Source of the DNA: Salinimonas chungwhensis DSM 16280
GTDB lineage: Bacteria; Pseudomonadota; Gammaproteobacteria; Enterobacterales; Alteromonadaceae
Assembly (NCBI RefSeq): GCF_000378185.1
Contig: NZ_KB899384.1
Coordinates: 4,320 to 68,319, forward strand
DNA: 64,000 bases
Direction: 5' to 3'
Part shown: positions 1 through 64,000 of the stretch, one piece after another
How the letters are laid out: each line of letters starts with the position of its first letter
Position numbering within the stretch: position 1 is the first letter of the stretch
Position numbers and translations under genes: made by a program
Notes under the pieces: model-generated
Database searches by the model: none
What the model was told of the DNA's origin: nothing
What the model saw: only the letters and a program-made list of their open reading frames with translations

Positions 1-17
1 TTTACTGTAAAATTTCA

Positions 18-93
18 GTCCCCTTCGTCTAGAGGCCTAGGACACCGCCCTTTCACGGCGGTAACAGGGGTTCGAATCCCCTAGGGGACGCCA
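18..93 (+). tRNA. tRNA-Glu (anticodon TTC)
   Basis: A complete 76-nt cloverleaf with an encoded 3' CCA. The acceptor arms GTCCCCT and AGGGGAC pair, the T arm carries GGTTCGAATCC, and the anticodon stem CCGCC/GGCGG encloses the loop CTTTCAC with TTC at its centre, which reads GAA and GAG as glutamate. It is the only RNA gene recognised in the window. It may be the last gene of a tRNA or rRNA cluster lying to the left. Confidence 0.97.
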
Positions 94-100
94 TTAATAG

Positions 101-127
101 AAAACCAGCTTTCGGGCTGGTTTTTTT
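101..127 (+). terminator. Rho-independent terminator after tRNA-Glu
   Basis: AAAACCAGC and GCTGGTTTT form a 9-bp stem with a six-base loop, followed by a run of T. It lies eight bases after the tRNA CCA end, as expected for the end of the tRNA transcript. Confidence 0.9.
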
Positions 128-674
128 ATGCCTGTTTGTTGGCGAGAAACCCTTCCATGACCTTTTCGGAAGTACTCTTAAAAAAACAGCGTTAGGGGCT
201 GGTTTCTTATAGATGACTCTTAGGGGGGCTTTTAAAAGTGTCTTTAGAGGTATTTTTTGGGTGACCTATAAAAGATTGATGGGTGTCCAATAAAAGAGTG
301 CAATAAAAGAGTGCCATGGGTGTCTTTTAAGAGCGTCTCTTTTAAGAGCGTCTAGAGCGTCCGTGGGTGCCTTTTAAGAGCGATGTTTTTAATAGTCCTT
401 AAGAGTGCCTGTCTGATGCAGCTAAACCATGTAAATTATATCCGTGGCGCTGGAACTGGTTTGTCTACTACCCTATATCGCTCTAATCGCTGCTATTCGT
501 TTTTTTCATTCATAGGTAAACGCCCTTCGCTCTATGATACACCTATCATTATCTCAGCACATTGATGTCGGTCCCCCTCTTTCATCCAGCCTTACAATTG
601 CTTGTACTAAAGAACAATGGACGGAGTATAAAATATAGCTAAAATCCAGCCATCAAGTATTAATAGCAGTTTCA
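128..674. repeat. Gene-poor stretch with decayed short direct repeats
   Basis: No convincing gene is seen between the tRNA terminator and the next gene. From about 230 to 400 the DNA is built from degenerate short units. TGGGTGNC occurs four times (near 258, 280, 317 and 364). The run TTTTAAGAGCG occurs three times (near 324, 339 and 371). AATAAAAGAGTGC occurs twice in tandem (near 289-315). The units look like a decayed minisatellite. An ORF at 383-565 overlaps the repeat edge and has no recognisable protein character. Confidence 0.6.
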
Positions 675-959
675 ATGAACTCGAATTTTGGCTGGGAAAA
701 TGTTGCCATAGGCAATGGCGTCATGGATGGGTTGTCGGCGTTTTGTTATCAACAAAGGTTGTATGTAAAAGACGTTATTCGCTGGGAAAAAGATAAGCAT
801 GCGTTAGCACGATTAAGCGATAACGCATTGATTGACTGTTCGGCTCAGGCTCCGGGTGTTGTTTTTATTTTAAAAACCCTTGGTGACCAGCAAGTTCGCT
901 ATCGGCTGTGTAAAAATAAACTCAGCTGGCACCTGACGACAATTACCGGCGACGTGTAA
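675..959 (+). CDS. Hypothetical protein, 94 aa
   Basis: A 94-residue soluble protein that I do not recognise. It has no signal peptide, membrane segment or clear motif. It contains two cysteines in its C-terminal half (in IDCSAQ and RLCKNK) and ends in a mixed hydrophobic and basic segment. No strong ribosome binding site precedes the ATG. Its stop lies 37 bp from the convergent channel gene. Codon usage and composition resemble the neighbours, so it is probably a real lineage-specific gene, but no function can be assigned. Confidence 0.5.
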   Translation: MNSNFGWENVAIGNGVMDGLSAFCYQQRLYVKDVIRWEKDKHALARLSDNALIDCSAQAPGVVFILKTLGDQQVRYRLCKNKLSWHLTTITGDV

Positions 960-996
960 GATAGGCTTATATTGTCGCCCCAGTACTGCCTGGGTG

Positions 997-2066
997 TTAG
1001 TTTTTGCCTAGGTAACCATCCACGATATCCTGCCACTCCTGTGTATTAATAATTCTGAGCAAAGACGTATTAAAAGTTTCCCGTTGCTGACTATTTTCGG
1101 GCAGCCCTATAGCGTAATCTTGTCTGTCAATAACTTCTGGCAGAACCGTAATATCATCTTCGAAGCCTCGATGAATAAAATACTCGAGTATGGGTTTGTC
1201 GTAGACGAACGCATCTGCTTTACCATTTTTTAAAAAGGCCAGGCCGCCTTTAAGGCTATCAACAGTGGCAAAGTCGATGTCTTTGTTACGAAGAAACGCT
1301 GCGCTTGCAGATCCTGGTAAAGTCACAACTTTTACATCCGGTAGGTCGTCAACACCTTGCACTCTGGTCTGCAACTGACTGACGGTAAGGCTCGTGGCGA
1401 TGGCGGCGGTGAAGCTACTGATTAAGATAATTGCGGCAAACATCCAGATAAATCCGACGATACGCCCGGCTATTGTGACCGGCGATTTATCCCCATACCC
1501 GACTGTTGTCATGGTAACTGCAGCCCACCAAAAGCCAGAGCCGATTCCTTTGGCTGTGGTTCCGCCAAACTGTTCCTGATTGCCTTTACGTTCTGCAAGC
1601 CAAACAATAACGCCTACCCCTAGTAGCAGTAAACACAGCCCACCCAGCGCCGCAAAAAATCGCCAGGAAAAAAGCCAGAAACCGCACCCATCAACCGGCT
1701 TTCATCTTTGGGTACTGCGATAGCAAGCCCTGTAGTATAAAATGGATGGGTAAAGTCGATACGTGACTCTCGGTCGGCATTCACGGTTAAAGCTGCGATC
1801 GATGCGTCATATTTGCCTGATTCAAGACCATCGATCATATCTGCCAGCTCGGTTTCCTCATAACGAAATGTCAGGTCACGGGCTCGCGCTATCTTTTCGA
1901 ACAGCATGATACTGATGCCTTCAAATTCACCATTTTCCTTTTCGATGACAAAGGGGGGTGCTTCTTTAGTGGCTACAACCATTTCTTTGTTCTGCGCAAA
2001 GCCTTGCAGTGAAAAAATGGCACCGATTAGAGTCATTAAAAGAACTGTCAAACGGGGCATAGCCAA
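997..2066 (-). pseudogene. GluR0-type ligand-gated K+ channel, frameshifted
   Basis: Two minus-strand pieces (N-terminal 1620-2066, C-terminal from about 1670 down to 997) join into one 356-residue protein if one base is added in an A6 run at 1668-1673 (T6 on the coding strand). Order in the restored protein: signal peptide (residues 1-25), first lobe of a periplasmic amino-acid-binding domain, TM1 (about 136-156), a pore loop with the K+ selectivity filter TVGYGD (188-193), TM2 (about 199-222), then the second binding lobe. This is the architecture of bacterial ionotropic glutamate receptors. As written, the first frame ends after GCVYCY soon after the T run. The missing base could be a sequencing error, a true null mutation, or slippage on the homopolymer. 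Both halves read well, so decay has not gone far. Confidence 0.85.
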
Positions 2067-2297
2067 ATCCTTGTTGTAAATATTGTAATCTCCTTACTAT
2101 TCGTTGGTAGCTTAAAAAAAGATCGTCCGCTCTACATCTGATGTAATCATAAATTTCCAACAAAACGTACCCAATCGACTTATCTGTTCAACTGATTTGC
2201 CTAGCTCTGCGTAGGCACAGCAAGATGCTTAACACAGCAACTTACCAATCCACTGTGTTAAGATATTTATTTTTTATCGTAATGCGGAAACTCATTT

Positions 2298-3212
2298 ATG
2301 CAAGATTACCCTATAGGGACACCAGGTGAACCCTGGACAGAAAAAGAAAAAACGCAATGGAAGGAACAACAAACAATAAAGCGCAGCTACCGAGAAGAGG
2401 TTCTGGAGAAATTACCTGACCAGCTTGATGGCTTTTCCGTAGTGCAATATGGCGCGCTGCCCTACGATGAAAGCAAATATCCGCTATATGCAGTGGTAAG
2501 CGATCCCGTTTCACAGACGAAGCCGACCATTTTAATTACTGGTGGCGTGCATGGTTATGAAACAAGCGGGGTGCAAGGTGCGCTGCAATTTATAAAAAAT
2601 GATGTCACACGCTATAACTCCAGGTTCAATTTTGTCATCGTGCCTTGTATCAGCCCATGGGGTTATGAAACCATTAATCGCTGGAATCCCATGGCAATGG
2701 ATCCAAATCGCTCGTTTTTTGACAATAGCCCGGCGCCGGAGTCCGCGCAGGTCATGGCTTTTCTGGACTCTCTGAACGTGCCTTTTTTAATGCACATCGA
2801 TCTCCATGAAACGACTGATTCAGATAATAGTGAATTTCGTCCGGCGCTGGCGGCGCGAGAGGGAACGGTGAATACTAACTGGAATATTCCAGATGGTTTT
2901 TACACCGTCGCTAATTCTCAGGCACCTCAACTGGATTTTCAAAAAGCAATTATCGAGGCGGTACGCGACGTGACCCACATAGCGCCAGCGGATGAAGAAG
3001 GACGTCTTATCGGCGAACAAATCCAAAGTGAAGGGGTAATTTGCTACGATAAGAAAAAACTGTTTTTGTGTGGTGGCATGACTGACGCCAATTTTGTTTC
3101 CACCACCGAAGTGTATCCGGATTCTCCTCAGGCAACACCTGAGCAATGTAATGACGCACAGGTTGCCGCTATCAAAGGCGCGTTGGATTATTTGATGGCT
3201 ACAAATCTATGA
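2298..3212 (+). CDS. M14-family zinc metallocarboxypeptidase
   Basis: A 304-residue cytoplasmic-looking protein without a signal peptide. The zinc-site motif GGVHGYE gives ligands His85 and Glu88, and DLHET gives the third ligand at His170. DPNRSF (135-140) matches the substrate-carboxylate binding asparagine-arginine pair of M14 enzymes, and Glu271 in TTEVYP is a candidate catalytic glutamate. The family removes C-terminal or side-chain amino acids from peptides, including some cell-wall or capped peptides. The substrate here is unknown. It is a single gene: the upstream gene diverges and a terminator hairpin follows. Confidence 0.85.
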   Translation: MQDYPIGTPGEPWTEKEKTQWKEQQTIKRSYREEVLEKLPDQLDGFSVVQYGALPYDESKYPLYAVVSDPVSQTKPTILITGGVHGYETSGVQGALQFIKNDVTRYNSRFNFVIVPCISPWGYETINRWNPMAMDPNRSFFDNSPAPESAQVMAFLDSLNVPFLMHIDLHETTDSDNSEFRPALAAREGTVNTNWNIPDGFYTVANSQAPQLDFQKAIIEAVRDVTHIAPADEEGRLIGEQIQSEGVICYDKKKLFLCGGMTDANFVSTTEVYPDSPQATPEQCNDAQVAAIKGALDYLMATNL

Positions 3213-3256
3213 CTGTATTTAGACGTTTGAATGTTTAGACGTCTAGATGTATATTT

Positions 3257-3284
3257 AAGGCTTCATGAATCAGTGAGGCCTTTT
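3257..3284 (+). terminator. Terminator after the M14 peptidase
   Basis: AAGGCTTCA pairs with TGAGGCCTT (9 bp with one G-T pair), followed by TTTTCT. It lies 45 bp after the peptidase stop codon. Confidence 0.7.
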
Positions 3285-3286
3285 CT

Positions 3287-3463
3287 GTGTATCAATATAC
3301 TGCGTTTATTTATGCGGATAACAAACAGCAACTCGTGAACCAGCAAGCATTATCTGACCAGGAATTTCATCAGCATCTAATGGCACGGTTCGGGATTTAT
3401 GTCTGTCTTTGGCAAACACACCACTCCCCGAATAATTGCTCATCCTCTGTCCATCAATCATAA
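3287..3463 (+). CDS. Possible small ORF, 58 aa, GTG start
   Basis: An open frame starts at a GTG just past the terminator hairpin, begins VYQYTAFIYADN and ends at TAA 3461. A weak GAGG lies about eight bases upstream, inside the terminator stem. The translation is hydrophilic and not recognised. It could be a remnant or chance, since the stretch between the peptidase and dusC otherwise holds only the dusC promoter. Confidence 0.25.
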   Translation: MYQYTAFIYADNKQQLVNQQALSDQEFHQHLMARFGIYVCLWQTHHSPNNCSSSVHQS

Positions 3464-3528
3464 GACGCTATGATGCATCCCATGCCTCTGGTAAAATTCG
3501 CGCCCGTTTCAACCGCGATACCAATGTT

Positions 3529-4467
3529 ATGAAAGTAGTCCTGGCACCGATGGAAGGTGTGGTCGATCATCTGATGAGAGAAATGCTTACCCAGGTGGGT
3601 GGTTTCGATCTGTGTGTGACTGAATTTATTCGTGTGGTTGATCAAAAACTCCCGCCCAAACTTTTCTACAGGCTTTGCCCTGAACTGAAAAATAACGGTA
3701 AAACTACCGCCGGTACGCCGGTACGCGTGCAGTTGCTGGGCCAGCATCCGCAGTGGCTGGCGGAAAATGCACAAACAGCGGTGGAATTAGGCTCCCCCGG
3801 TGTAGATCTCAACTTCGGCTGTCCGGCCAAAACGGTCAATAAAAGCCGCGGTGGTGCTGTACTGCTAAAAGAAACGCAGGCGCTTTACGATATTGTCAAA
3901 GCTGTTCGTGAAGCCGTGCCTTCAGCCTATCCTGTAACTGCCAAAATAAGATTAGGCTTCGACGATAAAACAAAGGCGATTGAAAATGCGCTGGCGATTG
4001 AAGAAGCGGGTGCCAACGAACTGACCGTGCACGCCCGAACTAAAACTGAAGGCTATAAGCCGCCGGCTTACTGGGATTGGATAGCTAAAATCCGCAAACA
4101 CACCACACTGCCTGTTATTGCTAACGGAGAAATCTGGAATGCTGAAGATGCAAGACGGTGTCAGCAGCAGGCATTATGTGAAAATATCATGATCGGTCGG
4201 GGCGCGCTGGCGTTGCCCAACCTGGCCAACTGTATCAAGTATGATGAAAAGCCGATGCATTGGGAGCAGCTAACTAAATTGCTTATCCAGTATTCCGGAT
4301 ACGAAATATATGGTGATAAAGGGCGCTATTACCCCAACCGAATTAAGCAGTGGTGCGGTTACCTCAAACGTCAGTATCCTCAGGCTGAACATCTCTTTAA
4401 CAGTATACGGCGACTACAAAATGCCCAGGACATTGTCACTGTTCTTCGTAGTCAGTCTTCGCAATAG
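3529..4467 (+). CDS. dusC: tRNA-dihydrouridine synthase C
   Basis: A flavoprotein that reduces uridine to dihydrouridine in the tRNA D-loop; the DusC class acts at position 16. The frame is open from 3436, but family alignment puts the start at ATG 3529, where the protein begins MKVVLAPMEGVVD, giving 312 residues. NFGCPAKTVNKSRGGA carries the catalytic Cys98 and the Dus signature. LTVHARTK and VIANGEI match FMN-binding barrel segments. The upstream 31 codons are poorly conserved-looking and probably untranslated. It is monocistronic. Confidence 0.9.
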   Translation: MKVVLAPMEGVVDHLMREMLTQVGGFDLCVTEFIRVVDQKLPPKLFYRLCPELKNNGKTTAGTPVRVQLLGQHPQWLAENAQTAVELGSPGVDLNFGCPAKTVNKSRGGAVLLKETQALYDIVKAVREAVPSAYPVTAKIRLGFDDKTKAIENALAIEEAGANELTVHARTKTEGYKPPAYWDWIAKIRKHTTLPVIANGEIWNAEDARRCQQQALCENIMIGRGALALPNLANCIKYDEKPMHWEQLTKLLIQYSGYEIYGDKGRYYPNRIKQWCGYLKRQYPQAEHLFNSIRRLQNAQDIVTVLRSQSSQ

Positions 4468-4574
4468 TCGGGCAGCTAGTCTCAAAAACTTGGTTTTCCA
4501 TCGAACCTGGAGTAGCGTATTGCTAGTATAAAGGTGTGATTTTTTAAATGACACCCACTACATATAACAATACG

Positions 4575-4591
4575 CAGGTGATTAACACCTG
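4575..4591. promoter_or_regulatory. Palindrome upstream of the amidohydrolase operon
   Basis: CAGGTG-ATTAA-CACCTG is a perfect 6-bp inverted repeat with a 5-bp spacer, centred 33 bp before the first amidohydrolase start. Its size and position fit a transcription-factor operator. No known regulator consensus is matched with confidence. Confidence 0.4.
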
Positions 4592-4615
4592 TTAATACAA
4601 CAAGATGGAAACACA

Positions 4616-6040
4616 ATGGCACTTACCCGTTCTCGCATATCTATTGCGCTGGCCTTTTTTATTCCTGCGTTTCTCAGCGGTTGTCAGTCTACCCAGTCAT
4701 CGGGCAAAGACACTGAGCAGGCCGAAAAAGTCAGCATCGATTCTAATCCTTTTCCCAGTACTTACACGCCTATTGAAGGTCAGCCGACTGTTATTACCAA
4801 CGTCACTGTAATTGATGGTATCGGAAATAAAATCGACAACGGCATGGTGTATTTTGCCGATGGTAAAATACAGGCTGTAGGAAAAGACGTTGATTATCCT
4901 GATGGCGCCACCGTCATTGATGGACAGAACAAATGGGTCACACCTGGCATCATCGACAATCATAGCCATTTAGGGGTGTACCCTTCGCCGGGAATTGGCT
5001 CGTTGTCAGATGGCAATGAAATGACCAAACCGGTTACTCCCGGGGTATGGGCAGAGCACTCCGTCTGGCCTCAGGATGCTGGCTTTGCCCGCGCTCTGGC
5101 GGGGGGTGTGACAACCTTACAAATTCTCCCCGGTTCGGCAAATCTGTTTGGCGGGCGCTCGGTTGTGCTTAAAAACCTTCCCAGTCGCACCATGCAGGAT
5201 ATGAAATTTCCTGATGCACCTTACGGTATGAAAATGGCGTGTGGCGAAAACCCCAAACGTGTATATGGTCAAAAAGGTGGTCCTATGACGCGTATGGGCA
5301 ACGTAAGAGGGTATCGCCAGGCCTGGGCCGATGCTCAGGATTACATGCGCAAGTGGGAAAAATACGAATCGGAAACGGCCGCGGGTAAGCAGTCCAAAGC
5401 ACCTAAACGGGACTTAGATTTGGAAACGATGGCCGGTGTGCTGAAGGGGGATATTCTGGTGCATATGCACTGTTATCGCGCTGATGAAATGGTCACTATG
5501 ATGGACATGATGAAGGAGTTTGATTATCAGATCAGCTCCTTCCACCATGCGGTAGAGGCATACAAAATTGCCGACAAATTAGCGCAAAACAATGTGTGTG
5601 CATCGATGTGGGCAGATTGGTGGGGCTTTAAAATGGAAGCTTACGACGGTATCCGTGAAAATATTCCTATGGTGGATAAAGCCGGAGCTTGTGCCATTGT
5701 TCATTCCGACAGCGACATAGGCATTCAGCGCCTGAACCAGGAAGCAGCCAAAGCCTGGTCTGATGGCCAGCGTGCTGGCATAGACATATCAATGGCGGAT
5801 GCCTGGACCTGGTTAACAGCAAACCCGGCAAAATCACTGGGTATTTTTGATAAAACCGGCTCACTTGAAGAGGGCAAAAACGCAGATCTGGTGCTGTGGA
5901 CGGGTAATCCATTTTCTACTTACACCAAGGCTGAGAAGGTATATATAGATGGCGGTCAGGTTTTTGACTTAAATGACCCACGTATGCAACCTCAAAGCGA
6001 TTTTGAAGTTGGTCAGTCAGCTCAGGGAGAAAACCAGTGA
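4616..6040 (+). CDS. Amidohydrolase-family lipoprotein (metal site intact)
   Basis: A 474-residue protein with a lipoprotein signal peptide (lipobox LSGC, Cys23), so it is expected to be exported and lipid-anchored. It then has the composite beta-sandwich and TIM-barrel layout of imidazolonepropionase-like amidohydrolases. Metal ligands are in place: NHSHLG gives His116 and His118, VHMHCYR gives His283/His285, SFHHAVEAY gives His310/His311, and HSDSD gives the catalytic aspartate near 365. The C-terminal segment ADLVLWTGNPF closes the sandwich. Its stop overlaps the next start by four bases (ATGA), so the two are translationally coupled. The substrate is unknown; the family hydrolyses amide, cyclic-amide or dipeptide bonds. 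Confidence 0.85.
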   Translation: MALTRSRISIALAFFIPAFLSGCQSTQSSGKDTEQAEKVSIDSNPFPSTYTPIEGQPTVITNVTVIDGIGNKIDNGMVYFADGKIQAVGKDVDYPDGATVIDGQNKWVTPGIIDNHSHLGVYPSPGIGSLSDGNEMTKPVTPGVWAEHSVWPQDAGFARALAGGVTTLQILPGSANLFGGRSVVLKNLPSRTMQDMKFPDAPYGMKMACGENPKRVYGQKGGPMTRMGNVRGYRQAWADAQDYMRKWEKYESETAAGKQSKAPKRDLDLETMAGVLKGDILVHMHCYRADEMVTMMDMMKEFDYQISSFHHAVEAYKIADKLAQNNVCASMWADWWGFKMEAYDGIRENIPMVDKAGACAIVHSDSDIGIQRLNQEAAKAWSDGQRAGIDISMADAWTWLTANPAKSLGIFDKTGSLEEGKNADLVLWTGNPFSTYTKAEKVYIDGGQVFDLNDPRMQPQSDFEVGQSAQGENQ

Positions 6041-7317
6041 AAAATTTAATAATTGCAGCAGCGCTTGCCAGCGCAGGCTTTGCCGGTAGCGTATTGGCTC
6101 AGAATATCGCTATTACTGGTGGTAAAATTTATACCCAGACCGATCAGGGCGTTATTGAAAATGGCACCGTATTAATTCGTGACGGCAATATCGAGAGCGT
6201 TAACACGGGGTCAGCTGTTCCCCAGGGATACAGACAATACGATGCGCGCGGTAAGGTGGTCACGCCCGGTTTGGTAGGCGCAATGACTTCACTAGGCCTG
6301 GTGGAAGTTGAGTCCTGGGCTGGTTTGGTTGACGCATCAGTAGGGGATGCATCAGTTTCTCACAGCGGTGCTGCCCTGGACGTAAGTTATGCCATTAACC
6401 CTGACTCTACGGTTATAGATGTATCTCGCATTGAAGGGGTAACATCCGCAGCGACCACCATTTCTTATACCGATTATCTGTTTCAGGGGCAGGGCAGTGT
6501 CATTTCCCTTAATGAAAGCGCCGAAATCATTCGTCCCAGAGCGTTTACCGTGCTGGATGTCAGTGGTGATGGTGCAGAGCAATCAGGAGGCTCACGCGCT
6601 GCCTTATGGGTTACTCTGGAGCGGCTATTTGATGAGGCTGCAGCGCTCAGCGAAGTACCGGGGCTTAACAGTGTGTGGGAAGGCCTGAATACACGCGCAG
6701 ACTTAGAAGCTCTGCAGCGTATTTTAAGTGGCGAAATGCCGCTAATTATGGAAGCCGATCGTAAATCCGATATATTGCAAATCCTGGCGTTTAAGTCACG
6801 CCATCCTGAAATTGATATTGTATTGATGGATGCTGCCGAAGCCTGGCGCGTTGCCGACCAGCTGGCCGAAGCTGATATTCCGGTAATAATGAATCCGGAA
6901 ATGAATCTGCCTGACAGCTTTGAAGCCATTGGTGCAAGCATTGAAAATGCAGCCAGACTGGCGCAAGCCGGCGTGCGGATTGCGGTGGGCATGGAGACGC
7001 ATAACATTCGGCTGGCTACGCAGCATGCAGGTAATGCAGTGGCAAATGGCTTGTCTCATGAACAGGGCATCGCCAGTCTCACCAGTCATCCGGCGAGCAT
7101 TCTTGGCGTATCAGACCGTGTGGGGTCACTGGCCGCCGGCAAGCAGGCTGACGTTGTTATCTGGAGTGGCGACCCACTTGAGGTAACTGAGTACGCTGAA
7201 CAAGTATTCATTCAGGGGCAGCCCATTGATATGGAAAGCCGTCAAACACAGTTGCGCAATCGGTATCAGAATTTCTACGAGCAAGAAAAAAATACCTCGC
7301 AGTATATTCAACCCTAA
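6037..7317 (+). CDS. Degenerate amidohydrolase paralogue, exported
   Basis: A 426-residue protein with a cleavable signal peptide ending LAQ (about 22), predicted periplasmic. It aligns over its length with the preceding amidohydrolase and keeps the sandwich and barrel framework (VIWSGDPLEV matches VLWTGNPFST). Each metal-ligand position appears substituted. GLVGAMTSLG replaces GIIDNHSHLG, so the HxH motif is lost (Met83, Ser85). LIMEADR replaces VHMHCYR, LMDAAEAW replaces FHHAVEAY, and VGMETHN replaces VHSDSD. It is therefore likely a non-metal or inactive partner, perhaps forming a heteromer with the upstream enzyme. A terminator follows. Confidence 0.8.
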   Translation: MKNLIIAAALASAGFAGSVLAQNIAITGGKIYTQTDQGVIENGTVLIRDGNIESVNTGSAVPQGYRQYDARGKVVTPGLVGAMTSLGLVEVESWAGLVDASVGDASVSHSGAALDVSYAINPDSTVIDVSRIEGVTSAATTISYTDYLFQGQGSVISLNESAEIIRPRAFTVLDVSGDGAEQSGGSRAALWVTLERLFDEAAALSEVPGLNSVWEGLNTRADLEALQRILSGEMPLIMEADRKSDILQILAFKSRHPEIDIVLMDAAEAWRVADQLAEADIPVIMNPEMNLPDSFEAIGASIENAARLAQAGVRIAVGMETHNIRLATQHAGNAVANGLSHEQGIASLTSHPASILGVSDRVGSLAAGKQADVVIWSGDPLEVTEYAEQVFIQGQPIDMESRQTQLRNRYQNFYEQEKNTSQYIQP

Positions 7318-7321
7318 TCGT

Positions 7322-7349
7322 AAAAAGCCTGCTTCATGCAGGCTTTTTT
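7322..7349. terminator. Bidirectional terminator
   Basis: AAAAAGCCTGC, loop TTCAT, GCAGGCTTTTTT. It lies between the convergent ends of the amidohydrolase operon and tesA and has A and T runs on both sides, so it can serve both strands. Confidence 0.9.
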
Positions 7350-7359
7350 ACTTCTGGCG

Positions 7360-8022
7360 CTAGTCAATAAGAGGACTAAGCTTCGTGTCCATATATTCGG
7401 CAATAAGTGGTTGTGCCTGCTTATTTGGATGAATGCCATCGCGCTGCATGAGTGACTTATCCAATGCAATGGACGCTAAGAAGAACGGAATTAATGGAAT
7501 ATTCTGCTTCTCTGCCACTTCATCAAATGCATCGGCAAACATGCTGGTATAGCGCTTTCCATAGTTTGACGGAATTTCCATATCCTGCAAAAAGACGGTA
7601 GCACCACTGTCCTGCGCCAAATCGATCATGGTATGTAAATTATTTTTCATTTTTGAAATGCTGTGCCCCTGTAAGCCATCATTTCCACCAAGCTCGATAA
7701 GTACGTGCGAGGGATTGTGTGTGTCTAGCAACTGAGGAAGCCTGGACAAGCCACCATCAGTGGTGTCGCCGCTAATCGCAGCATTTATAACCTCGGCCTG
7801 AAGCGGTTTTTCATTCCATCGCTTTTGTAACAGACTAACCCAGCCTTCATGCTGTTGCAGCCCGTAAGCCGCACTAAGGCTATCGCCCAGAATAAGCAAG
7901 CGGGTAGTTTCATTTTCTGTATCCTCCGTTTCTGCAAAAGATTGATCTGCCAGTAGGATCAGAGGTAAAAATAGAATAAGCATCGTTTGTCTGAAAACAT
8001 AACGACTTTGAATAATAAACAC
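7360..8022 (-). CDS. tesA: Multifunctional acyl-CoA thioesterase I / arylesterase
   Basis: A periplasmic SGNH/GDSL hydrolase that cleaves acyl-CoA, aryl esters and lysophospholipids. The motifs are ILGDSLS with nucleophile Ser48, LGGNDG with Asn114, and DGIHPN with Asp195 and His198 as the rest of the triad. A hydrophobic export signal ends near FAET (about 30). The GTG start at 8022 is preferred because AGGAG lies 11 bases upstream; an ATG at 7983 would also keep the signal peptide but has no ribosome binding site. It diverges from ybbA with only 18 bp between starts, the arrangement known from Escherichia coli. Confidence 0.92.
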   Translation of the reverse strand: MFIIQSRYVFRQTMLILFLPLILLADQSFAETEDTENETTRLLILGDSLSAAYGLQQHEGWVSLLQKRWNEKPLQAEVINAAISGDTTDGGLSRLPQLLDTHNPSHVLIELGGNDGLQGHSISKMKNNLHTMIDLAQDSGATVFLQDMEIPSNYGKRYTSMFADAFDEVAEKQNIPLIPFFLASIALDKSLMQRDGIHPNKQAQPLIAEYMDTKLSPLID

Positions 8023-8040
8023 GACCGTGGTGACTCCTCT

Positions 8041-8736
8041 ATGATAAAAACCAGCCAGTTAACCAAACTAGTTAGTACGAACGAAGGTGAACTGGAGATT
8101 CTTAAACCCATCTCCTTTGAAGTCAAGTCGGGTCAGACCGTTGCCATAGTAGGTGCGTCAGGCTCAGGAAAATCCACTCTGCTGGGATTACTGGCAGGGC
8201 TGGACCAGGTGAGTGATGGTGAGATATTTTTAGATGGTGAACCGCTTCACACCATGGACGAGGAAGAGCGCGCGCAGTTACGTGGTGCCAAAGTAGGATT
8301 TATTTTTCAAAGCTTTATGTTGGTACAAAGTCTGACAGCTATTGAAAATGTGATGTTGCCCGCGGAAATTGCCGGTTTCAGCGATGCCAAAAAGCAGGCG
8401 CAGAATATTTTGCAGCAGGTCGGGCTTGATCACCGGGCGCACCATTACCCCAATCAGCTTTCCGGCGGCGAACAGCAGCGGGTTGCTATTGCCCGGGCGT
8501 TTATCGGCAAACCCAAGATACTGTTTGCTGATGAACCTACCGGTAACCTGGATGCTGCTAACAGCGAAAAAATTGAAAAACTGTTATTTAAGCTCAACAA
8601 AGATCTTGGTACCACACTGGTGCTGGTGACCCATGATGAGAAACTGGCAGAACATTGCGAACGCCAGTTCACTATGCAGGCCGGCACGCTTTCAGAAAGT
8701 AAAAACAGCGCACCGCTAAAGCAGGATATCGCCTAG
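8041..8736 (+). CDS. ybbA: ABC transporter ATP-binding protein YbbA
   Basis: A 231-residue ATPase of the LolD/MacB class. Walker A is GASGSGKST (38-46), the signature is LSGGEQQRVAIARA (from 140), and Walker B is ILFADEPT (160-167). It energises the FtsX-type permease encoded immediately downstream. The open frame reaches back to 7987, but the start at ATG 8041 is supported by homology (MIKTSQLTKLV) and a GGTGA seven bases upstream. The permease start follows the stop directly, so the pair is one operon. Confidence 0.93.
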   Translation: MIKTSQLTKLVSTNEGELEILKPISFEVKSGQTVAIVGASGSGKSTLLGLLAGLDQVSDGEIFLDGEPLHTMDEEERAQLRGAKVGFIFQSFMLVQSLTAIENVMLPAEIAGFSDAKKQAQNILQQVGLDHRAHHYPNQLSGGEQQRVAIARAFIGKPKILFADEPTGNLDAANSEKIEKLLFKLNKDLGTTLVLVTHDEKLAEHCERQFTMQAGTLSESKNSAPLKQDIA

Positions 8737-11265
8737 ATGAGCACCGTATCAAATCTGGCCTGGCGGCTGTTCAAACATGAAGCCCGTCGTGGTGAATTAA
8801 CCATTATCCTGGCGGCTATTATTTTATCAGTGGCCGCTGTGCTGTCTTTATCTCTATTCAGTGAGCGTTTGCAGGGCGCATTAACTGAACGCTCGGCCAG
8901 CTTTCTGGCGGCGGATCGTCAACTGCAGGCCCGCCAACCACTAAATGAAAAGTGGCTAAGTGCCGCTCGAGAACAATCGTTAGCTACGGCGCAGCAGGTT
9001 CAGTTGCGGTCTATGGTATTTGGACCGCGGGAAATGTCTCTGACAGACTTACGTGCGGTGAACAGCGATTATCCCCTTAAAGGCAATATTATCGTTGCTG
9101 ATGAGCCTTTCGGGGAAGAGCGCAGCGTTACTGGCGTCCCTGAACCGGGGCAAGCCTGGATAGACTCCCGTCTTTTTCAGCTACTTGAAGTCAGCATCGG
9201 GGACGATATTGAAATTGGTGAGGCTACCTTTACTGTCTCACGTGTGCTTTCGGAGATTCCCGATGCCGGTTTCAGTTTATTTAGTACTGATCCCATCGTA
9301 CTTATCCGCCAGGCAGATTTAGAAGAAGCCAATATTACCGGGCCCGGTAGCAGGGTGTCATACAAAGCGTATTTTACAGGTGAAGCGTCGCAGCTTGAAG
9401 CATATTACGAGTGGTTGAGACCACAACTCAACGATGAGATACACCGTTGGGAGTCGGTACAGGATGATCAGTCGCCCATTGGACGTTCCGTAGCCAGAGC
9501 CGGCCAGTATTTCTTGTTAGCAAGCTTACTGGCAATTGTGTTGGCAGCCGTATCTATTGCAGTGGCTGCGCAGCGTTATAGTCATCGTCATTATGACCCC
9601 GTGGCAATTATGAAGACCCTCGGCGCCAGTAAAAAAATGATTCGAAAAGTCTATATTTTACAGGTGATGTTCATTGCGATACTGGGCATCATCATTGGCA
9701 TCGCTGCCGGGATGCTTATTCAGCAGGCAGTGGTCAGTGCACTGGCCGACCGGGTTGAGGTAAGCCTTAGTGTGTGGCACTGGCGGCCTGTATTGATAGC
9801 GGTGTTTACCGGTGTCATCTGCGCTGTCTTGTTTTCGATGTATCCGCTGCTTCGGCTTTTCTCGGTTCCACCCTTACGGGTTCTGCGTCGGGATCTGGAC
9901 TCAAGCCTGAGCTCCAGAACCTTTCAGTTTGCCATATCCGGCACGGCGGTATTCGTGTTGATGTGGGCATACAGTCAGAATCTTAAAATCAGCGCCATTT
10001 TATTTGTTTCCGGGATTGTGCTGGTAGCCGCACTCATTGGTGTCACGTTTGGCTTGATACGCCTGGGGCGTTGGCTGGGAAGCAGCAAAATGGGGGCGTG
10101 GCAACTGGCCTGGGCGAGAATAAGACGTCGGGCCATGGATAACAGCGTTCAGTTGATAAGCTTTTCAATCACAATAATGTTGTTGTTAATCGTTCTGGTG
10201 ATGCGCAATGATATGATTGAACAGTGGCAGGCTCAGCTTCCTGAGGGGACGCCCAACTACTTCATGATCAATATTACCGAAAATGACCGTGACCGGGTTG
10301 AGTCTCATTTTGCTGACAATGATGTTCAGATCGAGCGCTTTTACCCCGTCGTCCGTGGGCGGTTTGTTTCTGTAAACGGCTCCCAGGTAAACACGGAGGT
10401 GACTAAAGAAGATGATCGCGATGAGGATGCAGAAGACAGTCAGGATGGTCTGGGCAGAGAGGCTAATCTAACCTGGACAAATCAACTGCAAAAAGAAAAT
10501 GAAGTTGTTGCGGGAAGCTGGCATGGGAATAACCAGGCGGATGAAAGTCAGCCCTACGAAGTTTCGGTAGAAAGTGAAGTCGCCGACAGGCTCGAAATAG
10601 AAATGGGTGATTTGCTGACATTTGATATTGGATCGCAGATGGTAGAGGCCAGAGTGACCAGCTTAAGAAAAGTAAACTGGCAAACTATGCAGCCTAATTT
10701 CTTTTTCATTTTGTCACCGGCGGCAATGACTGATTTTACACCCACCTACATTACCAGTTTCTATTTGCCTACAGCACAAAAGGCAGAGCTAACCAAACTG
10801 CTGAAGCCGTTTCCAGCGGTTACGCTGTTTGATGTGGATGCCAGAATCAATCAGCTTCGGGGCATCGTAGACCAGGTATCGCTGGCTGTGGAATTCATAC
10901 TGATACTTGTATTAGTTGCCGGCTCGCTGGTGCTTATTGCCCAGGTACAGGCCAGTATGGATGAGCGTCAACAGGAACTGGCCATTTTACGCACCCTGGG
11001 CGCCAAAGGCCGTCTGATTCGTTCCAGCGTTATTCTGGAGTTCGTGATAATTGGTGTAGTCGCTGGATTTATGGCTGCGCTGGCAAATGAGTTCAGCCTT
11101 TACCTGCTACAAACGCAGTTATTCAATATGACGCCTTCAATTCACTTTAGCTACTGGCTGATAGCACCGGTCACTGGCGCGCTGGTGGTAGGAGCTCTTG
11201 GCGCAATCGGATGCTGGCGTTTACTAACGCTCAATACCAGTGATTTGCTGCGAAAAATCATGTAA
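8737..11265 (+). CDS. ybbP: FtsX-family ABC transporter permease YbbP
   Basis: An 842-residue inner-membrane permease. It has an N-terminal membrane helix, a periplasmic domain, a first FtsX four-helix block around residues 255-430, a second large periplasmic domain and a C-terminal FtsX block with the PVAIMKTLGAS-like motif repeated as LAILRTLGAKG. An acidic insertion near residue 555 (EDDRDEDAEDSQDG) lies in the second periplasmic domain. With YbbA it forms a putative lipid or lipoprotein exporter, often linked to TesA. A strong terminator follows. Confidence 0.92.
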   Translation: MSTVSNLAWRLFKHEARRGELTIILAAIILSVAAVLSLSLFSERLQGALTERSASFLAADRQLQARQPLNEKWLSAAREQSLATAQQVQLRSMVFGPREMSLTDLRAVNSDYPLKGNIIVADEPFGEERSVTGVPEPGQAWIDSRLFQLLEVSIGDDIEIGEATFTVSRVLSEIPDAGFSLFSTDPIVLIRQADLEEANITGPGSRVSYKAYFTGEASQLEAYYEWLRPQLNDEIHRWESVQDDQSPIGRSVARAGQYFLLASLLAIVLAAVSIAVAAQRYSHRHYDPVAIMKTLGASKKMIRKVYILQVMFIAILGIIIGIAAGMLIQQAVVSALADRVEVSLSVWHWRPVLIAVFTGVICAVLFSMYPLLRLFSVPPLRVLRRDLDSSLSSRTFQFAISGTAVFVLMWAYSQNLKISAILFVSGIVLVAALIGVTFGLIRLGRWLGSSKMGAWQLAWARIRRRAMDNSVQLISFSITIMLLLIVLVMRNDMIEQWQAQLPEGTPNYFMINITENDRDRVESHFADNDVQIERFYPVVRGRFVSVNGSQVNTEVTKEDDRDEDAEDSQDGLGREANLTWTNQLQKENEVVAGSWHGNNQADESQPYEVSVESEVADRLEIEMGDLLTFDIGSQMVEARVTSLRKVNWQTMQPNFFFILSPAAMTDFTPTYITSFYLPTAQKAELTKLLKPFPAVTLFDVDARINQLRGIVDQVSLAVEFILILVLVAGSLVLIAQVQASMDERQQELAILRTLGAKGRLIRSSVILEFVIIGVVAGFMAALANEFSLYLLQTQLFNMTPSIHFSYWLIAPVTGALVVGALGAIGCWRLLTLNTSDLLRKIM

Positions 11266-11266
11266 T

Positions 11267-11294
11267 AAAAAAAGGGGCTACAAGCCCCTTTTTT
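11267..11294. terminator. Bidirectional terminator
   Basis: AAAAAAAGGGGCT, loop ACA, AGCCCCTTTTTT between the convergent ybbP and yfcH genes. Confidence 0.9.
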
Positions 11295-11300
11295 AATGCT

Positions 11301-12194
11301 TTAAGAGAATTCTTGCTTCAATGCACTTTCCAGTAATGGATATTCAAAGGTAAACCCGGCCTCTTGTAGTTTTTCCGGGATCACCTTCTGGCCTGTAAGA
11401 AGCATTTCAGCGGCTTCTCCCATTGCGGCTTTAAGCGCAAAAGCCGGCACAGTAAAAATGGCAGGACGATTTAACACATCGGCCAGTGTGCTGGTGAACG
11501 TTTTATTGGTTACCGGATGCGGTGCGGTCATGTTAAACGGTCCGTTGCAGTCAGCATTTTTTAACAGAAAAATAATCGCCTGCACCATATCGCGAATATG
11601 GATCCAGGACATATACTGTTTTCCATTGCCCATTTTGCCACCCAATCCGAGTTTGAAGGGGAGCGCCATCTTATCCAGCGCGCCTTCGCCTTTCGCCAGG
11701 ACAACACCCGTGCGCAATAGGCACACACGCGTTACATCAGCGGCCTCTAGCGCTATCTCTTCCCACTTTTTACAAAGTTCGTGAGTGAATTCATCATGCA
11801 CATGATGTTGCGCTTCGGTTACCGTCTTATCACCCTGACGACCATAGAAGCCAATCGCTGAGCCAGATAAAAATGTAGCAGGCGGATTTTCTGTAGCGTT
11901 GATTCGATCGACCAGTTCGCGGGTAATTTCCCACCGACTTTCGCAAATACGCCGTTTTTGCTTAGCATCCCAGCGACTGTCAGCGATAGGCTCACCCGCC
12001 AGATTGATAATTGCATCCAGCGCGCTAAAATCAGAAATTTCTGTTAGCGCGTTGATGAGAGTAATATTCTGTGGCAGAGCAGACCCTGCTTTGGACTTAT
12101 CCCGGGTAAGCACAGTTATATCATGGGTAAGATGTAATGCATCTATTAAGTGTCTGCCTATAAAGCCTGTACCGCCGGTAATAAGTATTCGCAC
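11301..12194 (-). CDS. yfcH: TIGR01777-type epimerase YfcH
   Basis: A 297-residue short-chain dehydrogenase/reductase of the extended class. It opens with the NAD(P)-binding motif GGTGFIG and carries INLAGEPI, SGSAIGFYG and a C-terminal domain typical of TIGR01777 proteins (LLTGQKVIPEKLQEAGFTF). The natural substrate of the family is unknown. It lies nine bases after folX on the same strand; the same folX-yfcH pairing exists in Escherichia coli, so a link to pterin metabolism is possible but unproven. Confidence 0.9.
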   Translation of the reverse strand: MRILITGGTGFIGRHLIDALHLTHDITVLTRDKSKAGSALPQNITLINALTEISDFSALDAIINLAGEPIADSRWDAKQKRRICESRWEITRELVDRINATENPPATFLSGSAIGFYGRQGDKTVTEAQHHVHDEFTHELCKKWEEIALEAADVTRVCLLRTGVVLAKGEGALDKMALPFKLGLGGKMGNGKQYMSWIHIRDMVQAIIFLLKNADCNGPFNMTAPHPVTNKTFTSTLADVLNRPAIFTVPAFALKAAMGEAAEMLLTGQKVIPEKLQEAGFTFEYPLLESALKQEFS

Positions 12195-12203
12195 GTGTGC
12201 TCC

Positions 12204-12566
12204 TTATTTATAACAAGATAACGTCAGTGAAACCGAGTCAGAGAATCGCAGTGCATGGGGCTTATCCACTTCCACTTCGGCAAAGGTCACCCAATGATGC
12301 TCTGATGCTACAGTAAGTAGTTCTGCAGTTAATTTTTCAAGCAGTGAAAACCGATTGCCTTCGACCAGTTTGATCATGGACTTTGTCACGGTTTTGTAGT
12401 TTAGTGCATCATCCACATTATCGCTGTCACTGGCACGTTCAGCGTCGTAATGTATTTTGACGTTTACAATAACGTCCTGTTTATTCTTAACCTCATCTTC
12501 ATTAATGCCAATGTAAGTGCGTAAGCGTAAATTCTTGATTTTTATTGTAGCCTGATTCAAATTCAT
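12204..12566 (-). CDS. folX: Dihydroneopterin triphosphate 2'-epimerase
   Basis: A 120-residue tunnelling-fold pterin enzyme that epimerises dihydroneopterin triphosphate. The protein carries the FolX-type segments [34 protein letters not shown] and [19 protein letters not shown]. These match FolX better than FolB, which shares the fold. It is the first gene of the folX-yfcH operon. The 73 bp upstream, shared with the divergent AI-2E permease gene, must hold both promoters. Confidence 0.93.
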
Positions 12567-12648
12567 GAAAATCTTCGTTTTTATACATTGAAGTTTAGAA
12601 TAATGAGCGTATCAAATTTGTACTCAAAAATCGGATTAATTGTTTATT

Positions 12649-13686
12649 ATGGAACTTAAATCGCCAACTGCAAAAGCACTGATCGTTCTGGCATGCCTTG
12701 TGGTTGTTTTGGCGGGAATTAAAGCAGCGTCAGCCATAATGGTGCCATTTTTTCTGTCAGGTTTTATTGCCATTGCCTGTAGTCCCCTAATCAACTGGGC
12801 TTCCCGTCACCGTATTCCAAAGTGGCTGTCCATCAGTCTGGTTATTGCGTTAATTGTGGTTATTGGTTTTTTGCTGGCAGGGCTGGTTGGTCAGTCCCTG
12901 GCCGATTTCAGACAAAACCTGCCGCAGTATCGTGAGCAGTTAGATAGTGAATTCGATTGGGTAATAAATAAGCTCGCTGCGATTAATATTCATGTAGACC
13001 GCGAACTTATTACCTCGCAGCTGAATCCTGGAATGGCTATGTCGCTGGCAACTAACTTTATCAGTGGTATGGGTGGGGTGTTGTCGAACCTGTTTCTTAT
13101 CTTACTGACTGTGATTTTTATGCTTTTTGAGGCCGGAAGTATTCCGGCCCGTTTGCATACCGCGTTAGCCGATCCAGATATGAAGATGCAGCATATCGAC
13201 CGCTTTATCCGCTCGGTGAACAGCTACCTCGCCATCAAAACGGTGGTCAGCCTGGCGACCGGGCTGATAATCGGTACCTGCCTGTATATCATGCAAATTG
13301 ACCATTTTTTACTGTGGGCTGTGCTTGCCTTTATGCTCAACTATATTCCTAACATAGGGTCTATTATTGCTGCGCTGCCCGCGGTACTGATCGCGTTTGT
13401 CCAGTACGGATTTGCATCAGCAGGCTTGGTAGGGCTGACCTTTTTAGTGGTGAATACAGTGATGGGAAATCTTATTGAGCCACGACTGATGGGGCGGGGC
13501 ATGGGCCTTTCAACACTGGTGGTTTTTTTATCCCTGATTTTCTGGGGCTGGTTACTAGGCACGGTAGGAATGTTGCTGTCGGTGCCCCTCACCATGGTAG
13601 TAAAAATCGCGTTGGAGTCGCGTTCGGAAAGCCGCTGGCTGGCGGTATTATTATCCAGCGCCGATGACAAACGACCCCTGGCTTAA
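12649..13686 (+). CDS. AI-2E family transporter
   Basis: A 345-residue polytopic inner-membrane protein of the AI-2E/PerM superfamily. It has about eight hydrophobic segments, the conserved central region FMLNYIPNIGSIIAALP (about 230) and a C-terminal block GWLLGTVGMLLSVPLTMV. Members export autoinducer-2 or act as sodium/proton antiporters; the substrate cannot be told here. ATG 12649 is preferred to the TTG nine bases upstream. Its stop overlaps the convergent histidine-kinase stop by four bases, so transcripts from both strands overlap. Confidence 0.88.
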   Translation: MELKSPTAKALIVLACLVVVLAGIKAASAIMVPFFLSGFIAIACSPLINWASRHRIPKWLSISLVIALIVVIGFLLAGLVGQSLADFRQNLPQYREQLDSEFDWVINKLAAINIHVDRELITSQLNPGMAMSLATNFISGMGGVLSNLFLILLTVIFMLFEAGSIPARLHTALADPDMKMQHIDRFIRSVNSYLAIKTVVSLATGLIIGTCLYIMQIDHFLLWAVLAFMLNYIPNIGSIIAALPAVLIAFVQYGFASAGLVGLTFLVVNTVMGNLIEPRLMGRGMGLSTLVVFLSLIFWGWLLGTVGMLLSVPLTMVVKIALESRSESRWLAVLLSSADDKRPLA

Positions 13687-15020
13687 CCTGCCGGTCGGAT
13701 GGGAAAGCGTAGCGTTATTTTAGCGCCTTGCCACTGGCCGCTGCCAATGGCAAGTTGTCCGCCATAGATAGCCACTAAGTCGCTGACTACAGCCATACCA
13801 ATACCTTGCCCTTCCCCGTATGTATCGAGTCGAATGCCCCGGTCCAGTAAGTGTTTCTGCTGCAACGGATCGATACCCGGCCCATCGTCTTCCACTTCGA
13901 TTTCCAATATTTCTCCGGTTCGGTGTATTTTCAGCATGACGTTTTGTTGCGCCGCCTTGCAGGCATTGTCGAGCAGGTTGCCGAGTATTTCAAACAGGTC
14001 GGTCTCATCGCCATTAAATGCAGCATCGTGCTGAACCGATAATGATATCCTGAGTGGTTTGTCCCGATAAATAGTTTGCATACTGCTGATGATTTTTTCG
14101 GCGACGCTATCTGTTCGTACCGGTGCCTGCCAGCCGCTGGACCCCGCTGTGGCGCGTTTTAACTGACGCTGAACAAGTAAGTTGATTTGTTCCATGGATT
14201 CTCTGGCCGAAGGAGGCAGGTTAGCGGTGCCCATGGCTACCGCTAACGGGGTTTTCAGGCTATGAGCCAGATCGCCAAGGCTGTTTTTATAGCGGGCGCG
14301 CTGTTCAGACTCAGTGCTTATCAAATGGTTGATGCTGCGTTTAAGACCGTCAAATTCTTTGGGATAGGGCGCGGAGATACCTGATTGATGGCCTTTACTG
14401 GCTTGCTGAATTTCTAAAATAAGCATACGTACAGGGCGCAGAATGAGAAAATGCCCTGCACTTAACAGTACTAATAGTAGTGCGCCAAGACCCGCGAGGC
14501 CCTTCCAGACCGTGTCGAGAAACTGGCTGCGCCTGGCGCTAAAAGCAGCCGTATTATTTAAAATAATAAAATGCACCGGCTCAAACTGATTGTCGCTGGC
14601 AAATTCAGCCGTAAAGGCAAATAAAAAATAATCATGTTCTGGCGTGGTGGCCAATTCGAAGTCCTCATAAAATACGCTTTGTCCCACCGGTGGCACCGGC
14701 AGCTGCGTATCGAGCGCAACATTGAGGGCCGAAGCTGATTGCCAGACCACCTCATTACGAAAAATTACTACGCCTACATACCCAGACTGAGGCAGATTCA
14801 GTTGTTCATCGTAAAGCAAGTCTGGCATGGCTGGCCCTGTTGGATCTAACTCAAATTCGGAGATAAGAGCCAGATTCATCAGTTTGAGCTCATCGACTTT
14901 GGCCTGCGTGAGGCTGCTGGTGTAGGCGCTTTCCAGCACATAGGCCGTTACTGGTAAGAACAGAGATAATGCGATGATAGCCAGTAGCAGGCTGCGTAGC
15001 CTTAAAGACAACCGACTCAT
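13683..15020 (-). CDS. PhoQ-like sensor histidine kinase
   Basis: A 445-residue membrane kinase. TM1 is at about residues 9-30, followed by a periplasmic sensor of about 150 residues and TM2 at about 170-192. The DHp helix carries the H-box LGDLAHSLKTPLAVAMG, and the catalytic domain carries NLLDNACKAA (N box) and EDDGPGI (G1). The order and the LAHSLKTPLA motif fit PhoQ, which senses divalent cations, acid or antimicrobial peptides. Its start overlaps the end of the response regulator gene by four bases, so it is the third gene of the pepSY-phoP-phoQ-like operon. Confidence 0.85.
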   Translation of the reverse strand: MSRLSLRLRSLLLAIIALSLFLPVTAYVLESAYTSSLTQAKVDELKLMNLALISEFELDPTGPAMPDLLYDEQLNLPQSGYVGVVIFRNEVVWQSASALNVALDTQLPVPPVGQSVFYEDFELATTPEHDYFLFAFTAEFASDNQFEPVHFIILNNTAAFSARRSQFLDTVWKGLAGLGALLLVLLSAGHFLILRPVRMLILEIQQASKGHQSGISAPYPKEFDGLKRSINHLISTESEQRARYKNSLGDLAHSLKTPLAVAMGTANLPPSARESMEQINLLVQRQLKRATAGSSGWQAPVRTDSVAEKIISSMQTIYRDKPLRISLSVQHDAAFNGDETDLFEILGNLLDNACKAAQQNVMLKIHRTGEILEIEVEDDGPGIDPLQQKHLLDRGIRLDTYGEGQGIGMAVVSDLVAIYGGQLAIGSGQWQGAKITLRFPIRPAG

Positions 15021-15691
15021 AAATTGGGGTTAATACGATATCCGCGGCCACGTCGGGTTTCGATAGGTTGCAGCGAACCAGCCGGGTCGAGCTTTTTGCG
15101 CAACCGCCCGATAAACACTTCTATCACGTTACTATCCAGATCAAAGTCCTGGTCATAGATATGTTCAGTAAGCTCAGTTTTGGAGATGATTTTCTGCGGA
15201 TTCAGCATCAGATATTCCATCACACGGTATTCATAGCCCGTTAATTCCAGCACTGTATTGTCGACACTTAGTTGCTGGGCAACGGTATCAAGGCTTATCG
15301 GGCCGGCGCTTATAACCGGGTTAACCTGACCGGCTGCGCGACGAATGAGTGCTTTGACCCGGGCCAGCAGTTCCTCATTATGAAATGGTTTGGTAAGATA
15401 ATCATCTGCGCCGGCATCCAGACCCTGAACCTTCTCGTGCCAGCGATCCCGCGCGGTTAAAATCAAAATAGGTGTTCTCACATCTTGTTGTCTTGCTTTT
15501 TGAATCAGGCTAAGACCGTCAAGCCGGGGCAGTCCAATATCAATGACAGCAACATCGTAGGGGTGCTCGCTGAGCATAAATAGTCCGTTTTGACCATCAT
15601 CCGCTAAATCCACGCTGAAGCTATGCTGTTGTAACAATGTGTCTAACTGGGTAAGCAGACGGCTATCATCTTCAACTACTAATACACGCAT
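15017..15691 (-). CDS. PhoP-like response regulator (OmpR family)
   Basis: A 224-residue regulator with a receiver domain (MRVLVVEDD, phospho-acceptor Asp51 in VIDIGLP, LTARD, Lys in YLTKPF) and an OmpR-type winged helix (ELTGYEYRVMEYLM, SNVIEVFIGRLRKKL, TRRGRGYRI). The AGADDYLTKPFHNEEL segment is characteristic of PhoP. It would be phosphorylated by the downstream kinase and bind direct repeats in target promoters. Confidence 0.88.
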   Translation of the reverse strand: MRVLVVEDDSRLLTQLDTLLQQHSFSVDLADDGQNGLFMLSEHPYDVAVIDIGLPRLDGLSLIQKARQQDVRTPILILTARDRWHEKVQGLDAGADDYLTKPFHNEELLARVKALIRRAAGQVNPVISAGPISLDTVAQQLSVDNTVLELTGYEYRVMEYLMLNPQKIISKTELTEHIYDQDFDLDSNVIEVFIGRLRKKLDPAGSLQPIETRRGRGYRINPNL

Positions 15692-15972
15692 TATCGCTTC
15701 TCTTTTTGCTGGCTTGTTCTGACCTGGCCGGACTTTTTATCAACCTCAACAGAGACTACCCGCCCCGATTTTTTTAACATCTTGACGCGATAGCTTTTTG
15801 CAGTAGGCTCAACTTTAAGCACCCGACCATCCACCTGCTCGCGCGCCTTAACGGCTGCCTGTTCCCTGTTTACCGATGATATTTCTGATGGCGGTGCTGC
15901 CTGCTGTTGTGCCTGAGCTGGCAGCGCAATACCAAGCCAGGTAGCTGTCACTATCAAAATCAGCGTTTTCAT
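15691..15972 (-). CDS. PepSY-domain periplasmic protein
   Basis: A 93-residue exported protein with signal peptide MKTLILIVTATWLGIALPAQA and then one PepSY domain (residues about 35-90: REQAAVKAREQVDGRVLKVE, then YRVKMLKKSGRVVSVEVD). ATG 15972 is preferred to ATG 15984 because the GAGG directly abuts the latter. It overlaps the response regulator start by one base. PepSY genes commonly sit in front of PhoP/PhoQ- or QseB/C-like pairs, so it may modulate the sensor in the periplasm; this is inference from context. Confidence 0.8.
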   Translation of the reverse strand: MKTLILIVTATWLGIALPAQAQQQAAPPSEISSVNREQAAVKAREQVDGRVLKVEPTAKSYRVKMLKKSGRVVSVEVDKKSGQVRTSQQKEKR

Positions 15973-16221
15973 TGCGGTAAGCATCCTCAGTTAGAACTTT
16001 TCATAATGTACTGTTTCTGATCTGAAAATACTATAAAGAGCATGAACCCGTCCTGAATAACAGACCCATTTTATCTGCGATGTACTTTGACCCGATGAAA
16101 ACATTTTGCACCCATTATGCATTCATTACCGGTTGATAGTAGAAGTTGTGCGAGATGTATTGGTAAGTCTCTGAATTTTAAAATTATTATCGATGGTCTG
16201 AGGGTTGCATAGGATAGTCCA

Positions 16222-16247
16222 GGTTATACAAATGTACAGGGTTATAC
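16222..16247. promoter_or_regulatory. Direct repeat GGTTATAC x2 in the PepSY/PNPOx-fold intergenic region
   Basis: GGTTATAC occurs at 16222-16229 and 16240-16247, 18 bp start to start, i.e. on nearly the same DNA face. The whole 337-bp stretch 15973-16309 has no gene. It holds the divergent promoters of the PepSY operon and the PNPOx-fold gene and is AT-rich. The repeats lie about 60-90 bp before the latter gene and could be a regulator site. Confidence 0.35.
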
Positions 16248-16309
16248 CACTGCTTAATTAGCAGGTTACCCGCTATTTTGCGCAAGACGCAGCAATCCAA
16301 GGAGATGAC

Positions 16310-16774
16310 ATGTCTACCGATATTCGTACAAAAATGTGGAAAGCGATGGCTGACAGCCCTAATGTTATGCTGAGCCTGACAGGCACTGATGAGCCTTCCG
16401 AACCTATGAGAGCGCAACTGGACAAAGATGCAGATCATGAATTCTGGTTCTACACCACCACATCAAATCGCGTTGCCGCTGGCGGTAAAGCGATGGTACA
16501 TTTTTCCAGTAAAAGCCATGATGTATTCGCCTGCATTCGCGGCACCCTTGTTGAAGAAACGCGCGAAGAGATTATCGACAAATACTGGTCAAATCCAGTC
16601 GAGGCCTGGTATGAGAAAGGCAAAGATGACCCATCGCTTAAAATGATGCGGTTTGAACTGGATGATGCAGAAATCTGGGAGGCGGACCCGAGTCTCAAGG
16701 GCATGTATAAAATGATGTCAGGTAAAGATATTAAACCCGATGAAATGGGCGAACACGAAAAAGTGAATTTGTAG
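16310..16774 (+). CDS. Pyridoxamine 5'-phosphate oxidase-fold protein (general stress protein 26-like)
   Basis: A 154-residue split-barrel flavin-binding protein of the GSP26 class. Typical segments are MWKAMADSPNVMLSLTG, DHEFWFYTTTSNR, VHFSSKSHDVFACIRGTLV and the WYEKGKDDPSLKMMRFELDDAEIWE region. Such proteins bind FMN or FAD and respond to general stress; the reaction is unknown. A good AAGGAGATGAC lies before the ATG. It is monocistronic with its own terminator. Confidence 0.88.
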   Translation: MSTDIRTKMWKAMADSPNVMLSLTGTDEPSEPMRAQLDKDADHEFWFYTTTSNRVAAGGKAMVHFSSKSHDVFACIRGTLVEETREEIIDKYWSNPVEAWYEKGKDDPSLKMMRFELDDAEIWEADPSLKGMYKMMSGKDIKPDEMGEHEKVNL

Positions 16775-16788
16775 TTAGCAACGCGCAG

Positions 16789-16817
16789 AAAAAAGCCGGA
16801 TGAAATCCGGCTTTTTT
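16789..16817 (+). terminator. Terminator after the PNPOx-fold gene
   Basis: AAAAAAGCCGGAT, loop GAA, ATCCGGCTTTTTT. It can also end the trp operon transcript arriving from the right, which finishes 20 bp away. Confidence 0.9.
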
Positions 16818-16836
16818 GTGTCACTTAATCAAAGAT

Positions 16837-17136
16837 TCAGGGCAGCACCATTTTGTAAGGTTTCACCAGTACGCTGGCGTATACGCCGGCTTCGATATAG
16901 GGGTCTTCGTCGGCCCATCGCTGAGCGGCCTCGAGCGAATCAAATTCTGCTACTACCAGCGAACCGGTAAAGCCGGCAGGCCCTGGATCCGGGGAGTCGA
17001 TAGCAGGAAAAGGGCCAGCCATTATCAACCTTCCTTCCTGTTTTAATGCTTCCAGCCTTGCCAGATGCGCAGGCCGGGCTTTAAGCCTGGCTTCCAGGCT
17101 GTTTTCAACATCTGTGGCGCAAATCATATAGAGCAT
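16837..17136 (-). CDS. yciI: YciI family protein
   Basis: A 99-residue YciI-fold protein (dimeric ferredoxin-like barrel). [25 protein letters not shown], a Pro-Ala-Ile-Asp-Ser segment, and [16 protein letters not shown] carry the conserved His and Asp of the family. Its biochemical role is unknown. It overlaps the trpA stop by one base and is the last gene of the trp transcript; yciI is also a trp-region gene in other gammaproteobacteria. Confidence 0.88.
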
Positions 17137-17948
17137 CAGCTGTTCCTGCTGGTTGCCTGCTTCATAGCACTGACAAACTCCCCCAGCTTAGATAGCATGG
17201 TTGCAGTGTCCTGAAGGTTCTGAGCAATAATGTTAACTGTCGCAGAGCCACTGATAGCGCCTGCTGCACCGGCTTCTACAGCAGCTTTAACCTGATCTGG
17301 TTTTGAAATGCCAAAGCCTAGCAAGGGCGGTGCACAGTCAAACTGACTCAATTTCTTGACCAGCGAGGCAGCGGGTATTTCAGCCGCTGTTTCTACACCC
17401 GTGACACCAGCCCGACCCAGCAGATAGGTGTATCCGGAGGACAGTTTTCCTATTTGCGCCAGTGTGTCATCGCTGGCATTAGGCGGTGCGATGAGGATCT
17501 GCTTGATTCCATGTTTTTTCGCCGCCTCGATGAATCGATCCGCTTCGCGTAGCGGGACGTCCGCAATCAGCACAGAATCGACACCAGCATCTGCCGCCCG
17601 TTGATAAAATGTATCAATGCCACTGGCCAAAACCAGGTTACTATAAAGTAACAAGCCAACGGGAATGTCCGCGTGGCGATCACGAAATCGGGTAAGTATC
17701 TCAAAGCAATTCGCTGTGCTTACGTTGCTTTTACGAGCCCGGATACTGGCAGCCTGAATGGTCGGCCCATCGGCGATAGGATCGGAGTAGGGTAATCCCA
17801 GTTCAAGTGCGTCAGCCCCGCTATCGACCAGCGTATCGAGAATTTTTTCACTCGTCTGAATATTCGGATCGCCCAGCGTCACAAACGGTACAAACGCCCC
17901 TTCATTACGCTGGTTGAGGCGATCGAACATTGTCTGATATCTATCCAT
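17136..17948 (-). CDS. trpA: Tryptophan synthase alpha chain
   Basis: A 270-residue TIM-barrel enzyme that cleaves indole-3-glycerol phosphate to indole and glyceraldehyde 3-phosphate. The catalytic Glu49 ([11 protein letters not shown]) and Asp60 (ADGPTIQ) are in place. The phosphate-binding loop GFGISKPDQ is present. Indole passes to TrpB through the alpha-beta tunnel. It overlaps trpB by eight bases, so the two are translationally coupled, which suits their equimolar complex. Confidence 0.97.
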
Positions 17949-19128
17949 TTATTTCATCTCCCAATATATTTGTGACAACGCCAATGTCTTTATCACCGCG
18001 ACCGGATAAATTTACTACCAGGATAGTTTCGTCTTCTGCTTCATCTGCCATGTTCAACGCATGGGCAAGAGCATGGGCGGTTTCCAAAGCTGGTATAATG
18101 CCTTCTTTTCGTGCCAGTAATTTAAATGCGTTAAGGGCTTCATCGTCAGTTACTGACACATATTCAGCGCGGCCGGTATCGGCCAGATGGGCGTGCTGTG
18201 GGCCTACTGCCGGATAATCAAGCCCCGCTGAAACCGAATAACTTTCTTCTATCTGGCCTTCTTTGTCTTGCATAATATAGGTGCTTGAACCATGCAAGAT
18301 ACCTTTTGAACCGGTGCAGATGGTGGCGCCGTGCTCTTTGGTATGTAAACCCTTCCCGGCCGGTTCGACGCCCACCAGTCTGACACTCTTCTCTTCAATA
18401 AAATCCGCGAACATGCCAATTGCATTGGAACCGCCACCGACACAGGCGATCACAGCGTCTGGCAGGCGGCCTTCTTTTTCCATAATCTGTGAACGTGTCT
18501 CCTCGCCGATCATTCGGTGGAATTCACGTACGATAGTGGGAAACGGGTGAGGGCCGGCCGCGGTACCCAGCAAATAATGGGCTTTATCGTAGTTTGCTGA
18601 CCAGTCACGCATGGCCTCATTAACCGCATCTTTTAATGTCCCTGAGCCTGCATTTACCGGTATCACTTCTGCGCCCATCAAGCGCATTCTAAATACATTA
18701 GGAGCCTGCCGTTCAATATCCTTAGCGCCCATATAAATACGGGCTTTCAGACCAAGTAATGCACACGCTAAGGCCGTAGCTGTACCGTGCTGCCCGGCGC
18801 CTGTCTCAGCGATAACCTCGGTCTTGCCCATACGTTTGGTCAGCAATGCCTGACCCAGCACCTGATTGGTTTTGTGGGCGCCACCGTGTAACAGGTCTTC
18901 CCGTTTGAGGTACAGCTTAACCTTGGGATTACTGACCAGATTGCGGGTTAGCGTCATCGCTGTGGGACGTCCGGCATAATCTTTAAGTAAGGCCTGAAAC
19001 TCTTTGTCGAACTCAGGATCGTTACGTGCGTCGATAAACGCCTGCTCTAACTGGTCGAGCGCAGGGATAAGCAATTCGGGAACATACATCCCGCCATACT
19101 CTCCAAATTTTGCATCTAATTGGTTCAT
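17941..19128 (-). CDS. trpB: Tryptophan synthase beta chain
   Basis: A 395-residue PLP enzyme that joins indole and serine to make tryptophan. GGAHKTNQ carries the PLP lysine (Lys86), [10 protein letters not shown] and the phosphate-binding [10 protein letters not shown] are present, and the length fits TrpB1. A 27-bp gap separates it from trpCF upstream. Confidence 0.97.
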
Positions 19129-19155
19129 CTAAGTTCCTGTTAAAGTAAACTAAAA

Positions 19156-20553
19156 CTAAAAGTGACGTGTCTGGGCAAACAGCGCCTGAATTTTTTCCGG
19201 TGACTTTTGGCCAGGTGCTGCTTCAACGCCAGAGCTGACATCTACCATAGCGACACCGGTTTGCTGAGCCTGCGTGATACTCTTCGGATCAATGCCCCCG
19301 GCCAGGATAATTCTGGATTTATCATCAATCTCACTGAGTAAAGACCAATCGAACTGTTGACCTGTGCCACCGCTTTGGTCACCCACTTTGGAATCCAGCA
19401 AAACATAATCAACATTTTCATCGCGCAATAAATCTGGCAGGGTCTGCGGTACAGAGTCAGCGATGCCGACTACCTGCCAAATCTGACAATAGCTGGGTAA
19501 CTTTTCCCGCAAGGCCTGGCGATAGGCCGCATCTTCCTGACTGTGTAACTGCACAGCCGATAGTCCCAGTGACGATGCTATATCGCTCACTTCATCCACA
19601 TCCGTATCAACAAACACCCCTGCATAACTGCCATCAGCCATTTCCACAATTTGTCGCGCGGCATCTACAGTGACTGCACGGGGGGATTGAGCGGCAAAAA
19701 TAAGCCCTGCAAAACTGGCTCCCTCGCGAAAGGCTGTAGATGCAGAAGCCGCATCAGTGATTCCGCATACTTTGACAGGGCCGTATATGATGGATTTCAC
19801 CGCGCGGCGCAAATCGGCCTGGGCCATCAGCGCACTGCCGACCAAAAATCCATCACAATAGGGTGCCAGCCGAAGTACATCGTTGTGGGTATAAATACCT
19901 GACTCAGATATGACAACAAAGTCATGATCGGCTTGTTCAAGCAGGGGAACCAACAATTCAGTGCGGGCCAGATCAGTACTCAGATCGCGCAAATTACGAT
20001 TGTTTATGCCAATAATACTGGCCTGCAGATGAATAGCCCGCGTCATTTCCTGCTCATTACTGACTTCGGTCAGAATATCCAGCCCCAATTCGTCTGCCAC
20101 GGCCGCCAGCGTTTGATATTGGTCATCTGTTAACACGCTTAGCATAAGTAAAATCGCGTCGGCCTGATAATACCTTGCCAGATAGACCTGGTAGGTATCG
20201 ATAAAGAAGTCTTTATTTAACACGGGCTGCTCAACCCGTGCAGTTACATATTGCAGGTTTTCATAACTGCCCTGAAAATAATTTTCATCGGTAAGTACTG
20301 AAATAGCAGCTGCATGAGGCGCGTAGGCCTCGATAATTTCATCAAGGACGAAGGGGTCACGGATTAATCCCTTGGATGGCGAGGCTTTTTTGCACTCCAG
20401 AATAAATCCGGCTTCGGGCAAAGACAGCGCCGCAAACAAGCTTTTATGGGAGCGTGTCAATGCATCTTTAAACGCGTCCAGCGGGAGCATTTTCTTGCGT
20501 GTTTCGAGCTCTTGTTTTTTATTTTCGACAATCTGTTCGAGCACATTAGCCAT
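19156..20553 (-). CDS. trpCF: Indole-3-glycerol phosphate synthase / phosphoribosylanthranilate isomerase fusion
   Basis: A 465-residue bifunctional enzyme. The N-terminal half is TrpC (ILECKKASPSKG, VLTDENYFQGS, NNRNL, ISESGI), and the C-terminal half from about residue 255 is TrpF (KVCGITDAASA, GVFVDTD, LLDSKVGDQSGGTG, LAGGIDP). It performs two successive steps from phosphoribosylanthranilate. The fusion is the arrangement of Escherichia coli and many gammaproteobacteria. It overlaps the trpD end by eight bases. Confidence 0.96.
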   Translation of the reverse strand: MANVLEQIVENKKQELETRKKMLPLDAFKDALTRSHKSLFAALSLPEAGFILECKKASPSKGLIRDPFVLDEIIEAYAPHAAAISVLTDENYFQGSYENLQYVTARVEQPVLNKDFFIDTYQVYLARYYQADAILLMLSVLTDDQYQTLAAVADELGLDILTEVSNEQEMTRAIHLQASIIGINNRNLRDLSTDLARTELLVPLLEQADHDFVVISESGIYTHNDVLRLAPYCDGFLVGSALMAQADLRRAVKSIIYGPVKVCGITDAASASTAFREGASFAGLIFAAQSPRAVTVDAARQIVEMADGSYAGVFVDTDVDEVSDIASSLGLSAVQLHSQEDAAYRQALREKLPSYCQIWQVVGIADSVPQTLPDLLRDENVDYVLLDSKVGDQSGGTGQQFDWSLLSEIDDKSRIILAGGIDPKSITQAQQTGVAMVDVSSGVEAAPGQKSPEKIQALFAQTRHF

Positions 20554-21577
20554 TTACATTCTCCTGCTGACTGATGGTTGCTACCTGGTTAAGTACATTC
20601 AATGGCACGCCTTCCTGCATTTTCGACATTGCCAGTTCAGTGCCCTGGGTAAACGTGCTAACGCTTCCGGTCACTTTCAACAGCGCAGCGCAATTCATTG
20701 CGATAGCCGCCCGGTGCGCTTCTGCCCCTTCTCCTGCCAGAGCCGCCTCTATCATCTTCTTATTGTCGTCCGCATCGCCGCCTTCAATGGCTGACAGCGG
20801 GTATTCAGGTAAGCCAAAATCTTTCGGCGTCACGGTGTAATGGCGGATATCGCCATGCTCTAAATCGACTATTTGCGTAGGGCCATGCAGCGCCAGTTCG
20901 TCCAGTCCGCTGCCGTGGACTATTAATGCTCGGTGCTGGCCCAGCAGCATCAAGGTCTGGGCATAAACATTAAGCAGTGTCGGCGAGTACACACCAAAGA
21001 CGCCATAGCTTGGCCCGGCAGGATTCGCCAGTGGCCCCAGTATATTAAATAATGTGCGGGTTTTAAGCGCTGCACGAACCGGTGCAGCGTGTCGCATACC
21101 TGCATGATAGACCGGGGCGAACAGGAAACAGAAGTTGGCTTCATCCAGACATTGTCTTGCCTGATCAGGCGATATTTCCAGGTTAACCCCAAACTGCCTG
21201 AACAAATCAGCAGAGCCTGAGCGAGAGGAGACGCTGCGGTTACCATGTTTGGCGACTTTTGTGCCACAAGCAGCAGCTACCACGCCGGCGGCGCTGGAAA
21301 TATTAATTGTGTTATGGCCATCCCCGCCGGTGCCGACAATATCTGCAAAAGGATAACTGGGTGATGGAAAGGGCAGGGCGTTAGATACCATCGCGCTGGC
21401 GGCGCCGGCGATTTCAGCTGGTGATTCAGTTTTCATTTTAAGTGCCGTAAGCACTGCAGCCACCACTGATTCAGACTGCTCGCCATGCATAATACTGTTA
21501 AACAGTGCAAAGGACTGCGCCTGAGACAACGATTCACCGGCAAAGAGCGCCTCAAGCACGCGCGTCGAATCAAACAT
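20546..21577 (-). CDS. trpD: Anthranilate phosphoribosyltransferase
   Basis: A 343-residue enzyme that transfers phosphoribose from PRPP to anthranilate. VGTGGDGHNTINIS is the PRPP and glycine loop, KHGNRSVSSRSGSADL is the conserved substrate site, and FAPVYH and RTLFNILGPLANP follow. It is a separate gene here, not fused to trpG. It overlaps trpG by eight bases. Confidence 0.97.
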   Translation of the reverse strand: MFDSTRVLEALFAGESLSQAQSFALFNSIMHGEQSESVVAAVLTALKMKTESPAEIAGAASAMVSNALPFPSPSYPFADIVGTGGDGHNTINISSAAGVVAAACGTKVAKHGNRSVSSRSGSADLFRQFGVNLEISPDQARQCLDEANFCFLFAPVYHAGMRHAAPVRAALKTRTLFNILGPLANPAGPSYGVFGVYSPTLLNVYAQTLMLLGQHRALIVHGSGLDELALHGPTQIVDLEHGDIRHYTVTPKDFGLPEYPLSAIEGGDADDNKKMIEAALAGEGAEAHRAAIAMNCAALLKVTGSVSTFTQGTELAMSKMQEGVPLNVLNQVATISQQENVNG

Positions 21578-22184
21578 GGTTTACTCCTTGTTCAGTGAGA
21601 TAATAAATACTTTGTTGCAGCAACTGACTGCCCTGCGCGCTCAAAATAGACTCCGGGTGAAACTGAAAGCCCAGCATCTTATCGTCGTCGTGGCACACCG
21701 CCATCGTTAACGCTGCACATGTTGCTACAGAACGTAATGTCGGCGGCAATTGCGTGGCAATCAGCGAATGATAGCGCGCGACTTGCAGCGGTTGGGGCAG
21801 CCCGTCAAACAGTGTGCTGCCATCATGGGTAATCATTGATGATTTACCATGCATTACCTGCTCTGCGCGCGCTACTGTCCCGCCATAATGCTCTACAATT
21901 GCCTGATGCCCCAGACAAATGCCCAGTACCGGATATTTACCTGCAACACGTTTTAACAACTCTGGCATGCAGCCGGCTTCATGAGGTGCGCCCGGTCCGG
22001 GCGATAATAAAAGCAAAACAGGGGTATGTCTGGCTTGCTCGTCCATACGGGCTAATAATGTCTCGGCGCTTACCGTGTTGCGATAAACCAGAATTTTAAA
22101 ATCCAGTGTCCTGAGCTCGTCCACCAGGTTGTAGGTAAATGAGTCAACATTATCCAGCAAGAATACCGTAACTGGTCGTTTCAT
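21570..22184 (-). CDS. trpG: Anthranilate synthase component II (glutamine amidotransferase)
   Basis: A 204-residue class I glutamine amidotransferase. LSPGPGAP, the nucleophile elbow LGICLGHQ and FQFHPES with the catalytic His-x-Glu are present. It supplies ammonia to TrpE. It overlaps the trpE stop by one base and the trpD start by eight, consistent with coupling within the operon. Confidence 0.97.
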   Translation of the reverse strand: MKRPVTVFLLDNVDSFTYNLVDELRTLDFKILVYRNTVSAETLLARMDEQARHTPVLLLLSPGPGAPHEAGCMPELLKRVAGKYPVLGICLGHQAIVEHYGGTVARAEQVMHGKSSMITHDGSTLFDGLPQPLQVARYHSLIATQLPPTLRSVATCAALTMAVCHDDDKMLGFQFHPESILSAQGSQLLQQSIYYLTEQGVNHV

Positions 22185-23779
22185 TACACCGACTCCCTGA
22201 ATGATTGCGCATATTTAACCGCGTTGATAACAGCTTGCGCCTTACTGCGGGTTTCATTCGCCTCACTTAGCGGGTCTGAATCATAGACCACCCCGGCGCC
22301 AGCCTGGATATATGCGGTATTGTTCTTTACAAAGGCTGAGCGAATAACGATGCAGGTATCCATGTCGCCGTTACCATTAATATAGCCCACTGCACCGCCA
22401 TAACTGCCTCTGCGTTGTTTTTCAACTTGTCTGATGAGGGTGGCAGCACTGACTTTGGGCGCGCCTACCAGCGTGCCCATATTCATGCAAGCCTGATAGG
22501 CGTGCAACGCATCCAAATCTTCCCGTAACTGGCCCACCACGCGGGAGACAAGGTGCATGACGTGAGAGTAGCGATCCACCTTAAGCAAATCCTTGACGTA
22601 GCGGGTACCTGGCGCGCTTACTTTGGCAACATCGTTGCGGGCCAGATCGACCAGCATAATGTGTTCTGACTTTTCTTTATCATCTTCACGCAGGTTAAGC
22701 TCTATACGGCTATCCAGATCATTATCTATCGAACCGTCACTGCGCCTGCCGCGCGGACGGGTCCCCGCGATAGGATACACCTCCACCTGATTACTTGTTT
22801 TATCGTATTTAAGCGCTGACTCAGGTGAGGCACCGAAGATGGTGAAATCAGCATCCTGCATATAAAACATATACGGGCTGGGGTTTTGTTTTTTCAACGC
22901 TGCGTAAGCGTCAATTGGTGAGGGGCAAGGCAGTGAAAAGGTTCGTGAGGGAACGACCTGAAATATATCGCCGGACAAAATATGCGTTTTGAGGTAATTG
23001 ACATTGTCCATAAATGCTTCATCAGAAGTATCGGTGTGAACCTTTACGTCGTCAGTTGCTTCAGAATACAAGGCTGGCGAATAGTCAGGCAGCGCTGACA
23101 GTTGTTGCTGCAACTGCTCTAGCCGCTGTGCTACGGTGAAATAATTGGTCGCTACATTAGGGCCGGAAAATACACTGCCAAGCAATTCTGTGGTGTTTGA
23201 TTTATGGTCAATAGTTAGCAGCGTTTCGGCAAGATAGAAAACAAAATCCGGACAGTCATTCTGGCCTTCTGCAACCTCGGGCAACTGCTCAAACGTTGCC
23301 AGTAAGTCGTAGGCCAGAGCACCGCCTAAGAATACTGCCTGAGGGTGCTCGCGCAACGGCGTCAGGTGATTCACCACCAGCCGTAATGCATCAAAAACAC
23401 TGGCAGCTTTTAAGCGGGCATCTTCATCAAGTGCCTCTGGCGCTGGCGAAAAACGCATTACTGCTTCGCTGTCGTTTGTATCACAATGTGCCTGAGCCGG
23501 ACAAAAAGTCTTGAATAAAGGCAGGGTAGCTTTGCCGTTATCACTTAACGCAGTAATTGTGACCGTATCATTCCTGCATTCAAAGCGAAGGGCTGCGTCA
23601 ACCATCAGTAAACTTTGTAAGTCATCCTTGCTGTCAATTTCCGCAGATTCCAGCAACAGTGAATTAGCACTATTGCCACAGACATGGGAAAACGCAGCCA
23701 GCGGATCCGACAGGTAAGGGGCCTTCTGTATGATGGTTTCGACTATTCCGGGGGTGTCCCCCAGTTCGGCTAAGCTCAT
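22184..23779 (-). CDS. trpE: Anthranilate synthase component I
   Basis: A 531-residue chorismate-utilising enzyme that forms anthranilate. SGDIFQVVPSR, IAGTRPRGR, LNLREDDKEKSEHIMLVDLARND, TLVGAPKVSA and GGAVGYINGNGDMDTCIVIR are diagnostic. The N-terminal segment has LLLESAEID, part of the tryptophan feedback site. ATG 23779 is chosen over the longer open frame from 23863: it has AGGAG ten bases upstream and the longer version runs through the attenuator hairpin. Confidence 0.96.
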   Translation of the reverse strand: MSLAELGDTPGIVETIIQKAPYLSDPLAAFSHVCGNSANSLLLESAEIDSKDDLQSLLMVDAALRFECRNDTVTITALSDNGKATLPLFKTFCPAQAHCDTNDSEAVMRFSPAPEALDEDARLKAASVFDALRLVVNHLTPLREHPQAVFLGGALAYDLLATFEQLPEVAEGQNDCPDFVFYLAETLLTIDHKSNTTELLGSVFSGPNVATNYFTVAQRLEQLQQQLSALPDYSPALYSEATDDVKVHTDTSDEAFMDNVNYLKTHILSGDIFQVVPSRTFSLPCPSPIDAYAALKKQNPSPYMFYMQDADFTIFGASPESALKYDKTSNQVEVYPIAGTRPRGRRSDGSIDNDLDSRIELNLREDDKEKSEHIMLVDLARNDVAKVSAPGTRYVKDLLKVDRYSHVMHLVSRVVGQLREDLDALHAYQACMNMGTLVGAPKVSAATLIRQVEKQRRGSYGGAVGYINGNGDMDTCIVIRSAFVKNNTAYIQAGAGVVYDSDPLSEANETRSKAQAVINAVKYAQSFRESV

Positions 23780-23799
23780 TAAACAATTTCTCCTGCTGC

Positions 23800-23829
23800 A
23801 AAAAAAAAGCCCGTACAAGACGGGCTTTT
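23800..23829 (-). terminator. trp attenuator
   Basis: On the minus strand GCCCGT, loop CTTGT, ACGGGC is followed by nine T, starting 41 nt after the leader peptide stop and 21 nt before trpE. A CGGGC just after the leader stop (plus 23865-23869) can pair with the GCCCG of the 5' terminator arm, so an antiterminator is possible, as in classical ribosome-mediated attenuation. Confidence 0.92.
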
Positions 23830-23869
23830 TTCTGTGTTTATTTACACGCACCAATGCGCACACCGCCCG

Positions 23870-23935
23870 TTAAGTGAGGGAGTGCCACCACCAGATAGCG
23901 CGCTGAAGCGCGATTTGTTGAGTAAATTCAGGCAT
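23870..23935 (-). CDS. trpL: trp operon leader peptide
   Basis: A 21-residue ORF starting MPEFTQQIAL and ending at TAA, with three consecutive TGG codons at residues 15-17 (plus 23885-23893). It lies directly before the attenuator. When charged tRNA-Trp is scarce, the ribosome should stall on the Trp codons and free the antiterminator. It was identified from its codons and position alone. Confidence 0.93.
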   Translation of the reverse strand: MPEFTQQIALQRAIWWWHSLT

Positions 23936-23959
23936 TGGTGAATAAATTCCGAGTAAACT

Positions 23960-24030
23960 TCGTTAGCCAAGAATGGCGTATAAACTGTATAGTGTCTATA
24001 TAGAAGAAAACAAATCACGTCGCGTGTCAA
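23960..24030 (-). promoter_or_regulatory. trp promoter region
   Basis: On the minus strand a TTGACA lies at plus 24024-24029, with a TTGTTT-16-TATACA pair inside the next 60 bases (TATACA near plus 23987). TATAG-ACA-CTATA is a short palindrome overlapping the latter -10 and is a candidate operator. No clear match to the Escherichia coli TrpR operator is seen. The start point cannot be fixed by eye. The divergent rnm gene starts 19 bp beyond the TTGACA. Confidence 0.45.
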
Positions 24031-24048
24031 CCGTAATGAGAAAAATTC

Positions 24049-24894
24049 TTGAAAATTGACTTACATAGCCACACCACATTCTCTGACGGACAGCTTACGC
24101 CCACCGAACTGGTGCAACGTGCGCAAACGATGCAGGTGGATGTGCTGGCCATCACTGACCATGACACCGTCGCAGGCCTGGAAGAAGCCCATTTAGCGCA
24201 GCAACAGCACAACCGTGTGATGCACATTATCGATGGCGTGGAAATTTCTACGCTCTGGCACAGTTTCGATATTCATATTGTCGGGCTTGGCGTTGATAAG
24301 AACGATGATCGCTTTTTGGCATTTTTGACAGAGCAGGCAAAACGGCGCGAAGCACGTGCTGTTAAAATCGCTGAAAAGCTAAGTATGTGTGGTTTTGAGG
24401 GGGTATTGGAAAAAGCGCAACGACTCGCCGCCGGTGGTCAGCTTACCCGCGCTCATTTTGCCCGCGTGCTGGTCAGTGATTATGGCGTTCACTCAATGGA
24501 TGCGGTGTTTAAAAAGTTTCTGGGAAAGGGCAAGCGTGCTGCGGTAAAAGCGCAGTGGCCATCCATTGAAGCGGCGGTAGCGGCAATTCAGAACGCTAAC
24601 GGGCAGGCTGTGCTCGCTCATCCGGCCCATTATGATATGACAACCAAGTGGCTGCGGCGGCTGGTAGCAGAATTTAAGCAATGGGGCGGCGACGCCATTG
24701 AGGCCGCACCGGCGGCGATAGGTAAGCAGAAAGAAACCCTTATTTACGAACTTGCACGGGCAAATGCATTAAAGCTATCAACAGGTTCCGACTTCCATTT
24801 TCCATCTCGCTGGCGTGAACTGGGCCGAAGCCCGATGCCAGCGGATTCCTTTCCCGCTGTCTGGGATGAATGGGACCTGTCGGTCACCCGATAA
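24049..24894 (+). CDS. rnm: PHP-domain phosphoesterase / 5'-3' exoribonuclease (RNase AM)
   Basis: A 281-residue PHP-family enzyme, YciV/RNase AM, which hydrolyses 3',5'-bisnucleotides and trims 5' ends of rRNA. The metal motif DLHSHTTFSDG (His6, His8) opens the protein, followed by AITDHDT, GVEISTLW, VLAHPAHY and STGSDFHFPS. The start is a TTG at 24049: no in-frame ATG precedes the motif, and the family begins at this point. It diverges from trpL and heads the yciO-scpAB-rluB run. Confidence 0.9.
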   Translation: MKIDLHSHTTFSDGQLTPTELVQRAQTMQVDVLAITDHDTVAGLEEAHLAQQQHNRVMHIIDGVEISTLWHSFDIHIVGLGVDKNDDRFLAFLTEQAKRREARAVKIAEKLSMCGFEGVLEKAQRLAAGGQLTRAHFARVLVSDYGVHSMDAVFKKFLGKGKRAAVKAQWPSIEAAVAAIQNANGQAVLAHPAHYDMTTKWLRRLVAEFKQWGGDAIEAAPAAIGKQKETLIYELARANALKLSTGSDFHFPSRWRELGRSPMPADSFPAVWDEWDLSVTR

Positions 24895-24910
24895 TTACAG
24901 AGTAATCACC

Positions 24911-25531
24911 ATGAGCCAGTTTTTTCAGATACACCCGGAAAACCCGCAGCCTAGGCTATTAAAACAAGCGTGTGAGCTGATTCGCCAGGGCGAGGTTATT
25001 GTCTATCCAACCGACTCTGGCTATGCCATTGGTTGTCAGATGGACGATAAAAAAGCGCTGGAAAAGTTATGTCAGATCAGGGCAATTGAGAAAGACCATA
25101 ACTTTACCCTGATGTGTCGTGATATGTCCGAGCTGTCATTTTACGCCAAAGTGGATAACGTCGCCTTTCGACAGATAAAAAATAACACGCCCGGTCCCTA
25201 CACGTTTATTTTAAAAGCTACGCGTGAAGTTCCCCGCCGTTTGTTAAACCCAAAACGAAAAACCATCGGCATCAGGGTTCCCGACAACATTATTGCACTA
25301 AAGCTTTTGGAAATGCTTGACGAGCCGCTGATGTCGGCTTCACTGATCTTACCGGGGGAGCGGATGGCAGAATCAGAGCCTGAGGCCATCCGAGATAAGC
25401 TGGAAAAGCGTGTCGGGCTTATTATTGACGGCGGTGCGCTGGGTGAACAACCTACCACTGTGATCGATGTATCAGATGGTCCTGCAGTTATTCTGCGTGA
25501 GGGCAGTGGTGATACCGCCCCTTTCGAATAG
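24911..25531 (+). CDS. yciO: YciO-type Sua5/YrdC family protein
   Basis: A 206-residue YrdC-fold protein related to threonylcarbamoyl-AMP synthase. VIYPTDSGYAIGC, the KLCQIRAIEKDHNFTLMC segment with its conserved basic residues, GPYTFILKATREVPRR and TIGIRVPD are present. ATG 24911 follows the rnm stop by 16 bp and matches the family N-terminus MSQFFQIHPENPQPR; the longer open frame from 24815 overlaps rnm. The exact substrate of YciO is not settled. Confidence 0.9.
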   Translation: MSQFFQIHPENPQPRLLKQACELIRQGEVIVYPTDSGYAIGCQMDDKKALEKLCQIRAIEKDHNFTLMCRDMSELSFYAKVDNVAFRQIKNNTPGPYTFILKATREVPRRLLNPKRKTIGIRVPDNIIALKLLEMLDEPLMSASLILPGERMAESEPEAIRDKLEKRVGLIIDGGALGEQPTTVIDVSDGPAVILREGSGDTAPFE

Positions 25532-25546
25532 TCCCGGAGAGATCCA

Positions 25547-26368
25547 TTGAGTGAGTTTAAGCCGTCAGGCCCGGTCCAGCAGCCATTGCCGCTGGCATTT
25601 ATTAATGGTCAGGCGCTTATTGAAAAACCTCAGGATTTATATATTCCGCCGGAAGCGCTCGAAGTTATTCTGGAGAGTTTTGAGGGGCCCCTGGATCTGC
25701 TGCTGTACCTGATTAAAAAACAAAAATTCGATATCACCACCTTGCCTGTGGCTCAAATTACAGCACAATACATGGAATATGTGGAGGCCATGACAGCGCT
25801 GAAACTAGAGCTGGCAGCGGAATATCTGGTAATGGCTGCGGTATTGGCAGAGATAAAATCCCGGCTTTTACTGCCCAAACCTCCAGCCGCAGAAGAGGAT
25901 GAAGAAGATCCTCGCGCCGAGCTTATACGCCGGCTCAGGGAGTACGAAGTCGTTAAACAGGCAGCGCAGGATATTGATCAGCAGCCGAGAATGCACCGGG
26001 ATATACATCCTGTTCAGGTTAGTGTGACAGCGTCGGTGTCGCCGGAAAAAATTGAGCCTGATGTGGCGCTTGATGAGCTGGTACTGGCCTTTGGCAATGC
26101 GATGCAGCGTGCCGCTGCGTTTGAACATCATACAATTGAACGAGAAGTATTAAGTACACGGGAGCGCATGTCGCGTATTCTGAATCAGGCGCACGCGGAT
26201 CATTATACTCCGCTTGAGGCATTATTTACCGTCGAAGAAGGGCGAGCTGGCTGTGTCGTCTCATTTCTGGCTATACTAGAGCTGGTAAAAGAACAGATGA
26301 TTGTGTGCACTCAGGCAGGACCCTTTGCAAGAATTTATGTAAAATTGGGTGCGTATGAAAAAGATTAA
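25547..26368 (+). CDS. scpA: Segregation and condensation protein A
   Basis: A 273-residue kleisin that bridges SMC heads in the ScpAB condensin. The N-terminal domain has VILESFEGPLDLLLYLIKKQKFDI, the centre AAEYLVMAAVLAEIKSRLLLP, and the C-terminal winged helix LEALFTVEEGRAGCVVSFLAILELVKEQ. It uses a TTG start with GGAGAG upstream. No smc gene is in the window. It overlaps scpB by about 20 bases. Confidence 0.93.
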   Translation: MSEFKPSGPVQQPLPLAFINGQALIEKPQDLYIPPEALEVILESFEGPLDLLLYLIKKQKFDITTLPVAQITAQYMEYVEAMTALKLELAAEYLVMAAVLAEIKSRLLLPKPPAAEEDEEDPRAELIRRLREYEVVKQAAQDIDQQPRMHRDIHPVQVSVTASVSPEKIEPDVALDELVLAFGNAMQRAAAFEHHTIEREVLSTRERMSRILNQAHADHYTPLEALFTVEEGRAGCVVSFLAILELVKEQMIVCTQAGPFARIYVKLGAYEKD

Positions 26369-26984
26369 TCGTGCTCAGTTAAAACAGCTGGTGGAAGCTA
26401 CCATCTTTGTGGCTGAAAAACCGGTAAGCCGCGCACGATTAAAAGACACTACACTGGCTGATTTTTCAGTAAGTGATAAATTGCTATCCAGTGTTATTGA
26501 AGAGTTGATACTGGATTACCAGCCCCGGGGGATCCAGCTGGTGGAGGTTGCCAGTGGTTATCGGTTTCAGACCTTAGATAGTCTGGCTCCCATGCTCAGT
26601 GCATTATGGCAGGAAGCCGCGCCCCGCTACTCGCGGGCCATGCTTGAGACGCTGGCGTTAATTGCTTACCGTCAGCCTATTACCCGAGGGGAGATTGAGC
26701 AGGTTCGTGGGGTGGCCGTGAGCAGTAATATTATCAAGACACTCACCGAACGGGAGTGGGTCAAAATTGTGGGGCACAAAGAAGTGCCCGGCAGGCCGGC
26801 CTTGTATGCTACAACCCAGACATTTCTGGACTACTTTTCGTTAACTTCACTGGCGGATTTGCCCTGCGCCTCAAAGTTTGATGCCCTGGCTGATAAAGTC
26901 AATGATTCCAAAGAGGTACCGTCTGCGCAAACAGACCGTACGAACGATAAATCTAAACCTGAGAGTTTACCCACCAATGAGTGA
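26349..26984 (+). CDS. scpB: Segregation and condensation protein B
   Basis: A 211-residue double winged-helix protein that binds Scp[57 protein letters not shown] and [16 protein letters not shown] are the family landmarks. GTG 26349 or ATG 26355 may be the start; both lie inside scpA. The C-terminal 40 residues are polar and probably disordered. Its stop overlaps rluB. Confidence 0.93.
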
Positions 26985-27837
26985 AAAATTGCAAAAAGTT
27001 CTGGCCAATCAGGGTCTGGGATCCCGCCGGGAAATGGAGCGTTGGATTGAACAGGGGCGCGTGTCAGTAAATGGCAGTCTGGCCACACTGGGAGACAGAG
27101 TGGAGGCCGATGAACAGATTCGCGTCGATGGTCATCTGCTTTCCCGCCAGACCGAAAAGCCGATCTGCCGGGTGCTGATGTACAACAAACCCGAGGGTGA
27201 GCTGTGTAGCCGTCATGATCCGGAAGGCCGGCCTACTGTCTTTGAACGCTTGCCTGCCATACGTCTGGGTCGCTGGATAGCAGTAGGAAGGCTCGACATT
27301 AACACCAGTGGACTATTGTTATTTACCAATGACGGTGAACTGGCAAATCGTCTGATGCACCCTAAATGCGAAATCGAACGAGAATATGCGGTTCGGGTAT
27401 TTGGTGAGGTTTCCAAACCCACGCTGACAACGTTGCAAAAAGGTGTTGAGCTGGATGACGGAGTGGCTCGGTTCACCTCCATCAAACCCCGCCCGAACGA
27501 CGATGAAAGTATGAACCAGTGGTATAACGTTACGTTGTCTGAGGGCCGCAATCGCGAAGTACGTCGCTTGTGGGAGTCACAGAATGTTCAGGTTAGCCGT
27601 CTTATGCGGGTGCGTTACGGGCCGGTAGAATTGCAGAAGCGACTCCCTATCGGAGCCTGGGTGGAGCTGGAACTGGATGACGTCAATGCATTGCGTAAAA
27701 TGGTGCAACTGACCGATGAAACCCAGAGTATGGTGGATGTCAGACAAACAAAACTCGATCATGCCCGGTTAAGTCGTATGCGTCGCTCGGTGAAAAAACA
27801 TCGTGCCCGTAAAGAAGGACAAACCAAAAGACGTTAA
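26977..27837 (+). CDS. rluB: 23S rRNA pseudouridine(2605) synthase
   Basis: A 286-residue RsuA-class pseudouridine synthase with an N-terminal S4 domain ([21 protein letters not shown]) and catalytic motif [18 protein letters not shown], in which the Asp is the nucleophile. [14 protein letters not shown] follows. A basic C-terminal tail ends [17 protein letters not shown] 26977 overlaps the scpB stop and gives the family N-terminus MSEKLQKV; a longer in-frame start at 26878 lies deep in scpB. Confidence 0.93.
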
Positions 27838-27867
27838 ATTACGACTCACTCCTCTATATGATTTTCA

Positions 27868-27896
27868 GCGGACAGCGCTTTTTTAGGTTTGTCCGC
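27868..27896 (+). terminator. Hairpin after rluB
   Basis: GCGGACA and TGTCCGC form a 7-bp stem with a T-rich 15-base loop, 31 bp after the rluB stop. No T run follows directly, so it is a weak or factor-assisted terminator. The rest of the 261-bp gap up to the aldo/keto reductase shows nothing else. Confidence 0.4.
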
Positions 27897-28098
27897 CTTG
27901 CCTCCCTTTTTACAAGTTAAGCGCCAACGCTATTTACTATGCAACTTGCATGTGTGTTTGTCTCACTGGCTTCCCTCTCAATCATTACGATCTTATTAAT
28001 CATTCGCCACGTAGCACAAAGATGTAAAAACAATGCTGGGTAAGCGCTATAGCGTATTTTCGCTGACAGCATCACATGTAATCTGATAGGAGTTAATT

Positions 28099-28902
28099 AT
28101 GCAAGACATGCCACAGTTAGGCATTGGCACGTTTCGTTTAGAAGATGATACCGCACATAAAGCCGTCGTAGATGCACTAAAAGTTGGTTTTCGCCATGTT
28201 GATACGGCACAGATTTATGGCAACGAAGAGCAGGTCGGTGATGCTATTCGAACCCAGAATATAGACCGTGACGACGTCTTTATTACTACAAAAGTCTGGT
28301 TTGATCATTTTGGTAATGATAGCTTTATTGCAAGTGTGCATGAAAGTCTGGCGAAACTTAAGGTTGATTATGTAGACCTTTTATTGGTCCACTGGCCGTC
28401 GCCCCATGACAAAGTGCCGATGGAGCAGTACCTGAACAGCCTGAAACAGGCAAAAGATGAAGGTCTTACACGTCATATCGGTGTGTCCAATTTTACGATT
28501 GCACAAATGGAAAAAGCTGTAGAGATTCTGGGCGAAGGCGAAATATATACTAATCAGGTGGAACTGCATCCGTACATGCAGAACCGTGGTGTCGCTGAGC
28601 GCGCTGAAGAGCTGGGAATGAAAGTGACCGCGTATATGCCGTTTGCCGTGGGTAAGGTGATGGATAGCGACGTATTGAAAGATATTGGTAACAAGTTCAA
28701 TGCAACGCCGGCGCAGGTCACTCTGGCGTGGATGAAAAATAAGGGGTATCACACTATCCCGTCATCTACAAATCCTGATCATATCAAAGATAACTTTGAA
28801 TTCGATAAAGTGAAATTATCAGATGAGGACATGGAACGTATTGGCGAATTAGACAATGGCGAACGTATCGTTGATCCTGACTTTGGACCAGAATGGGACT
28901 AA
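28099..28902 (+). CDS. dkgB: Aldo/keto reductase (2,5-diketo-D-gluconate reductase B-like)
   Basis: A 267-residue NADPH-dependent reductase of the AKR5 type. GFRHVDTAQIYGNE has the catalytic Asp and Tyr, VFITTKVW the Lys, and LLLVHWP the His. IGVSNFTIAQME and IPSSTNPDHIKDNF mark the cofactor site. The family reduces methylglyoxal, diketogluconate and other aldehydes. A strong GGAG precedes the ATG. It is monocistronic with its own terminator; the dkgB assignment within the family is by length and motif similarity. Confidence 0.82.
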   Translation: MQDMPQLGIGTFRLEDDTAHKAVVDALKVGFRHVDTAQIYGNEEQVGDAIRTQNIDRDDVFITTKVWFDHFGNDSFIASVHESLAKLKVDYVDLLLVHWPSPHDKVPMEQYLNSLKQAKDEGLTRHIGVSNFTIAQMEKAVEILGEGEIYTNQVELHPYMQNRGVAERAEELGMKVTAYMPFAVGKVMDSDVLKDIGNKFNATPAQVTLAWMKNKGYHTIPSSTNPDHIKDNFEFDKVKLSDEDMERIGELDNGERIVDPDFGPEWD

Positions 28903-28931
28903 GTCTGAGCTAATATAGAAGTACGTATTTG

Positions 28932-28964
28932 GGTGTTGCAGGTATTGCCTGCAACACCTTTTTT
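28932..28964 (+). terminator. Terminator after the aldo/keto reductase
   Basis: GGTGTTGCAGG, loop TATTG, CCTGCAACACC then six T. Confidence 0.95.
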
Positions 28965-29023
28965 GTATCAGGCATTCGATTCGCGCATACGTTCAAGTGT
29001 ATTAGCGCCTGCAGGAGTTGGGG

Positions 29024-30316
29024 TTGAAAGAAAAACAATTAGCCAGAGCAAAGCGTATTGCCCTATTATGGTTACTGGGCGCCGCAGTTCTGTTCATAAT
29101 TGCCACGGTCGGTGAAAAGATACCGGCGCTGATGCCATGGTCAACGCTGATTGGCTTTATAAAAATGGTCAGTGAAGCAGCTTTGATTGGCGGCCTGGCT
29201 GATTGGTTTGCAGTGACAGCATTATTTAAGCCCATCCCCCCGCGTTACCCAATCCCGCATACCAATATCGTTGCGGCGAATAAACATACCATTGCGCAGA
29301 ATCTCTCCGAGTTTGTGCAGGAGAAATTCTTTCATCCCGAGGCAATCGCTACGCTGGTCAGACAAAGTCAGCCGGCGCAGGCTGTGTCAAAATGGCTATT
29401 GTACCCCGGCAATGCTGAGAAGACTGCACGGTTTGCCGGTGATACTGTGCGCGGCGCACTAACTCTGGTAAATGATCAAAAAATCAGCGATTTATTCACG
29501 ACAAATTTAAAGAAAATGCTGAGCCGTATTGACCTGTCCCCTTTGGCTGGAGGGACGCTGGAAGTATTGACTCGTGAAGGTCGACATCAGCAGTTGCTGG
29601 ATCAGCTCATCGCGAAAGCGGCAGCATTGTTGCAGCGTCCTGCGGCACAGCAATTTATAACTGAAAAACTTCACCAATGGCTGAAGACTGAACATCGCAG
29701 ACTGGAAAGGTTTTTGCCTACGGCCTGGCTAAGTGAACAAGGCGCGCGGGTGGCGACGCAAGCCATTGTGAGTACTATTGAAGATATTAACGCCGATCCT
29801 GATCATCCTCTGCGCAAGCGATTTGATCAGTACGTGGCGCAGTTGATCAATGATGTCGAAAATGACCCGGCGCTGGCAGACAAACTGAACAGTATCAGAG
29901 ACAGGCTTCTGGATAATGCGGTATTACATAATTACATGTCGCAGATTCTGGACGATTTACGCCAGCGGCTGGATGCTGATTTGCAAGCCACAGACAGCAG
30001 GCTTCAATCCCACATGGTTACCATGCTACATGACATGGCACATACGCTGGCAACAAGAGAAGAGGCCAGTCACACTGTCAATAATTATATCACCCAGGCG
30101 GCGGCTTACGTTGCGCCCCAGGTAAGTGAGTTTTTGACCCGTCACATTCGCACCACAATCGAAAACTGGGATGAGCAGGAGATGGCGGCGCAGATTGAAC
30201 TGAATATAGGTAAAGATCTGCAAAAAGTACGCATTAACGGAACGCTGGTGGGTGGACTTATTGGTGGTATTTTATTTCTGATCGAGCTGGGAATCGGCCA
30301 GGTTCTCGTGGCCTGA
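29024..30316 (+). CDS. DUF445 family membrane protein
   Basis: A protein of about 430 residues with one or two N-terminal membrane helices (IALLWLLGAAVLFIIATVG), then the DUF445 signature LIGGLADWFAVTALFKP, a long helical body, and a C-terminal glycine-rich hairpin helix (VRINGTLVGGLIGGILFLIEL). TTG 29024 is preferred because AGGAG lies seven bases upstream; TTG 29018 is too close. The role of the family is unknown. Its last 45 bp overlap the convergent acpH gene. Confidence 0.87.
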   Translation: MKEKQLARAKRIALLWLLGAAVLFIIATVGEKIPALMPWSTLIGFIKMVSEAALIGGLADWFAVTALFKPIPPRYPIPHTNIVAANKHTIAQNLSEFVQEKFFHPEAIATLVRQSQPAQAVSKWLLYPGNAEKTARFAGDTVRGALTLVNDQKISDLFTTNLKKMLSRIDLSPLAGGTLEVLTREGRHQQLLDQLIAKAAALLQRPAAQQFITEKLHQWLKTEHRRLERFLPTAWLSEQGARVATQAIVSTIEDINADPDHPLRKRFDQYVAQLINDVENDPALADKLNSIRDRLLDNAVLHNYMSQILDDLRQRLDADLQATDSRLQSHMVTMLHDMAHTLATREEASHTVNNYITQAAAYVAPQVSEFLTRHIRTTIENWDEQEMAAQIELNIGKDLQKVRINGTLVGGLIGGILFLIELGIGQVLVA

Positions 30317-30898
30317 TTGCTCTATGGCTGCATCGTTTACAGCATCAATGAGGGTGGGGAAAAAGTTTAAAAAGGCCTGTTCCAGCTGCAGGTAATTTTT
30401 CTCAACTTCTTTAATACTTCCCGAGAATTGATTAGGGAACCGAATTCTTCTGGCGGTGTTATCCAGAGCGCGGGCGAGGCCGTCCATATCTTTGTATACA
30501 GCGAGCCATTTGTGCTGCACCATGCTGGTGACGGTTTTTTGCATGGGCGAGGGCATCTCAGCCAGACAGCCAGTTAAGTCGTCGTATACATTCTCACAAA
30601 ATATATCCAGCGGTACTTGTGAATAGTTTTTCCAGTGTTTGATGAGAAAGTGATCGAAGGAGATATCTGTAATGATTCCTGCAAATCGTTTTCTCTTAGG
30701 ACTAATAAGCTGTTTCGCGGCGCTCACCTGCCCGTGTGTGTCAGTAAACCTATCTACCCAGCGGTGATTCGCCAGCCCCTTTCTTACCGGCAACGGATAC
30801 ATACCGGGCTGTGAGCCCCGCATGAAATCGCCCAACAAGTTGCCAAAGCGGGAGGCCGGAACTGGCCTGGCAAGATACATGTGCGCCAGATAGTTCAT
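30272..30898 (-). CDS. acpH: Acyl carrier protein phosphodiesterase
   Basis: A 208-residue HD-like metalloenzyme that removes 4'-phosphopantetheine from acyl carrier protein. The N-terminus MNYLAHMYLA with FGNLLGDFMRG, the metal motif HRWVDRFTDTH and ITDISFDHFLIKHW match AcpH. It lies five bases after the TM2-domain gene on the same strand, so the two may be cotranscribed. The C-terminal end overlaps the DUF445 gene tail-to-tail. Confidence 0.92.
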   Translation of the reverse strand: MNYLAHMYLARPVPASRFGNLLGDFMRGSQPGMYPLPVRKGLANHRWVDRFTDTHGQVSAAKQLISPKRKRFAGIITDISFDHFLIKHWKNYSQVPLDIFCENVYDDLTGCLAEMPSPMQKTVTSMVQHKWLAVYKDMDGLARALDNTARRIRFPNQFSGSIKEVEKNYLQLEQAFLNFFPTLIDAVNDAAIEQSGHENLADSQLDQK

Positions 30899-30902
30899 CA
30901 GG

Positions 30903-31625
30903 CTACCTGCAGTTATCCGGAAACAAACGCGCAGAGACAGTAGACGCCGAGCAATCCCAAAATGTCTGCCCCTCTACAATCACCGGTTGCATGATCAGTT
31001 GTCCTCCAGCGCGCGCTGATGTGCTCTGGTAGAGTAGTTTAATACGGCCATTTTCAATCTGCAGACGTGTCGCGTAATCTTCTTTGAAATTGGCGGGAAG
31101 ATCCAATTGTGACAGACGCTGCGGCCGCCGACCAGTCCGCATGATATAGTTTTGCGCAGACGTGGATGCAACCTGCGCTGCGTTAATATCCGACTGCATA
31201 TTGGCCATGCCAGAGAGCATTTTAAAAGGAATATATGCTGAAGCAATGAGCGCGGTAACTGCCAGCATCGCGCCGATAATTAAAAATGCAGCCAAGACTT
31301 TGGCACTTTCACGCCCATTGCTGACACCACCGTTATGTTTTTGATTCCATCGGGGTTGATCGGTGGCCATAAATACCACGCATTCAATCAGCGCCACCAA
31401 CCAGGGAATGGGGGTCCAGCAAAAAAACAGATAAAACAGCCCGCGCCATTGACCCAGATAAAACCTGTGCAGTCCCAGCGCACCGCCAAATAGTGCCAAG
31501 GCCGCCGCCGCAACCCGGCTTTTATAAATTATATCCACCGGTTCAGGATTTTTATCCCGGCACGACTGAGAATCCGTAGAATCGCAGGTTTGTAAATAAT
31601 TATCGCTATGCTCAGATGTGCTCAT
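30903..31625 (-). CDS. TM2-domain membrane protein
   Basis: A 240-residue protein with a cytoplasmic N-terminus of about 35 residues and a TM2 domain (VAAAALALFGGALGLHRFYLGQWRG starts near residue 36, split here by its GLHRFYLG core). A second helix pair (AAFLIIGAMLAVTALIASAYIPF) and a C-terminal extracytoplasmic part resembling a pilin-like fold follow. Two cysteines near the end (FWDCSAS and DNCR) may form a disulfide. Role unknown. It is placed before acpH. Confidence 0.75.
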   Translation of the reverse strand: MSTSEHSDNYLQTCDSTDSQSCRDKNPEPVDIIYKSRVAAAALALFGGALGLHRFYLGQWRGLFYLFFCWTPIPWLVALIECVVFMATDQPRWNQKHNGGVSNGRESAKVLAAFLIIGAMLAVTALIASAYIPFKMLSGMANMQSDINAAQVASTSAQNYIMRTGRRPQRLSQLDLPANFKEDYATRLQIENGRIKLLYQSTSARAGGQLIMQPVIVEGQTFWDCSASTVSARLFPDNCR

Positions 31626-31981
31626 GGGAAGAATGTATCTACTAAATGAAAACCTATTGTGTCACAGGCAGCAGTCAGTCTGAAAGGCCGTTACACGCAA
31701 TAGTCTGCTTTTTCAGCTTAACTCTGTTTTTATGCCAACCTAAGCTCACGCTACTCAAGATTAATGCGTGCTTCATGATGTATAGGTTTGCCAGACAGAA
31801 ATCGCTTTATGTGCCCTACACGTATAGGTTTATTGTGTCACTTTTGTGTCACTTTTATGACATAAAGGTTGACAGTCTTTGACTCGCGCGTAGACTTCGC
31901 GCTTCGCGTCTATCACTCCAAAGACGCTTATTGCCCGGTCATTAACCGGACACCCATAACAGGCTTTTTTCGGAGGTGAAT
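31626..31981. promoter_or_regulatory. Gene-free stretch before the porin gene
   Basis: No convincing gene is seen. TATAGGTTT occurs twice (near 31780 and 31823), and TTGTGTCACTTTT is repeated in tandem at 31833-31856, about 130 bp before the porin start. A TTGACA follows at 31869. These could be an activator site and a promoter. An ORF at 31646-31882 has no protein-like features. Confidence 0.3.
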
Positions 31982-33178
31982 TTGCAACGGCCTTTAACCG
32001 CTTCTTTACTATGCTGTTCGGTAGTTTTTTTTGTTTTTCCTTTGAGCGCCGAAATTTATCGTTCACCATCTATTAAGATTCCCGGGAAAAATGGATCTGG
32101 GATTCTGTTTGGTGATGAAAATGGCAATTTTTCCATGCAACTTAACACACGCTGGCAGTTGCGTTACTCATCAAAGTTTCCGGACATTCCCCGGGCTCCT
32201 GATGAATATACCGAAGCAGAACAAGATAAATTTCACGTCAACCGCGCCAGGCTAAAAGCAAAAGGTCATGCAGGTTTGCCATGGATTACCTATTCCTGGG
32301 AATATGAACTGGCTGATGATTTTATGTTGGACTACCAATTTAGGCTGGAAAAGTATGACGCGGTAAAATTTAAAGTCGGTCAGTGGAAATTGGAGTATTC
32401 CCGCGAGCGAAGTATCAGTAGTGGCGGACAACAAATGCTGGATAGATCTATTATTAACCGGGTTTTTACTATCGATCGGCATAAAGCAGCCTCGTTTTAC
32501 GGTCAGTTAAATGAGGGAACATTTTCTGATATCAATTACTGGGTAGGTATTGGCAGTGGCCAGGGACGGGGTGGCGACTTGTCCGGGTCGGGACGGCCTT
32601 TATATTTTGCACGATTGCAGTGGAACCCCACGGGCGAAGGCGTAGATTTTGTCGGTAGTGATCTTTCTTATCATGACGAATTAGCGCTATCCGTCGCCTA
32701 TGCGTGGGCCGATCATGAAAGTCGCTTCAGTCGTTTTTCGTCATCCGGTGGCGGGCAGTTAAAACGTTGGGTGAACAATGACCAGCAGATTAATAATATC
32801 AGCCAGTTTAATGTTGACTCGGCGCTCAAATATAAAGGATTTAGCTGGCAGGGTGAGTATCACGAAAAAGAAGTGAGCGCCCCAGCTCAGGCCACGTTAG
32901 ACTTAGATGGTTTTTATGTTCAGGGCGGATATTTTCTGCACCATACTGTGGCATGGTGGCCTGAGAATATTGAAGTAGCTATGCGCTATGCCGCCTATGA
33001 GTCGCAGGTAGATTTTTCGACACGCAAGAATAGAGAACGAGCACTGGCAGCTAACTGGTTTTTAAACGGTCACAACAATAAGTTGACTGTAGATATAACA
33101 AAATATGACCTAAGTAGCTCTGACTATCCAGATTATGACGATACCCGTGTGCGCCTGCAGTGGGATGTTACTTTTTAA
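31982..33178 (+). CDS. Phosphate-selective porin O/P-type outer-membrane porin
   Basis: A protein of about 398 residues with a signal peptide ending in PLSAE and then a beta-barrel rich in alternating Tyr, Trp and Phe strands, ending in the outer-membrane signature RLQWDVTF with C-terminal Phe. LNTRWQLRYSSKF, FKVGQWKLEYSRERS, LDRSIINRVF and ALAANWFLNGHNNKLTVDI match the OprO/OprP family. TTG 31982 is preferred because GGAGG lies five bases upstream; GTG 31976 overlaps it. No phosphate genes are nearby, so substrate specificity is unclear. Confidence 0.83.
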   Translation: MQRPLTASLLCCSVVFFVFPLSAEIYRSPSIKIPGKNGSGILFGDENGNFSMQLNTRWQLRYSSKFPDIPRAPDEYTEAEQDKFHVNRARLKAKGHAGLPWITYSWEYELADDFMLDYQFRLEKYDAVKFKVGQWKLEYSRERSISSGGQQMLDRSIINRVFTIDRHKAASFYGQLNEGTFSDINYWVGIGSGQGRGGDLSGSGRPLYFARLQWNPTGEGVDFVGSDLSYHDELALSVAYAWADHESRFSRFSSSGGGQLKRWVNNDQQINNISQFNVDSALKYKGFSWQGEYHEKEVSAPAQATLDLDGFYVQGGYFLHHTVAWWPENIEVAMRYAAYESQVDFSTRKNRERALAANWFLNGHNNKLTVDITKYDLSSSDYPDYDDTRVRLQWDVTF

Positions 33179-33188
33179 TAATACATAC

Positions 33189-33225
33189 AAAAAAGGCTCC
33201 CACCATGAAAGTGGGAGCCTTTTTT
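33189..33225 (+). terminator. Terminator after the porin
   Basis: AAAAAAGGCTCCCAC, loop CATGAAA, GTGGGAGCCTTTTTT. Confidence 0.95.
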
Positions 33226-33372
33226 GCTTGGCACGTATAGCCCTGTTGATATACCGCATGGCAAGCTTGAATGCTGTGTCAATCATCGAGCGGGGCGAAA
33301 ATGTTTCAACCACTTTAATAGTTAAAACCAAAACGTTATAAAGTTAACGTCTTAAACGTGCTGGCTATTGGA

Positions 33373-33507
33373 TTAATTGCCTGAAAAGAGTTCAGATTTC
33401 TTCTTAATCTTACAGTCAAAAATCTTCTGAGTGTTTTTTCTTCCAATATAAAAAGCCACTGTGTATGGGTGTTTACGCTGAAAGAACTTCGCTACAGACT
33501 TAAACAT
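33373..33507 (-). CDS. Small basic protein, 44 aa
   Basis: A minus-strand ORF of 44 codons with a near-perfect AGGAGG four bases before its ATG. The protein begins MFKSVAKFFQRKHPY, is strongly basic (about a dozen Lys and Arg) and has one Cys in FDCKIKKKS. Upstream on the same strand TATAGT lies within a TATA-rich stretch. It is not recognised. The excellent ribosome binding site and coding-like composition suggest a real small gene in the otherwise empty 600-bp stretch after the porin. Confidence 0.6.
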   Translation of the reverse strand: MFKSVAKFFQRKHPYTVAFYIGRKNTQKIFDCKIKKKSELFSGN

Positions 33508-33664
33508 AAATCCTCCTGTTCTTCTTTTACGATTCTTATACTATATCAATATCTCGCAAGGATCCAATTTATTTCATACAGCTGTAATAAAACTGAAATA
33601 TTTTAGTGCTAGGCCGTGTGCCGGAATCAAAATAATTGAACTGCTGGCAATTTGAGGGCGTAAC

Positions 33665-33745
33665 ATGAAGAAGCACCAACAAATTGCAGCGTGCAAAAAG
33701 CAGCCCTTGCGAAGTGTGTATCCACACAGTGCAATTAATGCATAA
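33665..33745 (+). CDS. Possible 26-aa ORF
   Basis: ATG 33665 is preceded by GAGGG at eight bases and opens MKKHQQIAACKKQPLR, ending at TAA 33743. It is short and basic and may be a leader peptide or chance. It lies 33 bp upstream of the acidic 73-aa gene. Confidence 0.25.
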   Translation: MKKHQQIAACKKQPLRSVYPHSAINA

Positions 33746-33778
33746 TTCTTGCCACTTTAATGGTTTGTGAGGTAACTA

Positions 33779-34000
33779 ATGACTAAGCAAGATAACGAGA
33801 AAGACGATACCCAGAAAAAATCCAGACACGATGATGAGATAATGGATGAAAAGGAGGCTGAGGCCAGCGCGCCGGATGATGAAAGTATAGCCGGAGAAGA
33901 AGACCCTGGGGCAGCGATTGAAGAGTGGGTAAAAATGAATAAAGAGTACGAAAAGCGGCACCCAAACGCTAAAAAGGAGAAAAAGGACGAGTCTGACTAA
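33779..34000 (+). CDS. Hypothetical highly charged protein, 73 aa
   Basis: A 73-residue hydrophilic protein, dominated by Asp, Glu and Lys, almost certainly disordered. A better ordered segment EEWVKMNKEYEKRHPN lies near the C-terminus. GAGG lies seven bases before the ATG. It is not recognised. A weak hairpin CCAG-TTATAC-CTGG plus TTTT near 34121-34138 may end its transcript. Confidence 0.55.
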   Translation: MTKQDNEKDDTQKKSRHDDEIMDEKEAEASAPDDESIAGEEDPGAAIEEWVKMNKEYEKRHPNAKKEKKDESD

Positions 34001-34142
34001 CGGACTTAAAATTTTATGGTATTTGATTGTCAGGAAGCATTGCTATGTGAGAGTCATGTAAAAACGCGGCGTTAATTGAAAATCTTACCTCACCATCTGG
34101 TAGCGCTTTGCTTAGACATACCCAGTTATACCTGGTTTTGCA

Positions 34143-34180
34143 AACACCTGATGATACATAAATTTATGTCTTCAGGTGTT
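34143..34180. repeat. Long interrupted palindrome
   Basis: AACACCTGA-TGAT-ACATAAA is followed by TTTATGT-C-TTCAGGTGTT: the outer 9 bp and inner 7 bp pair, separated by a small internal bulge. It lies 25 bp beyond the stop of the convergent decarboxylase-like gene. There is no T run. It may be a bidirectional transcript-end structure or a protein site. Confidence 0.5.
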
Positions 34181-34205
34181 CATAGTATCGCCGAATCGTG
34201 TTGTT

Positions 34206-34556
34206 TTATTCGCTCTTGTCGCTAAATTGCTCAAAAGCCTGCATAGCATCCGCTGCGTACATAAGCGATGGTCCACCCCCCATATAGATAGCCATTGCCA
34301 GAGTTTCCTCAACTTCCTGCTGTGTCGCGCCCAGTTCAACCAGCGCCTTTGTATGGAAACCAATGCATCCATCACAACGGGTGGAAACACCAATGGCCAG
34401 CGCAATAAGCTCCTTGGTCTTTTTATCCAGCACACCGTCTGATGTAGCGCCCTTAGCCATGGCGGAAAAGCCTTGCATGGTATCGGGAATATTGTTGCGT
34501 AAATCTTTCATATTAGATGAAATACGCTTGATAATTTCGGGATAGGATTTACTCAT
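34206..34556 (-). CDS. Carboxymuconolactone decarboxylase family protein (AhpD-like)
   Basis: A 116-residue all-helical protein with the redox motif CDGCIGFH (Cys61, Cys64, His68), preceded by TKELIALAIGVSTR and followed by ALVELGATQQEVEETLAMAIYMGGGPSLM. The CxxC-x3-His pattern is that of AhpD-type alkylhydroperoxidases, so a peroxide- or thiol-linked role is likelier than decarboxylation. It is monocistronic. Confidence 0.88.
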   Translation of the reverse strand: MSKSYPEIIKRISSNMKDLRNNIPDTMQGFSAMAKGATSDGVLDKKTKELIALAIGVSTRCDGCIGFHTKALVELGATQQEVEETLAMAIYMGGGPSLMYAADAMQAFEQFSDKSE

Positions 34557-34666
34557 TTTAAGTCCCTCGCTTGATTGAATATAGTCAGAGTACCTGTACT
34601 AATTCGTAGCTATCCTGGTTTCGATCAATTTTGATGCAAAAGAGCGCCCTGAAAAGACGCTAATCT

Positions 34667-35287
34667 TCAGGAAATGTCCTTTGCGAAAATGTTTAGCTGC
34701 CAACCCCATTTTAAAGCGCCAAGCCGCAACGTAACCGTGGTCAGGAAGGAACCGATGATACACCACAGATAGGGTGCACCGGCATAGAGCAATCCTGCAT
34801 AAACGCAGCCTCCGGCAATACAGGCGGTGGCATACAGTTCACAGCGCATAACCAGGGGTACCTTGCGGGCGATAACATCCCGCAATAGCCCGCCAAAAAT
34901 CGCGGTCACAGTGCCCAGCGTGATCGCTATAAGCATATTGGTCTCATTAATCAGCGCTTTCTCAATTCCGATGATGTTATAAAGAGCCAGACCAAACGCA
35001 TCAAATCCCATCATTAATCTGTTGGATATCCCTGAGTTCAGTTTTATCAGAATGATAGTAATTACGATGGCTCCATACGTAGAGTATAGATAGTCTGGAT
35101 TAGCTATCCAGAAAACGGGCTCATCCAGTAGTACATCCCGCAAAGTCCCGCCGCCAATAGCAGTTATCACTGCTAGCACCACCACACCGAAGCTATCGAC
35201 ATCTTCTTCATAAGCTACCAGTGCTCCGGAAATAGCAAAAAATGCGATACTGACAATATTGAGAAGATGAAACCAATCAGCGCTCAT
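34667..35287 (-). CDS. Trimeric intracellular cation channel family protein (YadS/UPF0126 type)
   Basis: A 206-residue inner-membrane protein with seven hydrophobic segments made of two related halves. Each half has the GGxxRD motif: AIGGGTLRDVLLD (about 42) and AIFGGLLRDVIARKVP (about 129). Bacterial TRIC homologues form trimeric cation channels; a role in glycine transport has been proposed for some. The start is ATG 35287. No operon partner is seen. Confidence 0.88.
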   Translation of the reverse strand: MSADWFHLLNIVSIAFFAISGALVAYEEDVDSFGVVVLAVITAIGGGTLRDVLLDEPVFWIANPDYLYSTYGAIVITIILIKLNSGISNRLMMGFDAFGLALYNIIGIEKALINETNMLIAITLGTVTAIFGGLLRDVIARKVPLVMRCELYATACIAGGCVYAGLLYAGAPYLWCIIGSFLTTVTLRLGALKWGWQLNIFAKDIS

Positions 35288-35551
35288 ACGATTGCTCCCG
35301 AAACGCGGTTATTAGGTATTACTTATTTGATGATTAAAAAATATTTAGATCACATGGATTCAGATTTTACAGGGATAAGGTGATAGATAGAGAAAAGTGA
35401 CTATCAACCGGTAAGCTACTATTCTGAAGAAAAGCAGAGCGGATTAATTTTCTGTCACATAAACACCTTAATTTATGACCGTTATATTACATCCATGCGT
35501 ATGCAAAATATCATTCGTACTTGCCAGTATTAACCAGCAACAGGTTTAGTT

Positions 35552-35815
35552 ATGCCAGCTTCAAGACATTCCCTATTATCGATACCCAGCGATGCACTGG
35601 ATGCATTATCGAGCTTTTGTACGCTTCGTCATTTATCGGTACATTCATTAGAAATGGCTGCGCACAATATAGTGGCGCGTCTTAATGACAGTGTGTCGTT
35701 AGAGGTAATACTTTTAGGCAAGAATAAAGTACAAATGATCCTGCAATATCCCCATCAAACTGAAAATGTTTATATGTCCAGAACCAACGGCCGGTGGGAA
35801 CATCGCACGGGTTAA
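35552..35815 (+). CDS. Hypothetical protein, 87 aa
   Basis: An 87-residue soluble protein with no recognised motif. The central SVSLEVILLGKNKVQMILQYP looks like paired beta strands. ATG 35552 has AGG ten bases upstream. Function unknown; the 264 bp before it holds only AT-rich promoter-like DNA. Confidence 0.5.
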   Translation: MPASRHSLLSIPSDALDALSSFCTLRHLSVHSLEMAAHNIVARLNDSVSLEVILLGKNKVQMILQYPHQTENVYMSRTNGRWEHRTG

Positions 35816-35841
35816 TTAATAAACGTCGTCAGAGTGTGTTT

Positions 35842-36140
35842 ACTGCCTGGTAAGCACCGACATTTCAGCTAGGCAGTTCCCTGCTAAACCTAATTTTTCT
35901 CTTCTATGACAGAAAGTTAATATTTCTTTGCATCTGTTTCACAGCGTTTAGAGTAATGCTCAGTTAAAGTATGTTTTTATTGCATGCGCAAAAATAACTT
36001 GGACGGTGGCCCGGCGAACCCGTCGCTACATCAGCTCAATGTTAAGTCGTTGAGACTGACGAGTAATCGCTACGACAAAACCTATGCGACACCAAATAAC
36101 CACCTACATGTGAATATTGTTGGTTATATTTTTCTGTCAA
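35842..36140 (+). promoter_or_regulatory. Possible structured leader of the TonB receptor gene
   Basis: ACTGCCT (35842-35848) pairs with AGGCAGT (35871-35877), a possible end of the upstream transcript. Further on, 36000-36085 can fold into several hairpins: GACGG with CCGTC, CTCAA with TTGAG, and GTCGT with ACGAC. No known riboswitch consensus, cobalamin included, is recognised. No gene is seen in this 335-bp stretch. Confidence 0.3.
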
Positions 36141-36150
36141 GGATGCCCAA

Positions 36151-38214
36151 ATGAAAAAAAAGATTTTAGCCATCACCGTTATACTTTTCTCTTCAGGCCA
36201 CGCATTAGGAAAGGCGCATCCAGAGCTTGAGCGTATCGAGATAAAAAGCCGTGAAATGAATCTTGTCGGAGATGCAATATCCGCCGCTGAGGGTGTGGTT
36301 GGTCAACAGGAAATAAGGTTACGACCAATATTCCGGACAGGCGATATTTTGGAATTTGTACCTGGTCTGGTTGCCACTCAGCACAGCGGCTCAGGTAAAG
36401 CGAACCAGTATTTTCTACGGGGTTTTAATTTAGACCACGGAACAGATTTTGCCACGATGGTCGATGGAATGCCGGTTAATATGCGTACTCATGGGCACGG
36501 TCAGGGCTATACCGATCTGAACTTCATTATCCCCGAAACGGTTCAGTCGCTGCGCTATCAAAAAGGGGTTTACTATACCGAAATCGGCGATTTTAGTGGC
36601 GCAGGCAGTGCCCAGCTATCCACTATGAAGGAAGCGCCAGCACCTGGCGTTGAGCTCGCCCTGGGTGAATACGGTTTTCAGCGGCTGGTGGGGATAGCAA
36701 ATGCTACCACCGATAATGGCCACTGGCTGGTAGCAGGAGAAAGACAATTTTATGATGGCCCCTGGCAAGATATTAATGAGGATATCAACAAAACCAATGC
36801 CCTGATCAAATGGTCTGATGACTTGGCCGGCGGAGAAGTATCCGTAAGTTTTATGGGCTATGACAATAGCTGGAATAGCGCCGACCAAATTCCACAGCGC
36901 GCTGTAACAAGTGGTCGCATAGATGAATTAGGCTCAATCGACCCAAGCGTCGGTGGTGAATCCCATCGATACAGCGTGAATACTGACTGGCAAAATGATA
37001 ACTGGCACTTTTCCGCGTACGCGATCGCTTATCAGTTGAATCTCTGGTCTAATTTTACATACTTTCTGGATAACCCGGAGCAGGGTGATCAATTTGAGCA
37101 GGTGGATGATCGTACAATCTATGGCGGTCAGCTGGACTATCAGTTTTCACATGCTGTTTATTCTAAACCTTCCTCTACAAAGGTTGGTTTCCAGACCCGG
37201 ATAGATGACATCGAAGAGGTAGGTTTATACGCTACGCGAGATCGCGTCAGGCTTGGTGTTACCAGAAGCGATGAGGTGCTACAAAGTAGTATCAGTAGCT
37301 TTATTCGAAATGAAACCCAATGGACATCGCAATTTCGCAGCGTATTGGGAGCACGGTTCGATTATTTTGACTTCTCGGTCGACGATCAGGTTGGTGTAAA
37401 TCGGTTTGGCATTGACTTATCGCCCAATAGTGGAGACGCCTCAGATGATATAACCTCGCTGAAAGGGAGTCTGATTTATACACTTTCCTCAATGTGGGAA
37501 GTTTATGGGGCAGCCGGCCAGGGCTTGCATTCCAATGATGCCCGCGGGACCACTATAGCGGTTGATCCCGCATCCGGGGAACGTGCTCCACAGGTTGATC
37601 CCGTTGTCCGGACTACCGGTTTTGAAACCGGTGTTCGTACTTTTATACCCGGTAAATTAAATGCGTCGATGTCCCTGTGGCAACTGGAACTGGATAGCGA
37701 ACTTTTATTTGTTGGCGATGCCGGTAATACAGAAGCAAGCCGACCCTCCCGGCGTAAGGGAGTAGAATTAACTGCTTATTATTACTTTCTTCCAGCATGG
37801 GCTCTGGACGTTGAATATGCGTATACCGATGCGCAATTTACGGATAGTCAGCCTGCTGGCAATCAGATACCCGGGGCAATCGAGCATGTGTTACAAGCCG
37901 GATTGAGTGCCGACTTTGAAAACGGATGGTATGGTGCCCTGCGCCTGCGTTATTTTGGTAATCGCCCACTTATTGAGGACGGTACAGTTGAATCAGATTC
38001 AAGCATATTAGTAAATTTTCAGACTGGCAGACAGTGGCAAAACTGGCAACTTGAACTGAGCGTGCTCAACCTTACCAATAGTAATGATCATGATATAGAT
38101 TATTTCTACACATCACGGCTTTCAAATGAACCGGCAGGCTCGCAAACAGACGATCTTCATTATCATGTTTTCGAGCCTCGTTCGGTTCGCATTTCTGCCT
38201 CGTATCGGTTTTAA
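36151..38214 (+). CDS. TonB-dependent outer-membrane receptor
   Basis: A 687-residue receptor. Signal peptide (1-21), TonB box-like LERIEIKSRE, plug domain (LEFVPGLVATQHSGSGKANQ starts near 70 and leads to FLRGFNLDHGTDF and DGMPVNMRTHGHGQGY), then a 22-strand barrel ending EPRSVRISASYRF with terminal Phe. The His-rich THGHGQG stretch of the plug is notable. Substrate unknown; it could be a metal chelate or small organic compound. No transport partner genes are adjacent. Confidence 0.88.
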   Translation: MKKKILAITVILFSSGHALGKAHPELERIEIKSREMNLVGDAISAAEGVVGQQEIRLRPIFRTGDILEFVPGLVATQHSGSGKANQYFLRGFNLDHGTDFATMVDGMPVNMRTHGHGQGYTDLNFIIPETVQSLRYQKGVYYTEIGDFSGAGSAQLSTMKEAPAPGVELALGEYGFQRLVGIANATTDNGHWLVAGERQFYDGPWQDINEDINKTNALIKWSDDLAGGEVSVSFMGYDNSWNSADQIPQRAVTSGRIDELGSIDPSVGGESHRYSVNTDWQNDNWHFSAYAIAYQLNLWSNFTYFLDNPEQGDQFEQVDDRTIYGGQLDYQFSHAVYSKPSSTKVGFQTRIDDIEEVGLYATRDRVRLGVTRSDEVLQSSISSFIRNETQWTSQFRSVLGARFDYFDFSVDDQVGVNRFGIDLSPNSGDASDDITSLKGSLIYTLSSMWEVYGAAGQGLHSNDARGTTIAVDPASGERAPQVDPVVRTTGFETGVRTFIPGKLNASMSLWQLELDSELLFVGDAGNTEASRPSRRKGVELTAYYYFLPAWALDVEYAYTDAQFTDSQPAGNQIPGAIEHVLQAGLSADFENGWYGALRLRYFGNRPLIEDGTVESDSSILVNFQTGRQWQNWQLELSVLNLTNSNDHDIDYFYTSRLSNEPAGSQTDDLHYHVFEPRSVRISASYRF

Positions 38215-38398
38215 AAAGTGCTCGGACTACTTAAGTAGATTAGACTAATTGACTAACAAAAAAGCACTAGGTGTTAGTGACTTAATTAATGAAGGCTGCG
38301 TACAATGTAACCAGTTGTTATCTGATAGCGCTGAATGGCTGAAACATAAATGTTTCACGGTTTCGTTTTTGCTGTCCGTATCTGGAAGGAATACATGT

Positions 38399-39706
38399 AT
38401 GTTTATGCGCGCTGCACACCATAATGCAAAGGTCTCAGTCATTAGCGAAGAGCTTCATCAGCACAAATCATTTTACACTGCTGTCAGTCGGGCGGTTCCC
38501 CTGATTCGCTTTGCGCCTGACTCCAGGGTTACCGAAGTTAATGATATGTTTGCGCAAATCATGGGGTATACGCCTGCAGAGCTACTTGGTGAAATGCATA
38601 AATCGTTATGTCCCGCATCATTTGCCGGGTCCAGTCAGTATCAGCAACTGTGGCGGGATTTGAAAGAGGGCAAAACGGTAGGGGGGACGTTTTCTCGTGT
38701 TCATAAGAGCGGCAAAATAGTCTGGCTTGAGTCTACTTACTTTCCTATCGTAAACACCGCAGGTGTGACTGAATCTGTGGTGAAAATTGCCTATGATGTG
38801 ACCGAAAAGCATGAACAATGGCAAAAATTGACCGCGCTGACCGACGCACTGAATCGCTCTACGGCGATCATTGAGTTTGAAACTGATGGCACCATCAAGG
38901 ATGCCAATGAAAATTTTCTCAGGACGGTGGGCTATAGTAAGTCGCAGATTGTCACTAAGCATCATCGTATGTTCTGTGATGACAGTTTTTACGACAACAA
39001 TCCTGACTTCTGGCATAGACTCAGTCGAGGGGAAGTCAAGTCTGGTTTATACCGACGATTCGGTGCCAATGGTCGAGAAATATGGCTGGAAGCTACCTAT
39101 AATCCTGTTCTTAATAGCGAAGGTAAAGTGGTATCGGTAATGAAGTTTGCAACAGATGTTACTACTGCTGAGCAGAAAAAAGAGCGGATAATAAGGACTA
39201 CTGAAGTGGCTTTATCAACTTCTGAAGAAACCGCCCAGATTGTTATTGACGGGAAACAGTCGCTGGCAGAGGCAGTCAATGGATTTACCGAAACCCTGAA
39301 GGAAGTAGATGAAACTAATATTCTTATGGTTAGCCTCAATGAACAATCGGCGCGCATTGAAAATATTGTTTCCACCATTCAGGCCATAGCAGAGCAAACC
39401 AATCTGCTAGCGTTAAACGCAGCTATTGAGGCGGCCAGAGCAGGCGAAATGGGGCGCGGTTTCGCCGTAGTTGCCGATGAGGTTCGTCATCTGGCAAAAC
39501 GCACTAATGAATCAACCATTGAAATTGAATCAGTAGTAAATGAAAACAAACGTCTCTCCGCCGAAGCCACCGAACGCATGCAAATGGTTAAACAACATGT
39601 AGATAAGAATAGTGATTATATTGTTGGCGTTGAGCAAACCATGCAAGAGATTGAAAAAGGCGCTATTAATGTTACTGAAACAATCTCCCGCCTCTCTGAT
39701 GATTAG
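38399..39706 (+). CDS. Soluble PAS-domain methyl-accepting chemotaxis protein
   Basis: A 435-residue cytoplasmic chemoreceptor with no membrane helix. Two PAS domains (about residues 22-135 and 145-260) each have the DVTE/DVTT linker ([20 protein letters not shown]). A signalling domain with tip sequence [20 protein letters not shown] and [13 protein letters not shown] follows. AAGGA eight bases before ATG 38399 decides the start; the open frame extends 50 codons further upstream without family resemblance. PAS domains may bind haem or flavin, so redox or oxygen sensing is plausible. Confidence 0.87.
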
Positions 39707-39718
39707 ATGAGACGGCCA

Positions 39719-40675
39719 TCATAACCCGTATTCAAAATTAATGGCGCGGCTTATCCCCTCAATGCCTGGCGTAATGTCCTGGGGGCCGGCGCCCAGCTGG
39801 AATAGTTGCGACTTTAACTGGTGTATAAATTCTTCGCTGCGGCCAAAGCGTATCTTCATCAGAATCGGCGTACTTGTATCTTTAGCGACATCTTCCAGAC
39901 CGAATTTGCGCTTGCCTGACACGGTGTATCGGGTCCGGTGAGCGTTGATGACCTCATCGTTATAGCAGTTAGAAATCGCGATAGGAAAATCCGGTAACCG
40001 CTCACTGCCAAACGTATAGTCATCGTGTATACACTGTTGTGCTTCCGTTAACACTTCGCTATCCATCTTGAAAATTTCCTGAGTAGAAAGTGTCACGCCA
40101 TTCAGGGCATGGGGGTTTAGTACCCACACTGTGGGCGTTGTGACTTCGTCCTTCCACAGTGAAAAGTATAAGGCAATCAACGGGCTGGTAGTCCAGTGCA
40201 GTAGGCGGGTCGGAATACCAAATCTATCGGCCATTGCATACCAGCAAAAAGCACGATTACCACACGGTTGAGAGGGTACAGACTGCTTAACCCGGCGAAC
40301 AAAATCGTCAAAGATTTGTGTCTCACGTTCCACCGATATATTTTCACGCCAGTTTATAGAACGCATGATGGCGGGGGTCAGCCTGAACATTGAGCTTTCA
40401 ACGCCGCGAAACCATAACGCTCTGGGATCGCAGCCCAGTTGGTTTGCGATAGGTAAAACCGCATCGACAAATTCACTTAATGAGGTAATCAGACGCGTAT
40501 TTTGGATGTAACCGTGACGGCTTTCAAACTGCATAACGTTCGCGATAGAAGACAATATTCGCGCTACGCTACCACAAAACATTATGAAGATGCGCAAATT
40601 TAATCTGTTTTCTCTCGCAATTCCTTTTATGTCATTCAGACAAATACCGTGGCTGTCCGCAGGTGCATACTCCAT
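39719..40675 (-). CDS. FRG-domain protein
   Basis: A protein of up to 318 residues. The FRG signature is clear: LWFRGVES near residue 87, RETQIFDDFVRRVK, and YAMADRFGIPTRLLHWTTSP leading into IALYFSLW near 150-175. FRG proteins occur as single genes, toxin-like or defence-linked genes, and their activity is not settled. No ribosome binding site marks the start; Met48 (40534) is an alternative. Tail-to-tail with the chemoreceptor, 12 bp apart. Confidence 0.82.
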   Translation of the reverse strand: MEYAPADSHGICLNDIKGIARENRLNLRIFIMFCGSVARILSSIANVMQFESRHGYIQNTRLITSLSEFVDAVLPIANQLGCDPRALWFRGVESSMFRLTPAIMRSINWRENISVERETQIFDDFVRRVKQSVPSQPCGNRAFCWYAMADRFGIPTRLLHWTTSPLIALYFSLWKDEVTTPTVWVLNPHALNGVTLSTQEIFKMDSEVLTEAQQCIHDDYTFGSERLPDFPIAISNCYNDEVINAHRTRYTVSGKRKFGLEDVAKDTSTPILMKIRFGRSEEFIHQLKSQLFQLGAGPQDITPGIEGISRAINFEYGL

Positions 40676-40753
40676 TTTCAGGCGCTCAATGATAAGACAT
40701 CTTCGCTTACTGTTTTTTCAGAATAAAAGATAAGAACCTGAACGGGGAGCGGT

Positions 40754-40876
40754 ATGGTGCAAATTGCTTTACTGGTCGGGTGTGCGGGGCAGACCTGGCC
40801 AGTTGGCGCATCTTTTCAGTATGTTTTTGCTATCTTATTCAAACTATTTACCTTTGGCTTGCTTATAAACAGATGA
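40754..40876 (+). CDS. Possible small hydrophobic ORF, 40 aa
   Basis: ATG 40754 has GGGGAG four bases upstream and opens a 40-codon frame, MVQIALLVGCAG at the N-terminus and a hydrophobic C-terminal half (YVFAILFKLFTFGLLINR) that would span a membrane. It ends 21 bp before the host-attachment gene. It overlaps the likely promoter of that gene (TTATAA near 40863), so it may be chance. Confidence 0.3.
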   Translation: MVQIALLVGCAGQTWPVGASFQYVFAILFKLFTFGLLINR

Positions 40877-40897
40877 ACCCTGAAACGAGGAGAAGAC

Positions 40898-41359
40898 ATG
40901 ATTGGTAAATCGTATCTTGTAGTCGCAAATCAAACCGAAGCAAAGATTTTTATCGAGAAAGACGGCGCGTCAGATCTGGAGCCGGTGGTGGTACTGATGA
41001 ATGATGATGGTCGTGATACTGATTCAGATTTAGTCACCGATCGCCCAGGTGCGATATCCGCTCCCAGTGATGCTGTACAGGGCGTGGACAGTATGAGTCG
41101 CAAAGATGCCTCAGAGATTGAAGCCAAACGTTTTGCAGGTACAGTTACTGACTGGCTGGAAAACAAGCGTTGTACTGAAAAGATTTACCACATTGATATC
41201 ATCGCCGAGCCTGGATTCTTGGGCAAACTACGTAATCATATGAATAAAAATTTGGCCGAACTGGTGGGTTATACTATTAACAAGGACGTGGTGCGAGAGG
41301 ATGAAAAAACATGGCAAAAGTATCTCAAAGATGCTGGCCGTGGTTCCGCGCTTCAGTAA
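40898..41359 (+). CDS. Host attachment family protein
   Basis: A 153-residue protein of the family annotated as required for attachment to host cells (AtsE-like). The start MIGKSYLVVANQTEAKIFI, the central RKDASEIEAKRFAGTVTDWLE and the C-terminal IIAEPGFLGKLRNHMNKNL fit the family fold, which resembles an eRF1/actin-like nucleotide fold. No signal peptide, so it is cytoplasmic and the family name may be misleading. GAGGAGAAGAC precedes the start. Monocistronic. Confidence 0.85.
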   Translation: MIGKSYLVVANQTEAKIFIEKDGASDLEPVVVLMNDDGRDTDSDLVTDRPGAISAPSDAVQGVDSMSRKDASEIEAKRFAGTVTDWLENKRCTEKIYHIDIIAEPGFLGKLRNHMNKNLAELVGYTINKDVVREDEKTWQKYLKDAGRGSALQ

Positions 41360-41361
41360 TG

Positions 41362-41397
41362 AAAAAGCCCTGCAGATAAACATCTGCAGGGCTTTAT
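41362..41397. terminator. Terminator after the host-attachment gene
   Basis: AAAAAGCCCTGCAGAT, loop AAAC, ATCTGCAGGGCTTTATT. It may also stop the convergent alcohol dehydrogenase transcript. Confidence 0.9.
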
Positions 41398-41446
41398 TGA
41401 TTGCTCGGCAATCTTACCACTAAACGTTGGCTATATTTTTATGGCC

Positions 41447-42499
41447 TTAGTCTTCCACACTCAACGTCGCCATGTCGATAACAAAACGGTGGGCGATGTC
41501 GCCTTTTTCTAAGTGGGCAAAGGCATCGTTAACTTCGTCGGCACGTATCATTTTACATTCAGGGTGAATATTGTGCTCAGCACAAAAGTCCAGCACTTCC
41601 TGTGTCTCTTTTATACCACCGATAAGTGAGCCAGCCACCCGACGTCTGCCCAGTACAAGCGGCGCTGTCATAGGCTCTTCCATAGGACCAATCTGGCCGA
41701 CTATCACTAACGTACCGTCGATATCAAGAAGCGGCGTGTATGGATTCAAATCATGTTTGACCGGTACAGTATCGATAATAACGTCAAAGGCGTTAGCAGA
41801 AGACTCCATAGCCTCTTTATCCGTGGAAACAAGAATACCACTGGCCCCCAGATTCTTTGCTTCCTGCTCTTTGGCATCTGAGCGGCTAAGTACCGTAACG
41901 TCAGCTCCCATAGCCACAGCCAGTTTAACCGCCATGTGACCCAGTCCACCGAGACCGATAACGCCGACCCGGCTTCCCTGCTTGACGCCAAACTTTTTAA
42001 GCGGTGTATAGGTAGTGATACCTGCACATAAAATAGGCGCGGTTTTCGCCAGGTCCAGTGACTGTGGTACACGCATGACAAACTCTTCGCGGGCCACAAT
42101 ATGTTTAGAATAGCCACCCTGGGTGATTTCACCGGTGACACGATCGGGCGCACCATAGGTAGGTGTCATACCATTACGGCAAAACTGTTCTTCATGATTT
42201 TCACACTGGTCACAGGTTTGGCAACTGTCTACCATGCACCCTACGGCAACATGATCACCGACCTGATAATTTTGAACCTGCTGGCCCACCTCAATAACTT
42301 TACCGATGATTTCATGACCGGGTACAAGTGGATAAGGCTGGTCACCCCAATCACCGTTAACGGTATGCAGATCAGAGTGGCAAACACCACTGTACAAAAT
42401 CTCGATAGAAACATCGTTGTCACGCAAGTTTCTGCGTTCGAAATGGTATGGCACCATGTGCGCATCAGATGACTTGGCCGCGTAACCAATTGTTTTCAT
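41447..42499 (-). CDS. Zinc-dependent NAD(P) alcohol/aldehyde dehydrogenase (YahK/Ahr type)
   Basis: A 350-residue medium-chain dehydrogenase. GVCHSDLH has the catalytic-zinc Cys, PGHEIIGKV the His and Glu, CQTCDQCENHEEQFC the four Cys of the structural zinc, and GVIGLGGLGHMAVK the cofactor Rossmann motif. The family reduces aldehydes with NADPH (cinnamyl alcohol dehydrogenase type). GAGG lies before the start. Single gene with 284 bp of promoter space shared with recN. Confidence 0.9.
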   Translation of the reverse strand: MKTIGYAAKSSDAHMVPYHFERRNLRDNDVSIEILYSGVCHSDLHTVNGDWGDQPYPLVPGHEIIGKVIEVGQQVQNYQVGDHVAVGCMVDSCQTCDQCENHEEQFCRNGMTPTYGAPDRVTGEITQGGYSKHIVAREEFVMRVPQSLDLAKTAPILCAGITTYTPLKKFGVKQGSRVGVIGLGGLGHMAVKLAVAMGADVTVLSRSDAKEQEAKNLGASGILVSTDKEAMESSANAFDVIIDTVPVKHDLNPYTPLLDIDGTLVIVGQIGPMEEPMTAPLVLGRRRVAGSLIGGIKETQEVLDFCAEHNIHPECKMIRADEVNDAFAHLEKGDIAHRFVIDMATLSVED

Positions 42500-42743
42500 A
42501 CTTACCTCTGTGTATTAAGTTTATTTGTCACCTGTTAATAGTGATACACATAGCAAATCGATTACGTTGGTCGCGAAAAAAGATACAACAGCATATTTCC
42601 CCATCATCTTTGTAACAGACTCTGACGGCAGAAAAGCGGGGATCAGTGAACGTTCGCAGACCTTATCAAAAGAGCGTTCGTAGGCAAAATCCAGTCTGAC
42701 TGATAAAACCATTTTCTGCGGACTTGTAATAGCTGAAAAAGCA

Positions 42744-42778
42744 CTGTATAAATAAACAAGTACTGTATGTTTATAGAG
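42744..42778 (+). promoter_or_regulatory. Two candidate LexA boxes before recN
   Basis: ACTGTATAAATAAACAAG (CTG-N10-CAA, 42744-42759) and TACTGTATGTTTATAGAG (CTG-N10-GAG, 42763-42778) lie end to end just before the recN start. The left half-sites are perfect CTGTAT; the right ones deviate from CAG by one base or two. Tandem LexA boxes at this place are known for recN in Escherichia coli. Confidence 0.7.
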
Positions 42779-42783
42779 TCTTT

Positions 42784-44469
42784 ATGCTTATACAATTATC
42801 GATCAAGAACTTTGCAGTTGTCCGTGATTTAACCGTGAACTTTGACCAGGGGTTAACTGCGATAACCGGTGAAACGGGGGCGGGTAAATCCATCGCGATT
42901 GATGCCTTGAGTCTATGTCTTGGGGAGCGTGCTGATGCAGGCTCGGTGCGCAAAGAAGCCACTAAGGCGGAAATCGTAGCGCACTTCACTGTTTGTGATA
43001 ACGCGAACGCACTGGCATGGTTAAAAGAACATGAGCTTGAGTCTGAGGATGATGGTGAAACCTGTTTTATCAGACGGGTTATATCTAAAGAAGGGCGCTC
43101 AAAGGCCTTTGTCAATGGTTCCCCTGTGTCATTACAGCAGTTAAAGGTGTTTGGCCAGAGCCTGTTAGCTATCCATGGGCAAAATACGCACCTGCAACTG
43201 TTAAAAGACGATGTACAACGCAATCATCTCGATAATTTTGCCAATCACAAAGAGCTACAGAATACGGTAATTACAACCTTTGATCATTGGCGAGAGAAGC
43301 AGAAAAGACTCAGCGAACTGCAGCAACAGGCGCAAACCCGGGCTGATAGGCGTCAATTATTGGTGTATCAGGTTGAAGAGTTAGATGACTTTGCGCTGGC
43401 GGATAAAGAATTTGAAGAATTAGAGACTGAACATAAGCGTTTGAGCAATGGTCAGGCATTACTCGAACAGGCGCAAACCAGCTTTTATAATCTGTACGAA
43501 AACGATGAGGGAAATGCGTTATCGGTTATTCAGAATAGTCTTGAGCGACTGGTGCAACTGCAGGAGCATGATGCAAGTCTGAGTCCGATTATCACAATGC
43601 TCAATGATGCCTCGATACAGGTTGAAGAAGCCGCGTCTGAATTGCGTAGCTATTGTGACGCGCTGGAAATTGATCCGTTGCGCCTGCAACAGGTGGAAAG
43701 TCGCTACAGCAAATGTATGGAACTGGCCAGAAAACATAACATAGAGCCTGAATCATTGTATGAGTTTCACCAACAGCTGGCTATGGAGTTTAAACAGTTA
43801 GAGGACGAGGACACCCAGCTGGAGACGCTGGAAGCTGAAGTGCAAGAGGCCAAAGCGGATTATTTGAAAGCGGCGACGCTACTTTCGGATTCTCGCCAGC
43901 AGGCTGCCAGGTCATTTGCAGAAAATATTGAATCTCAGATTCAGCGAATGAATATGAAGCATGCCTGTGTCGTTGTTGACGTAGACTTTAATTCTGATAA
44001 GACTCCTGCGGCGCAAGGGCTGGACGATGTAAGAATGCTTGTTTCCACGAATCCGGGGCAGGATCCGGACCGGTTGGATAAAGTTGTATCCGGCGGGGAA
44101 CTATCACGTATCGGTTTGGCGATACAAGTGTTGGCAAGTGGCAAAAATGCCATCCCGACTATGATTTTTGATGAGGTTGACGCAGGCATCAGCGGACCGA
44201 CCGCATCGATAGTCGGTGCTTTGCTAAGAAAGCTCGGTAGTCATAGTCAGGTAATGTGTGTCACGCATTTACCGCAGGTGGCGGCACAGGCTCATAATCA
44301 GCTTTTCGTCACGAAGCTGACCGATGGTGAAAGTACCCAGACCATGATGCTTGCTTTGGCTGAGCAAGAGCGTGTGGATGAGCTGGCCAGACTACTGGCA
44401 GGTGATAAAGTTACAGAAACAGCCCTTGCTAATGCGAGAGAGTTATTGAAAAATTCAGGATCGAACTAA
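42784..44469 (+). CDS. recN: DNA repair protein RecN
   Basis: A 561-residue SMC-like ATPase for double-strand break repair. Walker A is GETGAGKS (29-36) after LIQLSIKNFAVV, coiled-coil arms span about 150-370 around a hinge-like EIDPLRL region, and the signature VSGGELSRIGLAIQ and Walker B TMIFDEVDAGISG close the head domain. Candidate LexA boxes predict SOS induction. The downstream neighbour bamE is the usual one. Confidence 0.95.
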   Translation: MLIQLSIKNFAVVRDLTVNFDQGLTAITGETGAGKSIAIDALSLCLGERADAGSVRKEATKAEIVAHFTVCDNANALAWLKEHELESEDDGETCFIRRVISKEGRSKAFVNGSPVSLQQLKVFGQSLLAIHGQNTHLQLLKDDVQRNHLDNFANHKELQNTVITTFDHWREKQKRLSELQQQAQTRADRRQLLVYQVEELDDFALADKEFEELETEHKRLSNGQALLEQAQTSFYNLYENDEGNALSVIQNSLERLVQLQEHDASLSPIITMLNDASIQVEEAASELRSYCDALEIDPLRLQQVESRYSKCMELARKHNIEPESLYEFHQQLAMEFKQLEDEDTQLETLEAEVQEAKADYLKAATLLSDSRQQAARSFAENIESQIQRMNMKHACVVVDVDFNSDKTPAAQGLDDVRMLVSTNPGQDPDRLDKVVSGGELSRIGLAIQVLASGKNAIPTMIFDEVDAGISGPTASIVGALLRKLGSHSQVMCVTHLPQVAAQAHNQLFVTKLTDGESTQTMMLALAEQERVDELARLLAGDKVTETALANARELLKNSGSN

Positions 44470-44594
44470 TAAGCGGTTGATTGGTCATAGTGGGGTGGGG
44501 TAGCATGCTCCGCACTATTTAGACGTGATGCAGGGTTTTTTCGATGGCGCTCTGCACAATCAAAACAATAAAAGCGACTGGACCTAATTCTCGA

Positions 44595-44951
44595 ATGAAG
44601 TTGTATCAATATTTACTACTATCTGTTTTGGCATTCTCCTCAGTGGCATGCTCTAACTGGATTTACCGCATTGATGTTCCGCAGGGTAATTTTTTAGATG
44701 AACGTGATGTAAAAGAATTGCGCAAGGGAATGTCAAAAGATCAGATTATCTATGTGCTTGGAAATCCGGTTGTAGAAGACTCATTTAACGATGATACCTG
44801 GTATTATGTTTATGACATGAAGCGCGGCATGCGCAAACGTGGTGAAGATTTTCAAAAGCAATTGATTCTGACATTTAATAATGATGAGCTTGTTACTGCA
44901 GAAGGTGATTTTGAGTTGTCAGAAGATTTTGATACGCCTTTAGATCAATAA
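44595..44951 (+). CDS. bamE: Outer membrane protein assembly factor BamE
   Basis: A 118-residue lipoprotein of the BAM complex. The signal peptide ends in the lipobox SVAC (Cys19), followed by IYRIDVPQGNFLDERDVKELRKGMSK in pieces: QGNFLDE and LRKGMSKDQIIYVLGNP are the family marks; DTWYYVYDMKRG follows. ATG 44595 is the start by homology, the longer open frame from 44544 adds no signal. It follows recN by 125 bp. Confidence 0.93.
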   Translation: MKLYQYLLLSVLAFSSVACSNWIYRIDVPQGNFLDERDVKELRKGMSKDQIIYVLGNPVVEDSFNDDTWYYVYDMKRGMRKRGEDFQKQLILTFNNDELVTAEGDFELSEDFDTPLDQ

Positions 44952-45499
44952 TGTTTTCTACTGGTTACCCGTTATTATTTATGCGAGTAAACAGTTAATA
45001 TCCTGTCCTGATAGTTACACAGTTTGAGACTGTGTAACGTCCCTCTATTGATGAGCCTGTCGATATAACATTCAATAGGGCATTTTCATTTAACTGCACC
45101 GTTTGATGATGTTTGGGTATATCAGCTTATGTTATCTGCCCTAAGAGAAGATTGCTTTTTTTGTTAGTCACCTACCGAAAGTTGATGATTCCAGGCTACC
45201 TTGCCAAACTGAGACAGAGTACAGGCCTGCCGGGATAAACTTCTTATTTGTATGGTTTCGATTAAAGAATAATCGAATTTATCGCTGGCCTAAGTCTAAA
45301 ATGACTGTTACTATCACGCCGCCTTTTGAAGGTTCTATTTAAGTTTGATCGATGCTTCAACCGTTAGTCCTCTGTTAGTCCCCCTCGTGCGATTTTAAAC
45401 CAGACACTTTCCGATTTAAGCCTGTTACAAAGTAATAGCCCTTCATTAAACGACGCGCTGAATACATTCAGCCACATATTTTATTCTAGGAGTCATCTT
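44952..45499. promoter_or_regulatory. Intergenic region with three inverted repeats, before the cold-shock gene
   Basis: No gene is seen in these 548 bp. GTTACACAGT-TTGAG-ACTGTGTAAC (45014-45038) is a perfect 10-bp hairpin. CCCTCTATTG with CAATAGGG (45041-45080) forms a second with a 2-nt bulge. TTCGATTA-AAGAA-TAATCGAA (45257-45277) is a third. The last 160 bp are probably the long cold-shock 5' UTR, with GTTAGTCC repeated (45363 and 45374). GGAGTC precedes the ATG. Confidence 0.45.
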
Positions 45500-45706
45500 A
45501 TGTCTGCAACTGGCACAGTTAAATGGTTTGACGAAGCTAAGGGTTTCGGTTTTATTTCACAAGAAGATGGTGGCAAAGACGTCTTTGTTCACTTTAGAGC
45601 GATCAAATCTGATGGCTTTAAAACGTTGGCCGAAGGCCAGCAGGTTCAGTTTACTATTGAAGAAGGCAACAAAGGCCCTCAGGCTGCGGATGTAGAAGCG
45701 CTTTAA
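45500..45706 (+). CDS. Cold-shock protein (CspA family)
   Basis: A 68-residue OB-fold protein that binds single-stranded RNA and DNA. RNP1 is KGFGFIS (14-20), RNP2 VFVHF (28-32), with [12 protein letters not shown] at the start. The long upstream leader and own terminator are typical of cold-inducible csp genes. The downstream DEAD-box gene fits a cold-adaptation pair. Confidence 0.95.
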
Positions 45707-45711
45707 TAGTG

Positions 45712-45739
45712 AAAAAAAGGGTGCGCAGGCACCCTTTTT
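45712..45739 (+). terminator. Terminator after the cold-shock gene
   Basis: AAAAAAAGGGTGC, loop GCAG, GCACCCTTTTT. Confidence 0.92.
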
Positions 45740-45806
45740 CTGCAATTAGGACACTAATTGCTCCAGTGCATGTTGCACACTTTTCTTTTTTATTTTTGAG
45801 GTTTTA

Positions 45807-47114
45807 ATGTCATTTTCCCAGTTGGGTCTGTCTACAAATTTAATGCAGGCGATTGAAAAGCAAGGCTATGAAACGCCTTCACCTATCCAGGCAAAAGCGA
45901 TTCCCGCTGTTTTGGCTGGCCAGGATGTCTTGGCTGCAGCCCAGACCGGAACCGGCAAAACGGCAGGTTTCGCCTTACCTATATTAGAAAGATTATCGCA
46001 GGGTAAAGCACCGAAAGGTAATCACGTTCGCGCGTTAATTCTGACGCCAACCCGTGAGTTGGCTGCGCAGGTGGAACAGAGCATCCGAGAACTCAGCGAG
46101 TTTACCTCCGTGAATACTGCTGTAGTCTTTGGTGGGGTAGGTATCAATCCTCAGATGAAACGACTGCGCAAGGGTGTGGATATTCTGATAGCGACCCCGG
46201 GTCGTCTGCTGGATCTTCACCAGCAAAATGCGGTGAAGTTTGATCAGTTGGAAACGCTGGTGCTGGATGAAGCTGACCGCATGCTGGACATGGGCTTTAT
46301 TCACGATATTAAACGCATCATTAAATTGTTGCCGGTTAAACGTCAGACACTACTGTTCTCTGCGACTTTCTCCGATACCGTTACCGCACTGGCGGAAACA
46401 ATGACGAATAATCCTGAGAAGATTTCCACCACACCTGCCAATACAACGGTTGATAAAATTGACCAGCGACTAGTGGCATTAGACCGAAATCGCAAAATGG
46501 CCGCGCTGATCACTATGGTCAAAGAAAATCAGTGGCATCAGGTGTTGGCGTTTACGCGCACTAAGCATGGTGCAAACAGACTGGCTAAAAAACTAGATGC
46601 CGCCGGCATTGCCAGTGCTGCTATTCATGGTAATAAAAGCCAGGGAGCGCGAACCAAAGCGTTGGCAGACTTCAAATCCGCAAAGATTAATGTTCTGGTT
46701 GCTACAGACATAGCAGCCAGAGGCATAGATATCAGTCAGCTGCCTATTGTGGTTAATGTTGACTTGCCTAATACTGCGGCGGACTATGTGCATCGGATTG
46801 GGCGTACCGGCAGGGCAGGGGCAGTGGGTCAGGCCTGGTCGTTAGTCAGTGCTGATGAGCTGCAGCAGTTAAAAGATATTGAAACGCTGATTCAAAAGCT
46901 AATCCCCCGTGAAACGCTTAAAGGGTTCTCGCCTGAACTATCACTTGCCGAAACACGGCTTTCTCCACCTAAAAAAGCAAATAAGCCTAAGAAAACCAAA
47001 AATTTTGGTGGTCAGGCCCGGTCAGGCAAGCCGGCCGGTAGCGGAGCAAACCGCAGATCTAATTCCAGACCAAAATCATCGGCAAGCCACAGTTCAGCGA
47101 CATCTTCACAGTAA
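45807..47114 (+). CDS. rhlE: DEAD-box RNA helicase (RhlE-like)
   Basis: A 435-residue ATP-dependent RNA helicase. Q motif (SPIQAKAIP), motif I AQTGTGKT (45-52), DEAD (154-157), SAT (185-187), ARGID and [10 protein letters not shown] are all present. A basic, low-complexity tail (about 390-435, rich in Lys, Ser and Arg) probably binds RNA. It follows the cold-shock gene and may unwind cold-stabilised structures. Its last 190 codon positions are partly copied in the decayed block downstream. Confidence 0.93.
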
Positions 47115-47129
47115 GCATATAAAGATACT

Positions 47130-47155
47130 AAAAAGCCAGGCATAGCCTGGCTTTT
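47130..47155 (+). terminator. Terminator after rhlE
   Basis: AAAAAGCCAGGC, loop ATA, GCCTGGCTTTT, 16 bp after the stop. A near-identical copy exists 400 bp further. Confidence 0.9.
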
Positions 47156-47160
47156 GTATA

Positions 47161-47560
47161 CTGACGGACAGGTAACCTTGATATGAATGCTTTGATCTTG
47201 CGTCCGCCCAACAGAGCGTCAATGCGCCATGAGTAACCAAGCCAACTAGCCTGACTTCAGTGACAACAACATCGACATTGTCAATGAGATAGTCTTCAAA
47301 GCGACGTCAAAAGCTAAACTGACGTGAAACGCTCAACGGCTTAACGGCTGGACTATCACTCGCGAAAACTCCGCTTTCTCCGCCTTAAAAGGTAACTAAG
47401 CCGCAACCAAGAGAGTGGTGGTAAGGCGAGTTTGCCAGTGGCGGAGTAAACCATCGTTCCCAGTCCCCACAATAACCATCGGCAAGCGAGAGCTCAGCGG
47501 CATCTTCGTAGCAAACATGTACAGGTACTAAAAAGCCAGACTTAGCCTGGCTTTTGTATA
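47161..47560. pseudogene. Decayed tandem duplicate of rhlE tail and PEP-CTERM gene tail
   Basis: The block is a degraded copy of the DNA around it. 47165-47290 resembles the 3' end of the PEP-CTERM gene (ATGCTTTGATCTTGCGTC versus ATGCTTTAAATTTGCGTC, 399 bp apart). About 47300-47560 resembles the last 250 bp of rhlE and its terminator (GTGAAACGCT, CATCGGCAAGC, TACTAAAAAGCCAG shared). Both copies are broken by substitutions and small indels, so no protein is encoded. It arose by tandem duplication of the convergent gene ends. Confidence 0.8.
47530..47555. terminator. Duplicate terminator before the PEP-CTERM gene end
   Basis: AAAAAGCCAGAC, loop TTA, GCCTGGCTTTT. It is the second copy of the rhlE terminator, one base pair weaker, 400 bp from the first; it may serve the minus-strand PEP-CTERM gene. 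Confidence 0.8.
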
Positions 47561-47583
47561 ATGGTGACAGATAGCTGCTGTAA

Positions 47584-48186
47584 CTATGCTTTAAATTTGC
47601 GTCTGCCCGACAAAGCCAGCAAGCCAAGGGCAATCAGGCCAATTGAACCAGGTTCAGGCACGGCAACACTGACAGCATCAATAAGGTTGCCTTTAGAGCC
47701 TCTGTTTAAAGAGGTGAATCGAACCTGTGAAAAATCAGATGTAGCCGCAAAAATCGTACTGAAGGTATCCCATTGCCGAACGCTGGTGTATTCAATATTT
47801 TGCGAGAAAAGCATATTATTTGTAGCCGCATCTAACACTTCAACCTTGAAAGACTCATTCAGGTTTTCTCTTGCAGCATATGCAAACTCAAGTGAGTAGG
47901 TTTGGCCTGCTTCAGAAGCAAAATTCTGAAAAATTGTCTGAAAGCCAGTGTTGTCTGAATTAAGTTCGATATGCTGTGAGCCGTCAAAAGCAGCAAATCC
48001 ATTCAAGTTATTCCAGATTTCTATCGTGTCGCCTGACCAACCGTTAACTTGATTTGCGCTAAAGCTGCTCCACCCTCCGGCATTGACGGTGTTTTCTTCA
48101 AAGCTACCATTTTTAATCAGGCTTGCATTGGCTACACCTGATAATAAAACGACACTACTTAATACTGCAGCAATCACCTTTTTCAT
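47584..48186 (-). CDS. PEP-CTERM sorting-domain protein
   Basis: A 200-residue exported protein. The signal peptide ends in VANAS (about 22), followed by a jelly-roll-like domain (LIKNGSFEENTVNAGGW, GWSGDTIEIWNN, GQTYSLEFAYAAR, RFTSLNRGSKGNLIDAVSV). The C-terminal sorting signal is VPEPGSIGLIALGLLALSG followed by RRKFKA. An exosortase should cleave it; none is in the window. It is predicted to be surface-bound or part of an extracellular matrix. GAGGGAAAATT precedes the start. Confidence 0.9.
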   Translation of the reverse strand: MKKVIAAVLSSVVLLSGVANASLIKNGSFEENTVNAGGWSSFSANQVNGWSGDTIEIWNNLNGFAAFDGSQHIELNSDNTGFQTIFQNFASEAGQTYSLEFAYAARENLNESFKVEVLDAATNNMLFSQNIEYTSVRQWDTFSTIFAATSDFSQVRFTSLNRGSKGNLIDAVSVAVPEPGSIGLIALGLLALSGRRKFKA

Positions 48187-48408
48187 AATTTTCCCTCATT
48201 AACATCGAATTGGTGTAAGAACCGCTTACGTGCCGTTCTTCATATTATGCGAATAAGGTAAAGCCAGCTTCGTGCCAAAATTAAAAAAGCTTTCAACAAC
48301 AATAAGATACTTAAGGTTAATGGTTCTTTTTTACTATCACTGTAAAAAATAGTGACACTTTGGTATGAGGAGTGGTAAGTCTCATATGGCAGTTGAACGC
48401 TACAAAAC

Positions 48409-49551
48409 CTACATATACTCAGAAAATGCAGAACCCGGTGGATGGGCTTCATTTTTTATCGCGATACAGAATGTAGTGCCGGTCGCCTGATCACTTTCAA
48501 TCCAGGCTCTGCCTTTATGTGCTTTTGCTACCAGTCTCACCAGATATAGTCCCAGACCCCAGCCTTCTCGTTGTTGATCGCGTCCTCCCGTATGGCGGGT
48601 TAAAAAATCAAACATGGAGTTCTGTTCATCAGGTTCAATGTAAGAACCTTCATTGTGAACGCTTATCTCAATTTCATTCTCATTTTGTTTTAATGTTAGT
48701 GAAATAGGCGTTTCGACGCTGCCATATTTAACGCCATTGGAAATAAGATTTTCTACTACCCTTAAGATGGACATGTGGTCACACACAACCGGCGCTGAAT
48801 CTAACTTGGTTGAAAAGTGAACAGGGTTGTCATAAACCTCTTGCGCTTCGTTGGTGGCGACTTTTAGCTCGGTTACCATGTCTTTCTTTTCGAAGCGGAA
48901 GGTCATGCCTCGTCCTGCTTCAAGTTGTGTGGTATCTAACAGTTCGCTAATTAAACTTAAGGACCTTTCAAGACTACGCTTTATAGATCCAAACACTTTT
49001 TCAGCCGGAGAAAGTCCCAGTTCACCAATTTCAACATAGCTTCTTGCAACAGAGATAGGGTTACGCAGATCGTGAGCGATCACACTTATGAGCTTTTCCT
49101 GAACCTCATCCAGTGAGTTAGAAAACTGCTGCGCAGCTTCGGCACAACTGGTCTCTATAAAGCGGTCAATGATCTCGGCCGTGGTCAGACAAAGTATCTT
49201 CTCAGCATAAAGCATATTACGTAAAACTTGTCTGAGCATCGAATATTCCTGGATCACCTGCGCCACGGTATACTTTGAAACGGTTGCACGGGACCGTCCA
49301 TGCTCATTACTGTATTTTGCGTCAAAATCAATGGCGTCTATTTTGGTTATATCATCGCCAGGCTTTGCATCAAAAGTCTGTAACTCTTCTACCAGATTGG
49401 CCACAAAATAAGGCAGGTAGTTGCGTACAATTAAATCCGGCGCGTTATTGGCTGCGCTCAGTGTTTTGTTGGCGAGCGCTTCCCATTGCGAAAAAATCTG
49501 CTCTTTATGCGCCTCAAGATACTGGCCGCATTCCCTGGTATTTACAGACAA
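48409..49551 (-). CDS. Soluble sensor histidine kinase
   Basis: A 380-residue cytoplasmic kinase without membrane segments. Residues 1-150 form an all-helical RsbR-N-like sensor (LEAHKEQIFSQWEALANK, RATVSKYTVAQVIQEYSMLRQ). The H-box is LISVIAHDLRNPISVA with His near 166. The ATPase has NLISNGVKYG and GWGLGLYLV. No response regulator gene lies next to it, so the partner is unknown. Confidence 0.87.
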   Translation of the reverse strand: MSVNTRECGQYLEAHKEQIFSQWEALANKTLSAANNAPDLIVRNYLPYFVANLVEELQTFDAKPGDDITKIDAIDFDAKYSNEHGRSRATVSKYTVAQVIQEYSMLRQVLRNMLYAEKILCLTTAEIIDRFIETSCAEAAQQFSNSLDEVQEKLISVIAHDLRNPISVARSYVEIGELGLSPAEKVFGSIKRSLERSLSLISELLDTTQLEAGRGMTFRFEKKDMVTELKVATNEAQEVYDNPVHFSTKLDSAPVVCDHMSILRVVENLISNGVKYGSVETPISLTLKQNENEIEISVHNEGSYIEPDEQNSMFDFLTRHTGGRDQQREGWGLGLYLVRLVAKAHKGRAWIESDQATGTTFCIAIKNEAHPPGSAFSEYM

Positions 49552-49679
49552 GCTTACTTCCTCTCTATTTACTAGCGATACGGCTCGTTTAACGAGCCAA
49601 TCTTACGTTGTTTATTACTGGTAAAGATTGCATTTTAACACGACTACCGATGAATTTTAGAACGGTTGTTAGCCTGCGA

Positions 49680-50564
49680 TCAGTACAGTTTAGATCCCCA
49701 GCTCAGTTTGTTCCTTAAGACATTGAAATAATTATAGCCTTTGGGATGAACCAGAGAGAGCTTATCTTTACTTTTTTGAACGCGGATTTCATCGCCGGGA
49801 AGGACGGGCAGGACGATATGGCTGTCGCAGCTTACCTGCAGACTGTCAGTATTGGCTCGGGATACGCGCATGGAAATAATGCTGTTTGCATCCACTACAA
49901 TGGGGCGGCTACTCAGTGTGTGGGGAAACATTGGGACCATTGTCAAAGCGTCCAGCCGTGGCATCAGAATAGGACCGCCTGCCGACAACGAATAGGCTGT
50001 AGATCCAGTCGGTGTGGCGACAATCAAGCCATCTGAGCGCTGGCTGAAGACAAACTGCTCATCAATATAAATTTCAAACTCCATCATGTGGGCTACCTTA
50101 CCGTGATGAAGTACAACCTCATTGACGGCAGTGTTGCTGCTTTTGAGCTTTTCATAGCGGTACACGCCGACCTCTAATAAAAATCGCTGTTCCACAATGG
50201 CATGGCCAGCAAAGATAAGATCAAGCTGTGCGGTAATATCATCAGGGTGAATATCGGTCAGAAAGCCCAGATTGCCTCTGTTAACACCAACCACATCTAT
50301 GTCAAAGCGAGAGAGTACGCGGGCAGCACCCAGCATACTGCCATCTCCACCGACGACCACAGCAAGATCAGCATTTTTGCCGATAGCCACTAAATTTTGT
50401 GACTCAAGATCCGGCTCCTCCAGTTCCTGCTGAATATGTTCTTCTAAAATCACAGCGCATCCACGAGAATGCAGATAGGTAATTAAGTGTTTAAGGCTGG
50501 TGCGTGTTTCTGTGTGACCGGGTTTGCCAATCAGGCCGACCGTTTTGTAGGGCATAGTGTGCAA
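49680..50564 (-). CDS. nadK: NAD kinase
   Basis: A 291-294-residue kinase that makes NADP from [14 protein letters not shown] (72-82) is the ATP/NAD loop with the catalytic Asp, then [25 protein letters not shown] and the SCDSH segment. The start is either a TTG at 50564 with AAGGAC close by or the ATG at 50555. In many gammaproteobacteria nadK stands directly before recN; here they are 5 kb apart on opposite strands. Confidence 0.95.
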
Positions 50565-50624
50565 ATGTCCTTGGCAGCAGGAATGCTTCGGACATTAGCA
50601 CAAAAAAGAAGGCAAATGAAAGTG

Positions 50625-51395
50625 TTAGCGTGCGGTCCAGCCGCCGTCTAAGACCATGGTCTGGGCGGTAATATTGCGGGCCGAATCACTCATGAGAAAC
50701 CGCGCTGTTCCGGCTAATTCCTCAATGCTGATAAACGCTTTTTTAGGCATCGGCTTGAGCATGATTTCATTGATCACCTCCTCTTCGCTGATCCCATTTT
50801 CCTTCGCCTGATCAGCAATTTGTTTCTCTACTAAGGGTGTTTTGACATAGGCAGGGCATAGTGTATTGATTGTAATATCCGCTGTACCAACTTCCAGTGC
50901 GACGGTTTTAGCCAGACCCAGTAAACCATGTTTGGCTGATACGTAGGCAGACTTGTAAGGTGAGGCGACCAGCGAATGGATCGAGCCAACATTAATTATT
51001 CGGCCAAAGTTTTGTGCTCGCATGTGCGGTAAAAAAGCCTGGGTAAGTAGCGCAGGCCCTACCAGCATGATATTAATCAACTGCTGCCATTTATCAGCCG
51101 GAAACGCCTCCAGGTTCGACACATGCTGTATGCCAGCATTATTGATAAGTATATCCACCGGCGTCTTACTGAGTTTATCTGGCAGAGCTGACACTGCCTG
51201 TGTGTCGGTTACGTCAATGCCAACAGCGCTCGCGCTAAGTCCTTTATCCGACAATACGTGGGCCGCCTTTTCAGCCGCCTGCTCGTCAATATCTGCTAAA
51301 ATAACATGATGGCCATCGCCAGCCAGGCTTTGCGCAATACCAAACCCTATACCGCTGGCGCCACCGGTGATGAAAATATTTTTTGCTTGCGTCAT
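50625..51395 (-). CDS. bdhA: 3-hydroxybutyrate dehydrogenase
   Basis: A 256-residue short-chain dehydrogenase that oxidises 3-hydroxybutyrate to acetoacetate with NAD. TGGASGIGFGIA binds the cofactor, NNAG and the catalytic Ser138, Tyr151 and Lys155 (SPYKSAYVSAKHG) are in place. The C-terminus (CPAYVKTPLVEKQI, LDGGWTAR) fits BdhA. It is the last gene of the ester-degradation operon, 11 bp after the depolymerase gene, and would handle the imported monomer. Confidence 0.9.
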   Translation of the reverse strand: MTQAKNIFITGGASGIGFGIAQSLAGDGHHVILADIDEQAAEKAAHVLSDKGLSASAVGIDVTDTQAVSALPDKLSKTPVDILINNAGIQHVSNLEAFPADKWQQLINIMLVGPALLTQAFLPHMRAQNFGRIINVGSIHSLVASPYKSAYVSAKHGLLGLAKTVALEVGTADITINTLCPAYVKTPLVEKQIADQAKENGISEEEVINEIMLKPMPKKAFISIEELAGTARFLMSDSARNITAQTMVLDGGWTAR

Positions 51396-51406
51396 AAGTA
51401 ACCGTC

Positions 51407-52387
51407 CTATTGCCGGGCAAATGAATCGATGAATGCTTTAACTGCTTTAATCTGTGCGCCGTCACGCGTGGCATAGTCAGCGCCGGTATAACCCCACCAG
51501 TCCCAACAGCCCTGTGGGTTAAGTGGCATAAATAGCGACTTTTTTGTTTGTGGGTAGATAACCACCAGATTGTTATCGTCAGCCCAACGGTTGAACCCTG
51601 CGTTGTCTACATAAGCCTTACCGACTTCATTGGCATACTGATCACAGCCGTGAAATGACACGTGAACCTGGCAGTCGTTGCCTTCTTTACAGCTTTTAGG
51701 CACGTACGCGTAGCCTGTTTTTGCCAGAGTTTCAGCATTTTTACCGCCAATACCAGCCTGGTCAAAGGTAACGACTTCGCCGGTGAGGGTATCATCAGGC
51801 GCTGTTACATTTTCCAGCAGATGCGATAACGCTTTGCCAGCAGCATCATAACCACAGTCGCCGATATAGGGGGAGGCCGAACTGTCGCACGTCACACCGC
51901 TATTACGGGTAGGGAATAAGTGGCCGAAGGGCTTATCACGAACATATTCAATAGTGTCTGCATTGAGCCAGCTTTGATACTGCTTGTGCAGCGTATCAGT
52001 GACACTTTGCGCGACCCGTTCATCTTTTGTGCCATGGAAAAGCCAGACACGGTGATTTTTCAGATTATTCAAATCGGCTATTTTTCCCTCATCAGCCCAT
52101 TTCTTAGCTTTTGAGGCGAACACATCTAGGGGGATTTCGGTTTCGGATTTGTCAACACAGGCACCCAGTGCAATCGTAATATCATTTTGCGCACAATAGT
52201 AGGGGCCGGCACTAATGATGGCCGCGCCTTTAACCCAGTCACTATGGGCTATATGAAACTGATTCGCCATGTATCCGCCAGAAGATAAACCAGAGACAGT
52301 GACATTGCGGGTGTCGAGATTCATTGTTGCTGCCGCAGGTGCAGCAGAAAACATGGCCAGCCCAAGTGTTATTGTATATCCTTTCAT
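51407..52387 (-). CDS. Secreted polyhydroxybutyrate-depolymerase-like esterase
   Basis: A 326-residue alpha/beta hydrolase with signal peptide (MKGYTITLGLAMFSAAPAAA). The lipase box GLSSGG (33-38) has Ser35 as nucleophile, and the oxyanion motif HVSFHGCDQ is diagnostic of extracellular PHB depolymerases. HGTKDERV likely includes the catalytic Asp. Six or more Cys suggest disulfides. No substrate-binding or linker domain follows, so it may act on oligomers or amorphous polymer in the periplasm or at the surface. ATG overlaps the preceding stop. Confidence 0.87.
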   Translation of the reverse strand: MKGYTITLGLAMFSAAPAAATMNLDTRNVTVSGLSSGGYMANQFHIAHSDWVKGAAIISAGPYYCAQNDITIALGACVDKSETEIPLDVFASKAKKWADEGKIADLNNLKNHRVWLFHGTKDERVAQSVTDTLHKQYQSWLNADTIEYVRDKPFGHLFPTRNSGVTCDSSASPYIGDCGYDAAGKALSHLLENVTAPDDTLTGEVVTFDQAGIGGKNAETLAKTGYAYVPKSCKEGNDCQVHVSFHGCDQYANEVGKAYVDNAGFNRWADDNNLVVIYPQTKKSLFMPLNPQGCWDWWGYTGADYATRDGAQIKAVKAFIDSFARQ

Positions 52388-53592
52388 TCGTTCCTCGCTG
52401 ATTTATCTGCTAAAAAGGCTTTGAGCCGTTCACCCTGTTCCTGTATATCTAACACACCTTCAAGGTGACCGAGCGAGCCTGTAAGTTCCTGATAATGACT
52501 GATTTTACCTGCTTGTTGTAACTGCTCGTGAGTATGGGCAGAGAGATACGGCATTAACAGCAGATCACTGGTAGCAGGCAAAAACAAACTTTTTGCCTGA
52601 ATTTTGCTCAATCCTGCCTGCAGGCTTTTCTGATGGCCGGCAACGAATAACTGGCATGCGCGAACTAGATACAGCAAATGATTAGCATCCATTTTGTCAG
52701 CGCGACTGCGGGCGCGGTCTTCCAGCCAGGTCACGATAGAGTGCGATTGACGGATATCGTTTAAAGGTGCAGATTCAAGGGCCTGATAATCTAATTGCTC
52801 CCCCTGTTGATTAAAATATTGCGGATGCAGCGCTTGCTGTGTAATCAACATCAGGGAGGCTACCAAACCTTCAGTGGGCGGTGCCTGTTGGCTATAATTA
52901 CCATCAGACCATTTTGGATCCAGCTTGATGGGGCGCGCCCAGTGTTCCAGCGCCGCAGTGGTCCAGGCATCACTTTCACCGGTTCCGATAATTGCTGCCA
53001 CACGCGGTACCCATTCAGGATATGCACTGGCCCAGTCAAGTGCCTGCATAGAACCCATCGACGGACCAATAACTGCATGCAGTTTGCCGATCCCCAGCGT
53101 CTCCAATACCGCTTTTTGCACGTTGACAAAATCCCGGATAGTCACCACTGGAAAATCAAGCCCATAGGGCTTACCGGTTGCCGGATTTATACTAGCCGGC
53201 CCGGTAGTGACAACATGCTCATCATACGCAGACAAATTGGCCAGAGAATCCACACTGATAACAAAATATTGTTCGGTATCAATCGGCTTGCCAGGGCCAA
53301 TGATGGCGTCCCAGTAGCCAGGCTGAGTGTCGTCTGCACTATATTTTCCGGCAGCATGAGAAGAACCAGAGAAATAATGGGTGATAAGAACAACATTATC
53401 CTTACTTTCATTAAGCTCGCCGTAGCTTTCCCAGCCCACTTTTACCTCGGGTAAAGTCTGCCCTGAAAAGAGCGGAAAATCTGTTGCTGTAAAGACCTTT
53501 TTTTCGACCAGCGGCAATGCTTGAGCAGGCCAAACACTTACCAAAATCACAATGGTAAACAGCGCCGGCAGATTGACTGCAAATCTCATCAT
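52384..53592 (-). CDS. Exported MetX-fold alpha/beta hydrolase
   Basis: A 402-residue protein with an N-terminal signal peptide ending WPAQA (about 25). It resembles homoserine O-acetyltransferase: GPSMGSMQALDWA with nucleophile Ser178, FPVVTIRDFVNVQKAVLETLGI, and GSLGHLEGVLD near the end with the likely catalytic His. Export is unlike biosynthetic MetX, and the locus lacks methionine genes, so it is probably an esterase for hydroxyacid oligomers. Its stop overlaps the depolymerase start by four bases. Confidence 0.82.
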   Translation of the reverse strand: MMRFAVNLPALFTIVILVSVWPAQALPLVEKKVFTATDFPLFSGQTLPEVKVGWESYGELNESKDNVVLITHYFSGSSHAAGKYSADDTQPGYWDAIIGPGKPIDTEQYFVISVDSLANLSAYDEHVVTTGPASINPATGKPYGLDFPVVTIRDFVNVQKAVLETLGIGKLHAVIGPSMGSMQALDWASAYPEWVPRVAAIIGTGESDAWTTAALEHWARPIKLDPKWSDGNYSQQAPPTEGLVASLMLITQQALHPQYFNQQGEQLDYQALESAPLNDIRQSHSIVTWLEDRARSRADKMDANHLLYLVRACQLFVAGHQKSLQAGLSKIQAKSLFLPATSDLLLMPYLSAHTHEQLQQAGKISHYQELTGSLGHLEGVLDIQEQGERLKAFLADKSARNE

Positions 53593-53607
53593 CTGTAATT
53601 CCTTTTT

Positions 53608-54903
53608 TTAAAACAGTGTAAAGAGCGTAATAGCCATTCCTAAACCGATAAGCGGGGTGACCACAGTCAAGGCAGCCACCGGTCCGTAGGCTGCCTGATG
53701 GGTTTCACGACAGATAGCTCTGATGGTTGTGACAACATAGCCGTTGTGAGGCAGCGAGTCGAGTGCACCTGAAGAAATAGAAACGATACGATGCAGTTCT
53801 TCAGGTTCAACACCCTGGTCAAGATAATGCGGGGCAACCAGCGGCAGGACAATGGCCTGGCCACCGGATGCTGACCCGGTAAGACCTGCAATCACACTCA
53901 CTGCAATGGCGGCGCCTAGCAGCTCGTTGCCAGGAATTTGCGTCATTAAATCAACGGTTGACATAAACGCGTCGGTATTTTTTGCAATGCTGCCAAAACC
54001 GACTACGGCTGCGGTATTACCGATAGCAACCAGCGCGCCTGTGGTGCCTGTATTAATCGCCTTGGGCATATCCTGAAAGTGGCGGTAATTAACAATCATC
54101 AAGGCCAGCACGCCGCCGGCCAGAGCGACAATAAGTGCATACTGGGCAATAGCATCATGTAAAAAGAAGGAGAGCAGTAATACCACCAGCAGCGGAATCA
54201 GCCCTGTTATAGGATTTGGATAATCCCGTTCAGGAATATCCGGATCGTGCTCTCTGGCATCAAATACTTCACCGTCAGCTACGGCTTTACCAATCATACG
54301 CTTGAGCCACCAATAGCCAAAACATGCCATGAATACCGCCACTACCAAACTGACTTCCCAGGCAGCAAATGGTGAGGTTCCCAGATATTTAATGGGGATC
54401 CAATTCTGAATCTCCGGTGAACCTGCGGAGGTCATCGTAAAGGTTACCGAGCCAAAGGCCAGTGTCGCCGGGATAAAGCGGCGAGGCAGGTTGGCATCTT
54501 TAAACAGACTAAGAGCCATGGGGTAGACAGAAAACGCCACGACAAAAAGGCTTACGCCGCCATAGGTTAAAATTGCGCAGGCCATCACTACTGCTAGGAC
54601 GGCTTGTTTGAAGCCGAGTTTATCTACAATCCAGCGCGCCAATGAGTCTGCTGCGCCGGTATCTTCCATAAATTTACCGAAAATAGCGCCCAGCAAAAAC
54701 ATGAAAAACCAGGCGGCGATAAACCCGGAAAACCCATTCATGTATAACGTGACAAAGTTTTGTTCACCGGCAAACAGAGGAATGTTATTGGTAAATGCAA
54801 CGATGAGTGCACACAGCGGGGCAGCAATGAATAAATTCATCCCCCTGATGGTTAAAACTATTAGCAATACCAGGCCCAGCAGCAGACCAGTCATACTCAA
54901 CAT
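53608..54903 (-). CDS. GntP-family permease
   Basis: A 431-residue inner-membrane permease with about 12 hydrophobic segments (SMTGLLLGLVLLIVLTIRG at the start, GALFTM-type repeats, and AIVLPLVAPH with SSGALDSLPHNG). GntP proteins import gluconate, and related members take up 3-hydroxybutyrate or other hydroxyacids. ATG 54903 has AAGGAA seven bases upstream and is preferred to 54987, which would overlap the operator array. It leads the operon and gives it its import step. Confidence 0.87.
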   Translation of the reverse strand: MLSMTGLLLGLVLLIVLTIRGMNLFIAAPLCALIVAFTNNIPLFAGEQNFVTLYMNGFSGFIAAWFFMFLLGAIFGKFMEDTGAADSLARWIVDKLGFKQAVLAVVMACAILTYGGVSLFVVAFSVYPMALSLFKDANLPRRFIPATLAFGSVTFTMTSAGSPEIQNWIPIKYLGTSPFAAWEVSLVVAVFMACFGYWWLKRMIGKAVADGEVFDAREHDPDIPERDYPNPITGLIPLLVVLLLSFFLHDAIAQYALIVALAGGVLALMIVNYRHFQDMPKAINTGTTGALVAIGNTAAVVGFGSIAKNTDAFMSTVDLMTQIPGNELLGAAIAVSVIAGLTGSASGGQAIVLPLVAPHYLDQGVEPEELHRIVSISSGALDSLPHNGYVVTTIRAICRETHQAAYGPVAALTVVTPLIGLGMAITLFTLF

Positions 54904-54980
54904 AATGCGTTTCCTTGTATTTGTTCTGTGACCGCAGAGCCTCAAAGGAACCCAATTATTCTGACCATAGCTTTCGCGAT

Positions 54981-55023
54981 TTGACATAGTACGATGGTAC
55001 TACGTACTAAGGTACTAGTTACC
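54981..55023. promoter_or_regulatory. GTAC repeat array between the permease and TonB receptor genes
   Basis: GTAC occurs at 54989, 54997, 55004 and 55012, i.e. spacings 8, 7 and 8, giving two copies of a 15-bp period, and ends in the near-palindrome GGTACTAGTTACC. A TTGACA at 54981 may be the -35 of the receptor promoter, which would put the array over the promoter. It lies between divergent operons and looks like a shared operator. Confidence 0.6.
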
Positions 55024-55111
55024 TGTGTCAAAAAAACCTCTACATTAATTTTCGACCGCATCCTTTAAGAAAGCGAATTCTAAAAGATTGTTACAATAAT
55101 AGGGACCTGTT

Positions 55112-57442
55112 ATGAAACACACCCATACAAAATCGCTTGGTTTCAGCCGTACACTGTGCGCGGCTGCTGTAGCTACGGCTTTTACCTACGCGCCGGCTAC
55201 ACTTGCTCAGGATAATAATGCCGAAGAACAAGAACAAAGAGGCAAGCTTGAAAGAATAGAAGTGACTGCTCGAAAAACCGTGGAAACGCTGCAGGAGGTA
55301 CCTGTGGCAATCACATCACTGGGTGCTGCGGAGCTTACCGAAAAAGGTATCAGTGTACTGACCGAAGTACAGCAATTTTCGCCCAACACCACGTTGCAGA
55401 CCAGTCGTGGTACTAATTCGACCTTAACCGCCTTTATTCGAGGGCTGGGTCAGCAGGATCCATTGTGGGGCTATGAGCCGGGTGTCGGCATCTATATCGA
55501 TGATGTCTATATTGCTCGACCGCAGGGTGCCGTTCTGGATCTATTAGATGTGCAGCGTATTGAGGTACTGCGTGGTCCGCAGGGAACGCTGTATGGAAAA
55601 AATACAATTGGTGGTGCGGTAAAATATGTAACCAAAGAAATGACGGGAGACCCTCAACTGAATATTGAAGGCACCGTCGGCAGTTACAGCCAGCGTGATG
55701 TTAAAATAACCGGTCAGTACCCACTGATTGATGACAAGGTTTATCTTGGGTTTGGTTATGCAAACCTTAATCGTGATGGATTTGGTGAATATCTGATATT
55801 GGCGCAGCCTGACCAGGACAACGAAAACTATAACAAAGATTTGTGGGCGGCCCGCTTGTCACTGGAAGTCCATGCAACTGATGATTTATTTTTCCGCTTT
55901 GGCTGGGACAAAACGGAAGATACCTCCAACGCTAAAGGGGGGTATCGGCTGCTACCAAGCTTGCGCACAGAAGCGCCGCAACCGGATTCTGTGTATGACT
56001 CTTACTCCAGCTTGCCAACCTGGAACAAGGTTGAGTTAGACGGCTACAGCTGGATGGCCCGATACGATATTAATCCGTCTATGCAGGTTAAATATATCGG
56101 TTCACACCGTGAAAGTTACTCGCCTACCAATATCGACTTTGACAATACGCAACTGGATATCTTTGATGTTCCGGCGATTTACGAAGATGAGAATGACACC
56201 CACGAACTGCAATTTAATTATAGCGGGGACGGGATGACGCTGGTTAGTGGTTTGTACTATTACGACGGCGAGTCATGCGGGGTTTTTGATGCTATCCTTG
56301 GTGTGCTGGGCCGCGACTTTGCCGCTGCCGGCGTATTTCCTGAAGGAACCCCTGGGTTCACTCGTGAAGTATCAGGGTGTAATAACAGTGAAAGCTGGGC
56401 GGGTTATGCGCAGGTAAACTATGACATTTCGGATAAATTATCGGTATCAGTAGGCGCCCGATATACTGATGAAGAAAAACAGGCTACTGTCAATAATGGT
56501 ACTGTGCTTTACAATCTATACCCTGAAACCGGCTGGATAGATGGTTTTGTGCGCCCGGACGAAGTGCCGATTCCCCAGGTTTTGGGGACCGATACTGACA
56601 ACGACGGTATCTTAGATGCGCCTGCATCCCAAAGCTGGTCACGGTTTACCCCGCGTTTAGGTGTGGAGTACTACTATTCCCAGGATGTGATGTTCTTTGC
56701 CAGTTATGCCCAGGGATTTAAATCCGGAACATTTAACCCACGAGCTACCACCAACGAGCCGGGTGTCGACCCTGAAATTGTGGATTCATTCGAAGTGGGA
56801 ATGAAGAGTGATCTGACTGACAGCTTCCGTTTAAATACGACCCTGTTTAGTTACGATCACCAGGACCGTCAGTATATCGGTATTGAAGGCAACGCCAATG
56901 ATCCTACAGCGCTTCAGCAGCGTTTGCGCAATGCAGCGGAAACTGCAGCAAAAGGTATCGAAATCGAGGCGACCTATGTAGCCACTGATAATCTTTCGTT
57001 TGATGTTACGTACGGGTATATCGATTTTGAAATAAAAGAAAACAACGCAATTCCTCCATTGATTGGTTTAGCCAGTACACCGGAAAATACACTGAATCTG
57101 GCGGCTACTTACTCGATGGACACGGAGTACGGCTTCTTTACTTTCAACACGAACTATTATCACCGCGATGAGTATCTGGTTTTTGAGACCAGCGATCTTA
57201 TTCAGCAGGATGCTTACGGCATGCTCAACGCAAGCCTGAGTTGGGAGAGTGTTGAGGGCGACTGGTACGGCGGTCTTCACTTCAAAAACCTGACTGATGA
57301 AGAGTATATTGTTGGCGGTTATGACTTTGTGGAACGTAATGAGGATGGCAGTCTGGCACCGGGGCTTGGCAACGATACAACGCTGATCAGCTACTACGGT
57401 GATCCGCGGACCGTACATTTAACAGTAGGCTATCGTTTCTAA
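55112..57442 (+). CDS. TonB-dependent outer-membrane receptor
   Basis: A 776-residue receptor with a signal peptide ending TLAQD (about 33), TonB box-like IEVTARK, plug domain (TAFIRGLGQQDPLWGYEPGV and the VEVLRGPQGTLYGKNTIGGAV type segment) and a barrel ending DPRTVHLTVGYRF. It belongs to the large TonB receptor group used by marine bacteria for polymers and hydrophobic compounds. Divergent from the ester operon and sharing its operator, so it may import oligoester fragments. A strong terminator follows. Confidence 0.88.
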   Translation: MKHTHTKSLGFSRTLCAAAVATAFTYAPATLAQDNNAEEQEQRGKLERIEVTARKTVETLQEVPVAITSLGAAELTEKGISVLTEVQQFSPNTTLQTSRGTNSTLTAFIRGLGQQDPLWGYEPGVGIYIDDVYIARPQGAVLDLLDVQRIEVLRGPQGTLYGKNTIGGAVKYVTKEMTGDPQLNIEGTVGSYSQRDVKITGQYPLIDDKVYLGFGYANLNRDGFGEYLILAQPDQDNENYNKDLWAARLSLEVHATDDLFFRFGWDKTEDTSNAKGGYRLLPSLRTEAPQPDSVYDSYSSLPTWNKVELDGYSWMARYDINPSMQVKYIGSHRESYSPTNIDFDNTQLDIFDVPAIYEDENDTHELQFNYSGDGMTLVSGLYYYDGESCGVFDAILGVLGRDFAAAGVFPEGTPGFTREVSGCNNSESWAGYAQVNYDISDKLSVSVGARYTDEEKQATVNNGTVLYNLYPETGWIDGFVRPDEVPIPQVLGTDTDNDGILDAPASQSWSRFTPRLGVEYYYSQDVMFFASYAQGFKSGTFNPRATTNEPGVDPEIVDSFEVGMKSDLTDSFRLNTTLFSYDHQDRQYIGIEGNANDPTALQQRLRNAAETAAKGIEIEATYVATDNLSFDVTYGYIDFEIKENNAIPPLIGLASTPENTLNLAATYSMDTEYGFFTFNTNYYHRDEYLVFETSDLIQQDAYGMLNASLSWESVEGDWYGGLHFKNLTDEEYIVGGYDFVERNEDGSLAPGLGNDTTLISYYGDPRTVHLTVGYRF

Positions 57443-57459
57443 CCAATAGCTTATAGATG

Positions 57460-57497
57460 AGCCCCTGCGACATGCTTGTTGCAGGGGCTATATTTCC
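57460..57497 (+). terminator. Terminator after the TonB receptor
   Basis: AGCCCCTGC pairs with GCAGGGGCT over a 12-base loop, followed by a mixed T-rich tail TATATTTCC. A moderate terminator. Confidence 0.7.
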
Positions 57498-57599
57498 TTT
57501 CCGTCAGCCGTTTAATTGGCAAAGCTTCTTCCCCTCAGCCTTAGTTTGCATTAACATCGGTGTTATTGTTTTCTAACAAGGTAGTAACACAAGTCTCGC

Positions 57600-58241
57600 A
57601 TGTCATCTCATGTATTAATTGCCGATGATCATCCGTTGTTCCGCGCCGCTATGTGTCAGGCACTGGCCGGAATAGTCGGGCCCTCTCCATTGCAGGCAGC
57701 TTCTGTGGAAGAAACCCTCTCTTTACTGGCAGAGGATGAAAATGTGGATCTTGTCTTTTTAGATGTAAAAATGCCGGGCAATGAGGGGCTTACCGGACTA
57801 AGTGAAATTCGTTCGCGTTTCCCTAATGTTCTTATCGTAATTGTATCTGCCCACGATGACCCGGTACTTATTCATAAAGCTATCGATTTAGGCGCATGCG
57901 GATATATCCCCAAATCCTCTTCGCTTGAGACAATTTCCGCAGCGGTAACCCAAATTTTAGATGGAGAGCAATGGCTGCCAGCAGATATGAGTATGCCGGT
58001 AGTCAGTACGGAAGATATAAATAATCAGCAACTGGCTGACCGTATTGCGTTACTTACGCCCCATCAGTTCAAGGTATTGAAATTGCTTTCCCGGGGGATG
58101 TTAAATAAACAAATCGCCTATGAACTCACTATTTCAGAGTCTACCGTAAAGCAACATGTTTCAGCGATTTTGCGAAAATTAAACATGATGAACCGGACCA
58201 AGGCCGGTGTCGCCTTTCGACACATGATGGATGTCGAATAG
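57600..58241 (+). CDS. LuxR-family response regulator
   Basis: A 213-residue NarL-type regulator: receiver with HVLIADDHPLF and phospho-acceptor Asp55 in LVFLDVKMPG, Lys in YIPKSS, and a LuxR helix-turn-helix from about 150 (LTPHQFKVLKLLSRGMLNKQIAYELTISE in part, then TVKQHVSAILRKLN). It resembles CrbR/ErdR regulators of acetate and short-chain acid use. It lies next to the ester locus and could control it; the hybrid kinase at the window end is a possible partner. Confidence 0.87.
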   Translation: MSSHVLIADDHPLFRAAMCQALAGIVGPSPLQAASVEETLSLLAEDENVDLVFLDVKMPGNEGLTGLSEIRSRFPNVLIVIVSAHDDPVLIHKAIDLGACGYIPKSSSLETISAAVTQILDGEQWLPADMSMPVVSTEDINNQQLADRIALLTPHQFKVLKLLSRGMLNKQIAYELTISESTVKQHVSAILRKLNMMNRTKAGVAFRHMMDVE

Positions 58242-58293
58242 GCACTCTACGGTAACCGGCTCGGCGCCGCAGACGCAGCTGCGTTAATTGCTA

Positions 58294-58323
58294 CCGTCAT
58301 CCCGGTGAAAGGCCGGGATCTAC
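58294..58323 (+). repeat. REP-like palindromic repeat, left copy
   Basis: CGTCATCCCGG-TGAAA-GGCCGGGATCTAC: a CCCGG/CCGGG palindrome with GTCAT and ATCTAC shoulders, the form of a common interspersed repeat. The right copy at 58645-58672 is in inverted orientation. Confidence 0.7.
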
Positions 58324-58356
58324 AACCATTTCTCGTGGAGCTCGATATTACTGCGA

Positions 58357-58556
58357 TTAAAAGAGCTTTGCATATAGGTCGCGCCAGTCAGGATTGACCT
58401 CTGATATTATTTTATTCTTCCATTGCCGATTCCAACGTTTCAGGCGTTTTTCGCTGACTATCGCATTTTCCATATCTTCAAATCGTTCGAAATAAATGAG
58501 TTTAGTAAAGTTGTATTGTGATGATTGGTTAGAATATAAACGCTCGGTGTTTTCAT
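58357..58556 (-). pseudogene. GIY-YIG nuclease gene with internal deletion
   Basis: The minus strand starts ATGAAAACACCG (MKTPSVYILTNHHNTTL), then jumps frame into the C-terminal half (NFTKLIYFERFEDMENAI, then EKRLKRWNRQWKNKII and VNPDWRDLYAKLF). The central part of the GIY-YIG domain, with the catalytic Arg region, is missing. The junction falls in TACAACTTTA, which fits both flanking codings (NTTLY and YNFTK), so a deletion between two short identical stretches is likely. The gap of 200 bp is not a multiple of three. Confidence 0.82.
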
Positions 58557-58644
58557 CTTAAAGTCCCTTTCATGTGTTCAGTAACAATTTAGTTTCTTGA
58601 ACTGGATAAGAAAAGGACGGTTTTTGATTAGTCAGCATGATTGA

Positions 58645-58672
58645 GAGATTCCGGCCTTTGCCGGGATGACGG
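58645..58672 (-). repeat. REP-like palindromic repeat, right copy
   Basis: GAGATTCCGGCCTTTGCCGGGATGACGG is the reverse complement of the left copy core with a few changes. The two copies face each other across the GIY-YIG remnant, 320 bp apart. Confidence 0.7.
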
Positions 58673-58975
58673 AAACTTTTCATGTGGAGCGAACATTGAA
58701 TTTTTCGCCTTACAAGGAAGCTGATTTTGCACGGCGGGTATAATACACTATTAGCGTTTCGAGGGAATAATGCATGAAGCTAGTCAAAGAATTTATAAGA
58801 ACCCTTGTCCGCTTTTGAAAGAATCCTTATCAGGCCCTTTCTGTAATGATTTCAGTTGCAACATGCCTTTGGCGTATAGCATCTTGCCAATTGTTTTTTT
58901 AATGAAATTTGTTATTCAAATAGAAAGGATGACAACGACTCATCGGGTGAATATTATATTTTTAATGGAGTCTAT
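58673..58975. other. AT-rich gap before the HAD gene
   Basis: No supportable gene. An ORF at 58770-58979 has no good ribosome binding site and no recognised pattern. The stretch is more AT-rich than the surroundings and holds the presumed promoter of the HAD gene, with GGAG eight bases before its ATG. Confidence 0.4.
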
Positions 58976-59641
58976 ATGATACAAGCAGTAATTTTTGATA
59001 TGGACGGAACTCTCATTGATTCAGAGCCTCTGTGGAAAGAATCCGAAGAAGAGGTTTTTTCATCTGTCGGTGTCAAAGTATGTGAGAAACTTTCTGCTAA
59101 AACAGCCTCTATGACGACGCGAGAAGTAACAGAATTTTGGTATAACCATTTTCCGTGGGCCGGTAAAAGTCTAGAAAACGTAGAAAATGAAGTTATTGAC
59201 CGTGTAGCAACACTTATCACTGAGAAGGGTGAGTCACTGGATGGCGTAAAGCAAGTTCTAGATTTTTTTCATAGAAAGGGTCTGAGAATAGGCTTGGCGA
59301 CAAATGCTCCTGCCAGATTAATTCCGGTCGTTCTAAATAAACTTGGTATATCTAAGTATTTTTATTGTACATCGTCTTCGGAGCACGAAGTTCAAGGAAA
59401 GCCGCATCCAGCCGTTTATTTAACAACAGCAAAAAAATTAAAGGTTAATCCTTCAAAGTGCATTGCATTCGAAGATTCGTTATCCGGAATTATCTCTGCC
59501 CAAAAGGCGAATATTAAGACTGTCGCAGTTCCACACTGGTCAGAGTTTACAAATAAAAAATATAATTTATCTCACCTAAAAATCAGTCGATTAACAGACT
59601 TTAACGATTTTCATCTAAAAGAATTAGCAAATTATGTATAG
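58976..59641 (+). CDS. HAD-superfamily sugar phosphatase (HxpB/YniC-like)
   Basis: A 221-residue phosphatase of HAD subfamily IA. The nucleophile motif is FDMDGTLIDSEP (residues 8-19, Asp9), GLATNAPARL holds motif II, KPHPAVYL the Lys, and FEDSLSGIISAQKA motif IV. Members hydrolyse 2-deoxyglucose 6-phosphate and related sugars. The gene uses many AAA, ATA and AGA codons and is clearly more AT-rich than its neighbours, so it may be a recent arrival. It is bounded by the REP-like repeats and a long hairpin. Confidence 0.87.
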   Translation: MIQAVIFDMDGTLIDSEPLWKESEEEVFSSVGVKVCEKLSAKTASMTTREVTEFWYNHFPWAGKSLENVENEVIDRVATLITEKGESLDGVKQVLDFFHRKGLRIGLATNAPARLIPVVLNKLGISKYFYCTSSSEHEVQGKPHPAVYLTTAKKLKVNPSKCIAFEDSLSGIISAQKANIKTVAVPHWSEFTNKKYNLSHLKISRLTDFNDFHLKELANYV

Positions 59642-59658
59642 GTATACATACGCAGAGT

Positions 59659-59687
59659 GAGGCCAGAGCTATGCTAGCTCTGGCCTC
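59659..59687. terminator. Strong hairpin after the HAD gene
   Basis: GAGGCCAGAGCTA, loop TGC, TAGCTCTGGCCTC: 13 perfect base pairs, 17 bp after the stop. No T run follows on the plus strand, so it may work as a transcript-end stabiliser or bidirectional stop. Confidence 0.7.
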
Positions 59688-59831
59688 ATATGAGTTCTGG
59701 CGTTGATTCCAGGCGCTCTGTAAAACTGCCAGAATCGACATAAATCACTACTGCTAATTATCTCCCGACGATTGTCCATGTTGACCAACTTCACTTTTGC
59801 AGTTGAAAAAAGGATACGCTTACACTCTTGT

Positions 59832-61472
59832 TCAAATCGTAAATCGTCCCACATTTTCCCCAATACCGTGCGAGACTCGATTTATCTTTTGGCTGACACC
59901 GGCTGCAAGCTTAACTGCGTCTAAGGCTTGATGGCTTAATGTATTGAGCGAGGTAATATTAGTGTTCACTTCGCTGACGACTTCACTTTGCTGCTCGGTA
60001 GCTGAAGCAATCTGATAGATGCGATCGTTAGCATTTTCTACAGACACAGTCACCAGTTGGAGGGATTCTGACACACTGGCAGAGACTTGCACCACCTCAT
60101 CCATTTGACTGGCGCCACTTTCTATTGCTTCTACCGCTTCACTGACACCCCTTTCAAGTTTAACTACCATTTGATTGATATCTTCCGTAGATTGCTGAGT
60201 ACGGCTAGCCAGCGAACGAACCTCATCCGCAACCACTGCAAAACCACGTCCCTGATCGCCCGCTCGTGCAGCTTCGATAGCTGCATTTAACGCCAGCAGA
60301 TTGGTCTGTTCAGCGATCTCACGAATAACATTCAGTAACGAAGTGATATTTTTTGATTCAACAGCAAGTTTTTGAATGACCTCGCTGGCATGAGAAATGG
60401 TTGAGGACATCTGAGAAATACTTTGGGCTGAGTTATCCACAGCGGTGCGCGAAGAGGCAGTTTCCCGGGTAGCATTTTGTGTATCCTGTAATGCATTTTG
60501 CGAGTTTTCTGCAACCTCTTTTACCGCATGACTCAGCTCGCTGACTGCGGTAGAAATTTGTTCCAAGTTAGTATTCTGTTGGGCTGTTGTCTGTTCAGAA
60601 GATACTGCCGACTCAGCCAGTTCACTAACAGAGAGAGTCAGGGCATTAGCATCATTTTTAATCGCTGAAATAAGTGTATGAAGATTGTCCATTAACGCAT
60701 TAAATGCGGTAGCCAAAACGGTTAGCTCATCTTTACCTGAGGTATCCAGCCGTTGGCGTAAATCTCCTTCCCCCTCGCTGATTTCTTCGATCATTGAGGT
60801 AAGTTTATTAAGACGATAGGTCACTAATCTGGGGCCAAATATAATGCTCCCGATACAGGCTAAAATTGTTAATACAACAGCAATGATGAGGTACCACATT
60901 TGTTGGTCGCTGGATGCCAGGCTTTCTTGGGTAAGATTGACCGAGAGTGTTTGGATGGATTCGCCAGCACGATCGTAATTGTTACGCAGCGTATCAAAAG
61001 TGCGTTGACCTTCGTTATTAAAAAGAACAGATGCTTCACCAAGGTTGCCCTGGGTAATGAGAGTGATGATATTATCCGTCACAGCTTTCCAGGCGGTGAA
61101 ATCGTCAGCGAACTGGCTGATACTTTCTTGTAAACTTGGATAGTCACTCATCATTGACCGAACGGTATTCATCCGGTCCCTGGCTTGCTGAGCATTCTCG
61201 CTATACACATTAATATACTTGTCAGCCTGGCCTGTATTGAGGCTTGTTGCAATCATCAGATTCTGCAGCGCGCCCTGAGCCTGATACAAGTCACGGTCAG
61301 CATTAAGCGACAGGTTCTGCGCTTCGCTAAAAACATTGGAAATTGTTGCGGTATTTACACTTAGAAATCGACTGTTGGATATGCTTATGGCACTCACCAC
61401 TAATACCAAAAGTGAAATAAATGCCAGTGGCACGGCAAACTTCTGCCGAATGGATAAATTATCGAACTTCAT
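59832..61472 (-). CDS. Methyl-accepting chemotaxis protein
   Basis: A 546-residue transmembrane chemoreceptor. TM1 is at about 11-31, followed by a four-helix periplasmic sensor ([20 protein letters not shown]), TM2 at about 190-210, HAMP ([20 protein letters not shown]), and a signalling domain with tip ending [23 protein letters not shown] 61472 has AAGG ten bases upstream; a longer frame reaches 61562. Ligand unknown. It diverges from the porin gene. Confidence 0.9.
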
Positions 61473-61761
61473 GATATTTACGCCTTGATTTAGAGTGAGC
61501 AAGCTATCGGGATTGACAGTTTTTGCTAAGGATAGTCGCTTTCTGTATGACCAATTTAACAATCTGCTTTACACGAGAAACATTAGCCGCACTTTATTCG
61601 CTCAACAATTCAACTTTCTACTAATTTTAATATGCAATTCAGTTCTCCTTATAAACGAAAGTTCAACTGCACAATAATTTGTTTGCTCTACACTACTTTC
61701 CGATGTTGCCAAAAATATAGCAGTTCACATTGATATTTAAGGTATGAAGTGAGAAGTAAAC

Positions 61762-63057
61762 ATGCGTAAAAAGTGGGTAGGAAGTAAATTAGCAAGCTGG
61801 GGAGTGGTGGCGTTATGCAGCGTGTCCGTTTACGGTCAGGCCGCAGAGCCAACCTTCGATGTTAGTGGTTCATGGCGATTGCGCCTTGAAGCGCTTAATA
61901 ATCCTATATTTCCTGTTGAAGAAGGAATGCGGACTCAACATAACCAGCGGCTTTCCTCCCGTGTTCTGGTTAAAGGTGAGATGCACTGGGATGCTGTTGA
62001 TGCGGTAGTTGAAGTTCAGGATTCTCGCGCCTGGCTGGACAATAACGATCCCACTTTAACCGCCTCGCAAGTCAATACATTAGAACCGCTTCAATTCTTC
62101 TTGCGCTATTCACCTGACCAGATTGAATACATTGATAACCTTACAGTAGGGAGGGTTGCACTGGATCACGGTAGCCGCAGGCTGATGTCAAAAGGAGTCT
62201 TTAGAAACGCAATTAATAACTTTGACGGTGTATACACTGACGGACATTGGCAGAACTGGCAGGTGCGGGCATTTTATTTGTTACCGGTTAGTCGATTACC
62301 CTCAGATAAACAACTAGTGGCGGATAATGCCCGAGCATTTGATAAGAGTTTCAACGACCGGCGCTTCTTTGGCTTATTTGCTCATAGTGACGATAAACAA
62401 TGGAATTTACACAGCTACTGGCTAAAAGAGCAAGACAGTCCAGAGTTAGCCACAAAAAACCGGGACCTCTACACGTTAGGAGTCGAGTTCACCGAGACAC
62501 TGGCAGAGGTATGGCTGGCTAATATCGAAGTGATAGGCCAGACCGGCACATCGCGGCAGTCATCCAGTCCCGCTGATACTACCGATTTAGATCATCGAGG
62601 CTGGCTTGTACACGCAAGTTTGGGACGTGCAATTACCGCCAATACCGTGTTGAAAGGGGAGCTTGATCTGATCAGTGGCGACAATGACAGATCGGACAAT
62701 ACCATTCACGACTTTGACGGCTTATATGGAGTCAGACGTTTTGATTTTGGGCCCACCGATGTCTACCAGGCATTACCCCGAAGAAATCTCACCGCGCTGG
62801 GTGCCAGAAGTGTAAGTAAATTTAATGGTAAGCAAAATCTGATGCTGGGGTATAAATCGTTTTGGTACCAGCGAGCACCGCAAGGGGTAGACGATTTTAT
62901 CGGCCATCAGGTTGAAGCACGCTTGCGTATCCAAACTACGCCTTCGCTAAGGCTGGAGTGGGGCGGCGCATACTTACTTAAAGGTGAAGGCTTCGAACGA
63001 GGCGCTTATCCGGATAATTCAATTTACGCCTATACAGCGTTTCTATACAAATTTTGA
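61762..63057 (+). CDS. AlgE-like alginate export family outer-membrane protein
   Basis: A 431-residue protein with signal peptide (to about AAEP, residue 29) and an alginate-export beta-barrel domain: FDVSGSWRLRLEALNN, VEVQDSRAWLDNND, VGRVALDHGSRRLMSKGVFRN, NFDGVYTDG, and the C-terminal DNSIYAYTAFLYKF with terminal Phe. Such domains export or take up anionic polymers. No alginate genes are nearby, so the substrate is open. GAAGTGAGAAGTAAAC precedes the ATG, weakly. Confidence 0.8.
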   Translation: MRKKWVGSKLASWGVVALCSVSVYGQAAEPTFDVSGSWRLRLEALNNPIFPVEEGMRTQHNQRLSSRVLVKGEMHWDAVDAVVEVQDSRAWLDNNDPTLTASQVNTLEPLQFFLRYSPDQIEYIDNLTVGRVALDHGSRRLMSKGVFRNAINNFDGVYTDGHWQNWQVRAFYLLPVSRLPSDKQLVADNARAFDKSFNDRRFFGLFAHSDDKQWNLHSYWLKEQDSPELATKNRDLYTLGVEFTETLAEVWLANIEVIGQTGTSRQSSSPADTTDLDHRGWLVHASLGRAITANTVLKGELDLISGDNDRSDNTIHDFDGLYGVRRFDFGPTDVYQALPRRNLTALGARSVSKFNGKQNLMLGYKSFWYQRAPQGVDDFIGHQVEARLRIQTTPSLRLEWGGAYLLKGEGFERGAYPDNSIYAYTAFLYKF

Positions 63058-63185
63058 TGATTTCATTCCGGGTGGTTCGCTATGCACAAGCCCTATCATT
63101 ATAGAGCGGCGTGGCTACCCGGTTTTATCGCATGTGTACGATATGGGCAAACTAACCGTTGAAATCTTTCATCTTTGCGATGGCA

Positions 63186-64000
63186 TTAAACCGGACCTCT
63201 AAAATAACCCAGTTCCCGCATTATAAGATGCTTTAAGGCGGCGGGCTTGACCGGTTTAGACAGATAAAACAGATCATTTTGTTGAGCCTGCTCACGGATC
63301 CCTTCGCTACGGTTTGCAGTGATGAGAATACCTGGCACATTTAACTGCCAGTACTCCCGCAATGTGGTCGCGGCTGCAATACCTGTCTGACCAAAATCCA
63401 GATGATAATCTACGATAAGAATATCCGGTGCACGAGGGCATATTAACAATGCCTGATCAACGGTTGCAGCCGATGTTATTGTTGCGCCCCATTGCGACAG
63501 TAATAATGTCATAGCCTTTACAATCTGCGGGTCATTTTCCACCAGCAAGACTGATGTTTTAGCCAACATTGCAGAGGGTTGAAGAGGGGAGTTTTCCACT
63601 ACCTCTGAGTATGGGGTTTTATCTTTGCAGCGGGGTAGAAGAACGCGAAAAACAGTGCCTTTATTTATCGACGATTGCAAATCCAGAGGATGGTGCAACA
63701 GCTCACTCATTCGCTCTACTATTGTTAATCCCAGGCCCAGCCCCTGATTTTTATGATGAGGGGAAAGCTGCAAAAATTCAGCGAATATATTTTGCTGTTG
63801 GTCGACAGGAATACCCGGCCCTGTATCGTAAACACATAAAGCAACTTGCCCCGGGCCCAGTCGCCTCATCCCTATTATCACGCCACCATGATCGGTATAA
63901 CGTACTGCATTGGACAGCAGGTTTTGTGCAATCCGACGCAATAATTGTTTATCGGAGCGCACCACAAGCGACGTTTTTACATAGCGCAAACGCAGATTCT
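63186..64000 (-). CDS. Hybrid sensor histidine kinase, C-terminal part (runs off the window)
   Basis: The frame is open to the window edge on the minus strand, so only the last 270 or so residues are seen. The ATPase domain has QNLLSNAVRYTDHGG, VYDTGPGIPVD and GLGLGLTIVERM. A C-terminal receiver follows (VLLVENDPQIV, phospho-acceptor Asp in LIVDYHLD, Lys in YLSKPVKP). The sensor part lies beyond 64000. It may be a partner for the LuxR regulator at 57600, as in CrbS/CrbR pairs, but this is only inferred from type. Confidence 0.87.
   Translation of the reverse strand, partial: NLRLRYVKTSLVVRSDKQLLRRIAQNLLSNAVRYTDHGGVIIGMRRLGPGQVALCVYDTGPGIPVDQQQNIFAEFLQLSPHHKNQGLGLGLTIVERMSELLHHPLDLQSSINKGTVFRVLLPRCKDKTPYSEVVENSPLQPSAMLAKTSVLLVENDPQIVKAMTLLLSQWGATITSAATVDQALLICPRAPDILIVDYHLDFGQTGIAAATTLREYWQLNVPGILITANRSEGIREQAQQNDLFYLSKPVKPAALKHLIMRELGYFRGPV

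Follow-up and report, generated by a model that had tools for sequence, protein, structure and literature searches.

Gene content of the locus

The sequence analysed (the window) was a stretch of 64,000 nucleotides from Salinimonas chungwhensis DSM 16280, in which six genes within 50625-58241 form a four-gene minus-strand set divergent from a plus-strand TonB receptor gene, followed by a regulator gene. All six genes listed for this region by the initial annotation were recovered in profile searches, and the layout it had described, a compact operon divergent from the receptor with the regulator adjoining, was borne out and is kept in most relatives' loci. The features are listed below (3HB, 3-hydroxybutyrate; BDH, 3HB dehydrogenase).

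50625..51395, minus strand: 3-hydroxybutyrate dehydrogenase, bdhA type (TIGR01963, 343 bits, cut-off 307)
51407..52387, minus strand: probably exported type-2 depolymerase for short-chain-length PHA, a single domain of 326 aa (NF050059, 397 bits, cut-off 280)
52384..53592, minus strand: exported E22-family MetX-like esterase, proposed 3HB-oligomer hydrolase (NF005262, 607 bits, cut-off 450)
53608..54903, minus strand: permease of the inner membrane, distantly related to GntP and proposed to import 3HB (weak matches to GntP and CitMHS; the longest frame opens at 54987)
54987..55015, no strand: two palindromes in the divergent promoter, candidate regulator sites (GTACGATGGTAC at 54989-55000; GTACTAAGGTAC at 55004-55015)
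55112..57442, plus strand: TonB-dependent receptor of the outer membrane, proposed to import products of PHB hydrolysis (PF00593, PF07715)
57600..58241, plus strand: CrbR/ErdR-like LuxR-family response regulator (PF00072 and PF00196, receiver and GerE; NF041830, 200 bits, cut-off 390)
63186..64000, minus strand: 3' portion of a hybrid histidine kinase of CrbS-like type, proposed cognate sensor (full protein 1136 aa, running past the window; SSF, PAS_7, HisKA, HATPase_c, receiver)

The dehydrogenase (PHB_DH family), the depolymerase-like esterase and the exported MetX-fold hydrolase were each confirmed in family above the listed cut-offs, the last as an 'E22 family MetX-like putative esterase', a profile name that goes no further than 'putative esterase'. 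For the type-2 depolymerase, the NF050059 match covered residues 21-321 (a whole-length profile match), the PHB depolymerase of PDB 2d80/2d81 was matched at about 1e-53, and Ser, Asp and His, which we take to be the catalytic residues, were present; as a single domain of 326 aa, it has no room for a substrate-binding domain. A putative signal peptide was assigned by eye; the export score was 1.87, under a crude threshold of 2.0 that 34 of 43 type-2 depolymerase frames passed. A second, larger depolymerase (632 aa) is encoded elsewhere in the genome.

On the E22 protein, all MetX models scored under their own cut-offs, and 'Esterase E22' (PDB 5jkf and 5jkj, 4e-170 and 5.5e-169) was alike over the full length (residues 28-395), the protein here being placed in a PHB locus; a literature search for esterase E22 found no paper on its role. 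GHLEG stands in E22 where the acyltransferases 2pl5 and 2b61 have GHD, but 3i1i, also called an acyltransferase, has GHM, so that a missing Asp after the catalytic His is insufficient to make E22 an esterase. Export-like N-termini were found by a crude test in 75 of 79 E22 proteins, versus 1 of 49 for BDH. From its sequence and setting we infer that E22 is a periplasmic 3HB-oligomer hydrolase, a role that fits two other genomes in which the permease has a 3HB-oligomer hydrolase as its neighbour (below).

The permease, initially called a GntP permease, reached the general Pfam GntP score (36.1 bits, gathering score 22.5) and failed the cut-off of the NCBIfam gntP subfamily (36.5 bits, cut-off 292.75), and can be called a distant relative only. 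Its AlphaFold model (pLDDT 69) resembles INDY/DASS-type anion transporters, which at this middling model confidence only suggests a fold of that type; searches with its sequence profile against solved structures gave no convincing relative. Its start most likely lies at 54903 (MLSM...) and not at 54987, because the longer frame would begin exactly where the conserved palindrome (54987-55002) does. A scan of 369 class genomes at 1e-110 gave four permease matches, two of them being the genome itself and a member of the same genus.

Conservation and alternative partners

Conservation was assessed in 147 same-family genomes, 79 of them with E22, for which 78 E22 loci were examined. Relatives of the receptor, in which the Pfam plug and TonB barrel domains were both found, were present at 1e-150 in 104 of the 147 genomes and in 41 of 52 sampled genera of the family. 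Co-occurrence of receptor and operon, whose absence was one of two refuting outcomes named beforehand, was upheld: the permease is present in all 79 E22 genomes, and permease plus receptor in 77 of the 79 (Fisher tests over the 147 genomes, which ignore relatedness, 8e-16 for E22-receptor and 8e-33 for E22-permease). Among the 78 loci, E22 and the permease are co-directional in 73, permease and receptor are divergent in 69, and receptor and regulator lie together in 68; in four genomes E22 lies apart from the cluster, which persists without it.

Within the fetched stretches around these loci, the type-2 depolymerase was found in 42 of 78, together with BDH in 39, and BDH with CoA-transferase-like genes (named by eye) in 8. 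Only the core (E22-permease divergent from receptor-regulator) was found nearby in 12 loci, and 10 of these genomes have BDH no more than 25 kb from the receptor. Across the whole set, BDH (TIGR01963, E 1e-70) was found in 90 of 104 receptor genomes versus 7 of the 43 lacking the receptor; in 81 of those 90 it lies no more than 25 kb from the receptor.

Where a receptor genome lacks E22, a type-1 PHA depolymerase scoring over its cut-off lies within 8 kb in 26 of 27 cases, and in 21 of 23 fetched loci it is the same-strand gene directly upstream of the receptor (the type-1 model, run over the genome at 1e-15, left the window's own type-2 gene undetected). By these family assignments the receptor has more than one kind of tie to PHA hydrolases, through E22 or through a type-1 PHA depolymerase. 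In Simiduia (L221) and a gammaproteobacterial MAG (L211), the permease and a divergent receptor homologue (42% and 36%) occur with CrbS-like, CrbR-like and BDH-like genes and a 3HB-oligomer hydrolase (PF10605, 558 and 406 bits, cut-off 27), which belongs to a separate protein family from E22 and in Simiduia lies directly downstream of the permease, in the place E22 has here. PF10605 gave no match in the 147 same-family genomes, a search in which control genomes were silent too, leaving its absence unproven. Two Bacteriovoracaceae/Halobacteriovoraceae MAGs (L210, L212) have the permease beside a PHB-esterase-like gene, with a BDH-like gene near; the PF10503 assignment of the esterase comes from L210.

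Eleven of the 78 E22 loci have an acyl-CoA ligase and neither type-2 depolymerase nor BDH; the genomes concerned measure 2.4-2.9 Mb. Searches of these 11 genomes for BDH and type-1 depolymerase gave no match, and identity is only 47-50% for 9 of the 11 receptors, so that the ligase-type loci may have a different substrate. The one ligase tested scored 712 bits on the 3-(methylthio)propionyl-CoA ligase model, below the cut-off of 822.

Divergent promoter and probable two-component system

A GTAC-N4-GTAC palindrome is present in the divergent promoter of 65 of 69 scorable relatives. In the genome, TAGTACNATNGTACTA occurs without mismatch once, and two-mismatch matches number 10, as a set equal to the reversed control (10). 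A palindrome-like site also precedes the distal depolymerase, and the strict form was found at 3 of 19 distal depolymerases (shuffle mean 0.16, max 2). One near-site, on contig C6, lay inside a flagellin-like gene (assigned by eye) and was dismissed as chance.

Before type-1 operons, a strict search (GTACN4GTAC and near forms) gave a site in only 1 of 22 loci (L112). A first wording of the type-1 motif, GNACNAAAGTNC, matched 11 of 20 type-1 promoters and neither of the two held-out ones, and was rejected; at distal depolymerases this wording, chosen after matches had been seen, gave 9 of 19 (shuffle mean 0.13, max 2). A shared core, CTAAAGT, was first spotted by inspecting promoters and then counted with three loci held out; the related motif containing it precedes 22 of 23 type-1 operons (19 of 20, and all three held out), and the 358 kb of the 20 loci contain no further copy. 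As sequences, the divergent-promoter and type-1 motifs both resemble the published CrbR site.

The regulator, initially described as CrbR-like, has receiver and GerE domains and is CrbR/ErdR-like, while the specific ErdR model (NF041830) was missed. The genome has two further such regulators, one beside acs, and none of the three reached the 390-bit cut-off. Three features were absent from the initial annotation: the kinase that is probably the sensor (from 63186), the palindrome in the promoter and the larger depolymerase elsewhere in the genome. The kinase has an SSF domain (25.6 bits, cut-off 22.8) with PAS, HisKA, HATPase and receiver domains in the same protein. It scored 1173-1495 bits against three close relatives and 614-793 bits against the other ten tested kinases of relatives, the latter not far above its 610 bits against the genome's own acs-linked kinase. 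CrbS-like genes occur in the fetched stretches of 27 of 78 E22 loci and 35 of 60 named loci, counts that speak of linkage only; from this linkage the kinase would pair with the regulator and is the probable sensor for the locus.

Proposed function and relation to known systems

The PHB/3HB assignment made initially and the link of the receptor to the operon have both gained strong backing from comparative genomics. Very probably, judging from the gene content, a compact and widely conserved gene set degrades PHB and imports the fragments via its own receptor under its own sensor system; we put at roughly 0.75 the probability that the window holds a PHB-oligomer utilisation locus that does for a polyester what polysaccharide utilisation loci do for glycans. 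Extracellular PHB would be cut by a secreted depolymerase, probably the distal 632 aa enzyme and possibly the type-2 enzyme of the locus, and the TonB receptor would bring 3HB oligomers into the periplasm, where E22, perhaps also with the type-2 depolymerase, would cleave them to 3-hydroxybutyrate, to be carried into the cytoplasm by the permease and converted by the dehydrogenase to acetoacetate. The CrbS/CrbR-type pair, apart from the acs-linked one, would sense a carboxylate (3HB or acetoacetate would fit) and switch on the permease operon together with the genes for the receptor and the distal depolymerase via GTAC-N4-GTAC-like sites.

Transport of 3HB oligomers by the receptor is suggested by linkage, and the need for a dedicated receptor is not self-evident, since 3HB dimers and trimers might pass ordinary porins. 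Another reading is that the receptor works at the cell surface, binding PHB or oligomers in order to sense them or to hold the hydrolase, with products entering as monomers or dimers via porins; the small size of 3HB monomer and dimer and the help that docking would give a single-domain type-2 enzyme are inferences that lean this way, but the exported E22, together with the 3HB-oligomer hydrolase beside the permease elsewhere, suggests cleavage of oligomers in the envelope; surface binding is very improbable. A siderophore-type receptor merely adjoining a PHB/3HB operon would agree with the best NCBIfam match, the TonB siderophore family (155.6 bits, below the cut-off of 223.5), and with solved relatives that are siderophore, heme and bacteriocin receptors. 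Against it stand the linkage to different PHA hydrolases across lineages, the shared promoter palindrome and the rise of a PHB-linked TonB transporter of A. macleodii, assumed to be orthologous, under carbon limitation (PMC7190382); the iron reading was rejected on linkage and has very little probability.

A locus for short-chain hydroxyacid esters generally (other polyesters, hydroxyacyl lipids, algal esters), with PHB as one substrate or a substrate only in some lineages, would account for the 12 core-only loci, the 11 with an acyl-CoA ligase and the unspecific E22 family name. It is nevertheless unlikely given the loci with type-2 depolymerase and BDH or with BDH and CoA-transferase-like genes, the nearby BDH in most core-only genomes, and the type-1 depolymerase and 3HB-oligomer hydrolase partners, which point to PHB. 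We give even odds to a wider model of a modular polyester locus, standard in this marine family, with its own symporter-kinase system and DNA site: receptor-regulator would be joined to E22/type-2 or to type-1 depolymerase, related sets elsewhere would use the 3HB-oligomer hydrolase, oligomers would be actively imported, and small-genome members reduced to E22, an acyl-CoA ligase, permease, receptor and regulator would live on oligomers that others release.

PHB is both a storage polymer common among bacteria and a bioplastic sold commercially. An importer dedicated to it in the outer membrane, if true, would mean that marine bacteria can take up polyester fragments selfishly, as with polysaccharides, instead of digesting them fully to monomers outside. 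The locus gives a testable role to E22 MetX-like esterases, would provide in the six-gene set a marker for PHB use in the sea, and would add a further substrate for CrbS-type sensor kinases.

Marine polysaccharide utilisation loci bring together a TonB receptor, exported hydrolases, an inner-membrane transporter, a catabolic enzyme and a local regulator. The locus would work like these but is not one: its substrate would be a polyester and not a glycan, its regulator is a CrbR-like response regulator, and profile searches of the six genes found no carbohydrate-active enzyme or SusC/SusD pair. In the acetate switch CrbS/CrbR (MxtR/ErdR), a symporter-domain hybrid kinase acts with a LuxR-family regulator on an inverted-repeat site, with TACTACCATCGTCGAAT and TACGACTAAAGTCTAAA among the ACTU site examples given (PMC5715377); the architecture is the same and so, by eye, is the four-base spacer, whereas the pair here is apart from the acs-linked one, has half-sites GTAC and not GAC/GTC, is tied to PHB genes and has a regulator that falls under the ErdR cut-off. 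With RpuS/RpuR the substrate is pyruvate, which illustrates that pairs of this kind can serve other substrates (PMC9100948). The closest precedent for the receptor is MASE_06600 of Alteromonas macleodii ATCC 27126, a TonB transporter next to a PHB depolymerase, with PHB as predicted substrate and a rise of 1.59 log2 under carbon limitation; the main text of Manck et al. 2020 (PMC7190382) mentions it twice, once in a sentence and once in a row of a table. The idea is thus not wholly new, one piece, PHB as a TonB transporter substrate, having been predicted in 2020; with orthology to the receptor assumed, the E22 esterase, permease, BDH, two-component system, promoter palindrome, distribution and swapped hydrolases described here take the whole beyond what those two mentions predict.

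Genes of the locus

The six genes that the initial annotation had assigned to a candidate 3-hydroxybutyrate (3HB) polyester locus were all found as described, with the permease and receptor genes divergent:

50625–51395, minus strand: 3-hydroxybutyrate dehydrogenase (BDH)
51407–52387, minus strand: type-2 depolymerase
52384–53592, minus strand: exported MetX-like esterase (E22)
53608–54903 (likely start 54903), minus strand: permease
55112–57442, plus strand: TonB receptor
57600–58241, plus strand: CrbR-like regulator

BDH was matched by TIGR01963 at 343 bits (cut-off 307), and the depolymerase by the type-2 scl-PHA depolymerase model at 397 bits (cut-off 280); residues 21–317 of the latter align with the PHB depolymerase of PDB 2d80/2d81, with conservation of the serine motif and of the Asp and His that are catalytic in enzymes of this type. 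The MetX-like protein scored 607 bits with the E22 family model (cut-off 450) and 4e-170 against PDB 5jkf ('Esterase E22'), and all homoserine acyltransferase models fell below their own cut-offs on it. E22 has GHLEG where 2pl5 and 2b61 have GHD; 3i1i, likewise named an acyltransferase, has GHM at that position. Export was judged by a crude hydrophobicity test of the frames, which gave an export-like N-terminal segment in 75 of 79 E22, 34 of 43 depolymerase and 1 of 49 BDH frames, with the window's own depolymerase slightly below the threshold. The permease had been called GntP; profile matches upheld this relationship, but as a distant one only, and the AlphaFold model (pLDDT 69) is similar to INDY/DASS-type anion transporters.

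Elsewhere in the window, a 687 aa frame at 36151–38214, by eye another TonB receptor, was not among the genome's PF00593 matches, and 47584–48186 encodes a short exported-looking protein with a PEP-CTERM-like tail (VPEP...RRK).

Conservation and locus types

Gene content was compared over 147 same-family genomes, own included; because these are related, the counts are not independent events. E22 was present in 79 (E 1e-60), the permease in 87 (1e-80) and the receptor in 104 (1e-150). All three occurred together in 77 genomes, E22 with permease in 2, permease with receptor in 4, permease only in 4, receptor only in 23, and none of them in 37. The proposed tie between receptor and operon is strongly supported: 77 of the 79 E22 genomes had permease and receptor too.

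Among 78 E22 loci of relatives (see table), E22 and permease were co-directional in 73, permease and receptor divergent in 69, and receptor and regulator together in 68. Five lacked the permease: in four (L133–L136) the cluster stands elsewhere in the genome without E22, as BDH, depolymerase and permease divergent from receptor and regulator, and in the fifth (L147) permease and receptor are on a different contig. A search via the permease gave 60 named loci, 39 of them with E22, depolymerase and BDH (including Alteromonas, Aestuariibacter, Bowmanella, Lacimicrobium and Paraglaciecola); the nearest is that of Salinimonas profundi (permease 92% identical).

Table. Types of E22 locus among 78 loci of relatives
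Type-2 depolymerase and BDH: 39/78
Depolymerase, no BDH nearby: 3/78
BDH and CoA-transferase-like genes, no depolymerase: 8/78
Acyl-CoA ligase: 11/78
Core only: 12/78
E22 alone: 4/78
E22 and BDH: 1/78

Receptor and PHA hydrolysis

Receptor without E22 was found in 27 of the 147 genomes, and in 26 of these a type-1 scl-PHA depolymerase over cut-off lay ≤8 kb from the receptor, which in the one exception sits at a contig start; one E22 genome had such a neighbour. In the 23 of these 26 loci that were fetched, the type-1-like gene was directly upstream of the receptor on the same strand (21 loci) or a few kb off (2 loci), and four of the proteins, checked singly, scored 182–261 bits, all over the cut-off of 150. 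BDH was present in 90 of 104 receptor genomes versus 7 of 43 others, and lay ≤25 kb from the receptor in 81 of those 90; the 14 receptor genomes lacking BDH comprise 11 acyl-CoA ligase genomes and 3 of 78–85% completeness.

Outside these 147 genomes, Simiduia aestuariiviva carries permease, 3HB-oligomer hydrolase (PF10605, 558 bits) and CrbS-like kinase in a single run divergent from a receptor homologue (42%), and a gammaproteobacterial MAG has like gene kinds (hydrolase 406 bits, receptor 36%, BDH 59%). In two Bacteriovoracaceae/Halobacteriovoraceae MAGs (L210, L212) the permease adjoins a PHB-esterase-like gene (Pfam-tested in L210 only), with a BDH-like gene (40–43%) nearby.

The locus very probably serves PHB, and the receptor belongs to it. 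Putative oligomer import, with exported E22 as the oligomer hydrolase that the initial annotation had proposed, is the best explanation. The acyl-CoA ligase version (L083 and ten similar loci) has the ligase between E22 and permease and a receptor mostly divergent in sequence; its loci lack a type-2 depolymerase, and its genomes (2.4–2.9 Mb) gave no BDH and no type-1 depolymerase match. This version could scavenge oligomers or serve another ester. The bacterium's own genome holds a PHA synthase gene (PF07167) whose neighbours resemble phasin and PhaR genes by eye, and therefore it probably stores PHB as well.

Promoter sites, probable sensor kinase and known systems

The divergent promoter contains TAGTACGATGGTACTA at 54987–55002 and a second site at 55004–55015. 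Of 126 divergent promoters, 117 have GTACN4GTAC, against a mean of 0.6 and a maximum of 3 after shuffling. The 126 comprise the window's own promoter, 69 of the E22 set, 51 of the named set and 5 more, with some genomes represented twice. Within the E22 set the palindrome is present in 65 of 69, and it is found in all four permease-bearing locus types (36/39, 6/7, 11/11, 12/12). TAGTACNATNGTACTA occurs once in the genome without mismatch and at 9 more places with two mismatches, not above the reversed control (10 vs 10). Either side of the palindrome lie TGTGACCGCA and GACCGC elements (54927–54936 and 55054–55059); GACCGC is in 57 and TGTGACCGCA in 53 of the 126 promoters, and both were absent from the single examples inspected of three locus types (CoA-transferase, ligase, core-only).

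Of 20 type-1 operon promoters, 19 carry CTAAAGTNSCAT, against a mean of 0.01 and a maximum of 1 after shuffling; the 358 kb of sequence from these loci contains no further copy. All 3 loci that had been held out have it too, at −72/−73. The own genome encodes, on another contig, a second PHB depolymerase of 632 aa (type 1, 182 bits, cut-off 150; L156:8270–10168, contig C3). One of the 9 two-mismatch places, spotted afterwards, resembles the palindrome and precedes the start of this gene by 62 bases. Outside the type-1 receptor set, 24 other family depolymerase genes were over cut-off; in the promoters of 17 that were fetched plus 2 below cut-off, the strict site was present in 3/19 (shuffle mean 0.16, max 2) and GNACNAAAGTNC, a pattern picked afterwards, in 9/19 (shuffle mean 0.13, max 2).

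From 63186 onwards the window encodes part of a kinase with the domain composition of CrbS, whose gene extends beyond the window. It scored 1173–1495 bits against kinases adjoining this cluster in three relatives, versus 614–793 against ten other kinases of relatives and 610 against the own acs-linked kinase; a separate regulator adjoins acs on a different contig. The stretches fetched included a CrbS-like gene for 27 of the 78 E22 loci and for 35 of the 60 named ones. Between cluster and kinase lie a chemoreceptor-like gene (by eye, 59832–61562) and then an alginate-export-type outer-membrane protein (61762–63057; PF13372, 78 bits). An isocitrate lyase-like gene (named by eye) adjoins the regulator in 3 of 78 E22 loci (e.g. 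L095) and in L131, which would be consistent with growth on a substrate that yields acetyl-CoA. One genome (G091) has a permease copy (L141) divergent from regulator and CrbS-like kinase. It adjoins another large gene, by eye a different TonB receptor, and is on a separate contig from the type-1 depolymerase–receptor pair of G091.

Searches of the open-licence literature, judged by titles and abstract openings, gave no description of such a locus besides the prediction by Manck et al. 2020 discussed below; the passages of PMC10882806 and PMC9671461 that mention PHB and TonB do not connect them. RpuS/RpuR (PMC9100948) is a precedent for such a kinase–regulator pair serving another substrate. 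Published CrbR (ACTU) sites (PMC5715377) resemble the locus sites by eye in half-site spacing and inner bases, and the own genome's acs promoter contains TACGACTATCGTCTTA (by eye). For MASE_06600, a transporter of A. macleodii, Manck et al. 2020 (PMC7190382) predicted PHB as the substrate; its gene adjoins a PHB depolymerase and is up 1.59 log2 under carbon limitation.
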